From the NCBI GenBank assembly GCA_016188575.1, contig JACPHN010000150.1, forward strand, positions 24,828-88,827: a stretch of DNA of 64,000 nucleotides. Reading direction: 5' to 3'. A program made the translations under genes and the position numbers. Origin of the DNA: Candidatus Schekmanbacteria bacterium (lineage in GTDB: Bacteria > CSSED10-310 > JACPHN01). The notes beneath the pieces are model-generated. The model was given only the letters and a program-made list of their open reading frames with translations. It was not told the origin of the DNA and made no database searches. Of this stretch, positions 1 through 64,000 are shown one piece after another (the stretch's first letter is position 1; each line of letters opens with the position of its first letter).

Positions 1-1
1 C

Positions 2-526
2 CACAATCCGCACACCGACAACCCGAAGTCGCTCAAGTACGAAACCGCCGAGGAAGTGTGCAGCGGTTGCCATGCCAATGTCGGCTTCGACTTCCAGCGC
101 GTTTCGCATCACCCCGTGCCGGAAGGTCAGATCGGCTGCAACGACTGCCACAACCCCCACGGCACCTCGAACGACAAGCTGTTGGTCGGCACAACCACCA
201 ACGAGACATGCTACACCTGCCACGCCGACAAGCGCGGACCGTTCCTCTGGGATCACTCGCCGGTGACCGAAGCGTGCACCACGTGCCACACGCCGCACGG
301 CTCGTCCCACGATCAGCTCCTCGCCGAGAAGGCGCCGCTGCTGTGCCAGCGCTGCCATTCGAACTCCCGCCACCCGGGCACCCTGTACGCGCTCAACGCC
401 GACACGACGGCGAACGACTCGGTCTACGTGTCGCTCAACAACCGCGCTATATACCGCGGTTGCGTCAACTGCCATAGCGCGATCCACGGCAGCAACCACC
501 CGTCCGGCAAGACGCTGGCCCGTTAG
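2..526 (+). CDS. mtrA: Decahaem c-type cytochrome, MtrA/DmsE/PioA type, 3' part
   Basis: The gene enters from the left edge; the open frame already runs at base 2, so the start is outside the window. The visible part carries six CXXCH haem-binding motifs (CSGCH, CNDCH, CYTCH, CTTCH, CQRCH, CVNCH) with the repeated CNDCHNPHG/CTTCHTPHG pattern of MtrA/DmsE cytochromes. In that family ten haems form a periplasmic wire that plugs into an outer-membrane porin and passes electrons to or from outside the cell. The stop codon is 16 nt before an MtrB/PioB-type gene, the usual partner, which strongly supports the assignment. The direction of electron flow (metal reduction or Fe(II)/other oxidation) cannot be read from the sequence. 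The full haem count is unknown because the N-terminus is missing. Confidence 0.88.
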   Translation, partial: HNPHTDNPKSLKYETAEEVCSGCHANVGFDFQRVSHHPVPEGQIGCNDCHNPHGTSNDKLLVGTTTNETCYTCHADKRGPFLWDHSPVTEACTTCHTPHGSSHDQLLAEKAPLLCQRCHSNSRHPGTLYALNADTTANDSVYVSLNNRAIYRGCVNCHSAIHGSNHPSGKTLAR

Positions 527-530
527 GTAG

Positions 531-536
531 AGGAGG
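531..536 (+). promoter_or_regulatory. Shine-Dalgarno site of the mtrB-type gene
   Basis: AGGAGG lies 6 nt upstream of the ATG at 543, in the short gap after the cytochrome stop codon. It fixes the start of the porin gene and shows it is translated as part of the cytochrome operon. Confidence 0.85.
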
Positions 537-542
537 TAAGAC

Positions 543-2789
543 ATGAAGTCATACAAGATCGTTTCGATTCTTGCAGCCCTCGTCCTTCTCGCCGGAACGG
601 TCGTGGCCGCCGAGGAAGAGAAAAAAGAGGGAGACGAACAGGCCGCAGCGGCAACCGAGGAAACCCAGATCTGGGGCGAGCAAACTCTGGACATCACCGG
701 CATCGACTCGGAAGGTGACGAGGCCAAACGCCAGGAATTCGCCGACGAGACGGACGGCGTCCACGGCAAAACCAAGGTCGCTTCGCGCAACAACAAGAAC
801 GGCTACTACTCCAGCGCGCGCGCCAAAGTCGGCACCGAGAACGACAGCTCGCTGTCGGTGCGCGTCGGCAAGCAAGGCAAGGTCGCCCTGGCGGCGGACT
901 ACAAGAAGGCGCCGCACCACTTCGCGTCGGACGCGCAAACACTCTATGGCGGCGTGGGCACGGCCAACTTGGAGCTTCCCGACGGCATGCAGGCGGACCT
1001 CGCGGCCACGCCCGCGGCGGATCGGCCCGCCAAGATGCTCAACATGTACCTCCCGGCAGTGCACCACTTCGCCGTCGAGAGCTTCCGGGAACGCGGCAAT
1101 CTCGAGCTGAGAATCGCCGCCACCGACCCGGTACAGCTCACGTTCGGCGTGAAGAAGGAACGCAAGTCGGGGACTCGGCCCATGTTTGCGAGCTTCGGAT
1201 TCGGCAACACGATCGAGGTGCCGCTACCTGTCGAGTACTCGACGCTGACGCCGTCGCTAACCGCGGCATACGCCACCTCCTTCATGCAGGTGAGCCTCGG
1301 TTACACCATCTCCCAGTTCGATAACCGCAACGACGCCTTCACCTGGGACGATCCTTACCGCGCGGATACCTTTGGCCGCCTGGCGCCCCCGCCGGACAAC
1401 GAGGCCTCGATGCTCAAGCTGACCGCGGCGTTCAACAAGATCCCCGGCAACAGCGCGCTGATGGTCGTGGCCGCCATGGGCGAGAACAAACAGGACGAAA
1501 AGCTCCAGGCGTACACCAGCGTGCCCACGACGATCACCGGAACGGAACTGGACGCCTCGGACCCGGCGAATCTTCCCGCCGATTCGGCGAACGCCAAGGT
1601 CGACACCAAGCTGTATCAGCTCCGCTTCACCTCTCACCCGGTCAGGCTCGTCAGCTTCACGGCCGGCTTCCGCCGCTACGAGTACGAAAACAAGTCCGAG
1701 CACATCACCTTCCCGGGAAACGTCCGCATGGACGGCGGCACATGGACGGCCTCCGAGGCCTCGACCGAGCCGATCAGCCGCACGTTCGATTCGTTCAAGC
1801 TCGGCGCCGACCTTCATCTGACCAACAAGACCGCCGTGCAGGCGGGCTACGAGCTGGCGAAGATCGAGCGCGAGGGGCAGGAAGTCGAGCAATCGGACGA
1901 GAACATCTTCCGTCTCGGTCTGTCATCCCGGCCGGCCGACTGGTTCTTCCTGCGCACCTCGCTGTCCTACGGCGACCGAACCGGTGACTACGACTTCCGT
2001 GTGCCCTTCGAGCACCTGACCGGCAACCCGCCGCAGCTTCCGTGGTTGCGCAAGTACGATCAGGCCGATCGCAAGCAGACGGACTTCACGGTGATCACTA
2101 CCGCGTCGCCGAACGAGTTCCTGCGACTCAACGCCACGATCAACTGGCTGAAGAACGACTTTGCCGACTCGAGCTTCGGCTTGCTTGACGACCAGACCCA
2201 GGGGATCACCCTCGGACTGGACTGGTCGCCCGCGGAGACCGTGAGCCTCATGGCGTCGGTGGCGTACGACAACGCCGAGAACAACCAGAAGGCCCGGCAG
2301 TGGACGCCGAATGGGCCCGCCGATCCGTACACGGGAACGACCGATGAGGAGTCGCCGAGCAACTGGACCGCCAAGACGACGCAGGACACCACGACGCTGG
2401 ACGTCGGGCTGCGGTGGGGCGTGAGCCAGGACGTGGTGGACCTCAACCTCGGGTATACGTACTCGACGACAGATGGCCAGATCGACATCGCGAGCGCCGT
2501 GGGCGGCACGACGGACACCAACAATTTCCGGCCCGCCAACTTCAGCGCCGTCGACGATGCTGACTATCAGCGCGCCGGGGCTTCCGTCGATTTTCACGCC
2601 GCGGAACGCGTCACGCTCACCTTCGGCGTGCGCTACGAGGAGCTCGACCTGTCGGATTACAACCTGAACGGCGTCACGCTTCTGCCGCTTACGAAGACGG
2701 GTGGCTCCCAGTCCATCCTGACCATGAACACCCTGTCCAACGACTTCGAGGCGAGCAGCGTCTTCGGAGCGCTCAAGGTCGGGTTCTAA
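543..2789 (+). CDS. mtrB: MtrB/PioB family decahaem-associated outer-membrane beta-barrel protein
   Basis: A 748-residue protein with an N-terminal signal peptide (residues 1-23, cleavage near TVVA-AEEE) followed by an acidic linker and a long series of alternating amphipathic strands. It ends in Phe (ALKVGF), as outer-membrane barrels recognised by the BAM machinery usually do. Length and the partner cytochrome directly upstream match MtrB/PioB porins, which sheath the decahaem cytochrome in the outer membrane. I see no cysteine in the protein, so the CXXC found in Shewanella MtrB is absent. No outer-surface OmcA/MtrC-type cytochrome follows; the next gene is convergent. Function as an electron conduit is inferred from family and context. 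Confidence 0.87.
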   Translation: MKSYKIVSILAALVLLAGTVVAAEEEKKEGDEQAAAATEETQIWGEQTLDITGIDSEGDEAKRQEFADETDGVHGKTKVASRNNKNGYYSSARAKVGTENDSSLSVRVGKQGKVALAADYKKAPHHFASDAQTLYGGVGTANLELPDGMQADLAATPAADRPAKMLNMYLPAVHHFAVESFRERGNLELRIAATDPVQLTFGVKKERKSGTRPMFASFGFGNTIEVPLPVEYSTLTPSLTAAYATSFMQVSLGYTISQFDNRNDAFTWDDPYRADTFGRLAPPPDNEASMLKLTAAFNKIPGNSALMVVAAMGENKQDEKLQAYTSVPTTITGTELDASDPANLPADSANAKVDTKLYQLRFTSHPVRLVSFTAGFRRYEYENKSEHITFPGNVRMDGGTWTASEASTEPISRTFDSFKLGADLHLTNKTAVQAGYELAKIEREGQEVEQSDENIFRLGLSSRPADWFFLRTSLSYGDRTGDYDFRVPFEHLTGNPPQLPWLRKYDQADRKQTDFTVITTASPNEFLRLNATINWLKNDFADSSFGLLDDQTQGITLGLDWSPAETVSLMASVAYDNAENNQKARQWTPNGPADPYTGTTDEESPSNWTAKTTQDTTTLDVGLRWGVSQDVVDLNLGYTYSTTDGQIDIASAVGGTTDTNNFRPANFSAVDDADYQRAGASVDFHAAERVTLTFGVRYEELDLSDYNLNGVTLLPLTKTGGSQSILTMNTLSNDFEASSVFGALKVGF

Positions 2790-2937
2790 CCCCCCCCACC
2801 CCAACCCTCCCCCCTCCTGCGGTGGGAGGGGACTCAAGTAGCTCCTCTCGCCTGCGGGGAGAGGGGGACTCAAGTGCCTCCTCTCGCCTGCGGCGGGAGG
2901 TACTTGAGTCCGCAGCTTCCAGCCGGCCGGACGGCGC
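2790..2937. repeat. GC-rich palindromic repeat cluster between convergent genes
   Basis: The gap between the porin gene and the convergent V4R gene holds three related C-rich/G-rich units, each built like CCTCnnnCCTGCGGnGGGAGG and separated by ACTCAAGT. It begins with a run of eight C. Related units occur at 21044-21098 and 26319-26442. They resemble the dispersed CCCTCTCCC/GGGAGAGGG palindromes known from many proteobacterial intergenic regions. Confidence 0.65.
2867..2910. terminator. Probable bidirectional terminator hairpin
   Basis: GACTCAAGT-G-CCTCC (2867-2881) pairs with GGAGG-T-ACTTGAGTC (2896-2910), a 14-pair interrupted stem with a 14-nt loop. It sits between the ends of two convergent genes, where a shared terminator is expected. 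There is no clear U-tract on either side, so the terminator role is inferred from position. Confidence 0.5.
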
Positions 2938-4179
2938 CTAGACGTGGCGCACGTGGATGACGGTCACGTCGTCCCCCATTGCCTGGGAGCGCTCGACTTT
3001 CGCGCAATAGCCGCCCTCGCCCTTGAACAGCCGATCGTAGAACGTCTCGTCCAGCGTCGGTTTCGAGGCGATGTCGCCATAGTAGACGAGGTTCATCAAG
3101 CCGATCGCGCCGCCTTCGGCCAGGTACGACACGTTATTCTGGGCACGGCCATACATGCCCAGGTGCCCGATGCTTTCGTAGTCATCGTGGAGGATGAACT
3201 CCGCGCCGCGCGTGGAGACCTCGCGGACCTGCCACCGGCCCCACCCCAGGGCGTTTGCCGCCGCCGTCATGCCGTGAACCCAGTGCTCGCGGGTCGTCAA
3301 GTTTGGGCGAATCAGCGCGTCCCACTCCGATGAGGTCATGATGCCGCCGAAGGTATTGAAGGCGCACACGTGGCCGGCCTCGATCAGCAGCGGCTCGACG
3401 ACTTCACGCCCCGCATCGCCGAACTGCGCGATCGCCGAGCGCAGGAACTCGAAGCTGATGCGATTGTAGTAGTTGGCGTAGTGCCGCGTTAGGAAAACCC
3501 CAAATGCCGGGATGACGCCGTTCGCGTCGCCGACGATTTCCATTCCCGTAAGCGCCCCAAAGATCCCCTCGTAGTCCACGGGGGCGGTATCGATGGACCG
3601 GGGCCGATGCTCCGTGAGCGGCCCGGCACCGACCGGCGCAAAAACGGGATAGTTGGCGGCAGCGCGCGCCAGCTCAAAGATGCAGGTCGGGCTCTCGCTA
3701 CTGGCGCGACAGGTTTCATGGCTCACGTTGAAGGAGCCGTTTGGCAGGCCGAAAACGGCGGCCGCGGCGCCGGCCAACCACCCCGACGCGAACAGGCACA
3801 CGGGCGAAGAGGCGCCGTGCCACTTGGCCCGCCACGCCATCGCATAGTGTGAGCTCGTCGTGGCGACCGACCCCCCGTCCGGTCCGAGACTCGAAAGATC
3901 GAAGGTGCCGAAACCCGCCCACCGGTAGAGCTCCGAAGCCACCGCCATGCGCTCAGCGGCGGACTCCAGGTGCAGCTCGCGGAACAGGGACAAAAGCTGG
4001 GCGTGCGCGACTTCGGCGGCGCCACCGATCAGGAAGGGGCGGCTCTCGATATAGTAAGCGTCCTGTATGGAACGTTGCAGGAACGTATTGTAATGGTGGC
4101 AGTGAAATAGCATCGGCTCACCGCCGACAAAGCAACGGCGGTGGGCGGCGTCGAGAATTGCGGGGAAGCTGGTCGACAT
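2938..4179 (-). CDS. Protein with two V4R-like (4-vinyl reductase) domains
   Basis: A 413-residue soluble protein with no signal peptide or membrane segment. Residues about 140-180 show a V4R signature: small-residue-rich GWLAGAAAAVFG, then VSHETC and the spaced cysteine of SPTCIFE. The C-terminal half (from about 270) has a second, more degenerate copy ending in a beta-rich tail. V4R domains bind small hydrophobic ligands in regulators and tetrapyrrole-related proteins; here there is no helix-turn-helix or catalytic partner, so the ligand is unknown. The start at 4179 has a good CAGGAGAG ribosome-binding site. The gene runs towards the porin gene and is separated from it by a hairpin. The domain name is moderately sure; the role is not known. 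Confidence 0.6.
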   Translation of the reverse strand: MSTSFPAILDAAHRRCFVGGEPMLFHCHHYNTFLQRSIQDAYYIESRPFLIGGAAEVAHAQLLSLFRELHLESAAERMAVASELYRWAGFGTFDLSSLGPDGGSVATTSSHYAMAWRAKWHGASSPVCLFASGWLAGAAAAVFGLPNGSFNVSHETCRASSESPTCIFELARAAANYPVFAPVGAGPLTEHRPRSIDTAPVDYEGIFGALTGMEIVGDANGVIPAFGVFLTRHYANYYNRISFEFLRSAIAQFGDAGREVVEPLLIEAGHVCAFNTFGGIMTSSEWDALIRPNLTTREHWVHGMTAAANALGWGRWQVREVSTRGAEFILHDDYESIGHLGMYGRAQNNVSYLAEGGAIGLMNLVYYGDIASKPTLDETFYDRLFKGEGGYCAKVERSQAMGDDVTVIHVRHV

Positions 4180-4252
4180 TTATGACTCTCCTGATTCGGG
4201 TCGGTTATACCTCGTGCTCCTCTCGGTTCGGTGAGACGAGCTCACCTCGCGA

Positions 4253-4465
4253 CTAGTTGGGGCAGGGCTTGCCCACAACAGCCTCGGCGGCCTTCCTCAC
4301 TTCCGCGAGGAACTCGCGCGAACAAGCGGTTTTCGGGTTCACCGCGGCGAGGATGACTCCTTCTCTGAGAGCATTGGGCAGCACGAAGACTCGTATGCGG
4401 TCGACGGCTTTCACCTCTCCGTTTTCCTTGGCCCACTGCAGCACCTCGTACAGCGTCTTTGGCAT
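4253..4465 (-). CDS. Small conserved-looking protein of 70 residues, unknown function
   Basis: The frame MPKTLYEVLQWAK... to ...AEAVVGKPCPN is preceded by AAGGAG about 6 nt before the ATG at 4465. It has mixed alpha/beta composition, two cysteines (residue 55 and near the C-terminus, CPN) and no signal peptide. It lies about 70 nt upstream of the V4R gene on the same strand, so the two may be co-transcribed. I do not recognise a family. Start codon, ribosome-binding site and protein-like composition support it as real. Confidence 0.6.
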   Translation of the reverse strand: MPKTLYEVLQWAKENGEVKAVDRIRVFVLPNALREGVILAAVNPKTACSREFLAEVRKAAEAVVGKPCPN

Positions 4466-4685
4466 GAGAACGCTCCTTCCGATTGGGGATTTCTGGGGGA
4501 GTGGACGCCTGTCGGCGGCTATCATATTCCGTGTGCCGCGGGCGCGCAAACAGCGCGCGCAGGCAGTGGACACAGGCCGCCACGGCATCTTGCGCAGGCG
4601 CGGACATGTCAGTAGAGTCAGCAAGACGCGGCGCACTGCTACGTCACTTCTTCGATACGCGACTTCCGTCTTCCCCGAGCAAGCC
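4466..4685. other. Divergent intergenic region
   Basis: This gap separates the minus-strand small gene from the plus-strand chemotaxis operon and must hold promoters for both. I see no convincing -35/-10 pair. A long open frame runs through it in phase with cheA, but its residues look unlike protein and it has no ribosome-binding site. Confidence 0.4.
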
Positions 4686-6983
4686 ATGGATGAGCTCGTC
4701 GTCGAATTCCTGACCGAGAGCAAGGAAATGCTCGACACTGTCGAGAATGACCTCATCGCCCTTGAGAACGACCCGAGTCAGAGCCGGCAACTGATCCCCG
4801 CCATTTTTCGCGCCGTCCACACGGTGAAGGGAACGACGGGCTTTTTCGGCTTCAGCAAGCTCGAGTCGGTGGCCCACGTGGCTGAAAACCTGCTCAGCGC
4901 GTTACGTGATGGGGTCATTCCCTTGACCGCCGAACGTTCCACGCTCCTGCTGCGCTTTGTGGACTCGGGCCGAAAGCTGCTCCAGAACATCGAGCAGTGC
5001 GGCGCGGAGGGCGATTTCGACTTCTCGGAGCTCGAGGAACGGCTGACAGCGGCGGTGTCGAACCGGGCGGACGGCGGTGCGGCGAGCGCCGCTCTCATAC
5101 CCGCAACGGCACCGGCAGTCGCTCGGCCAGCCGAGGCCGCAGCCGTATTCGCACCGGAAACCGCCGTCGCCCCGGTGCCCGCGCAAGCTCCGGTATCCGC
5201 GCCGGTGACGATCGAGGAAGAAGCCGACGAGGCGGCCGCGCCGGAGCAACGAACGGACGCGGGAGACGGCGGCGGGGGCGCCAGGAAAGGTCCCCAGTCC
5301 GACGGCACTGTCCGCGTCAGGGTGGAAATTCTGGACAAGCTCATGAATCTCGTCGGGGAGCTCGTCCTGGCGAGAAACGAGCTCCTGGAGCTGACCACCA
5401 TCCATGAGGCGGAGCCGTTCCAGGCCACGGCGCAGCGCCTCAGCCTGGTCACCAGCGAGCTCCAGGAGCAAGTCATGAACGCGCGGATGCAGCCCATCAA
5501 GGGGCTGTTCAACCGTATCCCCAGGATCGTGCGGGATGTCGCGTTCAAGAGCCAGAAGCTCGTAACCCTGGGCATGGAAGGCGAGAACACGGAGCTCGAC
5601 AAGGCACTGCTCGAGGCCCTGGCTGATCCACTCACACATCTCGTGAGAAATTCCGTCGATCATGGCATCGAGACCCCGGAGACGCGGGCGCAGCTCGGCA
5701 AACCGCTCGAGGGGCATCTGCTGCTGCGCGCCAACCACGAAGGCGGACAAGTCGTCGTCGAAGTGGTCGACGATGGCGCGGGCATCGACACGGACAAGAT
5801 TCGCCGAAAGGCCGTGGAAAAGGGATTGCTCTCGGCCGAGCGCGCTGCGCAGCTCAGCAACCGGGAAGCGCTCGACATTATTTTTCTCGCAGGGTTCTCC
5901 ACGGCAAAAGCGGTGACGAACATCTCCGGCCGCGGTGTCGGCATGGACGTCGTGCGCTCGAATATCGACCGCATCGGCGGCAGCGTCGAGCTGTCGAGCA
6001 CCCCTGGACAGGGAACGAACGTGCGGATCAACCTGCCGCTGACCCTGGCGATTATCCCGGCGCTGATCGTAATCAGCGACGAGCAGCGCTTCGCCATACC
6101 CCAGGCCAGCGTGCTCGAGCTCCTGTGCCTCGGGCAGGGCGGCAGCCATTCGGAGATCGAATACATCCACGGCACGCCGGTGTACCGCCTGCGCGGGAAG
6201 CTGCTGCCGCTGGTCCATCTCAATCGGCTGCTCGGGCTGGACAAGAGCGGCGAGCCGGCGGCGGCGCGCGAGGTCGGCGCCACGATTGTGGTGCTCCACG
6301 CCAATGACAGCAAGTTCGGCCTGGTCGTGGATGACGTCCTGGACACGGTCGAAATCGTGGTCAAGCCGCTCTCGCGACAGCTCAAGCGACTCGCCATCTA
6401 CTCCGGCGCCACGATCATGGGGGACGGGAAGGTGGCGTTGATTCTGGATGTGCACGCGCTGGGCCGGCGCGGTGGCCTCGCCGCAGGCGCGCGCGAACAT
6501 TTGTTCGCGGAGCACGCGGGCGCGGTGGTCGCCGAGCACGACGAAAAGCATGCGATCGTGCTTTTTCGGGGGCCAGACGACGCGCGCATGGCGATCCCGC
6601 TCGGCGTCGTGTCCCGACTCGAGGAAATCCCCGCCAAGTCGGTGCAGACCATCGGCGGCCAGTCGTACATCCAGTACCGGAATCGCATTCTTCCCCTGGC
6701 ACGCATCAATGACGTGGTCGTGGAGCGTCGCCAGGCTCCAAGGCTGGCGGACGGCGCCAACGAGAACAAGGGACCCGATCTCGTCCACCTGGTGGTGCTC
6801 GCCGATCGCACCCGGATGGTCGGGCTGGTCGTCGACGCCATCCTGGATGTTTCCGACGAATCCCTGGCGGTGCGCGGTCCGTCCAGCCGCGGTGGTGTCG
6901 TCTTCACCGCGCTGGTACAGGATCGCGTCACGGAGATGCTGGATACCGAGATCATTCTCGGGTTCGCCGGAGCGCGGGCGTAA
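4686..6983 (+). CDS. cheA: Chemotaxis histidine kinase CheA with two C-terminal CheW-like domains
   Basis: A 765-residue protein starting MDELVVEF. Domain order: HPt (1-125) with phosphoacceptor His45 in HTVKG; Ala/Pro-rich linker (130-205) instead of a P2 domain; dimerisation domain (about 208-275); ATPase domain with N-box HLVRNSVDHGIE (318-329), G1 DDGAGID (362-368) and G2 GRGVGMDVV (415-423); then a CheW-like domain (about 452-600) and a second, more divergent CheW-like domain (about 605-765). CheA usually has one. It phosphorylates CheB and CheY-like regulators when receptor arrays signal. The start at 4686 is chosen because homology begins there; the ribosome-binding site is weak. It heads cheA-cheW-mcp-cheB-cheR on one strand. 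Confidence 0.93.
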   Translation: MDELVVEFLTESKEMLDTVENDLIALENDPSQSRQLIPAIFRAVHTVKGTTGFFGFSKLESVAHVAENLLSALRDGVIPLTAERSTLLLRFVDSGRKLLQNIEQCGAEGDFDFSELEERLTAAVSNRADGGAASAALIPATAPAVARPAEAAAVFAPETAVAPVPAQAPVSAPVTIEEEADEAAAPEQRTDAGDGGGGARKGPQSDGTVRVRVEILDKLMNLVGELVLARNELLELTTIHEAEPFQATAQRLSLVTSELQEQVMNARMQPIKGLFNRIPRIVRDVAFKSQKLVTLGMEGENTELDKALLEALADPLTHLVRNSVDHGIETPETRAQLGKPLEGHLLLRANHEGGQVVVEVVDDGAGIDTDKIRRKAVEKGLLSAERAAQLSNREALDIIFLAGFSTAKAVTNISGRGVGMDVVRSNIDRIGGSVELSSTPGQGTNVRINLPLTLAIIPALIVISDEQRFAIPQASVLELLCLGQGGSHSEIEYIHGTPVYRLRGKLLPLVHLNRLLGLDKSGEPAAAREVGATIVVLHANDSKFGLVVDDVLDTVEIVVKPLSRQLKRLAIYSGATIMGDGKVALILDVHALGRRGGLAAGAREHLFAEHAGAVVAEHDEKHAIVLFRGPDDARMAIPLGVVSRLEEIPAKSVQTIGGQSYIQYRNRILPLARINDVVVERRQAPRLADGANENKGPDLVHLVVLADRTRMVGLVVDAILDVSDESLAVRGPSSRGGVVFTALVQDRVTEMLDTEIILGFAGARA

Positions 6984-7021
6984 CGCCAGCGCCTCGGAGT
7001 CGCCACACAGGGAGACTGCGA

Positions 7022-7501
7022 ATGGCAACCATGTCAACACTCTCGGCGGGCGGCACAAAATCCTCCGGTGCCGGCGCTATCCGACATTACTGCACGTTTT
7101 GGGTGGAAAGCCTTTACCTCGGCGTCGAGTCGATCCGGGTTCAGGAGGTCGTCCGCCATATTCCGACGACGCGAGTACCGCTCGCGCCGCCGGCGGCCAA
7201 GGGTCTCATCAACCTACGCGGACAAATCGTGCTGACAGTAGACCTGCGCACCCGACTGGGTCTGAGCCCGCGGGACGAAACCCTGCTGCCCACCAACGTC
7301 GTCGTCCAGACCGACGACGGCGTGGTCAGCTTGCTCGTTGACGACATCGATGACGTCCTCGATCTCGATGACTCCGTTTTCGAAGCGACTCCCAGCACCT
7401 TGACTGCCCATCTTCGCGCCCTGCTGCTTGGCGTCTGCAAGCTCGAAAAGCGCCTGCTGCTCGTTCTCGACATCGACAAGGTATCACAGTTAGAAGATTG
7501 A
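7022..7501 (+). CDS. cheW: Chemotaxis coupling protein CheW
   Basis: A 159-residue single CheW domain: the [20 protein letters not shown] start, the [17 protein letters not shown] core loop and the [10 protein letters not shown] strand are typical. It links receptor tips to CheA. The N-terminus has a short Ser/Gly-rich extension before the domain. It lies between cheA and the receptor gene, with 38 and 37 nt gaps. GGGAGA lies about 8 nt before the ATG. Confidence 0.93.
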
Positions 7502-7538
7502 ACCTGGTTCCCCGATCCCCCCACGGAGAAGCTTCGCC

Positions 7539-9347
7539 ATGGTTGGAGAAGTCTCGTATTGCGACCTGTTTGGAATCACGGAGGAAAGTCTGGAGCTCCG
7601 GCGGCAGTTCATCCGCCTCGACGACTCGGATCGCGAGCTGATCGAGCGGCTGATTCCGTGGGCGGAGGAGGTCGCCGCCAAGATCGCAAGAGAGTTTTAC
7701 GACTGGCAGTTTGCGTTCCCGCCCACGCGCACCTTTTTCGAGCGCTTCGCGCAGGTGCGCGGTCTGACGATCAAGCGGCTGCGCGCCCAGCTCGAAAAGA
7801 CGCAAGCCAGCTACTTCAAGGGAGTCTTCCTGGGGGCGCAAAGCAACTGGGGGTTGGACTACATCGAAAGCCGGCTGCAGGTAGGCAATGTTCACGACAG
7901 AATCGACCTCCCGTTCAAGTGGTACGTCGGAAGCTATGCGGAGTACGCGGCGCTGACCCGGAAGCACCTGGCTTCGGCCAAGCTGGACGAGGAGACGGCG
8001 CAGCGCGCTCTGGTCGCGATCGAGAGAGTGTTCAACCTCGACATGCAGACAGTCGGCGACGCGTATCTGCTCAGCGTGCTCGGTTCCATGGGGCTCGCGG
8101 TTGATCAGATCGCAACGACCGCCGACGAGGATCGCACCGAGCATCTCGCGACGACCAAAAGCTGGATCACTACTCTGGTGCGGCAGGCGGACGCGATCGC
8201 GGCCGACCATCTCGACGATCAGGCGTTAGCGACGCGGGTACCGGGCCGCCTCGGCGATTCCTTCGGCACCATGGTCGCCAACTTGCAAGGGTTTGCGGGC
8301 CAGTTGAAAGCGGTGGCAAGCGGGGATTTCGCTGCCAGTGACCCCCGCACGGGCAGCGCCACGGATGGCACCGTCGGCGTGCTGATGTCGGCGACCCGCG
8401 ACACCGTGAGGGTGCTTTCCCGGCTCCTGGAAGAGACCAATCACCTCATCGCGGCCGCGCGTGAGGAAAAGTTCTACGTCCGCCTCGATCCCAAGGGCTT
8501 CCTGGGAGGGTACGCGCGCCTGTGCGAGGGGCTCAACGGCCTGCTCGATACCGTCATGGAGATCATCGGACAGGGCGCCACGCGCCTGGGGGGCTCGTCC
8601 GAGGAGCTGGCGGTCATCATCGACGAGATGGCCGTGGCCACCGGCGAGACGTCCAAGCGCGCCGGCTCAGTCAGTGCCACGATCCAGCAGGTGCGCGAAG
8701 CGAGCGTGCAGATTGCCGCAGCGGTCGAGGAGCTCAGCGCTAGTACGCAGGAGATCTCACGGAACACGGCCGAGGCGGCGCGTGAAGCCGGGTCCGCCGT
8801 GGACTTCGCGCGGCAAACGGAAGAAGCCATGACACGGCTCGGCCAGAGCAGCCGTGAGATCGGCAAGGTGGTCAACGTCATCACTTCGATTGCACAGCAA
8901 ACCAAGCTCCTGGCGCTGAACGCCACCATCGAGGCGGCCCGGGCGGGCGAGGCTGGTAAGGGTTTCGCCGTCGTCGCGGGAGAGGTGAAGGAGCTCGCCA
9001 AGGAGACCGCGGCCGCCACCGACGAAATCGGCGAGAAGATCGAGGTGATTCAAGAAGATGTGCGCATGGTGGTCAGCGCCATGGGCGAGATCACCCAGAA
9101 GATCAACCTGATCAACGACATGCAGACCGGCATCGCCGGAGCCGTCGAAGAGCAGGCCGTCACCTGTGGTGAAATCGCGCAAAACCTGGGTGAAGCCAAT
9201 CAGGCGATTACCAGCATCGCCGAGAGCAGTGACAACATGGCCAATGCAGCGCGCAAGGCGAGCACGGCCACGGAAGAGACCCGCAAGGCCGCCGGCGAGC
9301 TCGCGAGCATGGCGTCGCAGCTCCAGCAGCTCGTGACGCGCCACTAG
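7539..9347 (+). CDS. Globin-coupled methyl-accepting chemotaxis protein (HemAT-like)
   Basis: A 602-residue soluble receptor with no membrane segment. Residues about 5-180 are a protoglobin-type sensor domain with the proximal haem ligand in [19 protein letters not shown] (His119). A helical linker follows (about 200-350), then a long coiled-coil signalling domain whose tip includes [20 protein letters not shown]. Globin-coupled sensors of this kind bind haem and report oxygen or other gases to CheA. The gene sits between cheW and cheB, so it is very likely the dedicated receptor of this array and makes it a gas-sensing cytoplasmic array. The gas specificity is inferred only from the family. 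Confidence 0.92.
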
Positions 9348-9361
9348 GCGAAGGAACCGAC

Positions 9362-10432
9362 ATGAACGATGCAATCCGCGTGTTTCTCGTGGACGATTCT
9401 GCGCTCGTCCGCCGGCTCTTGCGCCGGACGATGGATGAGCAGAGTGATCTCGTCGTTTGCGGCGACGCCGCGGATGGGCGGATGGCCGTCGAGATGATCG
9501 GGCGAAACGTTCCTGACCTTGTCGTGCTCGACGTGGAGATGCCCGTCATGGACGGGATCACCGCGCTCGGCCTCATCAAGAAGCAGCACCCCAAGCTCCC
9601 CGTCATCATGTTCAGCACGCTGACATCGCGCGGCGCCGCGGTGACGATCGAGGCGCTCAGTCGCGGAGCGGCGGACTACGTCACCAAGCCAACTGGAAAG
9701 GCGAGCCTCGAGGAATCGATCGCGGGTATTCGCGACGATCTCATCCCGCGCATCCGCGCGCTGGTTGGCACGGCGCGTAGGGCAGCGAGCCCCGACCGCG
9801 CTGCGGCCGCAGCAGCGATACCCGCACTGCTTCCCAAACGCCGGCTCACGTGTCAGCCCGCGGCGATCGTTGCCATCGGCGTCTCGACCGGAGGCCCCGA
9901 TGTGCTGCGGCAAATTCTTCCCGCCCTGCCGGCGACCTTGGCCGCGCCCGTGGTCGTCGTGCAACACATGCCCAAGATGTTCACAACGCTGCTGGCATCG
10001 AGCCTCGACGCGCGCTGCCCCCTGACCGTCCGCGAGGCGGCCGGTGGGGAAACAGTCGCCGCCGGCTCCGTGTGGATCGCCCCAGGCGGGTTGCATCTCG
10101 AAGTCGAGCGGAAGGATCGGACCGTGCTGTTGAAAACGCACACCGGCCCGCCGGAAAACTCATGTCGCCCCGCTGTCGACGTCTTGTTTCGCTCCGTGGC
10201 CAAGGCCTACGGGGAGCGCGCGCTGGCGGTCGTGTTGACCGGGATGGGCAGCGACGGCGCCAGTGGTGCCACGCACATCTACAACGGCGGTGGCCAGGTC
10301 CTCGTGCAGAACCAGGAGACCAGCGCCGTCTGGGGCATGCCCGGCGCCGTCGTGGAGAAAGGTGTTGCCGACGCCGTGTTGACACCCGCCGAGCTTGGCC
10401 GCGAAATCATCAGACGCGTCGCCGGCGCGTGA
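9362..10432 (+). CDS. cheB: Chemotaxis methylesterase/response regulator CheB
   Basis: A 356-residue protein with receiver domain (phospho-acceptor Asp57 in VLDVEMPVMDG, Lys109 in TKP), linker, and C-terminal methylesterase. The catalytic triad is visible as Ser175 (GVSTGGP), His202 (QHMPKMF) and Asp298 (TGMGSDGASG), close to the family spacing. It removes methyl groups from receptor glutamates and so resets sensitivity. GAAGGAA precedes the start; cheR follows 16 nt after the stop. Confidence 0.95.
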   Translation: MNDAIRVFLVDDSALVRRLLRRTMDEQSDLVVCGDAADGRMAVEMIGRNVPDLVVLDVEMPVMDGITALGLIKKQHPKLPVIMFSTLTSRGAAVTIEALSRGAADYVTKPTGKASLEESIAGIRDDLIPRIRALVGTARRAASPDRAAAAAAIPALLPKRRLTCQPAAIVAIGVSTGGPDVLRQILPALPATLAAPVVVVQHMPKMFTTLLASSLDARCPLTVREAAGGETVAAGSVWIAPGGLHLEVERKDRTVLLKTHTGPPENSCRPAVDVLFRSVAKAYGERALAVVLTGMGSDGASGATHIYNGGGQVLVQNQETSAVWGMPGAVVEKGVADAVLTPAELGREIIRRVAGA

Positions 10433-10448
10433 TCATGGGAGGCGGTCG

Positions 10449-11294
10449 ATGAGCATGCTGCCGCTGTTCAGCGCGTCTGAGGATGCGGCGGCGTTCATTC
10501 GCCGCATCGTGCGCGAGGAAACCGGCGTCAACCTTGGACCGGACAAACAATACCTCATCGACACCCGTCTTCAGCCCATTCTGCGCCAATACGGGCTGGC
10601 TTCGCACGGAGACCTCGTCGGCAAGCTCAGAAACGGCGCCGCCCGTGACGTCCTGCGGCGCGCGGTCATCGAGGCGCTGTTGACCCCGGAGACTTCCTTC
10701 TTCCGCGACCGGCACGTTTTTTCTTACCTCGAGAATCTCCTGCTTCCCAGTGTGATCGCGTCGCGCGCGGCGGAACGACAGCTCCGGATCTGGAGCGCGG
10801 CGTCGTCGAGCGGCCAGGAGATCTACAGCCTGGCCATGCTGCTCGCCGAGAAATTCCCGCAGCTTCGCGGATGGACAGTTTCGCTGCTGGCGACGGACGT
10901 CTCGGAACGGATTCTCGCGTATGCCAGGGCGGGGTGTTATACGCGATTCGAGGCGCAGCGCGGCCTCACGGAAGAGCAGAGGCGCAAGTACCTCATGGAG
11001 CGGGATGGGGACTTCCAGGTGCGCAAGGACTTGCGGCAACTGGTGGATTTCAGGATTCTCAACCTCACCGCGAAATGGCCGCCGCTGCCGCCGATGGACA
11101 TCATCCTGCTGCGCAACGTGCTGATTTACTTCAATGACGAGACGCGGCGGGATATCTTTGCGCAGGCTGCCTGTGCGCTACGGCGCGATGGGGTGTTGAT
11201 CCTGGGCGCCAGCGAGACGATCGTGCGGTCGGAATTCGGGTTCCGCCCGCGCCTGGGCACAGCGCCTGGGGTCTACGAGCGCACGGACGGTTGA
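10449..11294 (+). CDS. cheR: Chemotaxis protein methyltransferase CheR
   Basis: A 281-residue SAM-dependent methyltransferase with the N-terminal helical domain (about 1-85, RRIVREETGVNL) and the catalytic domain carrying WSAASSSGQEIYSLAML (SAM-binding loop; the family usually has CSTGEE here), LLATDVSERIL and DIILLRNVLIYF. It methylates receptor glutamates, opposing CheB. The start at 10449 is set by GGGAGG 6 nt upstream. It is the last gene of the chemotaxis operon and ends 27 nt from the convergent hybrid kinase. Confidence 0.94.
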   Translation: MSMLPLFSASEDAAAFIRRIVREETGVNLGPDKQYLIDTRLQPILRQYGLASHGDLVGKLRNGAARDVLRRAVIEALLTPETSFFRDRHVFSYLENLLLPSVIASRAAERQLRIWSAASSSGQEIYSLAMLLAEKFPQLRGWTVSLLATDVSERILAYARAGCYTRFEAQRGLTEEQRRKYLMERDGDFQVRKDLRQLVDFRILNLTAKWPPLPPMDIILLRNVLIYFNDETRRDIFAQAACALRRDGVLILGASETIVRSEFGFRPRLGTAPGVYERTDG

Positions 11295-11321
11295 GCCGTC
11301 GCGCGCGAGACTCCGAGACCG

Positions 11322-13058
11322 TCACTGCTGCCAGCGGCTGACCAGCTCGCGGAGCTCTTTCGGCGATACGGGTTTGGTCACGAAGTCGTCCATGCCCGCG
11401 GCCAGACACCGCTCGCGATCTTCCGGCAGGGCGTGCGCAGTGAGGGCGATGATAACCGCCCTGCGCCGGGGTTCCCGCGCTCGGATCTGGCGCGTGGCCT
11501 CGTAGCCGTTCAGCACCGGCATCTCGCAGTCCATGAGCACCAGGTCGAAGTCGCCGCTGCCGGCCGCGTCGACGGCCTCCCGGCCATCGGCAGCCATCGC
11601 GACCTGATGTCCGGCTCGCTTCAGAACCGCTGCGACCAGTTCTCGCGACGTTCCGTTGTCTTCGGCGACGAGGATGCGCCACGGCCGCGCCGCGACCTTC
11701 GCGGCAACGCCCGTCGAGGGCGCGGACGGCGCCGCGGCAGCCGCCGGCGGCCGGCGAAAAGGGAGCACTACCGCGAAGGTGCTGCCGGCGTCGGGAAGAC
11801 TGCGCACGGAGATCTCCCCCCCCATGAGCGCGACGAGCTCCCTGGCGATGGCGAGCCCAAGGCCGCTCCCCCCCGCCGGGCGCGGCGCCGCGCCGCATGC
11901 CTGGGCAAACGGCTCGAAGACAGCGGCCTGGTCCGCTTCGCAGATTCCGATTCCCGTGTCGCTGACCGTGAAACGCACCAAGACCTCATCCGCGGCCTCC
12001 GCTTCGAAATCGGTCCGGAGGGTAATCTCTCCCTTGTTCGTGAACTTCACTGCGTTACTCACCAAGTTCGCCAGCACTTGCCGGAGGCGCCCGGGGTCGC
12101 CGAGCACCGTGGCAGGGGCGGGGTAGCCCGCAGATGTCCTGAGCGTGAGCCGCTTGCGGGCCGCCACGGGGCCGTACAGCATCGCGACGCCCTCGACCAC
12201 CTGCGCGGGGTCGAATGGCTCACTCGCTACGGCCAGGCGATGCGCTTCGAGAGCAGAAAGGTCGAGGACATCGTTGAGAATGGACAAGAGGCTCCCGGAA
12301 GACGCCACGATGGCCTCTCCCCAGGCCTGCTGCTCGGCGCGCAGACCGCTTTCGACCAACAGCTCGGCCATCCCCAGCACGCCGTTCATGGGCGTGCGAA
12401 TCTCATGGCTCATGTTGCGCAGGAACGCGCTCTTGGCTCGGGTCGCGGCGTCGGCGGCTTCCTTCGCGCGGGCCAGCTCCTCGGCCTCTCTCTTGCGCTC
12501 GGTGATGTCCTCTTTGAAGCTGATATATCCCAGCACCGTGCCGTCGGCGGCGCAAACGGGGGAGATGGAGGCCATCTCCCAGTAGAGCTCGCCGCTCTTC
12601 TTGCGGTTGAGGAGCTCTCCGCGCCAAACCTGCCCGGCCGACAGGGCGCGCCACATCGCCTCATACACTGCGCGGTCCATCAGGCCGGACTTGAGGATGC
12701 GCGGGTTCTTCCCCACCGCCTCCGCTGCGGAGTAACCTGTGGTCCTGGTGAAGAAAGGGTTGACGTACTCGATGCAGCCGGCGGCATCGGTCATGACAAT
12801 GGAGGCGGCGCCTTGCTCGACGGCCGTCCACAGCTTGGCGCACAGGCTTTCCATGCTCTGACGTGCGGCGACCTGTGCGCGCAGCGACGCGTCGCGCGCC
12901 GCGCGCTGGCTACGCAACACCCGCGTTGCCTCGCGCTCTCCCGAGGCCTCCGAAATGTCGACGACGACGCACGAGTCCGGCGCAGCCGCCGCCGAGCCGG
13001 AGCCATCTGACCCGCCGCCGGCGCTCGTGGTCTCGGAAAAAAAGGATTCTTCACTCAT
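11322..13058 (-). CDS. PAS-containing hybrid sensor histidine kinase with C-terminal receiver
   Basis: A 578-residue cytoplasmic protein. Order: low-complexity N-terminus (1-30), a helix, PAS domain (about 75-190; IEYVNPFFTRTTGYS and the PAC end GYISFKEDITERK), HisKA with His218 in FLRNMSHEIRTPMNG, HATPase (GSGLGLAIAREL), and receiver (about 455-578) with phospho-acceptor Asp510 in LVLMDCEMPVLNG. No membrane segment is present. Its ATG at 13058 overlaps the TGA of iscB as ATGA, and the HEARO element is inserted exactly upstream, so its own ribosome-binding site has been moved away; translation may now depend on coupling to iscB. It is convergent with cheR; a link to the chemotaxis pathway is possible but not shown. 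Confidence 0.9.
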   Translation of the reverse strand: MSEESFFSETTSAGGGSDGSGSAAAAPDSCVVVDISEASGEREATRVLRSQRAARDASLRAQVAARQSMESLCAKLWTAVEQGAASIVMTDAAGCIEYVNPFFTRTTGYSAAEAVGKNPRILKSGLMDRAVYEAMWRALSAGQVWRGELLNRKKSGELYWEMASISPVCAADGTVLGYISFKEDITERKREAEELARAKEAADAATRAKSAFLRNMSHEIRTPMNGVLGMAELLVESGLRAEQQAWGEAIVASSGSLLSILNDVLDLSALEAHRLAVASEPFDPAQVVEGVAMLYGPVAARKRLTLRTSAGYPAPATVLGDPGRLRQVLANLVSNAVKFTNKGEITLRTDFEAEAADEVLVRFTVSDTGIGICEADQAAVFEPFAQACGAAPRPAGGSGLGLAIARELVALMGGEISVRSLPDAGSTFAVVLPFRRPPAAAAAPSAPSTGVAAKVAARPWRILVAEDNGTSRELVAAVLKRAGHQVAMAADGREAVDAAGSGDFDLVLMDCEMPVLNGYEATRQIRAREPRRRAVIIALTAHALPEDRERCLAAGMDDFVTKPVSPKELRELVSRWQQ

Positions 13059-14395
13059 CGGGTCTCCGGCGCGGAAACCTCGGCATTCATGCCGGGGAGG
13101 AAGCGCCTCTTTCCTTGGTTGTAGGTGTAGCCGTCGGCTCGTTGGAGCAGGCGGCAGTGTTTGTGCGAAATGCCCTGGACAGTACCAGCGACCGTTTGGA
13201 TGTTGAAGCTGCCCGTAGCACGTATCGCAACGCGCCCAACGTACGTGCCGACTTTTTTGCCTTGTGATACAACCGCGCGGACCAAATCGCCGGTTGCAAA
13301 ACCGTGTACACGCTTCTGCCGCATCAAATAGCCGCGCGGAAAGCCAAACTTGTCGACGCGCGTTCGCTGATAGCTGCCACGGCCACTGGCCTTGATCGCC
13401 AGTACGGGCTGCTGCCAACCCACGACGCGCTCGACCTCGCCCACGCAGACTGCGTCTAGCACGTGCGCCTTCGGGATACCGAATCGTGTGCGGTTCCACT
13501 TGGTTCGGCCGCCGCTACCGACCTGGAGGTCCAGGCCGGTGCTTGCGAGCGCTTGCCAGAGAACACGCCGTGTGACATTGACCGCGGCCGCGGTTGCCAG
13601 CGGCGCTTTCGCGGTCGCGAGAACATGCGCCAGTCGCTTGCTGTCGCGTTTGAGGAGCTCGCGGACGTCGTGACTGCCCTTGCGTTCGTTACACGGCCGA
13701 CAGGCGAGCGTGAGGTTGCACGCCCGATCGCTGCCACCACGTGACTTCGGCACGATGTGCTCGATCTGTAGCGGTACGTTTTCGGCGTCGCAATAAGCAC
13801 AGTGCCGACCCCACTTTTCGAGCAGGTACTCGCGCAGCTCGTAGCCGGCGAGCTCGCCTTGCTGGTACTCGACACCCGCGATCTCTGGGTTCTGCATCGC
13901 CTGGGTATCGAAGCGCACGGTTTCGACGGACACGGCGCTGATCGGGCAAAGCTTTCGATAGCGTCCAACCCAGGCCAGCACGTTGTCGAGCCGGCAGCGA
14001 AGACTTGGTGGCAACCATCCCTCGCGCCGGCGCCGGTTGTTGAATCGCGGTGCTCGATAGCGCAGGTTGGTCGACCGCCGGCGCCGGCGATAGTTGCTCC
14101 GCTGCTCGACGTGCTTGCGCACGACCTCACCCCGGTGCTCGATCTCGGCCAGATGCAGAACATGTTGCGTGCTACCGTCCTCACGGGCGAGCGCCACCCC
14201 GGTCGTCTTGGCCCCCGGATCGAGTTTCAGTCGCACCGGCTCTACCACGCTGTCCTCGAGGACGCGATCGACCAGGCGGATCGTAAACGGGTGCAGGCGA
14301 TGCACCCGTGCCCGGCCCGCCGCGAGCAGCTTGCGCGCTCGCTTCTCCGTGCACGGCATCAGCGGCCGTTTGCGCCTGTCTAACACGAAAACCAT
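13055..14395 (-). CDS. iscB: IscB, RNA-guided RuvC/HNH endonuclease
   Basis: A 446-residue protein, normal for IscB, the OMEGA nuclease ancestral to Cas9. N-terminal PLMP domain (MVFVLDRRKRPLMP), RuvC-I with Asp59 (KLDPGAKTTGVAL), arginine-rich bridge region (103-124), RuvC-II with Glu158 (SVETVRFD), HNH domain (about 195-245) with two CXXC pairs and catalytic His213 in IEHIVPKSRGGSD, RuvC-III with His311/Asp314 (KAHVLDAV), and a C-terminal target-adjacent-motif-interacting part (about 330-446). All catalytic residues look present. The start at 14395 is chosen because the PLMP domain begins there and the other copy starts at the same point. The stop TGA overlaps the ATG of the downstream kinase. 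Confidence 0.93.
   Translation of the reverse strand: MVFVLDRRKRPLMPCTEKRARKLLAAGRARVHRLHPFTIRLVDRVLEDSVVEPVRLKLDPGAKTTGVALAREDGSTQHVLHLAEIEHRGEVVRKHVEQRSNYRRRRRSTNLRYRAPRFNNRRRREGWLPPSLRCRLDNVLAWVGRYRKLCPISAVSVETVRFDTQAMQNPEIAGVEYQQGELAGYELREYLLEKWGRHCAYCDAENVPLQIEHIVPKSRGGSDRACNLTLACRPCNERKGSHDVRELLKRDSKRLAHVLATAKAPLATAAAVNVTRRVLWQALASTGLDLQVGSGGRTKWNRTRFGIPKAHVLDAVCVGEVERVVGWQQPVLAIKASGRGSYQRTRVDKFGFPRGYLMRQKRVHGFATGDLVRAVVSQGKKVGTYVGRVAIRATGSFNIQTVAGTVQGISHKHCRLLQRADGYTYNQGKRRFLPGMNAEVSAPETR
13081..13094 (-). repeat. Right-end hairpin of HEARO copy 1
   Basis: CGGCAT-TC-ATGCCG, 22 nt inside the right boundary and within the last codons of iscB. Copy 2 has a hairpin of different sequence (CCACCGG-CTGAAC-CCGGTGG, 55696-55715) at the equivalent place, 19 nt from its boundary. 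Conservation of pairing with changed bases suggests a terminal structure like those recognised by IS200/IS605-type transposases. Confidence 0.55.
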
Positions 14396-14721
14396 CGTTA
14401 CATCCAATGCCTCCGAAGAGGCCCCCACAAAGGGCTCGTGACGCCGCCAAGCTGGCTTGCTCGACGGTCTCCCCTCGACCCTGTTGGACAGCAGCCCTGT
14501 GTGCACGCTCGTTTCGGACCGACCCTACGGCTTGTCTGCAACGCGCACTTACAGAATCCGAGGCTGAGGAAGCACCTCGGAGTGTTACTTTTGCTCTGTG
14601 TCCAACGTAGATGTTTCAACGATTGCCAATCTCAACAACTTGGTCTGGTCAACATGCAAGCCTCGCGGCTTGCGACCTTCCTCCGGAGCAAGCTCCGGCC
14701 TTCAGGCCGGGGTAGTTGACC
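14396..14721 (-). ncRNA. Omega-RNA (HEARO RNA) region of copy 1
   Basis: This 326-nt non-coding stretch directly 5' of iscB is nearly identical to the 325 nt before the broken iscB of copy 2. Visible structure, in RNA orientation: a closing stem GGTCAAC (5' end) with GTTGACC; hairpins CCGGCC-TGAA-GGCCGG, GGAGC-TT-GCTCC and GCAAGCC-GCGA-GGCTTGC inside it; CCGAGG...CCTCGG; and a last hairpin GCCTC-TTCG-GAGGC just before iscB, whose outer pair changes G-C to A-T in copy 2. In known IscB systems the guide is the host sequence just 5' of the conserved RNA, here 16 nt at 14722-14737 (GATGGATGACCGCTAT in RNA orientation). Confidence 0.85.
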
Positions 14722-15102
14722 ATAGCGGTCATCCATCTCCATCGTGCACGTCATGAATGGAGGTCCAGACTGCCACGACAGGAGCAGTAGGCTTGCCCAT
14801 GCGGGCTGTGAGGGTGTGCCACGTTGCCCGGGCCAACACGGTGCTGCACCTGACTGCCTACAGCGTCCGCTCATCCCTCCCTCCCGCTTCCGGCAGCAGG
14901 TGAGCTTCGACGTTCTACGCACGCGTGTTCGCGGCTCTCTGGCGGCGATCCTATCGCGTGGCGGACAGGCTGTCAATCTCGAGCCGCCGGTACGCCTCGA
15001 GGAATCGATCGAGGTTGCCTCGCACAACGTCCCCTGGTCCTTTCGGCGCTCTGCAATCTGTGCAAGACCGAAGCAGACCGTTCCTGGAAAGTCGGAGCAG
15101 GA
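14722..15102. other. Scrambled region upstream of HEARO copy 1
   Basis: This 381-nt stretch holds no intact gene. The HsdM-like frame continues through it without family resemblance. In another minus-strand frame a protein-like segment, about 15060-14955, reads GPGDVVRGNLDRFLEAYRRL and runs to a stop, which could be the 3' end of another gene; I do not recognise it. The first 16 nt next to the element are the putative guide of copy 1. It appears to be the product of past deletion or insertion. Confidence 0.4.
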
Positions 15103-15465
15103 GTCGAAGTCGAGCTGCTCGAGCACCTCGCGCATGTTCGGCGAGAAGCCCGCGAGGTAATTGCGGAGGTTCGCGGCGAGGTGAGGCGCGTCGCCGAGCA
15201 GTGCGTCGAAGTCGTGGAGCGAGGTGTTGTAGAAGGCGTAGCCCGACGCCTTCCGGAGTTGCGGCTCGCGGTTCTGGAGGCCCAATGCCTGGAGCTTGGC
15301 GTTCACCTCGCGCACCTTGGTACGCGTCGGCTCGCGGACGCAGTCGATGCGGCGGAGCACCGTGAATGGCAGGATGACGTCCTGGTACTTACCGCGCTTG
15401 AAGTGGTCGCGAATGAGGTCGGCGACCGACCAGATGAAGGTGACCTTCTCGGCGAAGTTCCCCAT
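15103..15465 (-). pseudogene. hsdM: Truncated HsdM, type I restriction-modification methylase N-terminus
   Basis: About 121 residues from MGNFAEKVTFIWSVADLIR match the N-terminal helical domain of type I methyltransferase subunits (FKRGKYQDVILPFTVLRRIDCV and LAGFSPNMREVLEQLDFD are hallmark segments). After that point the frame stays open, but the residues no longer resemble HsdM, and the SAM-binding and NPPF motifs are missing. No hsdS or hsdR is nearby. This is therefore a relic of a restriction system, cut near 15103, and non-functional as a methylase. Its neighbourhood with the IscB element suggests a small accessory-DNA patch inside the chemotaxis region. Confidence 0.8.
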
Positions 15466-15612
15466 GGGCGCCTTCTCTCAGCTCTCCGCGCCGGTCGAGC
15501 TCGCCGTCGAGGTGCTCTTGATATCACGGGACCGGTGCGGATGTCTACCGGTGCGGCGCGCAGTGCTCCACTTACGGCCGAATAGTCGGTGGTATCAGGA
15601 AGACGGCGCCCC

Positions 15613-17904
15613 CTACTCCTCCAGGCGAAAGCGCGCGGCGGACTCTCGCAAGCCCCGAGCCATGTCGCTGACGAGCTGCGCAGATGCGGCAACCTCGGCC
15701 ACCTGCCCGCGCATGTCGCCACTGATGTTGGCGATACGCTCGATGTCGCCCGCGACCTGGCTCGACGTGGTGGCCATCTCCTCGGCCGCGGCAGCGTTTT
15801 GCTCGGCAACCTCGCTCACGTTGCCGATCGCGGCAACCAGCATCTGCGCCGAGGAGCTGATCTGGCCCGCGGCATCAGAGATGGCGTCGAGCTGCGTCTG
15901 CACCGCCTCGGCGGCCTGCAGGATCTCGCCGAGCGACTGACCGGCGCGGCGCGCGCCGCTCACTCCGTGGTCGACCTCGCTCAGGACGTTGTCCATTGCG
16001 GCCAGCACATCCGCCACGGAGGAGAGCGTGCCGCGGATGATGCCGGCGACGTCACCCGCCTCGGACGCGGACTTCCTGGCAAGATTGCGGACCTCGCCGG
16101 CAACGACGGCGAAGCCTCTGCCGTACTGCCCCGCCCGGGCCGCCTCGATGGCGGCATTGAGCGCCAGCATGTTGGTTTGCGAGGCGATGTCGTCTATGGT
16201 TTCGACAATCTGGCCGACGCGGGCGGTGTGCGCGCTCATCGCCTTGATGTGTTGCGCGGCCTTGTCGACGCTGCTGCGGATGGCATCGAGCCGCTGCATG
16301 TTGCTGTGCACCATTGCCGCGCCGGCGCGGGCGAGCTCTGCTGCGGCCGTCGCGTTCGCCGCGCTGGAACGTACGCTGCGCACCACCTGCTGGACAACAG
16401 CGTCAATCTCACCGGTGAGCTCGGAAAGATCGTGAATGGACGCCGTTTGCACGTAGGTGCCCTTGGCGACACTATGGATGGCGAGCGACAGTTGCTCTAC
16501 CGACACCGCCGATTGCCCGAGGTTGCGGGATTGCTGGCCCATGGCGGCATCCGCCTGCACGGCGGTGCCTGCCAACTGCACCGCCGCAACCTGCAGGGCA
16601 TGGGCATTCCGGGTGAGCTGTGCCGCCAACTGGTGCAGATTTCTCGTCATCTCCTGAAACGCTCGACCGAGAGCATCGCGGGTGTTTTGGGGAGCGACGT
16701 CCACCGTGAGGTCGCCGCCGGCAATTTGCGCGGCGGCCTCCGCCATCGCGCCGAGATAGCGCGTCATGCGCGCCAGCGCCTGCCCCAGAGCATCGTCTTG
16801 CGAGCGCGATTGGACGGCCACGGCCACATCGCCTCGGGCCACGTCGTCGGCGATCGCCGCCATCGCGTCGAGGTACTCATGCATGCGGGCGAAGGCATTT
16901 CCAAGCGCGTCGCGATCCGAGCACGGCCGCGTTTTCGCCGAAAGATCGCCGTGGGCGATGCGATCCGCGGCCACGGCCATCGCCTCGAGGTATGCGGCCA
17001 TGCGCTGAAAGGAGTGCCCCAGGACATCATGTTCCGAACGCGGCTGCAGCTCCACGCGCAAGTCCCCGGTTGAAATGCGCTCGGCCGCCGCCGCCGCTTG
17101 CCGCATGTACGCCACCAGCCCCCGAAAGGCGCCCGCAACGTTCGCGAATTCGATGCCGCCGCGCAAGCGGATGTCGTGGTCAAAACGGCCGTCGCTCAGG
17201 ATCCGCGCGTCCTGTTGCAAGCTGTTGAGCGGGCGCAGCACCGCGAGGGTGATGCCGGCAAAAGCCAATGCGACAAAGGCCGCCGCACTGCCGACCACCA
17301 CCCCGAGCAGATTCAGAAAAGCGGCCCGCCGGTCCAGGTGCCGGCTGCTTTGATCGATCAGCGCTTCGACGAGCCCCAATGCGATGCGCTCACCGGCGCT
17401 GTCCCTGGCCAGGATCGGGTAGACGAACCCGTACCACTCTCCGTATTCGTCCGCGTACTCCACGCGGTGTGCGGAGGCGAGCTGCAAAAAGTCGTCGCCG
17501 AGGTGCTCGACGGCCGCGTGATGAGCCGCCGTGGCCGCAAAGAAAGGGTAGCCGACGCCCGTGGAGCTGTCGTCAACCCAGTAATAGAAGAAACTGTTCT
17601 CGCGGTAGTAGATCCCCAGCCACGCCAGGCCTCCCACGGTGACACATTGGTGCAGTACCGCCTTGACCGCGTTGTAGTCCGCCGTGTCGAGGTCAAGCGG
17701 AGCGCGGACGCGGCGCAGCGCGCTCTGATCGACCTCTTGAGCGGCCAGTCGCGCCGCCGCGAAGAGCCGTGCGTCGAGGTCGCGTCGCCATTGCTCGTCG
17801 TCATATTCGTACACGCGATATCCCGCGACGCTCACGGTGGCCACGCATAGTAGCACCAGCGGCGGCATGACCTTGGCTACGAGGGGCAGGCGGAGGCGAC
17901 TCAT
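15613..17904 (-). CDS. Membrane methyl-accepting chemotaxis protein with five tandem HAMP units
   Basis: A 763-residue receptor. TM1 (about 10-30), a periplasmic sensor (about 31-190) with aromatic-rich [17 protein letters not shown]2 (about 195-225), then a chain of five HAMP-like repeats each ending in a D-AL/G-F-RM--YL pattern (GRFDHDI, GDLRVEL, GDLSAKT, GDVAVAV, GDLTVDV), and the signalling domain with tip [20 protein letters not shown]. Single HAMP domains are usual; long poly-HAMP chains are less common and may act as a stacked signal converter. The ATG at 17904 shares its last base with the TAA of the upstream NHL lipoprotein (TAATG), which implies translational coupling. The ligand is unknown. 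Confidence 0.9.
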
Positions 17905-18887
17905 TACGGACCCAGCTTTCGCCGCAACGTCCCGTCGGGCGCAAAAACCCACACCGCGTTTGCCAGGGCATCCACCGCATAGACCTCGCCCTTGGCGCCC
18001 ACGGCCAGATTCACGATCTGCCACTCTTGTTTTCGCGGCAGTGCGAGCTCACGCAGGAACTGCCCCGCGGCGGAAAAAGCCTGAATGCGCCGGTTCGCCA
18101 TGTCTCCAACGTACACCGTGCCGGACGCGCGATCGACCGCCAGGGCAATGGGGTGCGCGAGCTCGCCGGGACCGCGGCCGTAGGCGCCGACGGTCTGCCG
18201 GTACGTCAGCTCCAGCTCGCCTGCCGGCAGGATCTCCAACTGGAACTGCTGGTAGTAGCTATTGGTGGAATCGAGCACGTAGACGAGGTGGCCGGGAGAG
18301 TGGACGGCCACGTCCGTCACTTGCAGAAACAGGCCCGCGCCGGTTCCCGCCTTGCCGAAAAATGTGCGCTGCAACGTCCCGGCTGCAGCGAAGACGCGCA
18401 GCGTATTTGTCCCATTGTCCGCCACATAGACCCGCCCGTCGTCGTCGAGCGCGATCCCATAAGGATGCCGCTGCACGTCATCCTTGCCGTAATCGGCTCC
18501 CCCGATCTCGCGCAGAAGCTCGCCTTCGGGCGAAAAAACCAGAGCGCCGTCGTGCGCCCGATCTCTGCCGCCATCGGCGGGGATCTTGTTGCACAGGTAG
18601 AGATTCCCGCGCGCATCGAGAGTCAGATCCCACGACTTGAACAGGTCGCCGCCGCGCGTGCCGAGCCGCCCGAAGGCGCCGAGCAGCTCGCCGCTCGCCG
18701 CGAGTCTTACGACGCGGTGATTGCCATTATCGAGCACATAGACGCTGCCGTCCGGCACTGCAGCGACGCCCGTGGGGCGATTGAGCGGCAGCGGTTGCCA
18801 GCAGGCAGCGCTCACCGCGCAGAGAAGCACAGCCAGTCCCGTACCCCTTCTGACTTTCGCCGCTGCAGCGCTTTCGCCGCTGCCCAT
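17904..18887 (-). CDS. NHL-repeat beta-propeller lipoprotein
   Basis: A 327-residue protein with signal peptide and lipobox (LLCAVSAAC), then about six repeats with the NHL pattern [32 protein letters not shown] and [19 protein letters not shown] propellers bind proteins or ligands. As a lipoprotein it would sit on the outer face of the inner membrane or on the outer membrane. It is translated immediately before, and coupled to, the poly-HAMP MCP, so it may be a periplasmic ligand-binding partner of that receptor; this is inference. The start could be slightly downstream of 18887. Confidence 0.82.
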
Positions 18888-18977
18888 AACCGGCAGCGGG
18901 GAGCGCGGGCCCGATGGCAGCCGAACCCGCGGTCGCCTCGAGAATGATGCGATCAGCAGCAGATCGGTCTCCTGGTC

Positions 18978-20750
18978 TCAGTCTGCGCTGGTGGATTCGA
19001 TGGCGTCGATCTTGATGCCGATCTTGTCGCCCGCTCCCCCGGCGCTGTAGGCCGTGCCCTTGATGATGACCTCGGCACCTTCCTGTTTGGCCTGCTTGAG
19101 CAGGCTGTGGGCTTCGGTGCCACTCTGCACGTACAGCAGGATATCTCGGCTCTCGTCGCGGAACGCCAGCCAGCCCTTGTCGCGGGCGACCCCCGAGGCT
19201 GCCGGTAGGTAGTATGAAGACATGTCCTGGTCGCCGACTTTTGCCGTGACCATGACGCTCATGCCCTTGTCAGCGGCGGCGACGATCGGGCCGACCATTT
19301 TTTGAGCGCGCTTGAGATCGGCCCACTGCACTTCCTGGTATTCCTTCGCAGCGGCGACCACCGTCTGGCTCTGGTACTCCTGGAACTTGCCATCGACGCC
19401 ATTGAGCTGGGCGCCCTTGCCGGGGAGGTTTTCAGCGAACAACATCAGGCCGGCAAGGTCGGCTCCGGGATCCCAGACCGGGGCAAAGTTGACCTTCCCG
19501 GTGCCGGCAGAGCCGGCCAACGGCATGCCCAGCATGGAGCGCCACGAGGTCATGGTATCCATGGTGACCTTGCCACCGCCTTGCGACGCAATCTGGTTGA
19601 AGAACTTGTCGAGGAAGAAGGTGTCTACCGACTTGAGCTTGGGCTCACCATTCACGTTGCCGCGGCTCTGCTTGCTGCACTGATACTGCTTCTTGCACTT
19701 CTCGCCTTCGAGCTGCGTGACGTCGTCGAGAATCAATACGCCTTTGGTGGCGGCGGCATCGAGATAGTGGTACGCACCCGAAGCGTGGCCGAAGAAGACG
19801 TTTCCAACATAGCGCCCGAAGCGGTTATCGAACATGTTGCCTATACCATAACCGGAGAAGCCAAAGATGTTGTCTATGACTGTGAGCTGGGTTTGGCGTC
19901 CCTGGTATAGGTTATAGTTGTGGCCGTTCATCTCCCAGTCAAAGAGCAACGTGTTGTTCTTGATCAGCGCACATCCACCCTTGGGGGCGGTGGCCTGATC
20001 AAAGTTTCCAACGGTGAGGTCGATACTTTCCATCAAGGTATTGACGATGATGGTGTTTGACACCTCGCTCCAGTCGTCGCTCATGACGCCGAGCTCGTCT
20101 TTGTCGGGTTTGGTGCCGAGGGCGTTGATCCGGATGCCTGGTCCGCCGGTGTTGACAATGATGCAGTTGCGCACCTTGGCGCCGGGCTTGCTGAGCTCGA
20201 TGGCCGGCGTGCCCAGGGGGCCATCCTTCAGGCTGAGGTCCTCGTTGGGCTTGTAGCGGTAGCGCGTGAAGGAATCAATCACGAAGCCATCGATGATGGT
20301 GCCGGTGTGGTCACCCTCACCGCGTACCATGGCGGTGCCGTCGTAGGAGCCCTTGTAGCCGGGGACCTGGTAGCGTTCAATGAGCGCCTTGCAGCGCGCG
20401 CTGTCCCGGCACATGGTGGGGTCGGGGTCCTCGCCCTGCATCAGGCGCGTGAGGTGCTTGAACGGGTGCCGCTCGGTAAAATCCTTGTTGTAGCCGCCCA
20501 CCATGGTGAGATTCGGCTTGGCGATCTTCCACTTGCCGGAGCTCGCAGCCCCAAAGTACAACCCCGCGGCCACGTGAATGACGTCACCCGAATACGCATC
20601 CCGCAAGGCGAGGTCGGGGTCTCCGTAAGGATTCTCCTTGGTCCCATTGCCGTTGGAACCGGCGCGCACGTAGATATCTTTCGCCACGGCTGCTTGGCTG
20701 AGGCACAGGATCGCCAGGCTGCTCAACAAGGCAACGCTCATCCTTCGCAT
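18978..20750 (-). CDS. Secreted right-handed beta-helix protein
   Basis: A 590-residue protein with signal peptide (MRRMSVALLSSLAILCLSQAAVA). The mature part starts with the DUF1565-like stretch IYVRAGSNGNGTKENPYGDPDLALRDA, typical of pectate-lyase-like beta-helices, and continues with coil-forming repeats (IDGFVIDSF, VRNCIIVNTGGPGIRIN, VSNTIIVNTLME, LIKNNTLLFDW). The C-terminal 150 residues are different, rich in Lys/Ala and beta strands. I see no catalytic residues that would name an enzyme. The start at 20750 is fixed by AGGAGGAGA just upstream; the frame before it is not protein-like. Confidence 0.8.
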   Translation of the reverse strand: MRRMSVALLSSLAILCLSQAAVAKDIYVRAGSNGNGTKENPYGDPDLALRDAYSGDVIHVAAGLYFGAASSGKWKIAKPNLTMVGGYNKDFTERHPFKHLTRLMQGEDPDPTMCRDSARCKALIERYQVPGYKGSYDGTAMVRGEGDHTGTIIDGFVIDSFTRYRYKPNEDLSLKDGPLGTPAIELSKPGAKVRNCIIVNTGGPGIRINALGTKPDKDELGVMSDDWSEVSNTIIVNTLMESIDLTVGNFDQATAPKGGCALIKNNTLLFDWEMNGHNYNLYQGRQTQLTVIDNIFGFSGYGIGNMFDNRFGRYVGNVFFGHASGAYHYLDAAATKGVLILDDVTQLEGEKCKKQYQCSKQSRGNVNGEPKLKSVDTFFLDKFFNQIASQGGGKVTMDTMTSWRSMLGMPLAGSAGTGKVNFAPVWDPGADLAGLMLFAENLPGKGAQLNGVDGKFQEYQSQTVVAAAKEYQEVQWADLKRAQKMVGPIVAAADKGMSVMVTAKVGDQDMSSYYLPAASGVARDKGWLAFRDESRDILLYVQSGTEAHSLLKQAKQEGAEVIIKGTAYSAGGAGDKIGIKIDAIESTSAD

Positions 20751-21194
20751 CGTCTCCTCCTCCGCATGGGCCAGCGCCGCGCCGGAGCGCCACATCTTGT
20801 GGCGCAGGTTCGCCAGAGTCCACGGCCGCACGATGGCGCGCGCCGTCCGCAACGTCGCTACCACAGTAACTCATGAACACCTACGCCTCGTCTTCTGGCA
20901 GGAGCCCTGCGACGACCGTTCCTCACCGAGGTGGCGATGGTCGCGCGGTTCAAGGCCCGATTCGTAGCTGCGCCGGGAGGGCGTGTCAAGTCCTCCGACA
21001 ATCCTGGATTCACTGCTTGTTTGACCGCGAGCGGCGGGGAAAACGCATCACGAAGACCCTCCACTACCTTCCCCCGCACCCGGCGGGAGGGAGGACGGCG
21101 GGCGGCCGTCCCCGCCGCGACCTTGCCTCGCCGCCGCGGCGGCGGTATACCGCTCGCAACCTGTCACGGAAGGATTGCTCCAAGGAACCTGCCC
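20751..21194. other. Divergent intergenic region before tyrS
   Basis: This 444-nt gap separates the beta-helix gene and tyrS and must hold promoters for both. It contains a GC-rich palindromic repeat (21044-21098) but no gene I can support. I see no T-box-like antiterminator or other tyrS riboregulator, though folding was not computed. Confidence 0.5.
21044..21098 (+). repeat. Dispersed GC-rich repeat, copy A
   Basis: It starts CGCATCACGAAGACCC and goes on into a C-rich/G-rich palindrome CTTCCCCCGC...GCGGGAGGGAGGACGG. The same start and layout recur at 26319-26372. Both lie in the leader of a plus-strand gene. The palindrome half is related to the cluster at 2790-2937. Confidence 0.7.
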
Positions 21195-22436
21195 ATGCTC
21201 TCGATCGATGATCAGATTGCCGTCTTTCGCCGCGGCGCGACCGCGATCCTGCCGGACGAGGAAGCGCTGCGCAAGAAGCTCATCCAGGGGCGGACCCTGC
21301 GCCTGAAGCTCGGCGTGGACCCTACCAAACCGGACCTGCACCTCGGCCACACCGTGCAGCTTCGCAAGGCCCGGCAGTTGCAGGATCTCGGTCATCACCT
21401 CGATTTCATCATCGGCAACTTCACCGCGATGGTGGGAGATCCAACGGGGCAATCGGCGACTCGCCCGGCGCTCGGCGCCGCAGATGTCGACGCGTGCGCC
21501 CGGACCTACGTCGAGCAGGCCTTTCGCATTCTCGACCCGGCGCGCACGACCGTCTGGTACAACGCGGACTGGCTCGCGCCGCTGACGATGCGGGAAGTCA
21601 TCGATCTGGCCAGTCGCGTCACTGTCGCCCGCATCCTCGAACGCGACGACTTTCTCAAGCGCTTTCAGGCCAGTCAGCCGATTCACCTTCACGAGCTGCT
21701 GTACCCGCTCTTGCAGGCCTACGATTCCGTGCATCTGCGCTCCGACGTGGAGCTCGGCGGGACCGATCAGACCTTCAATCTCCTGACCGCGCGCACGGTG
21801 CAGGAACGTTTTGGGGGCGAGGCCCAGGTGGTGCTCACGATGCCGCTCCTGCGCGGCACCGATGGGGACAAGAAGATGTCCAAGAGCCTCGGGAATGCCG
21901 TCGGTATTACCGATGCGCCACTGGAGATGTATTCAAGAGTGCTGTCGATACCCGACGACGTGATGCGGGAGTGGTTCGAGCTGGTGACTGAGGCGCCGCT
22001 GGCAGATATCGAGGGGCTTTTCGCGGCGCTTGCCGCCGGGTCGCGGCACCCCAAGGACGTCAAGAAACTGCTGGCGCGCAGCATCGTCGCCATGTACGCC
22101 GGACCGGACGAGAGCGAACCGGCGGAGCGCGAGTGGGAGAAGATCCACGAGGTGCGCGCCTTCCACGCCCCCGAGGACACGCAACCCTTTGCCCCGCCGG
22201 CGGTGGGCGAAGCACCGGCTGCTGCGCTGCGGTTGCTCGACCTCGCAGCGGCTGCCGGGTTTACCGCCAAGAGCGGGGAACCGCTTTCCCGCAGCGAGCT
22301 TCGCAGGCTCATTGAACAGGGCGGAGTCGCCGTCGATGGCGAGGCGGTTCGCGACTTTTCCGCGCAAATCGCGCTCCGTGACGGGCTCGTGCTCTCCAAA
22401 GGCAACAAGGTTTTTCGCCGTCTTCGCTTGCCGTGA
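21195..22436 (+). CDS. tyrS: Tyrosyl-tRNA synthetase
   Basis: A 413-residue class I synthetase with the HIGH-type motif HLGH (DLHLGHTVQLRKA) and the KMSKS loop (DKKMSKSLGN), the tyrosine-site motif GGTDQTFNLLTAR, and a C-terminal S4-like RNA-binding domain (SRSELRRLIEQGGVAVDG). It charges tRNA-Tyr. The start at 21195 is supported by AAGGA upstream and by family length; an in-frame upstream extension is not protein-like. Confidence 0.95.
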   Translation: MLSIDDQIAVFRRGATAILPDEEALRKKLIQGRTLRLKLGVDPTKPDLHLGHTVQLRKARQLQDLGHHLDFIIGNFTAMVGDPTGQSATRPALGAADVDACARTYVEQAFRILDPARTTVWYNADWLAPLTMREVIDLASRVTVARILERDDFLKRFQASQPIHLHELLYPLLQAYDSVHLRSDVELGGTDQTFNLLTARTVQERFGGEAQVVLTMPLLRGTDGDKKMSKSLGNAVGITDAPLEMYSRVLSIPDDVMREWFELVTEAPLADIEGLFAALAAGSRHPKDVKKLLARSIVAMYAGPDESEPAEREWEKIHEVRAFHAPEDTQPFAPPAVGEAPAAALRLLDLAAAAGFTAKSGEPLSRSELRRLIEQGGVAVDGEAVRDFSAQIALRDGLVLSKGNKVFRRLRLP

Positions 22437-22466
22437 GCGGCCCTGGCGGTGGGCGCGCCGCCGCGG

Positions 22467-23282
22467 CTACGAACGAGCCTTCAAGACCGTAATCATCCGC
22501 CAGCTCTTCGGGTCGTCGTCAAACGGCGCGCCGGCCGCATAGCGACCATGCTGGGAGGCAATATCGAACGCCGCGGAGAGCTCCACCGCCGCGGCCATCT
22601 CCGTCGCGAGCCATAGCTTTGTAGCCACAAGGTCCGTGCAGGTCTGCGGCTCGCACCCCGGCGCCTCGATGCGATAGGTAACCGTGTTGCGGCAAACCAG
22701 GGTGATGGGGTCCAGGTAGTCGTCCGGGCTTCCCCAGCACGTCGTCACGCGCAGGTGTTCATCCTGCTGCGTCCACTCCGTCAGGACGGTGGAGCCCGGC
22801 TGAAATACCCCGCGAGGATGGGATTGCTCGATGATGTAGATCCCGCCGGGGATCAGGGCGCGGCGCACTGCCCTCAGGTGGCGCACCATGTCGGCGACGG
22901 AGAGGATGTGCGCGGCGGAGTCCAACAGGCACAGCGCCAGTGCGAACGGCGCATCCTGCTCCAGGTCGAAGTCAATCATGTCCGCGCGGTACACGGCCAG
23001 CGCCACGCCGGCGGCCGCAGCGCGGGCGCGCGCGAAGTCACACATTTCCGCCGAGAGGTCGAGCGCTGCCGCGCGCAGTCCCCGCCTGGCCGCTTCGACC
23101 GCGTGCCGCGCCGGCCCCGCGGCCAACTCCAGCACGGAGCCCGGTTGCTCGAGGCCCGCCGCCGCTGCCCAGGCGAGATGCACGCTGAGCTCGGCAGGCA
23201 CGTCGCGATACCCAAAGGCCACGTCGTAGATGTCCGGGCGAGCGTACAGGGTCGCCTCCGCTTCCCGCTGTGCGCGCATCAT
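22467..23282 (-). CDS. SAM-dependent methyltransferase
   Basis: A protein of about 271 residues with class I methyltransferase motifs: motif I VLELAAGPARHAVEAA, an acidic end of strand 2 (AALDLSAEM), motif with YRADMIDFDL, and ALIPGGIYIIEQSHP. The ATG at 23282 overlaps the TGA of the upstream small gene as ATGA, which decides the start and indicates coupling. The substrate is unknown. It is the last of three consecutive minus-strand genes (dipeptidase, DUF4177-like, methyltransferase). Confidence 0.82.
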   Translation of the reverse strand: MMRAQREAEATLYARPDIYDVAFGYRDVPAELSVHLAWAAAAGLEQPGSVLELAAGPARHAVEAARRGLRAAALDLSAEMCDFARARAAAAGVALAVYRADMIDFDLEQDAPFALALCLLDSAAHILSVADMVRHLRAVRRALIPGGIYIIEQSHPRGVFQPGSTVLTEWTQQDEHLRVTTCWGSPDDYLDPITLVCRNTVTYRIEAPGCEPQTCTDLVATKLWLATEMAAAVELSAAFDIASQHGRYAAGAPFDDDPKSWRMITVLKARS

Positions 23283-23494
23283 GCCGTTGCCTCGCCTTTG
23301 GGCCGCATCATGACCGCGTAAAACACCGTAGGATCCGTCGTGCCCTCGGCGAAGTGCGCGTTGACCATCTGCCAGCCGTCCTCGCCGAGCTTGTTCAGGT
23401 ACGCTTCGATGTCCTCGATGCGCCGCGCCTTGAACATTCCGGGCTTTTCGACCTCGAGTGAGCTGACCAGGCGATACTCCCACTTTGCTGCCAT
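23279..23494 (-). CDS. DUF4177-like small protein
   Basis: A 71-residue protein, MAAKWEYRLVSS...FYAVMMRPKG. The KWEYR start, the central LNKLGEDGWQMV and the end strand are typical of DUF4177 proteins of unknown function. It lies 5 nt downstream of the dipeptidase gene and overlaps the methyltransferase start by 4 nt. Confidence 0.78.
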   Translation of the reverse strand: MAAKWEYRLVSSLEVEKPGMFKARRIEDIEAYLNKLGEDGWQMVNAHFAEGTTDPTVFYAVMMRPKGEATA

Positions 23495-23499
23495 GTCCA

Positions 23500-24501
23500 C
23501 TACTCCGCTGTGAATGTAGTTCGGTTCCTGACGCCGAGCGTCCGGCGCAGCAGGCGAACCGCGTTGTCGCCCGCGATCTTGCGGGCAGGCTCGTCGCCGA
23601 GTCGCTTGGCGAGCTGCTCCACCAGGAGCGGCAGACCCGTGACGTCCCTGATCGGATCGACGGTCGATATGAATGCGTCCATGTCGCTTCCGATACACAC
23701 GCAGTCAGGGCCGCCGATTGTCGCGATGTGCTCGGCGTGGCGGACCACGTCCGCGATCGTGCCGCGCCACAGCTTACCCGTAAGATACCGTTTGAAGAGA
23801 ATGAGACCGATCAGCCCTCCGCGGTCTGCGATCGCACGAATCTGCTCGTCACTGAGGTTGCGCGGGTGGTCACAAAGGGCGCGGCAGCCGCCGTGCGAGG
23901 ACAGCACCGGCCCCGCCGTCAGGTCCAACACCTCCCAGAACGCACCGGACGCGAGGTGCGCGAGGTCCGGCAGGATCCCCGCCGCGTCCATGGTGGCCAC
24001 GACCTTTCTGCCGAATGCCGTCAGTCGCCGCTTACCGTGCGGGTCTGTGTGGCAAGATGGACCGATGAGGTTATCCGTGAAATGGAGCAACGTCATGTAC
24101 CAGGCGCCCCATTCGGCGAGGTGCCAGACGCGGCTCGCGTCGTCGCCGATCGCGTGCCCGCCCTCGACGCCAAGAATCCCGGCGATCTTGCCAGCGGCGA
24201 GGCAGCGGTCGAGCTGGCCCGCGCTCCGCACCCAGCGCAGCCGCTCGGGATTGCGTTCGGCGAGATCACCGAATGCCCCGAAGTTGGCCAGCGTCCCCTC
24301 CCAGCAGTCTCTCCATGGGTAACTCCACGGGACGTACGTCGCGAAACCGAGAACGTCGACGCCGGCGTCCCACGCCCTCGCCAGATCCACCTGGTTGCCA
24401 CCGGGGTGCAACACGCTCGGTGGCCGCCGCCGATAGGAGAGGTCCCGGCCAAAGAAGACCGAGCTCACGAGAGCATGAGTATGAATGTCGGCGAGGATCA
24501 C
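23500..24501 (-). CDS. Membrane-type dipeptidase, peptidase family M19
   Basis: A 333-residue protein of the renal dipeptidase family (zinc dipeptidase, amidohydrolase fold). Metal and active-site motifs: DIHTH at the N-terminus, GVEGGHAIGDD, LHFTDN, LPDLAHLA, SSHGGCRALCDHPRN and CIGSDMDA. There is no clear signal peptide, so it is probably cytoplasmic. The start is a GTG at 24501, since the metal site begins only a few residues later. It heads a three-gene minus-strand operon. Confidence 0.9.
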   Translation of the reverse strand: MILADIHTHALVSSVFFGRDLSYRRRPPSVLHPGGNQVDLARAWDAGVDVLGFATYVPWSYPWRDCWEGTLANFGAFGDLAERNPERLRWVRSAGQLDRCLAAGKIAGILGVEGGHAIGDDASRVWHLAEWGAWYMTLLHFTDNLIGPSCHTDPHGKRRLTAFGRKVVATMDAAGILPDLAHLASGAFWEVLDLTAGPVLSSHGGCRALCDHPRNLSDEQIRAIADRGGLIGLILFKRYLTGKLWRGTIADVVRHAEHIATIGGPDCVCIGSDMDAFISTVDPIRDVTGLPLLVEQLAKRLGDEPARKIAGDNAVRLLRRTLGVRNRTTFTAE

Positions 24502-24553
24502 GTCCGCGCTTTCCGGTTCGAGGATCTCGCGACATTAGCATCCAGCGTCCTGC

Positions 24554-24582
24554 TTGGCAATGGCGCGAGGCCTTGCTATACT
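24554..24582 (+). promoter_or_regulatory. Sigma70-type promoter of the DsbA-like lipoprotein gene
   Basis: TTGGCA (24554-24559) and TATACT (24577-24582) are separated by exactly 17 nt and lie 40 nt upstream of the ATG at 24622. It is one of the best promoter matches in the window. It also overlaps the divergent leader of the dipeptidase gene. Confidence 0.75.
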
Positions 24583-24621
24583 TTCCCACTGCACAATTCT
24601 GAATGCAGCAGGAGCCCTCCC

Positions 24622-26205
24622 ATGTTCACCGATCCCTCGCGTTTTCCTTCCCGGCCCGTCCCGTCGCGGCGGGGAAGCCCCCGTGCTGTCTCCTTGGCGC
24701 TGCTTGCGGCGACCGCCACCCTCGCTTTGGTCATGACCGCGGCATGCGGAGGTGAGGCACAGCAGGGCAGCGCGGGCGGTCAGGCTTCGGGCGCTTCCGC
24801 GGCCGCGGAAACGACGACCGGGACCGCTTCTGTCGGGGCGCTCGCGGGCGCGGCGAGCGCCGCCACCGCTGTGGCGCCCGTAGCTTCCGGCGCGGCGGTC
24901 ACGATCGAAGCCTATCTCGACCCGTCGGATCCCGCCGGCAAGATGTATCTCGCCGAAACCATGCCGAAAATCGCCCAGCGGTATTCCGGACAGGTGGCGA
25001 CCAACGTGCACGCGCTGCCGCGGCCTCAGCTCCAGGAGTCCATTCAGATCGCCGAAGCGCTCTTCTGCGCCGGCGAGCAGGGCAAGTACGACTCCTTTCT
25101 TGACAAGATCATCGCGTCCCAGGAGCTACCGAGCGAAGAGTGGGTGAAAAAAACCGGCACGGCCGCTGGCGTCGACCCCGCGGCGCTCCAGGAGTGCATC
25201 GGCAAGGGAACTGGGCGAGAGCTCGTAAAGAAGGCCTTTGCAGCCGCGCAGGAGGCGCGGATCCGAGCGCTGCCGACGTTCATCGTCGCAGGTGAGCGCA
25301 TCGAGTCGATGTGGGCGACCGAGGTGGCCCTGAACACCCTCGACCGCCTCCTTGGCAGGGAGTCGGAGATTGAGCCGATCAAGCTCACGGTCGTCTACGA
25401 CCCCGCCTGCCAGTCGTGCAAGGACGAGGACTTCCTCGCCGAGATCCAGCGCAACGTCTACCCGAAGCTCGATGCCAAGCGGCTGGCGTCAGACTCCATG
25501 GAAGGCGCGTCGCTGCTCAAGCAGGCTGGCATTACCGCGCTTCCCGCCTTTCTGTTCGATCCGGCGATCGAATCGGTTTCCTCCTTCGCGGGCATTCGGC
25601 CCATGTTCGAGAAGCGCCCCCAAGGTCTCTACATCACTCCGGCACAGTATCCGGGGCCGATCACGCTGGCCGCGACTCCGAGCATCGAGCTCGCGGTGAA
25701 CCGCGGGTCGGCCGAAGCTCCTGTGGTGGTTACCGAGTTTTCGGATTTCCTCTGCCCGCACTGCAAGCACTTTGCGGAGACGATTGCCCCCGGGCTGATG
25801 GAGAAATTCGTCGACACGGGCAAGGTCAGATTTCAGTTCTTTCCCTTTCCGCTCGGCGACAATCGCGTGGTTTACTCACAGGCGGCGCTTTGCGTAGGAA
25901 AGCTCAAGAGCGATGCGTTTTGGGGGTATCACGACGCGCTGTTTGCAAATCAGGAGCGCCTGGACCGGAACGTCGCAATCGAGCTGGCCGAAAAGGCCGG
26001 GCTGGCCAGGCCGGCGTTCGAGCAATGCCTGGAGGACAAGGGGCTGACCGAGCAGATCAAGACCACCAAGAACAAGATTGCGGACGAGCAGTTCGTGACG
26101 TCGACTCCGACGCTCTACGTAAATCGCCTGCGGGTGAAGGGAATTCACTCTGTCGACGAGCTCGCCCGCTATATCGATGAGCAGGCGCCGCGCGGCGGCA
26201 AGTGA
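24622..26205 (+). CDS. Lipoprotein with three thioredoxin-fold (DsbA/thioredoxin-like) regions
   Basis: A 527-residue protein with signal peptide and lipobox (LALVMTAACGG), an Ala/Ser/Gly-rich linker, then three regions. A DsbA-like domain without CXXC (about 95-245; cis-Pro loop ALPTFIVAG), a thioredoxin-like domain with CQSC (Cys263/Cys266; ALPAFLF), and a DsbA-type domain with CPHC (Cys378/Cys381) and the cis-Pro segment TSTPTLYVN. It would act in periplasmic disulfide exchange. Its position just upstream of a tetrahaem cytochrome suggests a role in cytochrome maturation, which is inference. The start is set by CAGGAG and the promoter at 24554. Confidence 0.85.
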   Translation: MFTDPSRFPSRPVPSRRGSPRAVSLALLAATATLALVMTAACGGEAQQGSAGGQASGASAAAETTTGTASVGALAGAASAATAVAPVASGAAVTIEAYLDPSDPAGKMYLAETMPKIAQRYSGQVATNVHALPRPQLQESIQIAEALFCAGEQGKYDSFLDKIIASQELPSEEWVKKTGTAAGVDPAALQECIGKGTGRELVKKAFAAAQEARIRALPTFIVAGERIESMWATEVALNTLDRLLGRESEIEPIKLTVVYDPACQSCKDEDFLAEIQRNVYPKLDAKRLASDSMEGASLLKQAGITALPAFLFDPAIESVSSFAGIRPMFEKRPQGLYITPAQYPGPITLAATPSIELAVNRGSAEAPVVVTEFSDFLCPHCKHFAETIAPGLMEKFVDTGKVRFQFFPFPLGDNRVVYSQAALCVGKLKSDAFWGYHDALFANQERLDRNVAIELAEKAGLARPAFEQCLEDKGLTEQIKTTKNKIADEQFVTSTPTLYVNRLRVKGIHSVDELARYIDEQAPRGGK

Positions 26206-26497
26206 CGCTCTTGGCGATTCCGAGTGCCCCGGCAGTACCGTGACCGCGCCTGAGTCCAGCGCTTCGTACCTCTCGTCCGTGAGTCCCCCGCCTGTTCGCC
26301 TAGCGACTGTTCGGAAAGCGCATCACGAAGACCCCCCACCTCACCTTCCCCCGCCACCGAGGGGAGGGACGGAAGGGGGTGCAGTCGCCTGGACTCTGAC
26401 CCGGCGGTGGATTCAGGCGCCGCCCCCCGCCTGCGGGGGGCGGGGCATAGGGGGGCGCGGTCGCGTCGACATCAGGGCGGCGGCGGTCGGCGCCGCG
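26206..26497. other. Leader region with GC-rich palindromes
   Basis: Between the thioredoxin-fold lipoprotein and the cytochrome lies about 290 nt containing the dispersed repeat (26319-26372) and a strong hairpin GCCCCCCGC-CT-GCGGGGGGC (26422-26441). The frame is open on the plus strand throughout, but the codons are repeat sequence, not protein-like. The hairpin may end the upstream transcript. Confidence 0.55.
26319..26372 (+). repeat. Dispersed GC-rich repeat, copy B
   Basis: It shares CGCATCACGAAGACCC and the CTTCCCCCGC...GGGAGGGACGG palindrome with copy A at 21044-21098. A further palindrome follows at 26422-26441. Confidence 0.7.
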
Positions 26498-27781
26498 GTG
26501 ATCATGGCCGCTGTCGGCGCAGTGCTGTGCGCCTGTGGTGGCGCGAGGCCGGGACCGCCAGTGCCATTCCGACTGGTCTACACGGCGGGCACTCATGGCT
26601 ACGCCGAGCCGTGCGGCTGCTCAACGATGCAGACGGGTGGTCTGGCCCGGCGCGCGACGATTCTCGCCGAGTTGACGGGGCCGCGGATTCTTCTGGATGC
26701 CGGTGGCATCTTGCCGCCCGCCGAGCACCTGGCGTATGCCCTCAGGAAAAGCCAGACCTTGGCGTACTATGCGGCCGCGGGATATGACGTCGCTAGCCTG
26801 GCCGCGGACGATGCGGCGCAGGTCGAAGCGGCGGCCGAGCTTGCTCGTTCCGTGCCTCTGGTCTGTTTGGGGCGTGAGAGCCTCGGCGCCATTCCGGTGC
26901 CCGACTATCGCCTGGTGCGCCCGCAGGGAGCGGACAGGCCGGTGCTGGCCGTCTTCGGCTACGGGGTCACCAGCAGCGCGCTGTCCGCCGAGGCGCTCGC
27001 CCGGCGCCTCGACACCCAGATTCCCGCCGCCCGCTCGCAGGCCGCCGATGCGATCGTCGTGCTGGCCGACGCCACAGTGGCGGGAGAGCTGCCCGATCTG
27101 GGCGCCGAGCTGCGTGTCGGCGACCTCGTTTTGGCTTATGGCGGGGCCTCCGTGACGCTGCTGTCCGGCGTCGAGGTTGTCGGTGTGCCGCGCGATTTCG
27201 GCGATCGCGTGGGGGTGATCGCGGCCACACCCGTGACCCGCGCCGGCGGATCGTCGACGCTGCGCTGGTCTCCGCCACAGATCATTGCGCTCGGCGCCGA
27301 AGTAGCCGGGGATGAGGCGACGCGCGACCTGCTGGTGCGCACCGCCGACGCTGTTGTTCCCACCTTGCCCAAGCCGGCGGTGCTCGCCCGCCCCGCCGGC
27401 ATGGCCGGCTCGCCCGCGTGCGCGGGTTGCCACGCCTCCGCATTCGCTACCTGGAGCGCTTCCAAGCACGCCACCGCGTTCACGCCGCTGGTGGAGAAGG
27501 GCAAGAGCACCCGCCCCGACTGCGTTCCCTGCCACACTATCGGTTTCTCCCGCAGCCCCGTGCTCGGCTACGTTGCCGAGAATGTTCAGTGCGAGACCTG
27601 TCACGGTTTGGGCGCCGACCACGTCAGCTCCGGCGGCAAGACCCTGACGGTGCTGCGCGAGCCGCGAGCGCTGTGCGGAGGATGCCATGACAAGGCCGAG
27701 AGCCCCGAGTTCTATTTCCCCACTTATTGGCGCACGATCGAGCACGGTCGGGAAGCGCCGAAGGCCGCCGACGTCCCATGA
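26498..27781 (+). CDS. Tetrahaem cytochrome c lipoprotein with a metallophosphatase-like N-terminal half
   Basis: About 427 residues. A short signal ends in a lipobox (GAVLCAC). The N-terminal half contains TAGTHGYAEPCGCSTMQTGGLARRATIL, a pattern of UshA/5'-nucleotidase-like proteins with a Cys-rich GCG, but the usual Asp/His metal ligands are not evident. The C-terminal quarter has four CXXCH haem sites (CAGCH, CVPCH, CETCH, CGGCH), with ASKHATAF and HGLGADHVSSGG giving likely distal His ligands, as in cytochrome c554-type modules. It is probably a periplasmic, membrane-anchored electron carrier. The start is uncertain: GTG 26498 or ATG 26504. Its TGA overlaps the thiI ATG (ATGA). Confidence 0.8.
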   Translation: MIMAAVGAVLCACGGARPGPPVPFRLVYTAGTHGYAEPCGCSTMQTGGLARRATILAELTGPRILLDAGGILPPAEHLAYALRKSQTLAYYAAAGYDVASLAADDAAQVEAAAELARSVPLVCLGRESLGAIPVPDYRLVRPQGADRPVLAVFGYGVTSSALSAEALARRLDTQIPAARSQAADAIVVLADATVAGELPDLGAELRVGDLVLAYGGASVTLLSGVEVVGVPRDFGDRVGVIAATPVTRAGGSSTLRWSPPQIIALGAEVAGDEATRDLLVRTADAVVPTLPKPAVLARPAGMAGSPACAGCHASAFATWSASKHATAFTPLVEKGKSTRPDCVPCHTIGFSRSPVLGYVAENVQCETCHGLGADHVSSGGKTLTVLREPRALCGGCHDKAESPEFYFPTYWRTIEHGREAPKAADVP

Positions 27782-28950
27782 GATACGACAGCATCATCGT
27801 CCATTATCACGAAATCGCGCTCAAGCAGAACAACCGCCAGCGGTTCGAGGAGCAGCTCCGGCGCAACATCGAGAGCACGCTTGTCGGACTGGTCCGCGGG
27901 CCGGTTCGGCGCAAGCGGGGTAGTATCGAGGTCGTCTTGCGCGAGGAATCGCCCGTGGAGACGATCCTCGAGCGCTTGCAGTGGGTATTCGGGATTCGCT
28001 TTTTCGCGCCGGCGCTGCACGTCGATCCCGACATCGAACCGATCAAGGAGCGCGCCTGGGAGCTTGTGAAAGAGCGCCCCTTCAAGTCCTTTGGAGTGCG
28101 CACCCAGCGTACCAACAAGGCGTTTCCAATGAATTCGATGGAGATCAGCGGGGAGGTCGGCGCGCACATCAAGGAGCTCAGCGGTGCCGCCGTCAATCTC
28201 ACCAATCCGGACCTCTGGTGTAACATCCGCCTCGCGGAGAACCGCGCCGTAGTCTTCGCCGAGCGCGTGGAAGGGGCCGGCGGCTTGCCGGCGAAGTCGG
28301 GCGAGCTCGCCGCCAGCTTGCTCTCCTCCGGCATCGACTCCCCGGTCGCCGCCTATCGCATCATGCGGCGGGGCGAGCGGCTGATTTTCATCCACTTTCA
28401 CAGCTATCCCTACACTTCGAAGCGCTCCCAGGAAAACGTCGAGTCTCTCGTCAAGATTCTCGCGCGCCATCAAGGGGATTCACGCCTGTTCCTGGTGCCG
28501 CTCCTCGAGATCCAGAAGAAAATCGTGGAGCGCGCCGACCCGGCGCTCCGGGTGCTCCTGTATCGGCGCGCCATGGTGCGTCTGGCGGAACGTATCGCCA
28601 TACCGCTCGGCGCGGCGGCGCTGGTTACCGGCGAAAACGTGGGCCAGGTGGCGTCTCAGACGCTCAGCAACATCCGCGCCATCGATGACGTGGCCACACT
28701 GCCGATCCTGCGGCCCGTGGCTGGCGACGACAAGGAGCAGATCATCAATTCCGCCCGCCGCATCGGGACGTACGACATTTCCATCGAGCCGGACGACGAC
28801 TGCTGTTCGCTGTTCGTGCCCCGCCGGCCAGAGACTCGCGCCCGACTCGAGATTGTCCGGGCGGAAGAGGCGCAGGTGGGTCTCGATGCCGAGCTCGACC
28901 GCGCCTTGGCGGCCGTGGAGGAGCGCCTCGTGCCGTTCAGTCCGTCGTGA
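27778..28950 (+). CDS. thiI: tRNA 4-thiouridine synthetase ThiI (no rhodanese domain)
   Basis: A 390-residue protein: N-terminal ferredoxin-like and THUMP regions, then a PP-loop ATPase with SSGIDSPVAAYRIMRRG. It adenylates U8 of tRNA for sulfur transfer and can supply sulfur for thiamine thiazole. The C-terminal rhodanese domain seen in the E. coli enzyme is missing, as in many bacteria, so another sulfur carrier must serve. It starts inside the stop codon of the cytochrome gene. Confidence 0.93.
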   Translation: MRYDSIIVHYHEIALKQNNRQRFEEQLRRNIESTLVGLVRGPVRRKRGSIEVVLREESPVETILERLQWVFGIRFFAPALHVDPDIEPIKERAWELVKERPFKSFGVRTQRTNKAFPMNSMEISGEVGAHIKELSGAAVNLTNPDLWCNIRLAENRAVVFAERVEGAGGLPAKSGELAASLLSSGIDSPVAAYRIMRRGERLIFIHFHSYPYTSKRSQENVESLVKILARHQGDSRLFLVPLLEIQKKIVERADPALRVLLYRRAMVRLAERIAIPLGAAALVTGENVGQVASQTLSNIRAIDDVATLPILRPVAGDDKEQIINSARRIGTYDISIEPDDDCCSLFVPRRPETRARLEIVRAEEAQVGLDAELDRALAAVEERLVPFSPS

Positions 28951-28993
28951 CGGAGGGGACCCGCCGGTGGCGGCACGGCGCTCGCGACCGCCC

Positions 28994-29848
28994 TCACCGC
29001 GCTTGCCGGCCGAGCGCGGCGAAGCTCACCAGCTCAATGTCGGGTGCCGCCAGCGCCGCCGCCACCCGCGCGTCCAGCAGCGCTCGCAAATCCGCCTCTC
29101 GCCACGGTTCGCCGCGGCCAGGGTGGCAAAGTATCTCCGTTGTCCATCCCGGCCGCAGCGCGCCCAGCAGCGAAATCAACGATTCCGCCGTGCGCTGGCC
29201 GTCAGTCGAAAACTCGTGTCGAAACGTACTGGGGTGCGCGACGCCGGCCCGGCGCACATGAGCTCTGAAGTACCACCCGAGCAGCCTGACGGGAAGCGCG
29301 GGAAAGCGGAAGCGCGCCGCGGCGGCTCGCGATCGCTCCCACCAATCATCCCCGAAGGGCAGCCGGATCGGTAGGCCGTACTCCGCTGCCAGGCGGATCG
29401 TCGCGCGAAATGCTGCCGGGCGAGCGTACGATATGGCGCAATGGTTGTCGAGATGGGTAGGTCGGTTCCCCGTGTCGGCGATGAAACGCTCGATCTGGGC
29501 TCTGAGCTCCGCGACGAGCGCCCGTTCGAGGTCAGAAGAGAGCCGCCTGAACAACACGCGGTCCGGAAGAAAACGCCCACCGCTGTCGACAAGCGGTGCC
29601 ACGCGATCCGGCGGCAGCACTGGACGGCCCTCGTTGCAGACCAGGTGTACGCCTGCGGCGATCTGTGGCCGCTGTCGCAGCAGTGCCGCGGCCTGCGGCC
29701 ATCCGGGCATGTTCGTCATGCACGAGACGCTCGAGATGGTTCCGGCACCGAGCGCCTCGCGGACGCCATCGTTGACAGCCTCCGCCATGCCGAAGTCATC
29801 AGCGTTGATGATCACCCGGCGCACGGTCACTCGGTCGCGCTCCTCCAC
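28994..29848 (-). CDS. ChbG/YdjC-family carbohydrate deacetylase
   Basis: A 284-residue protein with the family motifs NADDFGMAEAVNDG near the start, THLDNHCA, and CHPG near the end, which provide the metal-binding Asp and His residues. Family members remove acetyl groups from N-acetylated sugars such as diacetylchitobiose. It is often linked to lipid or cell-envelope glycan metabolism; nothing nearby specifies the substrate. The first residues before VRRVIINADD may not be translated. Confidence 0.87.
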   Translation of the reverse strand: MEERDRVTVRRVIINADDFGMAEAVNDGVREALGAGTISSVSCMTNMPGWPQAAALLRQRPQIAAGVHLVCNEGRPVLPPDRVAPLVDSGGRFLPDRVLFRRLSSDLERALVAELRAQIERFIADTGNRPTHLDNHCAISYARPAAFRATIRLAAEYGLPIRLPFGDDWWERSRAAAARFRFPALPVRLLGWYFRAHVRRAGVAHPSTFRHEFSTDGQRTAESLISLLGALRPGWTTEILCHPGRGEPWREADLRALLDARVAAALAAPDIELVSFAALGRQAR

Positions 29849-29915
29849 CTTGACGCCTGATGCACATTGTCGGGCATGCGCACGCGTTGCGGCGCGATGA
29901 ATCGCGCCGCCCTCG

Positions 29916-31175
29916 TCAGCGGGCGCCCGCCGCCGTCGCTACCGGCGCCGTCGCGGAGCTCGGTTGCATCCGCGGAGTCGGGTCCGTCTTGGCCAGATAG
30001 GCCTCCGCCTCGTCCACGAAATCGGCGATCTTCGGAAACACCTCATCCGCCGCCCGCAGACCCATGACCATGTCGACGTGGCCATAGTCCGCGCTGAAAC
30101 CGTAGTTGCGGCCGAGCTGCAGATATCGCTTCAGCGGCGAGCGCAGCAGCTCAAATCCAGGCTCCACGTGAGTCGGCGGCGCCAGACCGTCGAGCGATCC
30201 GGCGACGATCAGCGCCGGGGTGGTGATCCGCTGTAGGTTTGCCCGAAAGTCAAAGCTATCGTCCACGTTCATCCATTGACCTGTCTTGAGCCACTTGATG
30301 AACTCCAGAGCGACACCGCGCGAGATATTATTGACCGCGTTTGCCGCTGCGTATTTTATCGTCTTTCGGTCCATGTTTTTTTTGTTCCAGATCAACAGGT
30401 CCCAGAACGTTTCACCCCAGGCGCTGAACGGTGCGATCATCTTGGTGCCTATGTTTCCGGGGACAAACGGCATGGTCTTGACTACAGTTTCGAAGGGGAC
30501 GATGAACTGCAGGACCTTGCTTTCGCGATCGATCGGACCTTTTTTCGTCGGCGATCCGAGGGTCACGACCCAGCCGAGAGGCGGTTCGGACGCCGGTGGC
30601 AGGGGCGCCTTCGCCGCCTGTTCGGGGCCCGCGGGGTAGGACGCCATGTAGGCGAGAATGATCATGCCGCCCATGCTGTGCCCGATCCAGTTGACGCGCG
30701 CCTTGCCCGTCGTGGTGCGGACGTAGTCGATCGCGGCCGGAACGTCGTACTGGACATAGGTGTCGAAGCTCCAGTCGTAGTCCTTGCCACCGAACGCCTC
30801 CGGCCACTCGCTTTCGCCGGCCCCGCGCAGCTCCAGCAGCCAGACGTCGTGACCGCGCCGGCTGAGGAACACGGGCAGGCTGTTCTCGGCGTCGACGCCC
30901 CAGTTGAAACGGTTGGACGAGATGCCGTGACAGAAGATGATTGGATCGCCGGCCGGCGCCGTGCCGGTGACGGGGTAGCGATGCAGCGCCAGTTTCCAGC
31001 CATCGCTGGTCTGCGCCTTGTGGACCACGGGAGCCGTGTTCTTGACGGACTCCATGCGGTACAGACAACCCGTGTTGGCGGCAACAAGAGAGAGCGCCAG
31101 TAGCGAGAGGATCAGGGAAGGGCCAAGTCTGGCGCGGTGCTGGCCACGCGCCTGCAGGTTCGGGGAACGGTCCAT
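29916..31175 (-). CDS. Alpha/beta hydrolase lipoprotein
   Basis: A 419-residue protein with signal peptide and lipobox (LVAANTGC). The alpha/beta hydrolase core shows oxyanion segment FCHGISSNRFNWG, nucleophile GHSMGG, acid SLDGLAPP and histidine DYGHVDMV. It resembles long lipase/esterase-type hydrolases (gastric-lipase-like layout). It is anchored in the envelope. The ATG at 31175 has CAGGAGG 6 nt upstream, which decides the start. Confidence 0.85.
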   Translation of the reverse strand: MDRSPNLQARGQHRARLGPSLILSLLALSLVAANTGCLYRMESVKNTAPVVHKAQTSDGWKLALHRYPVTGTAPAGDPIIFCHGISSNRFNWGVDAENSLPVFLSRRGHDVWLLELRGAGESEWPEAFGGKDYDWSFDTYVQYDVPAAIDYVRTTTGKARVNWIGHSMGGMIILAYMASYPAGPEQAAKAPLPPASEPPLGWVVTLGSPTKKGPIDRESKVLQFIVPFETVVKTMPFVPGNIGTKMIAPFSAWGETFWDLLIWNKKNMDRKTIKYAAANAVNNISRGVALEFIKWLKTGQWMNVDDSFDFRANLQRITTPALIVAGSLDGLAPPTHVEPGFELLRSPLKRYLQLGRNYGFSADYGHVDMVMGLRAADEVFPKIADFVDEAEAYLAKTDPTPRMQPSSATAPVATAAGAR

Positions 31176-31410
31176 GAGCAACCTCCTGAGCGGAATTGAC
31201 GCCGTGCATCATAGCTCGACGTGCGAACGACCGCACGTTATCCTAGTTCGCAATCGGGGCACCGTGCTATACTCACGAGAGATGCCTGCGCGCTCATGAC
31301 CACGCCGGCAAGAGAAGAGAGGAAGCGGGGGGTGGCAGGGAGCGCATGCGAGCCTGGATTCGTGGGACAACTCGTCATGAGCTCGAGCGAACCGCTTCCA
31401 TCCTGGACTG
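31176..31410. promoter_or_regulatory. Divergent region with a possible promoter for the aminopeptidase gene
   Basis: TATACT at 31269-31274 is a good -10 element on the plus strand; the -35 is poor (TAGTTC 18 nt upstream). An alternative reading is TTCGCA with a 15-nt spacer. No gene is seen in the gap. Confidence 0.4.
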
Positions 31411-32529
31411 ATGACCATGATAGTCGATGCAAAGGCAAAGCTGGCGCGGTTACTCATCCATTACGGCGCCGAGGTGCACAAAGGCGATTTGGTCAGCCTG
31501 CAAAGCGAGATCGCCGGGTCGCCGCTCATCCGCGAGTTGTATCGCGAGACCGTGCGCGTCGGTGCGTACCCCGTCTGCCGGCTGTCGCTGCCCGATCAGC
31601 AGGAGATCTTCCTACGAGAAGCGCCGGAAGAGCTGCTGCGGCACTGCCCGGAGTACCTGCTGCGCGAGGTGCGCTCCTTCGATGTCAGCATTCGCATCCT
31701 CGCCAAGGAGAACACGCAGCAATTGGCGGGAGTGGACCCGGAGCGCGAGGCGATTCACCGCCAGGCGCTGAGCTCGGTAAATGACGCGTTCTGGAAGCGG
31801 ATGGCGCCCAACGCCGAGCATCCGTTGCGCTGGGCCATCAGCCTTTACCCCACCAACGCCGTGGCGCAGGATGCCGGAATGTCGCTGTCCGGCTTCTACG
31901 ACTTCGTCTGGCGCGCGTGTTTCGTCGACCAGGATGACCCCGTGGCCGCCTGGGTCGAGCTCGGCCGGCAGCAACGCGAGCTCATCGATCGTATCAAGGG
32001 GGGGCGCAAGCTGCGGATCGTCGGCGACGGCACGGACCTCGTCGTCAGCATCGATGGTCGCCGTTGGGTCAACGACGATGGCCGCAAGAACATGCCGGGA
32101 GGCGAGATTTTTACCTCTCCGGTGGAGAGCTCCGCCAATGGCCGCATTCGCTTCACGCCTCCCGCGAGCATGTTTGGCCGGCGCGTCGAAGGCGTTGACC
32201 TGGAGTTCCGCGACGGCCGCGTCGAAAAACACTCCGCGCGATATGAAGAGGCGTTTCTCGGGCAGATGCTGGCGCTCGATGCCGGTGCGCGCTACGTCGG
32301 CGAGATCGCCTTCGGGAATAATCCGAACATCAACCAGTTCACGGGTAATGTCCTGTTCGATGAAAAGGTGGCCGGGACCATGCACCTGGCGATCGGCGCG
32401 AGCATCCCGGAATGTGGCGGCAAGAACCAGTCGCTGCTGCACTGGGACATGGTTTGCGACCTGCGCTCAGGCGGTGAGGTCTATGTCGACGGGGAGCTGT
32501 TTCAGCGGGACGGGGCGTTCGTCACCTGA
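31411..32529 (+). CDS. M29-family (thermophilic-type) aminopeptidase
   Basis: A 372-residue metallopeptidase. Family motifs: MPGGEIFTSPVE (metal-ligand Glu), YVGEIAFGNNPNINQFTGNVLFDEKVAGTMHLAIGAS shown here in part (EIAFGNNPNI, GTMHLAIG) and LLHWDMV for the final His/Asp. It removes N-terminal amino acids. No signal peptide, so it is cytoplasmic. ATG 31411 or 31417 could be used. Confidence 0.9.
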   Translation: MTMIVDAKAKLARLLIHYGAEVHKGDLVSLQSEIAGSPLIRELYRETVRVGAYPVCRLSLPDQQEIFLREAPEELLRHCPEYLLREVRSFDVSIRILAKENTQQLAGVDPEREAIHRQALSSVNDAFWKRMAPNAEHPLRWAISLYPTNAVAQDAGMSLSGFYDFVWRACFVDQDDPVAAWVELGRQQRELIDRIKGGRKLRIVGDGTDLVVSIDGRRWVNDDGRKNMPGGEIFTSPVESSANGRIRFTPPASMFGRRVEGVDLEFRDGRVEKHSARYEEAFLGQMLALDAGARYVGEIAFGNNPNINQFTGNVLFDEKVAGTMHLAIGASIPECGGKNQSLLHWDMVCDLRSGGEVYVDGELFQRDGAFVT

Positions 32530-32586
32530 TAATCCGGCCGCGGCGCGGCCGCCGCAACCGCCACTGCCGGCCCCACGGAGGACGTC

Positions 32587-34845
32587 ATGAGCCAGGCGCG
32601 AAAGTTTCTCGAAGATGCGGCCCACACGGTCCACGAGTCGTTCGTCGCGGATCGCACCATTCTCTCATTCGACGAGTACCTGGAGCTGCTGTGGAACGAC
32701 CCGGTGCGCCAACTGCGCGACTCCGCCTGCTACCTTCGCGACGTTTTCGATTTCGGTGGCACTGAGCAGGTCCGCACGCCGCTCGGCGAGCACCGCAGGT
32801 TTTGCCTGTTTGACGCTGCCACCGACGGCGATGCCGTCCCCCTGTTTGGTCAGGAGGGCGCCCAGGAGGCGGCCTACCGCCACCTGAACGGCTTCGTGCA
32901 GCTTGGCCGCGTCAATCGCCTGATCCTGCTCCACGGCCCGAATGGCTCGGGCAAGTCCACACTGGTCAACCTCCTGGTGCGTGCCATGGAAAACTACTCG
33001 CACACGCCGGAAGGCGCACTTTATCGATTTCACTGGATCTTGCCGAACGAGCGGCGCATGCGTTCCGGCATCGGTTTCGGCCAGCGAGGCCGCAACGACA
33101 GCGCGGAGTCTGCCGAAGTCGTTCTGGGTATCCACTCCTATGCGCGTATGCGCGGCGAAGAGCTCGATGCGCGGATCCGCTGCGATATGAAGGATCACCC
33201 CTTGCTGCTGCTGCGGCCCGAGGAACGGCAGCACCTGGTCGCGGAGCTCAAGGGGGCCGAGCGCCTTCCCGAGGATTTCGAGCTCCCCAACTATCTCGCT
33301 CGCGGTGATTTGTGTCACAAGTGCCGTGAGATCCACGACGCGCTGCTGGCCACCTACGACGGCGACTATCTCCAGGTGCTCGCGCACGCCCAGGTGGAGC
33401 GCTTCTACATCAGCCGGCGCTATCGCCGCGGGGCAGTGACCGTCGAGCCTCAGCTCGGTGTCGACGCGGACGTTCGGCAGGTCACCGCCGACCAATCTCT
33501 GCACCGACTGCCGGCCCCGCTGTCGCATACGCCTCTGCTCGAGGTGCTCGGCGATCTCGTCGATGCGAATCGTGGGATCATTGAGTTTTCCGACATTCTC
33601 AAGCGGCCCCCGCAGTCCTACAAGTACCTTCTGACCAGCATCGAAACCCAGCGCGTCAATCTGGGCGCGTGCCTGGTCTACCTCGATATGGTGCTGGTCG
33701 CCTCCACCAACGATGCACAGCTCTTCGAGTTCAAGGCGTCGCCTGAGTTCGCGTCGTTCAAAGGGCGAATGGAGCTCGTGCGCGTGCCATATTTGCTGCG
33801 CTGCGGCGACGAACGACGCCTTTACGAAAAGCAGCTTGAGCCCGCAGCCCTGCGCAAACACCTCTCGCCGAACGTCGGCCGCGTCGCCGCACTGTGGGCG
33901 GTGCTCACACGGATGCGCAAACCCGAAAAAGACGCCTTTACGCCCGACGTGCGCACGCTCGTCGATGGCCTGACGCCGCTGGAGAAGGCCCGGCTCTACG
34001 ATCGGGGCGAGACGCCTAGGCGGCTGTCATCGGGCCAGGCGAAGCTGTTGTTAGCGAACTTGCGGACCGTCCACGATGAGGGCGTTCAGCGCCTCGACTA
34101 TGAGGGCGCCATCGGCGCGTCGGCGCGCGAAATGTCCACCGTCTTGCTCGCCGCCGCGCAGTCCGCCGAGCATAGCTGCGTCAGCGTTCCCGCGCTGCTC
34201 AAGGAGCTCGAGCGCCTCGTGCAGGACCGCACGCTGTTTCCGTTTTTGCGCCAGGAGGTGCTCGGGAGCTATTACGACAACGCGAAGTTCATCGACCTCG
34301 CCCGCCAGGAGTGGCTCGACATCGTCGACGAGGAAGTGCGCACCAGCTCGGGATTGGTGGAAGACGCGCAGCACATCGAGCTGCTTCACCGCTACCTGCG
34401 CCAGGTCTCGGCGTGGCTCAAGAAGGACAAGATCCTCGATACGGTCACCGGCCAGCTCATACCTCCTGACGAGGCGTTCATGAAGCGCGTGGAGAGCGCT
34501 GTTGCTCCCCAGGGCGAGGACGTCAAGGACGTGCGACAGTCGCTGGTGTCGCGGGTCGCCAACTTCTCCGTGTCCCACCCCGGTGCGGTGCTTGACCTCG
34601 AGCAGGTGTTTGCTGCCGAGCTCACGCGCCTCAAGAGCGACTTCTACGAGCAGCACAAGAAGCGGCTAGCGAGGCTTCTGAAGTCGTTTCTCGAGCTCAC
34701 CTCGGATCCGGACAAGGAGCTGTCCACGCCCGAGCTTCGGGAGGCGGCCCGCTTCCGCGAGACGTTTCTTTCCGCCAGAGGCTACTGCCGGTCCTGCGGC
34801 GCCGAGGCCGTGGGCTATCTACTGCGGCACCGCTACGAAGCTTGA
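32587..34845 (+). CDS. prkA: PrkA-like serine protein kinase/AAA+ protein
   Basis: A 752-residue protein with the PrkA AAA+ region (Walker A LLHGPNGSGKST, FHWILPNE, RGIIEFSDILKRP, LVASTNDAQ) and the C-terminal PrkA part (QEVLGSYYDNAKFIDLARQEWLDIVDEEV). It is about 100 residues longer than typical PrkA. The family is tied to stress and stationary-phase responses, and usually neighbours YeaH and SpoVR genes, which are not present here. GGAGG upstream supports ATG 32587. A Cys-rich CRSC near the end could bind metal. Confidence 0.9.
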   Translation: MSQARKFLEDAAHTVHESFVADRTILSFDEYLELLWNDPVRQLRDSACYLRDVFDFGGTEQVRTPLGEHRRFCLFDAATDGDAVPLFGQEGAQEAAYRHLNGFVQLGRVNRLILLHGPNGSGKSTLVNLLVRAMENYSHTPEGALYRFHWILPNERRMRSGIGFGQRGRNDSAESAEVVLGIHSYARMRGEELDARIRCDMKDHPLLLLRPEERQHLVAELKGAERLPEDFELPNYLARGDLCHKCREIHDALLATYDGDYLQVLAHAQVERFYISRRYRRGAVTVEPQLGVDADVRQVTADQSLHRLPAPLSHTPLLEVLGDLVDANRGIIEFSDILKRPPQSYKYLLTSIETQRVNLGACLVYLDMVLVASTNDAQLFEFKASPEFASFKGRMELVRVPYLLRCGDERRLYEKQLEPAALRKHLSPNVGRVAALWAVLTRMRKPEKDAFTPDVRTLVDGLTPLEKARLYDRGETPRRLSSGQAKLLLANLRTVHDEGVQRLDYEGAIGASAREMSTVLLAAAQSAEHSCVSVPALLKELERLVQDRTLFPFLRQEVLGSYYDNAKFIDLARQEWLDIVDEEVRTSSGLVEDAQHIELLHRYLRQVSAWLKKDKILDTVTGQLIPPDEAFMKRVESAVAPQGEDVKDVRQSLVSRVANFSVSHPGAVLDLEQVFAAELTRLKSDFYEQHKKRLARLLKSFLELTSDPDKELSTPELREAARFRETFLSARGYCRSCGAEAVGYLLRHRYEA

Positions 34846-35047
34846 CGGTGCCGCGGCCTTCCGAGGGTCCGGCGACACGAGTTCGTCTGCCCGGACCGGG
34901 GTCGTTGCGCGTGGTATCGCGTCGGGGAACGCGCTTGCGCCGGGCGGGGTTCGGTGATAGGCGTCATCTGGCACGAGAGTGCGTTCGCCGGTCAACGCCG
35001 ACGCCGATGCTTGAGCTGCTCGCTGAGCGTACACGACGGAGGTACGG

Positions 35048-35437
35048 ATGAGGTTTGCGATTCGGCGCGATTCGCTGCTGAAGCCGCTTTTGGTCGTATT
35101 CGGCGCAGTCGGGGCCAGGTCATTCGTCGAGATGACGGGTGAGGGCTTGCGTTGTCGCTTCGGTTTCCTCTTCGACGAGATGATTCCTTACAGCGAGATT
35201 GTCGCGGTGGAAAGGGACAATTGGCCCTGGTATGGTGGCGCCGGCTGGCGCATGAACTTTGTTGGGACGGTTGCGCTTATCGGTTCCTTTAGGGGTATCG
35301 TGCGGATCGACATGCGTCGGGGGAGACGGGCGCGGCTATTCTTCCGGGTGGCGTGTCGACATCTTTTCGTGTCCTTGGAAAGGCCGGACGACTTCGTCGG
35401 AGAGTTGTCGCGCCGCAGTGAGCTTCCGCGCGCCTGA
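35048..35437 (+). CDS. Small beta-rich protein of unknown function
   Basis: A 129-residue protein preceded by GGAGG. Alternating hydrophobic strands (LRCRFGFLFDEMIPYSEIVAVE, GIVRIDM, ARLFFRV, FVSLERPDDFVGEL) look like a PH-like small beta barrel. It has no signal peptide or confident membrane segment. I do not recognise a named family. It is isolated, with about 200 nt on both sides. Confidence 0.6.
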   Translation: MRFAIRRDSLLKPLLVVFGAVGARSFVEMTGEGLRCRFGFLFDEMIPYSEIVAVERDNWPWYGGAGWRMNFVGTVALIGSFRGIVRIDMRRGRRARLFFRVACRHLFVSLERPDDFVGELSRRSELPRA

Positions 35438-35645
35438 ATCGCTCCGCGCCGCGGCGTCGAATGCAAAATACAGGTGCGGGCGCGGGGTTTGCGCGGCCGC
35501 GGCAAGTGCGTTAGAGTCACGCGAAGGTGCCTAGCTCGGCGGTGCCCAACGCCTGGGTCATCGAGTACCGACCGGGAGCGGGCGTTGCTGCCGGTACCTG
35601 GGTGGCGGGTACGGGCGGACGACGCGAAGGAAGGTCGAGTCACAC

Positions 35646-36809
35646 GTGGATAGCCCCGGAGATGATGGAGAAGGGCGGGTTGGTGTAGCTCCCGTGAGAG
35701 TGCTCGTGGTGGAGGACAAGGAGCGCGACGTTGCGCAGGTTGTCGGCATGCTCAACGCGTACGGTTCTGCTCGCTTTGACGTGCGCTTTGCTACGACTGT
35801 AGGCGGCGCGAGCGCTGAGCTGGCCAAGCTGGACACTGACGTGGTGCTGCTGGACTTGTCGCTTCCCGACTGCTCGGGGCTAGAGACGGTACAGCGGGTG
35901 GCGGTGGCCGCGCCGGGCGTAGCAATCGTTGTGCTGACCGGTCTGGCCGACCTCGAGCGGGCCATGGAGGCGCTGCGGAGGGGCGCTCAGGATTATCTGA
36001 TCAAAAACCGGGCGGACAGTGACTTGCTCGGGCGCGCGATCTGCTACGCGATTGAACGGAAGCGCGTGGAGCAGGAGCGGAACGAAGCGCTGGAGCGGCT
36101 GCGAATGGCGAGCCGGCAGAAAGACGAGTTTCTGTCGACAGTATCCCATGATCTGCGCTCCCCGTGCACCAATATCTGCGTGGCGACCGATATTCTTCTG
36201 ACCGGAGTCGCTGGTGAGCTCAGTGAAGACCAGCGCAAGGTGGTTGAGCAGATCGATCGTAACGTTCGCCGCCAGGTGCGCCTGATCAGTGACCTCTTGG
36301 ATTTGTCGCGGATGGAGTCCGGGACCTTTAGCGTCTTGATGGGCACATTTGACCTTCGCCGCTGTCTCCGCCAACTCGTGGACGAGCTGGCGCACGTCGC
36401 CGGCTCTCGCGGCGTGACTCTGCACCTCAACTGCGCCGAGGACAGCGTGCCTGTCGTTGGCGACGAAGACCGCCTCGTGCAGGTGTTCACCAATCTGATG
36501 GAGAACGCGATTCGCTTTGCCGAGAAGGAAGTCTCCTGCACGCTTCAGCCATCAGGCGCCAGCGTGGTGGTGCACGTTGACGACGATGGTCCAGGGGTCC
36601 CTGCGGAGATCCGTGAGCGCGTATTCGAGCGGTTCTTCAAGGGCGAAAACCAGGCTTACCGGGCCGGAACGGGCCTCGGCTTGACCATCGTGCGTGGGAT
36701 TGTCTCCCACCACGGCGGAACCGTCGGGGCTGGAGATCGGCCGTGGGAGAGCGGAGACTCGGCTCCTCACGGGGCGCGCTTTTCGGTCGAGATCCCGATC
36801 CGCTCCTGA
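35646..36809 (+). CDS. Receiver-histidine kinase (N-terminal REC)
   Basis: A 387-residue cytoplasmic protein: receiver domain (16-130) with Asp70 in VVLLDLSLPDCSG, coiled linker, HisKA with His168 in FLSTVSHDLRSP, and HATPase with N-box FTNLMENAIRFAE, DDGPGV and GTGLGLTIV. REC-first kinases act in phosphorelays; another kinase must phosphorylate it. The start is GTG 35646; GTG 35694 is an alternative just before the receiver. The next gene is convergent. Confidence 0.9.
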   Translation: MDSPGDDGEGRVGVAPVRVLVVEDKERDVAQVVGMLNAYGSARFDVRFATTVGGASAELAKLDTDVVLLDLSLPDCSGLETVQRVAVAAPGVAIVVLTGLADLERAMEALRRGAQDYLIKNRADSDLLGRAICYAIERKRVEQERNEALERLRMASRQKDEFLSTVSHDLRSPCTNICVATDILLTGVAGELSEDQRKVVEQIDRNVRRQVRLISDLLDLSRMESGTFSVLMGTFDLRRCLRQLVDELAHVAGSRGVTLHLNCAEDSVPVVGDEDRLVQVFTNLMENAIRFAEKEVSCTLQPSGASVVVHVDDDGPGVPAEIRERVFERFFKGENQAYRAGTGLGLTIVRGIVSHHGGTVGAGDRPWESGDSAPHGARFSVEIPIRS

Positions 36810-36848
36810 CGGAGTGGCCGCGTCACGCTGGTCCGATGCCCGGGGGGC

Positions 36849-39824
36849 TCAGTCCTGCCATCGGGCGATGAAGATGTTGGTGTCGTGGCTGTCGGGCTGC
36901 GCTCGGTTCGAGCCCCAAACGAGCCATCTTCCGTCGGGGCTGAACACCGGGAAACCATCGAATCCTGCGGTGAAGGTAATGCGCTCCGGAAGTCCGCCTG
37001 ACTTTTCGAGGAGCCACAGGTCGAACTCCCGGGGTTCGGCTCCGAGGTTTGAGCTATAGATGATGTGACTGCCGTCGGGGTGAAAGTAGGGAGCGAAATT
37101 TGCCGCGGCGTTGTTTGTGAGCTGTTTCGTGTTTGTCCCGTCCGCGTTCATGAGGAACAGCTCGAGTGTCCCCGGGCGCACAAGACCGCGGGCAAGCAGC
37201 TCGCGATATTCGACCAAGGCTTCGCCCTGCGGCCGGCTTGCGCGCCACACGATCTGCGAGCAGTCGGGACTGAAAAACGCGCCACCGTCATAGCCGGGAG
37301 TATTCGTCAGCCGGCTGACGTCGCCGGCTTCGTTCATGGCGTACAGGTCCAGATCGCCGTCGCGGGTGGAGGTGAACACGAGCTTGCCGCCGCGGTGACA
37401 CCAGGTGGCCTCGGCATCGTAGCCTGGTGTCTCTGTGAGGCGTCGCGGCATAGCCCCGTCCGGCGAGACCTCGTACAGATCGAACGTGTCGTAGACGGCC
37501 CAAGCGTACCCTCGTGACTGGTCGGGTTTCGGGGGGCACTCGCTCCCGGCATGCTCGGTCGAGGCGTACACGATCCGGTCTGCCTCTGGCCAGTCGAAGT
37601 AGCCGCAGGTCGTGCGGCCGCGCCCGGTTGAGACCAACTTCGTCGCGCCGGTGGCGAGATCGAGGACGTACTGCTGATCGCAGTTGGCACTGGGAGGCGT
37701 TGCCTGGAAGATGAGCCGGCGGCCGTCCGGGGAGAAATAGGCTTCTGCGTTTTCCCCTCCAAAGGTCAGTTGGCGCACTTGTGAGAGGTGTGTTTCGGCG
37801 GAGTTGTCGTGAAATGGTTTGCCGGCGGACACGACAAACGAAGCACCGGGTCGGTTGTCGTAATGAGATTTCGGGAGTGCGTAGCGGGCCATTTCTTGCG
37901 GTGTTGGCCCTTTCGGTGCTGCGGTTGGGGCCGTCTTGTCCCTGGTTTCGGTGGTAACTTGATGAGGTCCGGTGGCTGGCGCGCCAGCGGGCGCGGTGCG
38001 GCTGCCGAGTGTCGCTCGCAGGGCGACGGCGGCACCTGCGCGCAGCACCGAAATGTCTATTGTTTCCCCGGGCTTGTGGTCACGCAGCACGAAGGTCATG
38101 TCGTATAGGTTTTGAACGCTCACACCGGCCATGGCGACAATGCGATCGTCTCTACGCAATCCGGCCAGTTCGGCGGGGCTTCCCGGGCGGACATCAGCCA
38201 GCAACACCCCACCCGTTTCCGCCCCCATTGACAGGTAGTTCGGAACGCTCCCGAGGTACGCGCCATAGCTGCGCTCATCTCCGGGCAGGGGTGGACTCGA
38301 TTGCGCCCTGGCGATGTGGGGAGTGACCTGACCGCGTGCCAGGAACATGATCAACGAGGCGGTTAGCTCGGCAATGCGGCCGGCTCCTTGCGCGTTGAGC
38401 AGGGCGACGTCGTCGTCCGGGGTATGATACTGCTCGTGAGCCCCCGTGAACAGGTGAACCACCGGAATATTCTTGGCGTAGAAGCTCATCTGATCCGATG
38501 GCCCATAGCCGTCGCCACTGCTTGAGAGCTCGAGACCGGTCGCCCGTGCCGCTGCTTTCAGCGCCTCTTTCCACTCGGGTGCGCTGTCGGCGCCGAGTGC
38601 CGCAAGGTGGTTGTCGCGGAGCCTGCCCACCATGTCGAGGTTGATCATTGCGACAGTCCTGTCGAGCGGCAAAGGGGGAGTGGCGACAAAGTGACCCGAG
38701 CCCGCCAGCCCGGTCTCCTCAGCGGAGAAGAGGACGACCTGGACCGTTCGGTGGTTGTCGGCGGATGCCAACATCTCCTTGACCGTGGCTGCCGCGAGCA
38801 GGGCCACGGCGGTTCCCGAGGCGTTGTCGTCTGCGCCGTTGTGTACCGCAACCGCGTTTGGCCGCAAGGAGCCGGCGCCTCCCATGCCGAGGTGATCGTA
38901 GTGGGCGCCAATCACGATAACCTCGCGGGCGAGGTCACCGCGTCCGGGAATCACGCCGGCAACATTCGCAGTGCTGGCATAGGTTGCCTGGAGCGCTACC
39001 CGTCCGGCGAGGCGCAGTCCTCTAACCGGGGATGGGCGCGGGGTGAGGTCGAAGTCGATCTGCTCCTGTATCGCTTTCAGGTCAATGCCGGCGTCGGCGA
39101 GCAGCCGCTTTGCCACCGAGGTCCGGAGCTGCACCACAGGGATGCCCGCTGGGCTTTCCGGTCCGTCGTTCTTGAGTGGCGGTAGGCGGTCGTCGCCTTC
39201 ATCTTGGAGAGGGCCGGTTACCAGGGCTACAGCGATTGCGCCGCGTTCGCGCGCGAGCATCGCCCGATAGCGGAGGTTTGACCACCGGCTTGCTTTGCGG
39301 CCGTCGAAGGGGGACGCCGGGTCGTCGTCTTGGGGCTCGTACCGCATCATCAGTGCAACCTTGCCGGTGAGATCGACCTCCGACAGCTCGTCGTAGCCAA
39401 TCTCAGGTGCAACGATGCCATACCCCAGAAACACGACGTCTCCGTCAAAGGCGGCGCTGCTTGAGAAGGCGAGCGGCGTCCAGTCGGTGGGCGCAAGCCC
39501 AGCGAGCTCGTTGCCTGCTGCAGGGGTCACGCCGACCTTGACCTGAAAGGGCTGCAGAAAGGAATCCCCGAAGGCCGGGGCAAAACCGTCCTGTCTGAGT
39601 CGAGCCGCGAGCCACTCTGTGGCCCAGTCCAGTCCGTGACTTCCGAGTCCACGTCCTTGTGCGTCGTCGGCGGCGAGGGCAGTGACGTATTCCTGGAAGC
39701 GGGCGACGAGGTCCGCTCGTTGGTGGTCGTCCGCCAGGGCCGAGGAGTGGGGCAGAATAATCCATGCGCATAGGAAAAAAGTGCGGATCAGCGGTTGGAT
39801 CGAGACTGTATGGTCTGCTTTCAT
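36849..39824 (-). CDS. Secreted M28 aminopeptidase fused to PDZ domain and TolB-like propeller
   Basis: A 991-residue protein with signal peptide (to about HSSALA). M28 zinc peptidase domain (about 40-500) with metal ligands in GAHYDHLG, NGADDNASG, SAEETGLAGSG, NLDMVG and QYHTPDDD, and a PA-like insert (GKVALMMRY). It is followed by a PDZ domain (about 535-620; GGVLLADVRPGSPAELAGL), a linker, then a WD40/TolB-like propeller (about 690-991) with YFSPDGRRLIFQ, VFTSTRDGDLDLYAMN, FFSPDCSQIVWRAS and IIYSSN. The combination suggests a peptidase that recognises peptides or envelope partners through PDZ and propeller. It is convergent with the REC-kinase. Confidence 0.88.
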   Translation of the reverse strand: MKADHTVSIQPLIRTFFLCAWIILPHSSALADDHQRADLVARFQEYVTALAADDAQGRGLGSHGLDWATEWLAARLRQDGFAPAFGDSFLQPFQVKVGVTPAAGNELAGLAPTDWTPLAFSSSAAFDGDVVFLGYGIVAPEIGYDELSEVDLTGKVALMMRYEPQDDDPASPFDGRKASRWSNLRYRAMLARERGAIAVALVTGPLQDEGDDRLPPLKNDGPESPAGIPVVQLRTSVAKRLLADAGIDLKAIQEQIDFDLTPRPSPVRGLRLAGRVALQATYASTANVAGVIPGRGDLAREVIVIGAHYDHLGMGGAGSLRPNAVAVHNGADDNASGTAVALLAAATVKEMLASADNHRTVQVVLFSAEETGLAGSGHFVATPPLPLDRTVAMINLDMVGRLRDNHLAALGADSAPEWKEALKAAARATGLELSSSGDGYGPSDQMSFYAKNIPVVHLFTGAHEQYHTPDDDVALLNAQGAGRIAELTASLIMFLARGQVTPHIARAQSSPPLPGDERSYGAYLGSVPNYLSMGAETGGVLLADVRPGSPAELAGLRRDDRIVAMAGVSVQNLYDMTFVLRDHKPGETIDISVLRAGAAVALRATLGSRTAPAGAPATGPHQVTTETRDKTAPTAAPKGPTPQEMARYALPKSHYDNRPGASFVVSAGKPFHDNSAETHLSQVRQLTFGGENAEAYFSPDGRRLIFQATPPSANCDQQYVLDLATGATKLVSTGRGRTTCGYFDWPEADRIVYASTEHAGSECPPKPDQSRGYAWAVYDTFDLYEVSPDGAMPRRLTETPGYDAEATWCHRGGKLVFTSTRDGDLDLYAMNEAGDVSRLTNTPGYDGGAFFSPDCSQIVWRASRPQGEALVEYRELLARGLVRPGTLELFLMNADGTNTKQLTNNAAANFAPYFHPDGSHIIYSSNLGAEPREFDLWLLEKSGGLPERITFTAGFDGFPVFSPDGRWLVWGSNRAQPDSHDTNIFIARWQD

Positions 39825-39881
39825 ACTTGATTACCTGGCGGTCGACGGGCCTGCTGGGAGAGGCTCTTGGCCCGGGTGGTC

Positions 39882-39910
39882 TTGGAGAAGGATCCAATTG
39901 GTGGTATAAG
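39882..39910 (+). promoter_or_regulatory. Probable promoter of the rsmG-parA-parB operon
   Basis: TTGGAG (39882-39887) and TATAAG (39905-39910) are 17 nt apart, upstream of rsmG and just before the parS site. The -10 element is good, the -35 weak. Confidence 0.5.
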
Positions 39911-39928
39911 CGCCGCGTGGTCGTTGGA

Positions 39929-39944
39929 CGTTCCACGTGAAACC
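39929..39944. promoter_or_regulatory. parS centromere site
   Basis: CGTTCCACGTGAAACC matches the widely conserved chromosomal parS sequence TGTTCCACGTGAAACA at 14 of 16 positions; all 14 central bases match. It lies in the leader of rsmG-parA-parB, where parS sites are often found. ParB loads here and spreads, using CTP, to build the partition complex. Binding in this position may also affect transcription of the operon. Confidence 0.9.
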
Positions 39945-39946
39945 TC

Positions 39947-40684
39947 TTGCACCCGGACATGATCCTAACCCCGTCGAGCTGGGAACGCGACCTCGAGAGG
40001 CACATCTCAGAGGCCGCTGCACGTTTGGATCTTCCCATGGTGGGCCAGATCCTCAAACACACCGTCGACTTTCTCGTGCTCCTCAAGCAGATCTCCACGG
40101 GCGCAAACCTCACTGCCGTAACCGCCCCTCGGGACTACGCCGACCGCCACTGGGCCGAGTCCATGCTTCTCTACAAGGTAACACAACATTGTTGCTGGTC
40201 CGCCGACCTGCTCGACCTCGGTTCGGGTGCCGGCGTCCCTGGCATCCCCCTGGCCATCTTCCTTGCACCAGCCCGCACTACCCTTGTAGAGCGATCGCGA
40301 AAGCGCGCCGCCTTCCTGCGCCTGGCGGTACGCTCGGCGCACCTTCCCACCAGCGTCGTGGTCCTCAATCTCGATCTCACCTTCTCCACAATAGCGCTCG
40401 CACCCAACCTCCTCGGCGCCTGTACGATCATGCTCGCCCGAGCCGTCGCTTCCCCCACCCGCCTCGTCCCTTTGGCAGAGCGGCTTCTTGCCCCCGGCGG
40501 CGCACTCGTTCTCTCCTACCCCACTCACGCCCCCACCACTCTTCCTGCCCTCCTCCGCTCGTGCCAGCCCCCGGCTCCGTTCCTCGCCCCCGCGATCCAC
40601 CGCACCGCGCTGCCGCTCTCGGGCGCGCCAAGGACCATCGTCGAGCTCCGCAAGATCGCCGCCGACATTCCCCCCCCTCCCTAA
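39947..40684 (+). CDS. rsmG: RsmG-like 16S rRNA 7-methylguanosine methyltransferase
   Basis: About 241-245 residues. RsmG motifs: NLTAVTAPRDYADRHWAES (LTA..D..E.H..DS type), SAM-binding LLDLGSGAGVPGIPLAI, VERSRKRAAFLR, and ARAVASPTRLVPLAERLLAPGG. It methylates G527 of 16S rRNA. The order rsmG-parA-parB is conserved in many bacteria near the origin. The start is TTG 39947 or ATG 39959; neither has a strong ribosome-binding site because parS occupies that spot. Confidence 0.85.
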   Translation: MHPDMILTPSSWERDLERHISEAAARLDLPMVGQILKHTVDFLVLLKQISTGANLTAVTAPRDYADRHWAESMLLYKVTQHCCWSADLLDLGSGAGVPGIPLAIFLAPARTTLVERSRKRAAFLRLAVRSAHLPTSVVVLNLDLTFSTIALAPNLLGACTIMLARAVASPTRLVPLAERLLAPGGALVLSYPTHAPTTLPALLRSCQPPAPFLAPAIHRTALPLSGAPRTIVELRKIAADIPPPP

Positions 40685-40696
40685 CTGTGGACCCCC

Positions 40697-41500
40697 ATGT
40701 CACGCGTAATCGCTATTGCCAATCAGAAGGGTGGCGTCGGCAAGACAACCACCGCCATCAACCTGGCCGCCAGCCTGGCTGCCGCCGAACGCAAAACGCT
40801 CCTTCTCGACCTGGATCCGCAGGCGAATGCCACCAGTGGGCTCGGCATCGATGCCAAGAAACTGCGACGATCCATATACGAGCTTCTCCTCGCCGACACC
40901 CCGATCCAGGAAGTCATTCTTCCCACCTCCTTGCCAAACCTCTCACTCGTTCCGGCAAACGCTGACATGCCCGCCGCCGACATCGCCATGCTTCCTCTTG
41001 CTGGCCGCGAGCTTCGCGTGCGCAACGCCATCCATCCCCTACGTGGCGCATACGATTACATCCTGCTTGACTGCCCACCCTCGCTCGGGCTAATCACCGT
41101 CAATGGCATCGCCGCCGCCGATTCCGTCCTCGTGCCACTGCAATGCGAATACTACGCCCTCGAAGGAATCTCTTCACTGCACACCACCATCGCCGCCATC
41201 CGCCAACGGCTCAATCCCGCACTTTTCCTGGAAGGCGTTCTGCTGACGATGCATGACCGGCGTACCAACCTCTCCCAGCAGGTCGAAACTGAAGCGCGCA
41301 AGCACTTCGGCGACCGCGTCTTCGCCACCGTTGTCCCAAGAAACGTCCGACTCTCTGAAGCTCCGAGTCACGGTCTCCCCATCCTCCTCTATGACATCGC
41401 ATCACCCGGCGCCCAAGCCTATCTCAATCTAGCCAAAGAGGTGATCAAAAATGAAACGACCAGCTCTCGGCCGAGGACTCGAAGCGCTGCTGCCGTCTGA
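40697..41500 (+). CDS. parA: Chromosome partition ATPase ParA (Soj)
   Basis: A 267-residue protein with the deviant Walker A KGGVGKTT, the [16 protein letters not shown] segment (Walker A') and [16 protein letters not shown] (Walker B). It is a DNA-binding ATPase that moves ParB-parS complexes. The length is typical of chromosomal Soj-type ParA without an N-terminal HTH. The last 50 nt overlap parB in another frame, giving a basic C-terminal tail [12 protein letters not shown]. Confidence 0.95.
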
Positions 41501-42320
41501 ACCGGTAGCCGAATCCGGAGCTCGACTGGTCCGCCTGGATCGCATCGAGGTGAATCCCGACCAGCCCCGGAGCGGCAATGACGAGTCAGCGCTGCGCGAC
41601 CTTGCGGATTCCGTGCTCACCCATGGCGTTCTTCAGCCGATCGTCGTCACCCAGAACGGGCTCACCGACACCTTTACCATCATCGCCGGAGAACGCCGGT
41701 GGCGAGCCGCCAAACTCGCTGGACTCCACGAGATTCCCGTCGTCGTTCGCGAAGCTTCCACTCGTGATCGCCTCGAGCTCGCCCTCGTCGAAAACATCCA
41801 GCGCCAAGACCTCAACCCCATTGAGGAAGCGCGTGCCTTTCAGCGCCTTGCAGAGGAGTTCTCGCTGACACACCATGACATCGCTCGCCGCGTCGGCAAG
41901 GATCGAACCACGATTACCAATTCCATTCGCCTCCTGTCCACCTCGGCCACTATCCAACAGCTGCTCGCCGACGGCAAGCTATCCATGGGGCACGCGCGGG
42001 CTCTCGTCGGCCTTGACCCTGCAACCGCCGAGCGCATTGCCGCTGACGTTCTGTCAGAAAACCTCTCCGTAAGACAGACCGAGGAGCTCGCCGCCCGTGC
42101 TCGCTGCGCCCCTGAAGACCGCGTCGAGCCCGCCTCAGCTTCGCCCCCACCCGCCCCGACGCCTCTCGCAAACCTCGAGCGGGAGCTCCGAGAGACTCTC
42201 TCCACCCGAGTCCAACTCCGCGGCGGCGAAGACAAAGGCGCAATTACGATCTACTACCACAGCAGCGACGAGCTTGAACGCCTGCGAGAGCTCCTGATCG
42301 GCGCCCGGTCCCCCATATAG
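41451..42320 (+). CDS. parB: Chromosome partition protein ParB (Spo0J)
   Basis: A 289-residue protein. The N-terminal RGLEALLP motif contacts ParA; the CTP-binding region has [15 protein letters not shown] and [16 protein letters not shown]; the helix-turn-helix is around [24 protein letters not shown]; and a C-terminal dimerisation part follows. It binds the parS site 1.5 kb upstream. AGAGGTG precedes the ATG. The start lies within parA, suggesting coupled translation. Confidence 0.95.
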
Positions 42321-42375
42321 ACGCCGGCAATGCGGCCCACCATCCCCCATCACTCACCCAACGCGAGCACCAGGA

Positions 42376-42771
42376 ATGAGACGATTACTCCAGCCGGACC
42401 CTCCAAAAGGCGGCGGCATCTGCGCCTTTCTCGGGCCAGGAGCGATTTTCGACGGCGAGCTCCGCTTTCAAGGCACGGTGCGTATTGACGGTGCACTCAG
42501 GGGATCAGTCCGCTCGGAGGGTCATCTCGTCATCGGTGACGAAGGCACCGTGGATGCCGATATCGAGGTCGGCTCTATCAGCGTCAGCGGGAAGGTGAGC
42601 GGCACAATAACGGCGAAGGAGAAAATCGAGCTCCTCTCTCCGGCGCGCGTGTACGCCGACCTTGACACTCCCACGCTCTCCCTCGAACCCGGTGTGCTCT
42701 TTCAAGGCGCCTGCAAGATGTCTCATCACCCGTCAAGCACAGACAAGACCTCGCCCCCCTCGACGCCGTGA
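42376..42771 (+). CDS. Bactofilin
   Basis: A 131-residue protein with a central bactofilin beta-helix (about 18-105; GELRFQGTVRIDGALRGSVRSEG, shown in part by IDGALRGSV and VSGKVSGTITAKEKI) and short Pro/Ser-rich tails. Bactofilins polymerise into filaments without nucleotides. The gene follows parB by 55 nt; in Myxococcus bactofilins act with ParABS in positioning the chromosome ends, so a similar job is plausible here. Confidence 0.88.
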   Translation: MRRLLQPDPPKGGGICAFLGPGAIFDGELRFQGTVRIDGALRGSVRSEGHLVIGDEGTVDADIEVGSISVSGKVSGTITAKEKIELLSPARVYADLDTPTLSLEPGVLFQGACKMSHHPSSTDKTSPPSTP

Positions 42772-43015
42772 CCGCTCAACCCGTGCACCCGACCATGGCC
42801 TCAACCGCACCCGACTCTCAGCCATTGCACCATCCGCACCGCTCTTGGCGTGCCATGCCTACCACTCCCTGCCCTATACGCAGACAAGCTCTCCCTCCGT
42901 CTCACCGCCGCCGAGCCGCATTTATGCCCCTCAGCACTGCTATACCCCGGGCCCGATCATGCGGACTGACACGCCGGTGTACCTCCGCCTCCTCGCACAG
43001 AGCGGAGCATGAAGC
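42772..43015. other. Intergenic region before the exporter operon
   Basis: It contains an 83-codon open frame that lacks a ribosome-binding site and reads as low-complexity Pro/Arg/Ser sequence, so I do not call a gene. A possible -10-like CTATAC lies near 42875 and 42951, unproven. Confidence 0.4.
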
Positions 43016-44182
43016 ATGAACCGCCCTACTCGCCTCGCCGTAAAAATTGCCGCCGGACTGGCGCTCGCTGGCGCTGCCGTCCTCGTGGCCCGCGCCCTGC
43101 TCGCCCCCTCGGTGGTCTTGGTCGCGATCCAGCAAGTCGCACGGGGGCGCGTCGAGAGGACGGTGGCCAACACCCGCGCCGGCGCCGTTACGGCCTGCCA
43201 CCGATCCCGCCTGGCTCCCAACGGCGGCGGTCAGGTCGCCAAGCTCCCAGTTCGCGAAGGCGACCACGTCGAAGCCGGCCAGGTGCTGCTTGAGCTTTGG
43301 AATGAAGATCTCGCCGCCCAACTAACCCTCGCGATGCGGGAAGCCGAGGCCGCCGATGCCAACGCCCAGCAGGCTTGCCTCATGGCCGGCCTCGCGCGCC
43401 GGGATGCGTCGCGGCTAAACCAGCTCAACCGCTCCGGCATCCTCGCGGAAAGCAGTGCAGACCAGGCAACCTCCAATGCCGATGCCGGTTCCGCAGCCTG
43501 TACCGGGGCCAAGGCAACCGCCGCCGTCGCCAAGGCGCGGGTCGAGGTCGTCCGCACCGGACTTGAACGTACGGTCCTCCGCGCCCCGTTCGCCGGAACC
43601 GTTGCCAAGCTCTTTCCCGAGCTAGGCGAGTACGTCACGCCCTCTCCACCGGGCATCCCTACCGAGCCAGCTATCGACCTCGTGCAGCTCGACTGCATCT
43701 ACGTAACCGCCCCCCTCGACGAGGTCGACGCTCCCGCTCTACGCCCGGGCCAGGACGTTCGCATCACCCTGGACGCACTGCCGGGAAGGTCGTTCCCCGG
43801 GCGCCTTCGGCGCATCGCCTCGTACGTTGATGATCGCGAACGTCAAGCTCGCACCGTCGACGCCGAAGCTGAGTTTACCGACCCGCAATCCATCCAGGGC
43901 CTGCTTCCCGGCTACACCGCCGACATCGAAGTTATCCTCCAGGCCACCGACGACGCTGTACGCGTTCCCACCGACGCGGTGCGGGAGGGGAGCCGCGTGC
44001 TCGTCTACGGAGAGGGGCTCCCGCTCGAAGATCGCCGTTTTACGCCAGGATTGTCCAACTGGAGATTCACCGAGGTGCTGGACGGTCTCGAAGCCGGCGA
44101 ACGGATCGTCGTCTCGCTCGATCGCGAGGGAGTCATTCCGGGCGCTCTTGCCCACGCCGAACCACCGTCTCCGCAGCCGTGA
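43016..44182 (+). CDS. Periplasmic adaptor (HlyD/MacA-like) of an ABC exporter
   Basis: A 388-residue protein with an N-terminal membrane anchor (about 8-30), a lipoyl/barrel-sandwich half motif (GGGQVAKLPVREGDHVEAGQVLLELWN), a helical hairpin (about 100-185), the matching half (VLRAPFAGTVAKLFPELGEYV) and beta-barrel domains. It connects an inner-membrane transporter to an outer-membrane channel. Its stop overlaps the ABC ATPase start by 4 nt (GTGA). No TolC-like gene is in the window. Confidence 0.88.
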   Translation: MNRPTRLAVKIAAGLALAGAAVLVARALLAPSVVLVAIQQVARGRVERTVANTRAGAVTACHRSRLAPNGGGQVAKLPVREGDHVEAGQVLLELWNEDLAAQLTLAMREAEAADANAQQACLMAGLARRDASRLNQLNRSGILAESSADQATSNADAGSAACTGAKATAAVAKARVEVVRTGLERTVLRAPFAGTVAKLFPELGEYVTPSPPGIPTEPAIDLVQLDCIYVTAPLDEVDAPALRPGQDVRITLDALPGRSFPGRLRRIASYVDDRERQARTVDAEAEFTDPQSIQGLLPGYTADIEVILQATDDAVRVPTDAVREGSRVLVYGEGLPLEDRRFTPGLSNWRFTEVLDGLEAGERIVVSLDREGVIPGALAHAEPPSPQP

Positions 44183-44889
44183 CTGCACCCGCAATGATCG
44201 AGCTGCGCGGCGTGTCCCGCGTTTTCCGCGTCGCGGATCAGGACGTCTGGGCGCTGCGCTCGGTAAGCCTGCGCGTAGCCCCCGGAGAGTTCGTCGCCAT
44301 CATGGGGCCCTCCGGCTCCGGGAAATCCACGCTGCTCAACGTTCTCGGGCTGCTCGACCGCCCGTCCGCCGGCGTCTACGAGCTCGCAGGGAGCCCGGTG
44401 AGCGCCCTCTCCGATCGACAGCAGGCCGAAACCCGACGCGACAAGATCGGTTTCGTTTTTCAATTCTTTCACCTGGTGCCGCGGCTCACCGCCCAGCAAA
44501 ACGTCGAGCTCCCCATGGTGCTGGCAGGAGTCTCCCCAGCCGAGCGCCGCCAGCGCGCCAGCGACTTGCTCACGTCTTTCGGTCTGGCGGACCGACTGCA
44601 TCACCGCCCGGAGCAGCTCTCGGGAGGACAACGGCAGCGGGTAGCGATTGCGCGAGCCATGATCCTTGAGCCCGCCCTCATCCTCGCAGACGAGCCCACC
44701 GGCAACCTCGACCGCAACTCCGGCAAAGAAATCCTGGCGGTCCTCGCCGAGGTCAACGCCGCAGGAAAGACGCTGCTCATCGTTACCCACGACCCGGAGA
44801 TTGGCGGCCGAGCCAGCCGGCAGATCCGCATTGTCGACGGCAACATCGCTGCAGACACCGGACACGAGGCGGGCGATGCACGCACGTGA
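44179..44889 (+). CDS. ABC transporter ATPase, MacB/LolD type
   Basis: A 236-residue nucleotide-binding protein: Walker A MGPSGSGKSTLLN, Q-loop FVFQFFHLVPRLTA, signature LSGGQRQRVAIARA, Walker B LILADEPTGNLD, H-loop IVTHDPE. This subfamily powers mechanotransmission transporters that export lipoproteins, antibiotics or peptides. The start is GTG 44179. It overlaps the next permease gene by 14 nt. Confidence 0.94.
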   Translation: MTAPAMIELRGVSRVFRVADQDVWALRSVSLRVAPGEFVAIMGPSGSGKSTLLNVLGLLDRPSAGVYELAGSPVSALSDRQQAETRRDKIGFVFQFFHLVPRLTAQQNVELPMVLAGVSPAERRQRASDLLTSFGLADRLHHRPEQLSGGQRQRVAIARAMILEPALILADEPTGNLDRNSGKEILAVLAEVNAAGKTLLIVTHDPEIGGRASRQIRIVDGNIAADTGHEAGDART

Positions 44890-46081
44890 CGTGATGGCGT
44901 TTTCTTGGCGCGCGCTCCGCGGCTATCGACTACGCTCGACGCTCATGGTCGTCGCCATGGCCATCGGTGTGGCGGCGGTCGTTGTCCTTACCGCACTAGG
45001 AGACGGCGCGCGCCGCTATGTCACCGGTGAATTCGCGGCGCTCGGCACAAACCTCATCATCGTCCTACCAGGGCGAACCGAAACAACCGGGGGAACGCCG
45101 CCACTCCTCGCCGAGACGCCCCGCGATCTGACGATCGAGGATGCCCTGGCCATGGAGCGTAGCCCGGCGGTTCGCCGCGTCGCTCCCATCGTCCTCGGCG
45201 CCGTTCCGGTATCATGGGGGCATCGCGAGCGCGAGGCTACAGTTTTCGGCTCGACCACGGCGCTTTTTGCCATCCGCCACCTGCAAATGGCCGTGGGGTC
45301 CTTCCTCCCCGACATCGACCCTCGCCGCGGTGCGCCAGTGTGCGTCCTTGGGGCGAAGATCAAGCGCGAGCTGCTCGGAAATGAGAGTCCTCTCGGACAG
45401 TGGGTGCGCATTGGCGATCGCCGCTATCGCGTCATCGGCGTTCTGGAGTCGGAAGGCCGGTCACTCGGCATCGACCTCCAGGAGATGGTCGTGATTCCGG
45501 TCGCCTCAGCGATGGCACTGTACAACACCCGTTCCCTTTTTCGCGTTATCGTGGAGGCGCGCAGCACGCTCGACATCGCGCCGGCCAAGGACGACATCAC
45601 CCGGATTGTCGCGGCGCGGCACGACGGCGAGGACGACATCACGGTCATCGCGCAGGATGCCCTGCTCTCGACCTTCGACCGCATCTTCACGGCCCTCACA
45701 CTTGCGGTCGGTGGCATCGCCGCAATCAGTCTGGCCGTCGCGGGCATCCTGATCATGAACGTCATGCTCGTGTCGGTAACCCAGCGCACCGCCGAGATCG
45801 GCCTCCTGAAAGCGCTCGGCGCGACAGGCGCGAGGATCCAGGTGTTCTTTCTCGTCGAGGCCGCCATGCAATCGATCTTAGGGGCAGCCGCCGGAGTGGC
45901 GCTTGGCTACGCGGGAACGGCTGTCGTGCGCCAAGTCTACCCGGCGCTTCCCGCAGCACCTCCGTGGTGGGCGGTGCTCGCCGCCATCGCGACTGCCATT
46001 GGCTGCGGCCTCGCCTTTGCCCTGCTGCCCTCGCGCCGCGCCGCTCGTCTCGACCCCGTCGCGGCGCTGGCGCGGAGGTGA
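44876..46081 (+). CDS. MacB/FtsX-type permease, first
   Basis: A 401-residue protein with an N-terminal membrane helix (STLMVVAMAIGVAAVVVLTAL), a periplasmic MacB-core domain (about 50-265), and three C-terminal helices around RTAEIGLLKALGATGARI, the coupling motif of the FtsX family. It pairs with the ATPase encoded upstream. Two tandem permease genes suggest a heterodimeric transporter rather than the usual homodimer. The start at 44876 overlaps the ATPase gene by 14 nt. Confidence 0.9.
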   Translation: MHARDVMAFSWRALRGYRLRSTLMVVAMAIGVAAVVVLTALGDGARRYVTGEFAALGTNLIIVLPGRTETTGGTPPLLAETPRDLTIEDALAMERSPAVRRVAPIVLGAVPVSWGHREREATVFGSTTALFAIRHLQMAVGSFLPDIDPRRGAPVCVLGAKIKRELLGNESPLGQWVRIGDRRYRVIGVLESEGRSLGIDLQEMVVIPVASAMALYNTRSLFRVIVEARSTLDIAPAKDDITRIVAARHDGEDDITVIAQDALLSTFDRIFTALTLAVGGIAAISLAVAGILIMNVMLVSVTQRTAEIGLLKALGATGARIQVFFLVEAAMQSILGAAAGVALGYAGTAVVRQVYPALPAAPPWWAVLAAIATAIGCGLAFALLPSRRAARLDPVAALARR

Positions 46082-46084
46082 CCG

Positions 46085-47284
46085 GTGACCGGCAGAGATG
46101 CGCTCGCGTTCGCGCTAGGAGCTGTCGCGTTTCACCGCGCGCGCAGCCTGCTCACTGCTTCGGGGATCGCCGTGGGCATCGCCGCCGTCATGCTTCTCAC
46201 CTCGATCGGCGAAGGGATTCACCGCTTCGTGCTCACCGAGTTCACGCAGTTCGGCACGCACCTGGTCATCGTTGCGCCAGGCCGGACCTCAACCGTGGGC
46301 TCTCCGGGGGGTGTCGTCGGGACAGTCCGTCCACTCAGCCTCGAGGATGCCCTCTCCATGCAGCGCCTCCCGAACTTGCGCGCGGTCATGCCCGTCGTTC
46401 AGGGCAACGCGCTCATCGAGGCGGGCGACCGCTCCCGCCGCTCAATGGTCAACGGCGTCGGCCCGCCCATGCCCGAAGTCTGGCAGTTTCGCCTGGCGCA
46501 GGGCAGCTTCCTGCCCGCCGACGATCCGCGCGCTCCGAGGTCTCTCGCAGTGCTGGGCTCGCGCTTGTGCACCGAGCTTTTCCCCGCCGCCAGTCCGCTC
46601 GGGCAGCGCATCGAAATCGGCGGATATCGCTATACGGTCATCGGCGTCATGGCCAGCAAGGGCCAGTTCCTCGGCTTCGACCTGGACGACGCTGTCTACG
46701 TACCGACCTCCAAGGCACTCGAGATGTTTCACCGCGACGGGGTCATGGAGATCGACGTCCTGTATGCGGCGAGCGCCTCGGTGAGCGCGGTCGTCGACAA
46801 AGTGCGAGCGCACTTGACCGCGCGTCACCGCAGTGAGGATTTCACCATCATCACCCAAAAACAGATGCTCGACGTGCTCGGATCCATCCTGGACATCCTG
46901 ACTTTCGCCGTCGGCGCGCTCGGAGGCATCTCGCTGCTCGTCGGCGGTGTGGGCATTCTGACCATCATGACCATTGCGATCTCGGAGCGCCGCAGCGAGA
47001 TTGGCTTGCTGCTCGCGCTTGGCGCAAGACGTCCCCAGATTCTCGGATTGTTCCTCTTCGAAGCCGCGATGCTGTCGGCACTCGGCGGTCTGGCGGGCCT
47101 CGGAGCGGGAGTCGCTATCGGCGAGCTCCTGAAGGTGATTGTTCCGGTGTTGCCGGTTCACGCGTCCTGGCAATACGCAGCGATTGCCGAGGGCATCGCC
47201 GTGACCGTCGGGCTCGTTGCCGGGGTCGCCCCGGCGCAAAAAGCCTCCCGGCTCGACCCGGTCGCCTCTCTGCGCGCCGAGTAG
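46085..47284 (+). CDS. MacB/FtsX-type permease, second
   Basis: A 399-residue protein with the same layout as the gene before it: N-terminal helix (SLLTASGIAVGIAAVMLLTSI), MacB-core periplasmic domain, and C-terminal helices with RRSEIGLLLALGARRPQI. The start is GTG, 3 nt after the first permease. It resembles the first permease enough to be an old duplication. Confidence 0.9.
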   Translation: MTGRDALAFALGAVAFHRARSLLTASGIAVGIAAVMLLTSIGEGIHRFVLTEFTQFGTHLVIVAPGRTSTVGSPGGVVGTVRPLSLEDALSMQRLPNLRAVMPVVQGNALIEAGDRSRRSMVNGVGPPMPEVWQFRLAQGSFLPADDPRAPRSLAVLGSRLCTELFPAASPLGQRIEIGGYRYTVIGVMASKGQFLGFDLDDAVYVPTSKALEMFHRDGVMEIDVLYAASASVSAVVDKVRAHLTARHRSEDFTIITQKQMLDVLGSILDILTFAVGALGGISLLVGGVGILTIMTIAISERRSEIGLLLALGARRPQILGLFLFEAAMLSALGGLAGLGAGVAIGELLKVIVPVLPVHASWQYAAIAEGIAVTVGLVAGVAPAQKASRLDPVASLRAE

Positions 47285-47447
47285 GCAATGCAGGCGGTTT
47301 TCGCCTGTCGGCGCGGTCGCGCTACTCCACGCCTGCAGCGACAGGCCGCGAGCCTTGCGCCCATTGACACGGTGCGTTATCATTGCCCAATTACGGTCTG
47401 TAGCGGACACCGCAGCGCACCATGCCTAGCAGTCAAAGGGTTTGCAG

Positions 47448-48350
47448 ATGAGCACAATGGTCAGGCACGCAATGCGTCAAGGTCCGGTCCTCTCCGCCAT
47501 GGGCAGGACGGCCTTCCTCGCGTTTTCCCAACAGTGGCGCCAAGGCGCCGGCAACGGCGGAGAGCCGCGGGACTATACCGCCGTGCTCCCCCCACGAGAT
47601 CCCACGCTCGTGCGCGACTACATCCGTCTGGTCGGCGGTGACCCCGCCGGCTACTCGGGAGTCCTTCCCCCTCACTTTTTCCCACAATGGGGATTCCCCC
47701 TGATCGCACGCACTCTGGACACGGTCCCCTACCCACTCTCCCGAATTCTCAACGGTGGCTGCCGTCTCGAGATCAACAGGCCGCTTCCGGCACGCGAACC
47801 CCTCCACCTCGTCGCGCGCCTCCAGGGTATCGACGACAACGGCCGCCGTGCCGTTCTCCATCAGCGACTCGTCACCGGAACACCCAGCGCGCGCGGCGCC
47901 GTCGTCGCCTCCGTCTACGGCGTCGTCCCCCTGAAGAAGTCCGCGGAGGGTGCCGACAAGAGCAAGGAGCGCCCGCAGGTTCCCGTTCACGCCCAGGAAA
48001 TCGGCTACTGGCGGCTGAAGGCCCGAGCCGGCTTTGATTTTGCCTGCGTCACCGGTGACTTCAATCCCATTCACTGGATTCCCCTCGCCGCCCGTGCCTC
48101 AGGATTCAAGAGTACGATTCTCCACGGCTTTGCGACCCTCGCCCGCGCCATCGAGGGCATGAATCGCGCATTGTGGTCCGGCGACGCAGGCCGATTGGCC
48201 GTGATCGATGTTCGCTTTACCAAGCCGCTCGTCCTGCCCGCCAAGGTTGGGCTCTACGTGCATGACGACGGGGTTTTTGTCGGCGATGCGCCGGGCGGTC
48301 CGGCATACCTCGCAGGGACCTTTCAGACTCGACAAGGGGAAGCCCAATGA
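47448..48350 (+). CDS. MaoC-like (R)-specific enoyl-CoA hydratase/dehydratase
   Basis: About 300 residues; the C-terminal hot-dog domain has the hydratase-2 motif FACVTGDFNPIHWIPLAARASGF with catalytic Asp/His followed by STILHGFATLARAIE. The N-terminal half looks like a second, degenerate hot-dog domain. It hydrates or dehydrates 3-hydroxyacyl-CoA. It opens a four-gene operon with FabG-like, acyl-CoA dehydrogenase and thiolase genes. ATG 47448 is preferred; TTG 47442 is in frame. Confidence 0.87.
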   Translation: MSTMVRHAMRQGPVLSAMGRTAFLAFSQQWRQGAGNGGEPRDYTAVLPPRDPTLVRDYIRLVGGDPAGYSGVLPPHFFPQWGFPLIARTLDTVPYPLSRILNGGCRLEINRPLPAREPLHLVARLQGIDDNGRRAVLHQRLVTGTPSARGAVVASVYGVVPLKKSAEGADKSKERPQVPVHAQEIGYWRLKARAGFDFACVTGDFNPIHWIPLAARASGFKSTILHGFATLARAIEGMNRALWSGDAGRLAVIDVRFTKPLVLPAKVGLYVHDDGVFVGDAPGGPAYLAGTFQTRQGEAQ

Positions 48351-49783
48351 CTGATATCCTCATGGAACTGGGACAGAACGCGTTCATCCAGCAAGCCATC
48401 AAGACCCTTGGGTTGCCGATACCGATTCCGCAAAAGCTCCGCCGCTCAGACGGACCATGGGAAGATCGACCGCTCGCCGACCGCGATGTCGCCGTATTCG
48501 CGGCTCCCGGCGGCGCGCTGTCCGCAGTCGTCGCGCAAACGCTCGCCGGCATGGGCGCGCAACCGACGGTGTTCAATACCGCAGCGGAGTCCGCGGATCT
48601 GGCCGAGCTTGGCGAAGCGTTCGCCCGCCCTCCGGTGTTTCAATCCCTGCAGAGCATCCCGCAGGGCTTCAGGACAGATGCGCTGGTCTTCGATGGCACC
48701 GGCCTCGAGGACCCCGCGGGCTTACGGACGGTCTATGATTTCTTCAGCCCGCTCGTCCGCGGGCTGAAGCCCTGCGGCCGCATCGTGCTCCTCGGCCGCT
48801 CTCCGGAGGCCCTGAAGACGGCCGAGAAAGCCGCCGCCGCCCAGGGCTTGGAGGGGTTTACGCGCAGCGTCGCCCGTGAAGTCGGCAAGCGCGGCGCCAC
48901 GGCGAACGTCGTGTACGTGGACGCCGGGGCAGAAAAGCGAGTCGAGGCGGTCGTGCGATTCCTCCTTTCGCCGCGCTCTGCATACATCACCGGCCAACCC
49001 TTCCACGTCTCCAAGAAAGTCCAGGACGCCGACACGATCCCCTGGACCCGCGTCCTCGACAAGAAAGTGGCCCTCGTCACTGGTGCCGCGCGCGGTATCG
49101 GAGAGGCGATAGCCCAGTCCCTGGCCGCCGAGGGCGCCCACGTCGTCTGTCTGGATCGCCCGGCCGACGACGCACCCGCCAGCCGGGTCGCCAGGTCCGT
49201 GGACGGATCCTTGCTGCTCGTGGACATCACCGAGCAAGAAGCGCCCAAGGTCATCGCCGAACGGCTGCTCGAAGACTTCGGTGGCGTGGACCTGGTCGTC
49301 CACAACGCCGGAATAACGCGCGACAAGACCTTGCAGAACATGAAGCCGGAGCTTTGGGATCAGGCCGTAGACGTCAATCTCGGGGCCGTAACCCGCATTA
49401 CCGAGCGACTTCTTGACGGGGTCATGCGCGATGGCGGCCGCCTTGTCTGCCTTTCCTCCGTCGCGGGCATTGCCGGCAATTTCGGTCAGACGAACTACTC
49501 CAGCGCGAAATCCGGGATCGTCGGGTACGTCCGGGCGCTCAGCGCCAAAGTCAGCCGCCGCGGCATCGCGGTCAACGCCATCGCCCCGGGCTTCATCGAA
49601 ACGCGGCTTACCGCCGCCATTCCGGCGGTCCAGAGAGAGATCGGGCGGCGCATGTCGGCGCTCGGCCAGGGCGGATTACCACGCGACGTGGCCGATCTGG
49701 CGACGTTCTTGGTCAGCCCAGGCGCTCAGGCGCTGACGGGCCAGGTGATTCGTATCTGCGGCGGCATGTTTATAGGAGCATAG
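48347..49783 (+). CDS. FabG4-like 3-oxoacyl-CoA/ACP reductase (two SDR domains)
   Basis: A 478-residue protein. The N-terminal half (about 40-225) is a Rossmann-like domain without an active site; the C-terminal half (about 235-478) is a full SDR with TGAARGIGEAIA, HNAGITRDK and catalytic NYSSAKSG (Tyr and Lys), ending in ICGGMFIGA. This arrangement is that of high-molecular-weight FabG (FabG4). It interconverts 3-oxo and 3-hydroxyacyl thioesters. ATGA overlap with the maoC-like gene. Confidence 0.9.
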   Translation: MTDILMELGQNAFIQQAIKTLGLPIPIPQKLRRSDGPWEDRPLADRDVAVFAAPGGALSAVVAQTLAGMGAQPTVFNTAAESADLAELGEAFARPPVFQSLQSIPQGFRTDALVFDGTGLEDPAGLRTVYDFFSPLVRGLKPCGRIVLLGRSPEALKTAEKAAAAQGLEGFTRSVAREVGKRGATANVVYVDAGAEKRVEAVVRFLLSPRSAYITGQPFHVSKKVQDADTIPWTRVLDKKVALVTGAARGIGEAIAQSLAAEGAHVVCLDRPADDAPASRVARSVDGSLLLVDITEQEAPKVIAERLLEDFGGVDLVVHNAGITRDKTLQNMKPELWDQAVDVNLGAVTRITERLLDGVMRDGGRLVCLSSVAGIAGNFGQTNYSSAKSGIVGYVRALSAKVSRRGIAVNAIAPGFIETRLTAAIPAVQREIGRRMSALGQGGLPRDVADLATFLVSPGAQALTGQVIRICGGMFIGA

Positions 49784-49786
49784 ATC

Positions 49787-51715
49787 ATGGGTAGCTTCCT
49801 CAAAGATAACGAAGATCTTCGCTTTTACCTCGACAAGTGGCTCGATTGGGCGCCCCTTGCGCGCATCACCGAGCTCGACTTCACGGAGCCCGAAGGCTTC
49901 AAGAATAGCGAAGAAGCCGTAGCCTTCTACAAGGAAGTGCTGGGCACGATCGCCGAGTTCGTCGCCGACGAAGTCGCTCCGCTTGGACCAGAGATTGACC
50001 GCGAGCACCTTCGCCTCGAGAACGGCGAGGTCGTCCTGCCCCCGCAGCTCAAGAAGATAGATGACGCCATGCGCGGGTTGGACTTGCATGGGATGTGCCT
50101 GCCCCGGGCCCTCGGCGGCCTCAACTGCCCGGCTATCCTCTTCTCGATCGTCGGCGAATTGTTTGCCCGCGCCGATGTGTCCGTCGGTGCGCACTTCGGC
50201 TTTCATGGTGGCATGGCCATGGCCATGCTCATGTACTCGGTCTACGAGGGCACGACGAAGTTCGATCCCCAAACGGGTCAAATCACCGAGACCCGCTTTC
50301 GCGAGCTCATCGAGGAGATCGCGGCAGGCAAGGCGTGGGGCTGCATGGACATCACCGAGCCGCACGCGGGCAGCGACATGGCGCAGCTCAAGACCAAGGG
50401 CGAGCAGGATGAAGCCGGCAACTGGTTCGTCACCGGCGAGAAGATCTTCATCACGAGCGGCCATGGCAAGTACCACTTCGTCATCGCCCGCACCGAAGAC
50501 GCCAAACCGGGAACCGACATGCTTGCTGGACTCAAGGGGCTCTCCCTGTTCCTGGTGCCGACCTACGCCGACCTGCCGGGCGGCGGCCGCAAGCGGCTCG
50601 CCACCATGGATCGTATCGAGGAAAAGCTCGGCCACCACGGCTCGGTTACCGCCACAGTCAAGTTCGAGCGGACCCCGGCGTACCTGATCGGCAAGCGCGG
50701 AGACGGCTTCAAGCACATGCTCCTGCTCATGAACAGCGCGCGCATCGGCGTCGGCTTCGAAGCGCTCGGGCTGGCGGAAGCGGCGTATCGACTCGCGGCG
50801 AGCTACGCCGCGGAACGCGTCAGCATGGGCAAGCCCATTGCCCAGCACGAGCTCATCGCAGACTATCTCGATGAGATGCGGACGGACATCCAAGGGCTGC
50901 GAGCACTCGCCATGGGTGCCGCGTATGCCGAGGAAATGTCGCGCAAGAGTGAGCTCGCCCTGCAGTGGGGTGGCGACAAGCTCGCCAACGGCGAGCGCCT
51001 CGAGCTCCAGCGCAACGTCCGCAAGTTCCGCAAGAAGTCCCGGTTCATGACGCCGCTGCTGAAATACCTCGGAGCGGAGAAGACGGTCGAGATCGCGCGC
51101 CGGGGATTGCAGATTCACGGCGGCTTCGGCTACATGCAGGACTATGGCGCCGAGAAGATCCTCCGGGACGCGCTCGTAGTGCCCATCTACGAGGGAACCA
51201 GCCAAATCCAGGCATTGATGGCGATGAAAGACAACCTTGTCGAAACCATCAAGAACCCCCAGGATTTCGTGCGCGCCATGGGGCAGATGCGCTGGCGAGC
51301 CTACGCCGGGCGCGATGCCCTCGATCGGCGCGTCGCCAAGCTCGAGCTCCTGGCGCTCAACGCCAAGCAACACCTCGTGCTCAGAACCGCCAAGGACAAG
51401 CTCGTCAGCGTCAGTCACAAGCCCATCACGGAGTGGACGGCAGCCTTCTTCAACGGGTGGGATCCCAAGCGCGACTTCGCCTTTGGCCTCCTGCACGCCG
51501 AGCGGCTGACGCGCATTCTCGCAGACGTCGCCGTCTGTCGTGAGCTTCTCGAGCAACAGGAGAAGTTCCCGGAACGGCGCGAGCTCCTCGAACGGTATCT
51601 CGAACGCGCGGAACCGCGCTGTCGCTGGCTCTACGAAGAGATCACCACAACCGGCGATCGCTTGCTCGAGCGACTCTCCAAGGAACAACAGCCCGCGATG
51701 AAGGCAGCATCGTGA
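49787..51715 (+). CDS. Acyl-CoA dehydrogenase, long form
   Basis: A 642-residue flavoprotein. ACAD core (about 70-480) with CMDITEPHAGSDMAQLKTKG in part (ITEPHAGSD), GEKIFITSGHG, QIHGGFGYMQDYGAEKILRDA in part (HGGFGYMQDYG) and YEGTSQIQALM, where the Glu is the likely catalytic base. An extra C-terminal helical region (about 490-642) is found in larger ACADs. It oxidises acyl-CoA to enoyl-CoA. 3 nt after the FabG4-like stop; overlaps the thiolase start. Confidence 0.92.
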   Translation: MGSFLKDNEDLRFYLDKWLDWAPLARITELDFTEPEGFKNSEEAVAFYKEVLGTIAEFVADEVAPLGPEIDREHLRLENGEVVLPPQLKKIDDAMRGLDLHGMCLPRALGGLNCPAILFSIVGELFARADVSVGAHFGFHGGMAMAMLMYSVYEGTTKFDPQTGQITETRFRELIEEIAAGKAWGCMDITEPHAGSDMAQLKTKGEQDEAGNWFVTGEKIFITSGHGKYHFVIARTEDAKPGTDMLAGLKGLSLFLVPTYADLPGGGRKRLATMDRIEEKLGHHGSVTATVKFERTPAYLIGKRGDGFKHMLLLMNSARIGVGFEALGLAEAAYRLAASYAAERVSMGKPIAQHELIADYLDEMRTDIQGLRALAMGAAYAEEMSRKSELALQWGGDKLANGERLELQRNVRKFRKKSRFMTPLLKYLGAEKTVEIARRGLQIHGGFGYMQDYGAEKILRDALVVPIYEGTSQIQALMAMKDNLVETIKNPQDFVRAMGQMRWRAYAGRDALDRRVAKLELLALNAKQHLVLRTAKDKLVSVSHKPITEWTAAFFNGWDPKRDFAFGLLHAERLTRILADVAVCRELLEQQEKFPERRELLERYLERAEPRCRWLYEEITTTGDRLLERLSKEQQPAMKAAS

Positions 51716-53037
51716 TGACTACGCAAGAAACTACCAGCGGCAATGGCAAGGGCGGCAGGCGAGCCGTCGTGGTGGGCGGCATGCGCACTCCCTTCGTGCG
51801 CGCATTCGGCGAGCTCATCGAGATGGATGCAATCGCCCTGGGGTGCGCAGCAGTGTCGGGTCTACTCAAGAAGCTCGATCTGCCTATCCGCGAAGTTGAA
51901 TCTATCGTCTGGGGCGGCGTCATCCTTCCCGGCATGGCGCCCAACGTCGGCCGGGAAATCGCCATCGACCTGGGACTACCCCCGACAGTCGAGGCGATGA
52001 CGGTGACGCGGGCCTGCGCTTCAGGCTTACAGGCGATAACGCTGGGAGCAGCCGCCATCGAGAGAGGTGAGGTTGACGTGGTCGTCGCCGGTGGCGCCGA
52101 TTCCACGAGCAACGCCGAGCTCAAATTCCCGCAACGCCTCATCCACGTTATGGCGCCCGTCGCCTTGAGCCGAAAATCGACTCCAGCCGATTACCTGGGC
52201 GCACTGATGCAGCTCAGTCCGACCAGGGATATCCTCCCCTCGCGCCCGGAGATCGCCGAACGCAGCACTGGCCAGGTCATGGGCGAGGCCGCCGAAGAGA
52301 TGGCGCAGCGAAATGGCATCACGCGGGTGGCGCAGGACGAGCTCGCTGTCCGCTCCCACCATCGGGCGGCGGCAGCGGTGGCCAGCAAGCGATTCCAGAA
52401 CGAGGTGGTCGCGGTCGACACTCCCAAGGGTGAACGCGTCTACAATGATACGATCATTCGGGCGAACACCAGCTTGGCGCAGATGGCAAAGCTGCGCCCA
52501 GTCTTTTCCCGTAACGGCACCGTCACCGCCGGAAACTCCAGCGCGCTAACCGATGGCGCCGCGGCCGTGGTGCTCATGAGCGAGGAAAAGGCCAGGGCGC
52601 TCGGATACAAGCCACAGGCGGCGTTCAAGTCATGGGCCTACGTGGCAATCGATCCGCGTGACCAACTCCTGCTGGCGCCGGCCTTTGCGATGCCCAAGGC
52701 GCTCAAGCTGGCGGGCACATCCCTGCGCGACATCGACGTGATCGACATGCACGAGGCGTTTGCTGCCCAGGTGCTTTCGGTGGTAAAGATGCTCGGGAGT
52801 GACGCCTTCGCCAAGCAGCGCCTGGACCGGCGCAAAGCCGTGGGTGACGTCGATCCAGAGCGGTTGAATATCCACGGCGGATCGATCGCGCTTGGCCATC
52901 CATTTGGAGCGACAGGAGCGCGCATGGTCACAACCGTTGCGAACGAGCTCGCCCTGGGTGACAAGAGTCTCGCTCTGCTCGGGATTTGCGCTGCCGGAGC
53001 CCAGGGGGCCGCGGCGGTCATGGAGCGAGTCAGCTAA
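51715..53037 (+). CDS. Acetyl-CoA acyltransferase (thiolase)
   Basis: About 440 residues with nucleophile Cys in VTRACASGLQAI, HEAFAAQVL and GGSIALGHPFGATGARM; the final cysteine is in LGICAAGAQGAAAV, where the usual CIGGGMG loop is altered. It cleaves 3-oxoacyl-CoA, completing the beta-oxidation cycle of this operon. GTG 51712 and ATG 51715 are adjacent possible starts within the overlap with the dehydrogenase gene (GTGATG). Confidence 0.92.
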   Translation: MTTQETTSGNGKGGRRAVVVGGMRTPFVRAFGELIEMDAIALGCAAVSGLLKKLDLPIREVESIVWGGVILPGMAPNVGREIAIDLGLPPTVEAMTVTRACASGLQAITLGAAAIERGEVDVVVAGGADSTSNAELKFPQRLIHVMAPVALSRKSTPADYLGALMQLSPTRDILPSRPEIAERSTGQVMGEAAEEMAQRNGITRVAQDELAVRSHHRAAAAVASKRFQNEVVAVDTPKGERVYNDTIIRANTSLAQMAKLRPVFSRNGTVTAGNSSALTDGAAAVVLMSEEKARALGYKPQAAFKSWAYVAIDPRDQLLLAPAFAMPKALKLAGTSLRDIDVIDMHEAFAAQVLSVVKMLGSDAFAKQRLDRRKAVGDVDPERLNIHGGSIALGHPFGATGARMVTTVANELALGDKSLALLGICAAGAQGAAAVMERVS

Positions 53038-53064
53038 ATCGGGATCCCAGACAACATAGCGTTA

Positions 53065-54699
53065 GTGACCTCCCTGCCGCTAGTGTGGGGAGGTCTTTTT
53101 CTTACGCGTGCCATTCACCAGGTTGGCCACGTGCTCGCGGCAGTTGTGGTGCGCTTGCGTGTGTATGGTGTAGCCATCGGCTGCGGTCCCTGTATCCTCG
53201 CCTGCGGTGGGCAACAGTGGCCGCGCATCCGCATTGGATTGATCCCCCTGGGCGGCTTCGTTTGCTACAGTTCCGATCTGTTCTTCCCGTGCCGTCGCCA
53301 CCACGCGCTCTTCTTTCTGGCCGGTCCGCTGGCGAATCTTTGCACGGGAGCAATCGTGGCGGCACATGTCTTGACGGCTGCCCGGCCGGGGGGTCCAGGT
53401 GCCGTGCCCCTGCTGCTCGCCGCGGTCACGGCGGCCATGGCGTCGCCTGTCCTGGCGGCATTCGCAACCGTCAGCCTGGCCGCCGCGCTGATCGGGCTCA
53501 CACCCCTGCCGTGGTCTTTCGCCGGCTTTCGCCTTCCCGGTGACGGCATGCGATTGTGGCGTGCGCTCGCGGGGGCCGACCTCTGGAGCACAGCGACCTC
53601 CTTCGAAGTCGAACGCCAAATCGCCAGGCACGACCGCTACGGCATCACCCGAGGTGCAGAGATGCTAAGGGTCGAGGCCGCAGTGGGCGCGCTCAAGGAA
53701 GGAGCCTCCGACCGCGCCGCGGCGTACGTAAACGACATCCGCGACGAGGCCGCGCTCAGCGTCGTCTCCCGGCTCAAGGCGGCCCTCGTTCTGGGCGCCG
53801 CCGAGCTGCTCAACGGCGATCTCCCCGCGGCCGACAAACAGCTCGCCCAGGCCAAAGCCACGTGCCGCGGCGGCGACCCTGCCGCGCTCCTCCTCTGCGC
53901 CGCGCTCCAAGGGTGGCGCGAGCTTGTCGCCAACCGACCGCGGAAAGCCCTGACCAGCCTCGCCCCCCACCTCGCGGCTCTCTCGGGGACGCCACCCGAA
54001 TGCCGTGCGGCTGCCGCCTTGCTCGCCACCTCGGCACTACTGCGGCTGGGGGCACCCGCCGCGGCCTGTGAGCTGCTGCGCACCAGCACCTTGCCGCGTG
54101 AAGTCGACGCGATGACCCTAATATGGTTAGAGTTGCTTCATTGCCGCGCCGCGTCCCAGACCACCAAGACGCGCACAGCGGCAGCGTGTTACCTTACCGC
54201 GCTCGGTGCAGCCCGCATTCTGGCCGAGCATGTCCCGAGGCGCAACCGCCGCAGTTTTCGTCTCCACGTCGGACAATGGCTCGCAGCCGAACGGGAGCGC
54301 AACCATCTGACGCGCCTGCCGCCGCCGGCGCGGGCCCTTTCGCGAGCCGCGTGGATCGCCTTGCCCCGCCCTCCTCGCCTGCGCGGCCTCGCCACCCTTG
54401 CCACCCTCCTTGGCACACTGCCGCTGGTCACCCTCGCCGCACTTCGCTTTGTCACGCCGGAGCTCACCGATGCAAGCCTGGCATTCCTCCTGACCGTAAA
54501 CGGCCTGGGACTTGCGCTTTCCGGTGCTGCATTCCTACTGGCACGGGGCTTCCGCGCCCGGGCGGCTCTCGGCTTGGCGACGAGTCTGGGCGTTCTCGCC
54601 GCAGTCGCAATCAACTATGTGGACGAGCTCCAGCTCCGCAGCCCGTGGCGCGACGCCTTCGCCCAACCGGCCACGAGCACGCTGGAGCAACACCCCTAG
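53065..54699 (+). CDS. M50 site-2-protease-like membrane protein with altered HEXXH motif
   Basis: A 544-residue protein. The first 180 residues look like the M50 core: a first helix with HQVGH (residues 18-22) where proteases have HEXGH, a second conserved piece RIGLIPLGGFV, and FFLAGPLANLCTG. Replacement of the catalytic Glu by Gln suggests it is not an active protease. The middle (about 190-440) is Ala/Leu-rich helical, TPR-like, with no clear motif. Two or more membrane helices follow (about 455-525). The start is GTG 53065, 27 nt after the thiolase gene. Role unknown. Confidence 0.68.
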   Translation: MTSLPLVWGGLFLTRAIHQVGHVLAAVVVRLRVYGVAIGCGPCILACGGQQWPRIRIGLIPLGGFVCYSSDLFFPCRRHHALFFLAGPLANLCTGAIVAAHVLTAARPGGPGAVPLLLAAVTAAMASPVLAAFATVSLAAALIGLTPLPWSFAGFRLPGDGMRLWRALAGADLWSTATSFEVERQIARHDRYGITRGAEMLRVEAAVGALKEGASDRAAAYVNDIRDEAALSVVSRLKAALVLGAAELLNGDLPAADKQLAQAKATCRGGDPAALLLCAALQGWRELVANRPRKALTSLAPHLAALSGTPPECRAAAALLATSALLRLGAPAAACELLRTSTLPREVDAMTLIWLELLHCRAASQTTKTRTAAACYLTALGAARILAEHVPRRNRRSFRLHVGQWLAAERERNHLTRLPPPARALSRAAWIALPRPPRLRGLATLATLLGTLPLVTLAALRFVTPELTDASLAFLLTVNGLGLALSGAAFLLARGFRARAALGLATSLGVLAAVAINYVDELQLRSPWRDAFAQPATSTLEQHP

Positions 54700-54796
54700 T
54701 TCGCACTATGATCACCTCCTCCATGGTGTGCCGAGAGCCGCACGCGCTCCAGTCGACAGTCGCGGCAACGGCGTCCGGACGACGGAGGGAAACTGA
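54700..54796 (+). promoter_or_regulatory. Original leader of the downstream lipoprotein gene, cut off by HEARO copy 2
   Basis: The last 16 nt, GACGGAGGGAAACTGA (54781-54796), contain GGAGG ending 9 nt from the insertion point. If the element is removed, this GGAGG stands 8 nt before ATGAAAATG of the lipoprotein gene (now at 55735). The same 16 nt are the putative guide of the copy 2 omega-RNA. Confidence 0.65.
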
Positions 54797-55121
54797 GGTC
54801 AACTACCCCGGCCGGAAGGCCGGAGCTTGCTCCGGAGGAAGGTCGTAAGCGGCGATGCTTGCATGTTGACCAGACCAAGTTGTTGAGATTGGCAATCGTT
54901 GAAACAGATGCGTTGGACAATCAGCAGAAGTAACACTCCGAGGTGCTTCCTCAGCCTCGGACCCTGTAAGTGCGCATTGCAGACAAACCGTAGGGTCGGC
55001 ACGAAACGGATGTGCACAGACGGCTGCTGTTCAACAGGGTCGAGGGGAGACCGTCGAGCAAGCCAGCTTGGCGCGTCACAAGCCCTTTACGGGGACCTCT
55101 TCGGAGGTATTGGAGGTAAGG
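54797..55121 (+). ncRNA. Omega-RNA (HEARO RNA) region of copy 2
   Basis: A 325-nt non-coding region closely matching copy 1 along its entire length. Paired segments are kept: GGTCAAC/GTTGACC closing stem, CCGGCC-GGAA-GGCCGG, GGAGC-TT-GCTCC, CCGAGG...CCTCGG, and the last hairpin ACCTC-TTCG-GAGGT, in which a compensatory change against copy 1 (GCCTC/GAGGC) preserves pairing. The RNA thus seems maintained although its own iscB is broken; it could be served in trans by copy 1. Putative guide: GACGGAGGGAAACTGA at 54781-54796. Confidence 0.83.
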
Positions 55122-55734
55122 ATGGTCTTTGTGTTAGACAAGCGCAAACGGCCGCTGATGCCGCGCGTGGAAGGGCGGGCGCGCTAGCTGGTCACGGCGG
55201 GACGTGCGCGGGTGCATCGCCTGCATCCCTTCACCATCCGCTTGGTCGATCGGCACCTTGAGGACGGCGTGGTCGCACCGGTGCGCCTGAAGCTCGATCC
55301 GGGGGCAAAAACAACCGGTGTCGCGATCGTCTGCGACGGAAGAAGTGCTGAGTTTCGAGTGCTGAGCACTAAGAAAAGGCAGAAGCCCGTGCTTGCCACC
55401 AAAGCCTGTGGCCGTGGCAGCTATCAGCGGACGCGCGTCGACAAGTTCGGCTTCCCGGGCAGCTATTTGATGCGGCAAAGGCGCGTCCACGGCTTTGCAA
55501 CCGGCGATTTGGTTCGTGCGATGGTGCCACGGGGCAGAAAGCCGGTATTTACATTGGGCGCGTCGCCGCACGGGACTCGGGTAGCTTCAACGTCCAGACG
55601 GACGCGGGTACGATTCAAGGCATTTCGCACAAACACTGCCGTCTGCTCCAGCGAGCGGATGGCTACACCTACAGCCACAGAAAGAGGCGCTTCTTCCACC
55701 GGCTGAACCCGGTGGTTTCCGCGCCGGAGACTGG
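54797..55734 (+). mobile_element. HEARO/OMEGA element, copy 2 (omega-RNA plus broken iscB)
   Basis: It starts with GGTCAACTACCCCGGCC and ends with TTTCCGCGCCGGAGACTGG right before ATGA, the same boundaries as copy 1 at 13059-14721. It is 938 bp against 1663 bp because most of iscB is deleted. The right-end hairpin is at 55696-55715. It separates the M50-like gene and its intergenic region from the start codon of a lipoprotein gene. Confidence 0.82.
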
Positions 55735-55738
55735 ATGA
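55122..55738 (+). pseudogene. iscB: Decayed iscB
   Basis: It begins MVFVLDKRKRPLMP like copy 1 but meets TAG at 55185-55187, where copy 1 has a Lys codon. The frame resumes (VHRLHPFTIRLVDR, KLDPGAKTTGVAI) and then jumps over about 250 residues: RuvC-II, the HNH domain and RuvC-III are gone. At the junction (55344-55370) is AGTGCTGAG repeated, the second time as palindrome AGTGCT-G-AGCACT. The C-terminal part (PVLATKACGRGSYQRTRVDKFGF) is then frameshifted near 55543, where an A is lacking from a short A run. The last codons in the original frame end in the TGA of ATGA. It cannot make an active nuclease. Confidence 0.9.
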
Positions 55739-56511
55739 AAATGATCGAAACCATCGGGACCTTGAGCCGGCCGGTAATCGTCATCGCTGCTTTCTGGCTC
55801 CTGGCTGGCGGCTGCTTTGGCTCGCCGTCCGGGGGCAAGCCGCAATGTTGCAGTGTGGACGATGTCGTGCGCATGAAGCAGCAAGCAGTCGCGGATGACC
55901 TCATTATCGCCGCGGTGCGCAGCGCCGAAAAGCGACCCGCCCTGACTGCCGACGACCTGATCAAGCTCAGCAATGCCGGGGTAAGCCAGGTTGTCATTGA
56001 CGCCATGCTCGGCAAGGCTACCACGGCGGAGGCGCCGGAGCCTCCGGCCGCAGCCGTCGTCATGCCCGAGCCGACTCCGGATGCGGCACATGCACCGGAT
56101 TCGGCGCCGGAGCCCGCCAGGGCCGAAGCTCCGGCTGCCGCCGACCTGGGCGGGTCTCAGGCGTTTGCTGGCAGCGCCGTGGTCGTCCCCGAGGCCGAGT
56201 CGACTCCCGCCGCGCCCCCGGCGCAGGCGACCGCTCCAGCGACTGAAAACACCCTGGACATCCGCATCGTCTACCATCCCGGCGACCGCCTGCTGAAGAT
56301 GCTCAACCAGGGCAAGCGCTACACCGCGCTAAAGCTCACCATCAACGGCGCATACACCACGTACAAGGCCATCCTTGAGCCATACGAAGAGGATCACACC
56401 TGGCTCATGTCGTTCGAGGATCGGTACGGAAATCACTTCGATCGGGAACGAGGAATTCAAGTACTCGTGATCGAGGCAAACGAAGGGCAGATGACCTACC
56501 GCCCGCTGTGA
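55735..56511 (+). CDS. Lipoprotein with Ala/Pro-rich linker
   Basis: A 258-residue protein with signal peptide and lipobox (FWLLAGGC). The N-terminal domain (about 40-95; VDDVVRMKQQAVADDLIIAAV, shown in part) is followed by an Ala/Pro/Glu-rich linker (about 98-180) and a C-terminal beta domain (LDIRIVYHPGDRLLKMLNQGKRYTALKL in part). I do not recognise a function. The ATG is part of the ATGA at the end of HEARO copy 2, so its own ribosome-binding site is displaced. It overlaps the convergent DUF4388 gene end by 16 nt. Confidence 0.78.
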   Translation: MKMIETIGTLSRPVIVIAAFWLLAGGCFGSPSGGKPQCCSVDDVVRMKQQAVADDLIIAAVRSAEKRPALTADDLIKLSNAGVSQVVIDAMLGKATTAEAPEPPAAAVVMPEPTPDAAHAPDSAPEPARAEAPAAADLGGSQAFAGSAVVVPEAESTPAAPPAQATAPATENTLDIRIVYHPGDRLLKMLNQGKRYTALKLTINGAYTTYKAILEPYEEDHTWLMSFEDRYGNHFDRERGIQVLVIEANEGQMTYRPL

Positions 56512-57785
56512 CTCTTGCGGCCAGGGACCGCCGCCCTCGCGGCGGGCGCCGTGCGCCGCACGATACCCTTGCGGAACAATGAAAAGAGCACGTCGTAGGC
56601 GCGCTCCCGCGGCATGCCGCTGGCGTGGACCATTTCACGCAGCGAGGCGCTCGACGCCACCCGCGACAGCACGAACCCTTCCTCTGCGCCCAGCTTCCGC
56701 GCCGCTTCCGTATCCAGCATTGCATTGACGATTTCGAGCCTGGTGTCGTCCCCTCCCCCGGCCATCGCCTCCACCTCATTGATGATGCGTCCAAACAACT
56801 GCGCGGCGAACGCTTCCAGGCGCAAGGCGACCCGCGTCAGGGCATCTGCCTCCGGCGGCTGGCGCTCAAAATCCAGCCGGACATCGACGAGCACAGACTG
56901 CGCCGCCTCCAGGTGGTTGTCCCGCAGCAGCCGCCGTCCAATCTCGATGCGCTGCTCCAGCTTCTCGGCGGCCGTAGGCACGCGCGGCGGCGTGGATACA
57001 GTGACCAGACTGTTGGACATCAGGCCGATCAGTTGCACCTGAAGATCAAGCGTGCTCGTCTTCACCCGGTTCAACACGGTCTTGAAATCGGACTGGCGCC
57101 CAATGGCCTCATAAACCGCCCGCGCAGACTCTCCGAGGAAGGGCAACGCGGTGCGATCGCCTGGCGCCGCGATCAGGACCTGTTCCGGCCCCGGCAGCGC
57201 GCCGTGGCGCGCGCGATATTCGTGCAGCAGCCACACCCCTTGCACGAGGACATCGGTCTTCTCGGGGCGCATTGCGCTCAAGACCTGCGGCGCTACCCGA
57301 TTCGGCTGAAACGTGAAGATCCCACCTTCGTGCACGAAAATGTCGTAGACGATTTCGTCGACAAGCTGTCGCAGCCGCTCGATCATGAGCTCACGGGACA
57401 GCAGACCGACATCCACGATCACCTGGCTCAGGCGAGCTCTCCCGCCCTGGAGCTCCCACAGCTCGAGACAACGCGCAAGCTGCCGCGCATTGATATCGCC
57501 CTTGGCGACCAGGAACTGCCCCAGTCGAAGCGCGTTTCGCGTGGAGCTTGCAAATACCAGTCGCCCCCGCTGAAAAAAGAGCTCTTTCCGGCAGCCACCC
57601 AATACGCAGGCCAGCGTCCCCTGGCGTCGCGACCGGGACAGCCACCGCAAAAGCTCGGGGATGGGCACCATCGAGAGGTCGCCCTGGATCTCCTCCACAC
57701 CCGCACCGGCGAGGTCTTCCAAGTCACTGATGTCGAGCCTGCGAAAGGCGTCGTATTGCGCGTCCATCGGGCTCAATCCTGCCAA
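56496..57785 (-). CDS. DUF4388-domain protein
   Basis: A 429-residue soluble protein. Residues about 35-80 form a DUF4388 start (GDLSMVPIPELLRWLSRSRRQGTL in part, then GGCRKELFFQRGRLVFASS), followed by helical regions and a C-terminal winged-helix-like part (LSRVASSASLREMVHASGMPRERAYDVLFSLFRKGIV in part). DUF4388 proteins are frequent in deltaproteobacteria, often in signalling or motility contexts. The function is unknown. Convergent with the lipoprotein gene. Confidence 0.75.
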   Translation of the reverse strand: MAGLSPMDAQYDAFRRLDISDLEDLAGAGVEEIQGDLSMVPIPELLRWLSRSRRQGTLACVLGGCRKELFFQRGRLVFASSTRNALRLGQFLVAKGDINARQLARCLELWELQGGRARLSQVIVDVGLLSRELMIERLRQLVDEIVYDIFVHEGGIFTFQPNRVAPQVLSAMRPEKTDVLVQGVWLLHEYRARHGALPGPEQVLIAAPGDRTALPFLGESARAVYEAIGRQSDFKTVLNRVKTSTLDLQVQLIGLMSNSLVTVSTPPRVPTAAEKLEQRIEIGRRLLRDNHLEAAQSVLVDVRLDFERQPPEADALTRVALRLEAFAAQLFGRIINEVEAMAGGGDDTRLEIVNAMLDTEAARKLGAEEGFVLSRVASSASLREMVHASGMPRERAYDVLFSLFRKGIVRRTAPAARAAVPGRKSHSGR

Positions 57786-57839
57786 GCGGTGGGGATGGGG
57801 CTCTCTTTACCGCCCCGATCCCTGCATGTCAACTCGCAG

Positions 57840-58520
57840 TCAATCCGCCTGGCGGTGGAGCCGGTCCTCGATGCGGTGCCGCACGATTTCACCTTCGATC
57901 ATGTAGATCACTTCTTCGGCGATGTTCGTCGCGTGGTCGGCGATCCGCTCCAGATACCGCGATACCGTCAGGGTGCTGATCAGGCTCTGGATCCTCTCCG
58001 GCTGCCTCTGGATTTCTCCATCGACCCATGTATACATCCCCCGGTGCACCTCGTCCATGGCGTCGTCGGCGGCGCACACCGCGCGAGCCAGCGTCGGATC
58101 CTGGTTCACGAGCGCATCGAGGGCGCTCTTCACCATCGACAGGACGCTGTCCGCCATTCCGGCTGTCGCTGCGGGCACGCCGATCCACGGTTGTGTGGCC
58201 AGGAATGCCGCGCGCTCACCGATGTGCACTGCCAGGTCACCGATTCGCTCGAGATCCGAGTTCACCTTCAGGACTGTCACGATAAACCGCAGGTCTGCGG
58301 CCACCGGCTGACACAGCGCCAATACCTTCTGGCACTCCTCCTCGATTTCGAGCTCGCACGTGTCAATCGCGTCGTCACACGCCGCAAGCTGGCACGCCAG
58401 AGCCTCGTCGCGCTGCAGATAGGCCGCTACCGCGCGCTGCACGCTCTCTTCCACCAGCGCGCTCAGCGAGAGAATGCTCTTCTTGAGGCGGCCGATTTCG
58501 CGCTGCAGGCGTATTGACAT
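57840..58520 (-). CDS. phoU: PhoU, phosphate signalling regulator
   Basis: A 226-residue all-helical protein with two PhoU repeats; EIEEECQKVLALCQPVAADLRFIVTVLKVNSDLERIGDLAVHI (in part: LRFIVTVLKVNSDLERIGD) and SRYLERIADHATNIAEEVIYMIEGE (in part: YLERIADHATNIAEEV) hold the metal-binding E/D clusters. It couples the Pst transporter with PhoR. It is the last gene of the pst-pho cluster, 13 nt after pstB. Confidence 0.94.
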   Translation of the reverse strand: MSIRLQREIGRLKKSILSLSALVEESVQRAVAAYLQRDEALACQLAACDDAIDTCELEIEEECQKVLALCQPVAADLRFIVTVLKVNSDLERIGDLAVHIGERAAFLATQPWIGVPAATAGMADSVLSMVKSALDALVNQDPTLARAVCAADDAMDEVHRGMYTWVDGEIQRQPERIQSLISTLTVSRYLERIADHATNIAEEVIYMIEGEIVRHRIEDRLHRQAD

Positions 58521-58533
58521 GGGTACGCTCCAC

Positions 58534-59280
58534 CTAGCCGAAGCGGCCGGTAATGTAGTCTTCTGTTCGCGGGTCTCGTGGGTTTGTGAAGATGGTCGTC
58601 GTCACGCCGAGCTCCACCAGCTCGCCCTGCAAGAAGAATCCCGTCAAGTCCGAAACGCGGGCCGCTTGTTGCATGTTGTGTGTCACGATCACGATCGTGT
58701 ACCGCTCCTTCAGCTCGCGCATCAAGTCCTCGATCTTTCCGGTTGCGACCGGATCGAGAGCGGAGCAAGGCTCGTCCATCAGCAGCACTTCCGGTTCCAC
58801 CGCCAGCGCTCGGGCGATACACAGGCGCTGCTGCTGTCCGCCGGAGAGGCGGAGAGCGCTTTCGTGCAGGCGGTCGCGCGCTTCGTCCCAGAGCGCCGCG
58901 GCGCGCAGACTTCGCTCGACGACATCATACAGATTCGCCCGGTCGCGAATTCCCAGGATGCGAGGCCCGTAGGTGACGTTTTCGTAGATCGTCTTCGGAA
59001 ATGGGTTGGACCGCTGGAAAACCATCCCCACGCGTCTGCGCAAGTCCGTCGCATCCCATGTCGGGTCGTGGATGTCGCGACCGCCAATGCGGACGACACC
59101 AGTGATGCGGAAGCCGTCGACCAGGTCGTTCAGCCGGTTCAGGCACCTCAGCAGGGTGGACTTGCCGCAGCCGGATGGGCCGATAATGGCGCTAATGCGA
59201 TGCGGCGGAATCGCCATCGAGACCTCGCGAAGTGCCGGCGCGGCCCCGTAATACGCGCACAAGCTTGTGATCTCTATCAT
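58534..59280 (-). CDS. pstB: Phosphate ABC transporter ATPase PstB
   Basis: A 248-residue ATPase: Walker [33 protein letters not shown] (typical of PstB), signature [15 protein letters not shown], Walker [14 protein letters not shown]. All motifs are intact although the permease genes next to it are destroyed, so it has no visible partner here. Confidence 0.94.
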
Positions 59281-59286
59281 GGCGAC

Positions 59287-59390
59287 TTACGTGGACAGAC
59301 CGGCATATCGGCGCTTCAGCTCAGTGCTCTGGTTTCCAGCGCGCGCACGACCAACAGCTCCGCAGACGAGCCCATTGCAACAACCACCGG
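59287..59390 (-). pseudogene. pstA: Possible 3' remnant of pstA
   Basis: Between the truncated pstC and pstB, one minus-strand frame ends with NQSTELKRRYAGLST and a TAA just before pstB. This resembles the basic C-terminal tail of PstA permeases. Only about 30 residues remain, so this is a tentative call based on position and tail composition. Confidence 0.4.
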
Positions 59391-59981
59391 TCAGCGATCC
59401 GTCGGTGCATACGCCAGCATGCGGAGCGGATATCGCTGCAGGTCTACGATGAGCGGCTCCTGCAGGAGGCGTAGCTCCGGCAGCGGCACTGCCACTTCCG
59501 TCGTCACGCCCAAAGGCGAGAAACGAAGACTGGCCGGGGCAACACGCCCGTCTGTCAGCCCCAGCGCCAGCGCGCCTTCTTCCGCCATTGCGATCGCGAC
59601 AATCCCGGCACCGCCGAGGTCGATACCGCCCACGGCCGGTACCTCCGCCTCGTCGCCGCTCAGGCGCCAGAAGACCACCCCGGAACGCTGGATGCGAAAC
59701 GCGACCCTCCGGTGCTCGTCGACGCCGACGGCCAGCGCGGCGGAACCGTCGCCCGAGCGGCGCACGCCTGCCGGAGCAAGCGTGGCATGGCGGAAGAGCG
59801 GTGCCGCTTCGCCGGCAATGACAGCCACAATGGCCAGAATTGAGGCGATGATCGCCATCCCACCAAGGGTAACGATCCGTGCCGCCAGCCGATCCGCGCA
59901 CTGGCGACGCCGCACCCGCGGCTCCGGCCGCCGAGACGGCCCCAATGGTGCTTCACACTGTGCGATCATGCCGCCCATCAT
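59391..59981 (-). pseudogene. pstC: Truncated PstC, N-terminal part
   Basis: A 196-residue frame with one membrane helix (LGGMAIIASILAIVAVIAGEAAPLF in part) followed by a beta-rich periplasmic stretch, like the extended N-terminal region of long PstC permeases, ending at LAYAPTDR and a stop. The whole permease domain that should follow is missing, and so is pstA. Position between pstS and pstB supports the name. A deletion of about 2 kb or more joining pstC to the end of pstA is the simplest explanation. Confidence 0.7.
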
Positions 59982-59993
59982 GGCCGGCGGTTG

Positions 59994-60974
59994 TTAGGGT
60001 TTCGTGAGCGGATCCTGGATCCGCTCGAGCACTTCGGCGACCACGCTCGCTGAAAGGGGGTAGTAGCCGTCCTTGATGACGGTCTCCTGGCCCTGTCGCG
60101 ATTGAACGCGCTTCAGAAATTCGCGCGTTAACGGGTCAAGTGCCTTCGCTGGCGACTTGTTTACATGCACATAGAGAAACCGCGACAGCGGGTACGAGCC
60201 CGCATAGGAGTTGGCCGCCGTCGCCTCTACATATCCGTTCCCTTGGTAACTAGCGGCACGGCGCGCACGCCCGCCGTCGCGTACCCGATCCCGGACTAAC
60301 CGATCGCGTAGCGGTCCGCCGTGACTCCCTGCACGACGGAGGCCGAGCCGGGCTGCTCTTTTGCCGTGTCCTTGTAGTCACCGTTTCCCAGCGCGTGCTC
60401 CCTGAAGAAGCCGTACGTGCCGGACGCGGAGTTGCGGCCGAACAGCGAGATGGGCCGAGTCGCCCAGTCATCCCCAAGCCCAAGCTGCCCCCACGTCACC
60501 AGGTCGTGGACGTACCCGAGTCGCCGCCCCTTGGAAAAGATCGCGTCCACCTGATCCAACGACAGCCCCGGGAGCGGATTGTCCTTGTTTACGAACACCG
60601 CCAGCGCGTCCACCGCCACGCGTATCGCTGTCGGCTTGTAGCCGAACACGTTCTCAAATGCGTCTTCCTCGGCCCCTTTCATCGTCCGCGACATGGGACC
60701 AAGCTGCGCGGAAGCGCTGATCAGGGCGGGAGGCGCGGTTGCCGATCCCTTGCCCTCGATCTGGATTTTCACATTCGGGTAGCCTTTCTGGAACCCCTCG
60801 GCCCAAAAAAGTCATCAAGTTGTTTGGCGTATCTGACCCCACCGACGAAATACTGCCCGAGATCCCTCCTGTCTTGGTGTACGCCGGTAGCCCGGGATCG
60901 ACCATCGCCAGGCCCTCGGCGGCCGCGGCTTGCGCCGGCAACAGCAGCACCGCTACGAGTAGTGTCTTGCGCAT
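59994..60974 (-). pseudogene. pstS: pstS, phosphate-binding protein, with three lesions
   Basis: MRKTLLVAVLLLPAQAAAAE is a signal peptide and [47 protein letters not shown] and RYAIG are PstS motifs. Lesion 1: an extra T in a six-T run near 60807-60812 shifts the frame (NLMTFW... becomes NLMTFL). Lesion 2: TAG near 60296 replaces the Tyr of AIGYSGIGYAT. Lesion 3: a missing base near 60243 shifts the frame before GYVEATAANSYAGSYPLSR. After this the frame is open to KP and TAA at 59994. Several separate hits suggest real decay rather than one sequencing error. GAAGGA precedes the ATG. Confidence 0.88.
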
Positions 60975-61160
60975 CTGCACGTCCTTCTCCTTTCCAAGAA
61001 ACGGCATTCGTTCAACATCCGCGCGAGAAAATGAGAGGCGTGCGTTCAGCCAGCATGAGCGGCGTGTGAGGATCTGGTCAGAATCACCGCGCCGGGGTGG
61101 TCCTCTGCCCGGCGCTCTTCGCAACCGGAGCAAGGCCGCCGGGATGGAGGCCAAGTCGCG

Positions 61161-62973
61161 CTAGGCCGACGCGCCGGAAGCATCCTCTCGGTGTCGCGGA
61201 AGGTGAATCGAGAACACGGATCCCTGGCCGAGGGTGCTCTCCACGCTCACCCGCCCTCCCGTGTGCCTGCGCGATGTGCTTGACGATAGCCAGTCCGAGG
61301 CCTGTGCCTCCGGAATCTCTGCTGCGAGCGGGATCGACTCGGTAGAAGCGCTCGAATAGCCTAGGCAGGTGTGCGGCAGCGATACCGCATCCCTGGTCGC
61401 ACACGCGGATCTCGATCCAGCCGTTCGCGGGTCGCCCCACCACCTCTACGGCGCGATGGGGTTCGCTATGCTTCACGGCGTTCACCAGGAGGTTGACGAC
61501 GGCCTGCTGCAGGAGCGAGTCGTTGATTCGCGCGCGCAGCTCATGCGGACAGCTCAGCCCGATCGCAATGCCGCGCTCCGCTGCGCGGCTGCCGCACAGG
61601 TCGACCGCCGCACGCAGGATCGGTGCGATCTGCGCCTCCTGCGGCGGCACCTCGGCGCGCTCGGCTTGCTGCTCGATGCGAGAGAGGCTGAGCAGGTCCT
61701 CGATGATTGCGCTTGGCCGGTCGGCGTGCCGGGCGATAATCTCCAGGAACCTCGCGGCGTGTTCGGGCTCGTACATCGCCCCGTCGCGAAGTGTCTCGAC
61801 AAATCCCGTGACTGCCGTGATCGGGGTGCGCAGCTCGTGTGAAACGTTGGCAACAAAATCTCGGCGAACCATTTCCAGGCGTTTGAGGCGCGTCACGTCG
61901 TGAAGAACGACCAGCGCTCCGATCTTGTCGCCTGAGGCGCTGCGCAAGGGCGTGCCGTGCGCCTGCAGGAACCGCGTTCCCGGGTCGGCGCCTGGACTGT
62001 GCAGCACTACTTCACTCTCGACGGGATCATGGCTGCTCAGCGCCTGCCGCACGAAGCGCTGGAGGTCGGCGTTGCGCACCGCTTCCTGGATCGATTTCCC
62101 CGTGGCGGCCAGGGGGTCCACGCCCAGAAAACGACACGCCGCCTGGTTGAGCCGCAGGCACCGTTCGCCGGCATCCACCGCCACGACCCCCTCGACCATG
62201 CTGGAGAGCATCGCCTCTTGCTCATTGCGCTGCGCGAGGATGGTACTGATTCGGTCGTCGAGCTGCGCCGCCAGGTCGTTCATTGCCGAGGCCAGCGCGC
62301 CGATCTCGCCTGACACCAACACCGGCAGCCGCGGGTGAAAGTCGCCGCGCGCGAAGCGTTCCGCTCCCCGCCGCAGCTCCTCCACCGGCCGGCTAACCCG
62401 TCGTGACAACCACAAGCTGAGGATCGCGGCCACAACCGCGATGCTGAGCCCGGCGCCGGCAATGCGGATCTGGACCGCCCGTGTTGCCATCTCGACAGCC
62501 GCGATCGAGACGGCGGCACGAGCGACACCGCGCGTGAGGCCGGAGGAGCTCAGCGGCACGGCCACATACATCATCGTGGTCCCCACCGTAGCGCTGTAGC
62601 GGATGGCAGCCCCGAAGCCACCGGTGAGCGCCGCTTTCACTTCGGGCCGCGCTGCATGATTTTCCATTCGTGCGGGGTCTTCCATGGAATCTGCCAGGAC
62701 GGCGCCTGATGGCCCTATGATCGTCAGCCGCGTGTCGGACGCCCGCGCAAGCTCGGTGCAGAGCGCCTGCATGGCCAGAGGCGGCGTGGCCGGAGAGCGT
62801 GCCGAAATCTCACGTGCCGCGAGGCGCGCCGTTGCAGACAGACGCGCGGACGTCTCCGCGACGAAGACGTCGCGCATCGTTCGCGATGCGTACCAGGTCG
62901 CGGCGGACAACCCCGCCAGCGTTACCAGCACCATCGAAGCGTAGATCTGCCAGAGGAGTCGGTGCCGAGACAT
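61161..62973 (-). CDS. phoR: PhoR-type sensor histidine kinase, frameshifted near the 3' end
   Basis: About 603 residues were intended: TM1 (about 12-27), periplasmic region, TM2 (about 170-190), HAMP, PAS (about 255-370), HisKA with FVANVSHELRTP, HATPase with NLLVNAVKHS and GTGLGLAIVKHIAQAHG. Just after this G2 box, an extra G near 61257-61260 shifts the frame. The expected end (GRVSVESTLGQGSVFSIHLPR, shown here as GSVFSIHLPR) is found in another frame and stops at 61161; the shifted frame runs on to 61084. Phosphate control of PhoB may be kept because all catalytic boxes precede the shift. Confidence 0.85.
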
Positions 62974-63056
62974 CTATCTCCCGAGCATACGCCAAGGCGG
63001 CGTCAGCTCCTTCCGCGCATACTGCCACAAGCGCGCTCCGGCCACTCCAGATAGCG

Positions 63057-63776
63057 CTATTTCCAATCCCTGAGCCGGTATCCGACGCCCCGTATCGTTT
63101 CGATCCGGGGCCCGGCGGCGCCGAGCTTGCGGCGCAGACCGACGATGTGCACATCCACGGAGCGGTCGGTCACGTCAGCGTCATCGCCGCGCGCTGCCTC
63201 CACGATCTGATAGCGGGTGCGCACCCGGCCTGGCCGCGCGGCCAGGTAGAGCAGAATGCGAAACTCGGTGAAGGTCAGCGACACGGGCCGGCCCTGCACG
63301 GTGACCTCATGGCGCGCAGGGTCGATCACGACCTCATCGATGACCATCGGCGCCTGCTCGTCGCGCGACGGGATCCGCGGCCGCCTCAGGACGGCGCGAA
63401 TCCGCGCTACGAGTACCTTCGGACCGAACGGTTTGGTCACGTAGTCGTCGGCGCCCATATCCAGGCCGGCGACCACGTCCGCTTCCTCATCCTTGGCGGT
63501 GACAATGACGACCGGCACGGTCCCCGTTCTGGGATCACGCTTGAGCACCCTGCAAACGTTCAGGCCATTGATCCCCGGCAGCATCAAATCCAGAATCACC
63601 AGATCAGGCGGCGCTGCTGTGGCCATGCGAACCCCTTCCTCGCCGGTGGCGGTACCCGTCACACAGTACCCCTCCTTCGCGAGGTTGTAGCGAATGAGCT
63701 CGAGGATATCGGCCTCATCTTCGATGACCAGGATGCGCTCTCGTGACGTTGCCACAAGCGTTTCATTGTCACCCAA
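63057..63776 (-). CDS. phoB: PhoB-type response regulator
   Basis: About 232-239 residues: receiver with phospho-acceptor in VILDLMLPGINGLNV and KPF, then an OmpR-type winged helix (SLTFTEFRILLYLAARPGRV in part and VDVHIVGLRRKLG). It controls phosphate-starvation genes. The start is uncertain: TTG 63776 or GTG 63755; the receiver begins at ILVIEDE. It is the first gene of the phoB-phoR-pst cluster; phoR follows after 83 nt. Confidence 0.93.
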   Translation of the reverse strand: MGDNETLVATSRERILVIEDEADILELIRYNLAKEGYCVTGTATGEEGVRMATAAPPDLVILDLMLPGINGLNVCRVLKRDPRTGTVPVVIVTAKDEEADVVAGLDMGADDYVTKPFGPKVLVARIRAVLRRPRIPSRDEQAPMVIDEVVIDPARHEVTVQGRPVSLTFTEFRILLYLAARPGRVRTRYQIVEAARGDDADVTDRSVDVHIVGLRRKLGAAGPRIETIRGVGYRLRDWK

Positions 63777-64000
63777 CTGTTAGGACAGCGTTAGGCCGCG
63801 CCACGGGCTCCTTCGCTGCCGCCCGCGCGCTCCTACCGCGCTCCGACGGCCTCCTCCTGGGCCTTCGCCGCTGGCGAAAATCAGGCCATCTGTGCCGGCC
63901 AGAAGTCGACCAGGGTGCGAATCCGAAATTTCAACTGAGTCGCGGTTTCAGGGGAGCATCAGGCAATCAAGAGCGACGGGAAAGGGCCTTGGCAACGGTC
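63777..64000. other. Upstream region of phoB
   Basis: 224 nt with no gene I can support. It should hold the phoB promoter. CTGTCCTAAC lies close to the start but does not give a convincing repeated Pho box. Confidence 0.35.

What the first reader, a model, noticed from the sequence alone, without database searches (positions are those of the whole stretch)
13055..14737. Intact IscB RNA-guided nuclease locus with its omega-RNA
The protein has all hallmarks of IscB: PLMP domain, RuvC-I Asp59, arginine-rich bridge, RuvC-II Glu158, HNH with CXXC pairs and His213, RuvC-III His311/Asp314. A 326-nt structured non-coding region precedes it, as in HEARO/OMEGA loci. Annotation pipelines would call it only an HNH or RRXRR protein and would miss the RNA. 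The putative guide is the 16 nt next to the RNA 5' end.
Basis: partly seen in the sequence, partly recalled or inferred. Interest (0 to 1): 0.9.

Follow-up and report, generated by a model that had tools for sequence, protein, structure and literature searches.

The report
IscB element inserted at start codon
This is a genuine, intact copy of a known kind of mobile DNA that carries an RNA-guided DNA cutter (IscB) and its guide RNA; its less obvious feature is that it and most of its relatives sit exactly at the start codon of an ordinary host gene, so the guide is that gene's own leader sequence.

Summary
The protein is an intact IscB (NCBIfam NF040563, 436 bits against a cut-off of 175). The RNA is a HEARO/omega-RNA (Rfam RF02033, 91.5 bits, window 14463-14720, minus strand). 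Corrections: NCBI's own model would name the protein; the conserved RNA is 258 nt, not 326; the guide is 14721-14736. It is also not a lone locus but one of about 15 omega-RNA copies in this genome, one of them elsewhere in this window.

Copy comparison gives the whole element: 14720 down to 13059, ending against the ATGA that starts a PAS/histidine-kinase/receiver gene. All 10 right ends found in this genome abut a gene start. So do 56 of 68 right ends from other bacteria, against about 20% of non-disruptive ATGA sites. In three Paraburkholderia cases, empty alleles in sister species show clean insertion between the 16-nt guide and the host's ATGA. Here iscB has no stop codon of its own: it stops at the TGA inside the host's ATGA. 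The guide is therefore the host gene's leader, and the target-adjacent motif would be its start codon.

The locus is a new member of a known kind. The start-codon habit may be under-described. Activity, expression and transposase are untested or unknown.

The parts
14721..14736 (-). Putative 16-nt guide (ATGGATGACCGCTATG), host flank immediately 5' of the omega-RNA; would be the leader of the kinase gene in the empty allele
   Evidence: Element left end = 14720 by copy comparison and by empty sites of relatives; only its own site matches with 0 or 1 mismatch in the whole genome
14463..14720 (-). omega-RNA (HEARO) scaffold, starts GTCAAC
   Evidence: Rfam RF02033, 91.5 bits
13055..14395 (-). 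iscB, 446 aa; stop codon TGA (13057-13055) lies inside the host ATGA
   Evidence: NF040563 436 bits, Pfam RRXRR + HNH, PDB IscB matches, frame check
13059..13115 (-). Element right end: hairpin (CCTCCCCGGCATGAATGCCGAGG) and terminal GCGCCGGAGACCCG, conserved between copies; holds a Shine-Dalgarno-like GGAGA before the host ATG
   Evidence: Alignment of ten right ends in the genome
13055..13058 (-). ATGA: presumed target-adjacent motif; ATG = start codon of the host gene, TGA = stop codon of iscB
   Evidence: ATGA shown to belong to the host in empty sites of related elements
11322..13058 (-). Host gene at the insertion site: PAS - histidine kinase - ATPase - receiver protein, 578 aa
   Evidence: Pfam PAS_9, HisKA, HATPase_c, Response_reg
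54798..55055 (+). Second omega-RNA of the same family in the window, 82.3 bits (just under the cut-off)
55056..55734 (+). Remnant of the second copy's iscB (start and C-terminus left, middle deleted, one TAG), again ending against ATGA of a 258-aa ORF

Best explanation
An intact IscB (OMEGA) mobile element of about 1.66 kb, consisting only of a 5' omega-RNA and iscB, inserted cleanly between the leader and the ATGA start codon of a host kinase gene. Shown here: the protein and RNA family, intact catalytic residues, multicopy spread, exact ends, clean insertion between 16-nt flank and ATGA in related elements, and a strong preference for gene starts. Inferred: transcription from the host promoter upstream runs through the flank and gives an omega-RNA whose 16-nt guide is the host leader; IscB loaded with it cuts DNA carrying that leader followed by ATGA, which is the element-free allele of the same gene; repair from the occupied copy keeps or restores the element. 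Because iscB stops at the TGA of the host's ATGA and the right end carries GGAGA, the kinase can still be translated by re-initiation or from the new ribosome site. A transposase, if any, acts in trans.
For: IscB. omega-RNA. Copies. Ends. Ten of ten own right ends open ORFs of 136-617 aa at that ATG. In other genomes 56 of 68 right ends open an ORF of at least 95 aa at the ATGA, against 20% of non-disruptive ATGA sites (binomial 9e-28; own 10/10, 1e-7). Downstream genes are full length from that ATG: RuvA, exonuclease III, LeuB, HisC, MoeB, TrpF, phosphomannomutase. Empty sites: ybgC, phosphomannomutase and MsrA; in L218 the empty allele equals the 16-nt guide of L070 and is followed by ATGA. 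Shine-Dalgarno 4-mers in the flank: 9/12 own and 19/51 others, against 12-14% background. NTGA and NTG motifs are measured for the sister nuclease IsrB (PMC9581776).
Against: No empty allele of this very site could be found (no match in the 7 other held genomes of the phylum). At the Allochromatium ubiA site the empty alleles carry 18 extra nt before the ATG, so not every insertion is shown to be clean. The window's own guide has no Shine-Dalgarno motif at the usual spacing. No transposase lies beside any copy. The binomial treats insertions as independent, although some loci come from the same genome. No expression or cleavage data.
Confidence: 0.85

Rival explanations
1. The nuclease is intact but the element is immobile and domesticated: the omega-RNA-IscB unit serves the host, for instance by binding or cutting gene leaders as a regulator or as defence.
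For: No transposase beside any copy; the guide equals a gene leader, which would suit a regulator.
Against: Many copies with different guides, several decayed or internally deleted, as expected of mobile DNA; the guide has no other site with 0 or 1 mismatch in the genome; catalytic residues are kept, unlike dead regulators of the TldR type (general knowledge).
Confidence: 0.08
2. The start-codon position is only a by-product of an ATGA motif plus removal of insertions that break genes.
For: ATGA is itself often a start; insertions inside genes would be lost.
Against: Among ATGA sites outside genes or at starts, only about 20% are starts, yet 10/10 and 56/68 insertions are. Selection for transcription from an upstream promoter, or a preference of the insertion step, is needed in addition.
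Confidence: 0.3
3. It is an IsrB, a small Cas9, or an unrelated HNH homing endonuclease rather than IscB.
For: Weak Cas9d profile match over the HNH part (45.6 bits against a 375 cut-off).
Against: HNH domain present (IsrB lacks it), full IscB profile, HEARO RNA, 446 aa.
Confidence: 0.02

Closest known systems
IscB / HEARO (OMEGA) systems, e.g. OgeuIscB, KraIscB, TbaIscB
   Same: PLMP, split RuvC, bridge, HNH, C-terminal TAM-binding region; 5' omega-RNA with guide at its 5' end; often without TnpA (PMC9755519)
   Different: iscB's stop codon is supplied by the host ATGA; element placed on a gene start. I found no text on start-codon placement in the held library. From memory, Weinberg 2009 reported HEARO at ATGA/GTGA sites; that paper is not held.
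IsrB (DtIsrB and relatives)
   Same: omega-RNA type; measured TAMs NTG, NTGA, NTGG, i.e. start-codon-like (PMC9581776)
   Different: IsrB lacks the HNH domain and nicks; this protein has HNH
TnpB / IS200-IS605 guide-RNA retention of transposons
   Same: Guide taken from the flank of the element, pointing at the empty site (general knowledge)
   Different: Guide on the other side of the element; nuclease unrelated in architecture; no TnpA found here

Membership tests
IscB | Match to curated IscB profile | tested here: met
   NF040563, 436.2 bits, cut-off 175, profile 1-314/314
IscB | RuvC-I/II/III and HNH catalytic residues intact | tested here: met
   D59, E158, H213, D314 invariant in 24 IscBs; H311 at least 90%
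IscB | HEARO/omega-RNA directly upstream, same strand | tested here: met
   RF02033, 91.5 bits, above gathering score
IscB | Fold of IscB | tested here: met
   Ten best Foldseek matches are IscB/IsrB structures, best E 1.5e-25; overall rmsd is high, probably from loose domain placement
IscB | RNA-guided cleavage with a defined TAM | not testable with these tools
   ATGA inferred from insertion sites only
IS200/IS605 autonomous element | tnpA (Y1 transposase) in the element | tested here: not met
   Eight PF01797 matches in the genome, none beside an IscB copy; no matching ends found
IsrB | No HNH domain | tested here: not met
   PF01844 and PF14279 match residues 199-249
Cas9 | Cas9 profile above cut-off | tested here: not met
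   Cas9d 45.6 bits against a 375 cut-off

The most novel reading that the evidence does not exclude
A large clade of IscB elements lives by inserting precisely at translation starts: host start codon as TAM, host ribosome-binding leader as guide, host promoter as promoter of the omega-RNA, and in one subgroup the host ATGA as iscB's stop codon. Such insertions leave even housekeeping genes (ruvA, pth, obg, fabH, pyrB, leuB) usable. This explains how these transposase-poor elements persist and are expressed.
Probability: 0.5. Interest if true: 0.7.

Novelty: new member of a known kind. Interest (0 to 1): 0.5.

Why it matters
As a nuclease it adds one more compact IscB of a well-covered family. 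The wider pattern gives a concrete reading of why IscB/IsrB motifs look like start codons (NTG, NTGA) and where omega-RNA transcription starts. It predicts guides, promoters and targets for hundreds of loci from sequence alone, and makes the question of how IscB elements avoid harming the host directly testable.

Tried and rejected
Empty site of the window copy in its own phylum: none. A transposase with matching ends in the genome: Y1 genes exist but no matching ends were found. A second target for the guide: none with 0 or 1 mismatch; four sites with 2 mismatches, about what the control pattern gives. Universal Shine-Dalgarno in the guide: rejected, enriched but not universal. Generality of ATGA gene starts in the other-phylum genome G054: right ends there look like GTGA/GTAA and are not clearly gene starts. 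Universal TAM-supplied stop codon: only 16 of 71 in other genomes, all in this one. Papers by Weinberg 2009, Altae-Tran 2021 and Kapitonov 2015 are not held.

Full report
On the minus strand an ORF at 13055-14395 encodes 446 aa. It matches the curated NCBI model for RNA-guided endonuclease IscB over the whole profile at 436 bits, cut-off 175, and Pfam RRXRR and HNH. Sequence search of solved structures gives TbaIscB, OgeuIscB and other IscBs first. In an alignment of 24 IscBs the residues D59, E158, H213, D314 and the four presumed zinc-binding cysteines C199, C202, C232 and C235 are invariant. A ColabFold model (pLDDT 75.6) has IscB and IsrB structures as its best ten Foldseek matches.

Upstream, Rfam finds one RNA family in the whole 64-kb window above threshold: HEARO, 14463-14720, 91.5 bits. 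The claim that pipelines would miss both parts is not right, since both models used here are standard.

The locus is one of many. The assembled genome (9.2 Mb) has 15 HEARO matches and 30 IscB matches, many of them fragments at contig ends. A second copy lies in the same window at 54798-55734 with the middle of iscB deleted. Aligning copies shows where similarity starts and stops: GTCAAC at 14720 and, at the other end...GCGCCGGAGACCCG followed by ATGA at 13058-13055.

That ATGA is the start of a gene. In this genome all ten right ends found abut an ORF of 136-617 aa beginning at that ATG, including a rhomboid protein, a glutamate-cysteine ligase family protein and, in the window, a PAS/histidine-kinase/receiver protein. 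In all of them the iscB frame ends at the TGA of the same ATGA (one distant copy, L041, is garbled further upstream).

To see whether this is peculiar to one genome I fetched 80 related loci from other bacteria. Right ends were located by their conserved hairpin and terminus in 71; three were dropped as misplaced. 56 of 68 open a frame of at least 95 aa at the ATGA. Among ATGA sites in the flanks that are either non-coding or gene starts, about 20% are starts (genes there were called by a simple longest-ORF rule). In a random draw of 20 downstream proteins, many are recognisable housekeeping proteins whose profiles begin at or near residue 1: RuvA 1, exonuclease III 1, MoeB 1, TrpF 2, LeuB 4, HisC 5.

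Empty alleles settle the insertion point for three related elements. In Paraburkholderia, ybgC, phosphomannomutase and msrA exist without the element in sister species; flank and ATGA are contiguous there with nothing lost or duplicated. For L070 one sister species (L218) carries the exact 16-nt guide followed by ATGA. A fourth case, ubiA in Allochromatium, differs: empty alleles have 18 nt more before the ATG, so either the insertion was imprecise or that leader was already shorter.

The flank that serves as guide is enriched in Shine-Dalgarno 4-mers at the right distance from the joined start codon: 9 of 12 here, 19 of 51 elsewhere, against 12-14%. The window copy is among those without one at the usual spacing.

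Mechanism, marked by status. Shown: family, intact residues, RNA, copies, ends, start-codon placement. Supported by literature: IsrB TAMs NTG/NTGA/NTGG (PMC9581776); IscB often lacks TnpA (PMC9755519). Inferred: that ATGA is this enzyme's TAM, that the guide targets the element-free allele, that transcription comes from the host promoter, and that the kinase is translated by coupling or from the GGAGA in the right end. Unknown: the transposase; eight Y1 genes exist elsewhere in the genome but no matching ends were found.

Novelty. The nuclease and RNA are a new member of a known family. The start-codon habit follows naturally from known TAMs, and HEARO sites of the form ATGA/GTGA were, as I recall, reported in 2009; I could not read that paper. 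I did not find the gene-start bias or the host-supplied stop codon described in the held library, which is incomplete.

Noticed in passing
window 54798-55734 (+): Second, decayed copy of the same element: omega-RNA at 82.3 bits (just below Rfam's cut-off) and iscB with its middle deleted, again ending at ATGA of a 258-aa ORF.
   Followed up: partly
window 14632-15465 (-): Remnant of a type I restriction methyltransferase subunit (HsdM N-terminal domain, 67 bits) whose frame decays and runs into the element's left end.
   Followed up: no
G000 contigs C69, C170, C161, C172, C214, C88 and others: Many contigs of the assembly end inside copies of this element, so it is a cause of assembly breaks and the true copy number is probably higher than counted.
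   Followed up: no
L029, L034, L038, L039, L040: A second omega-RNA subfamily in the same genome beginning GTCACCTTCTCC, with a 47%-identical IscB (L034) whose right end appears to precede a GTGG start.
   Followed up: partly
L114 and L115: The same insertion upstream of ybgC in two Paraburkholderia species, with nearly identical guides: either inherited or inserted twice.
   Followed up: no
L086 / L200-L204: Empty alleles of ubiA in Allochromatium carry 18 nt between the flank and the ATG that are absent in the occupied allele.
   Followed up: partly
L127-L134: Eight Y1 transposase genes in the host genome, three of them closely related copies with ends unlike those of the IscB element.
   Followed up: partly
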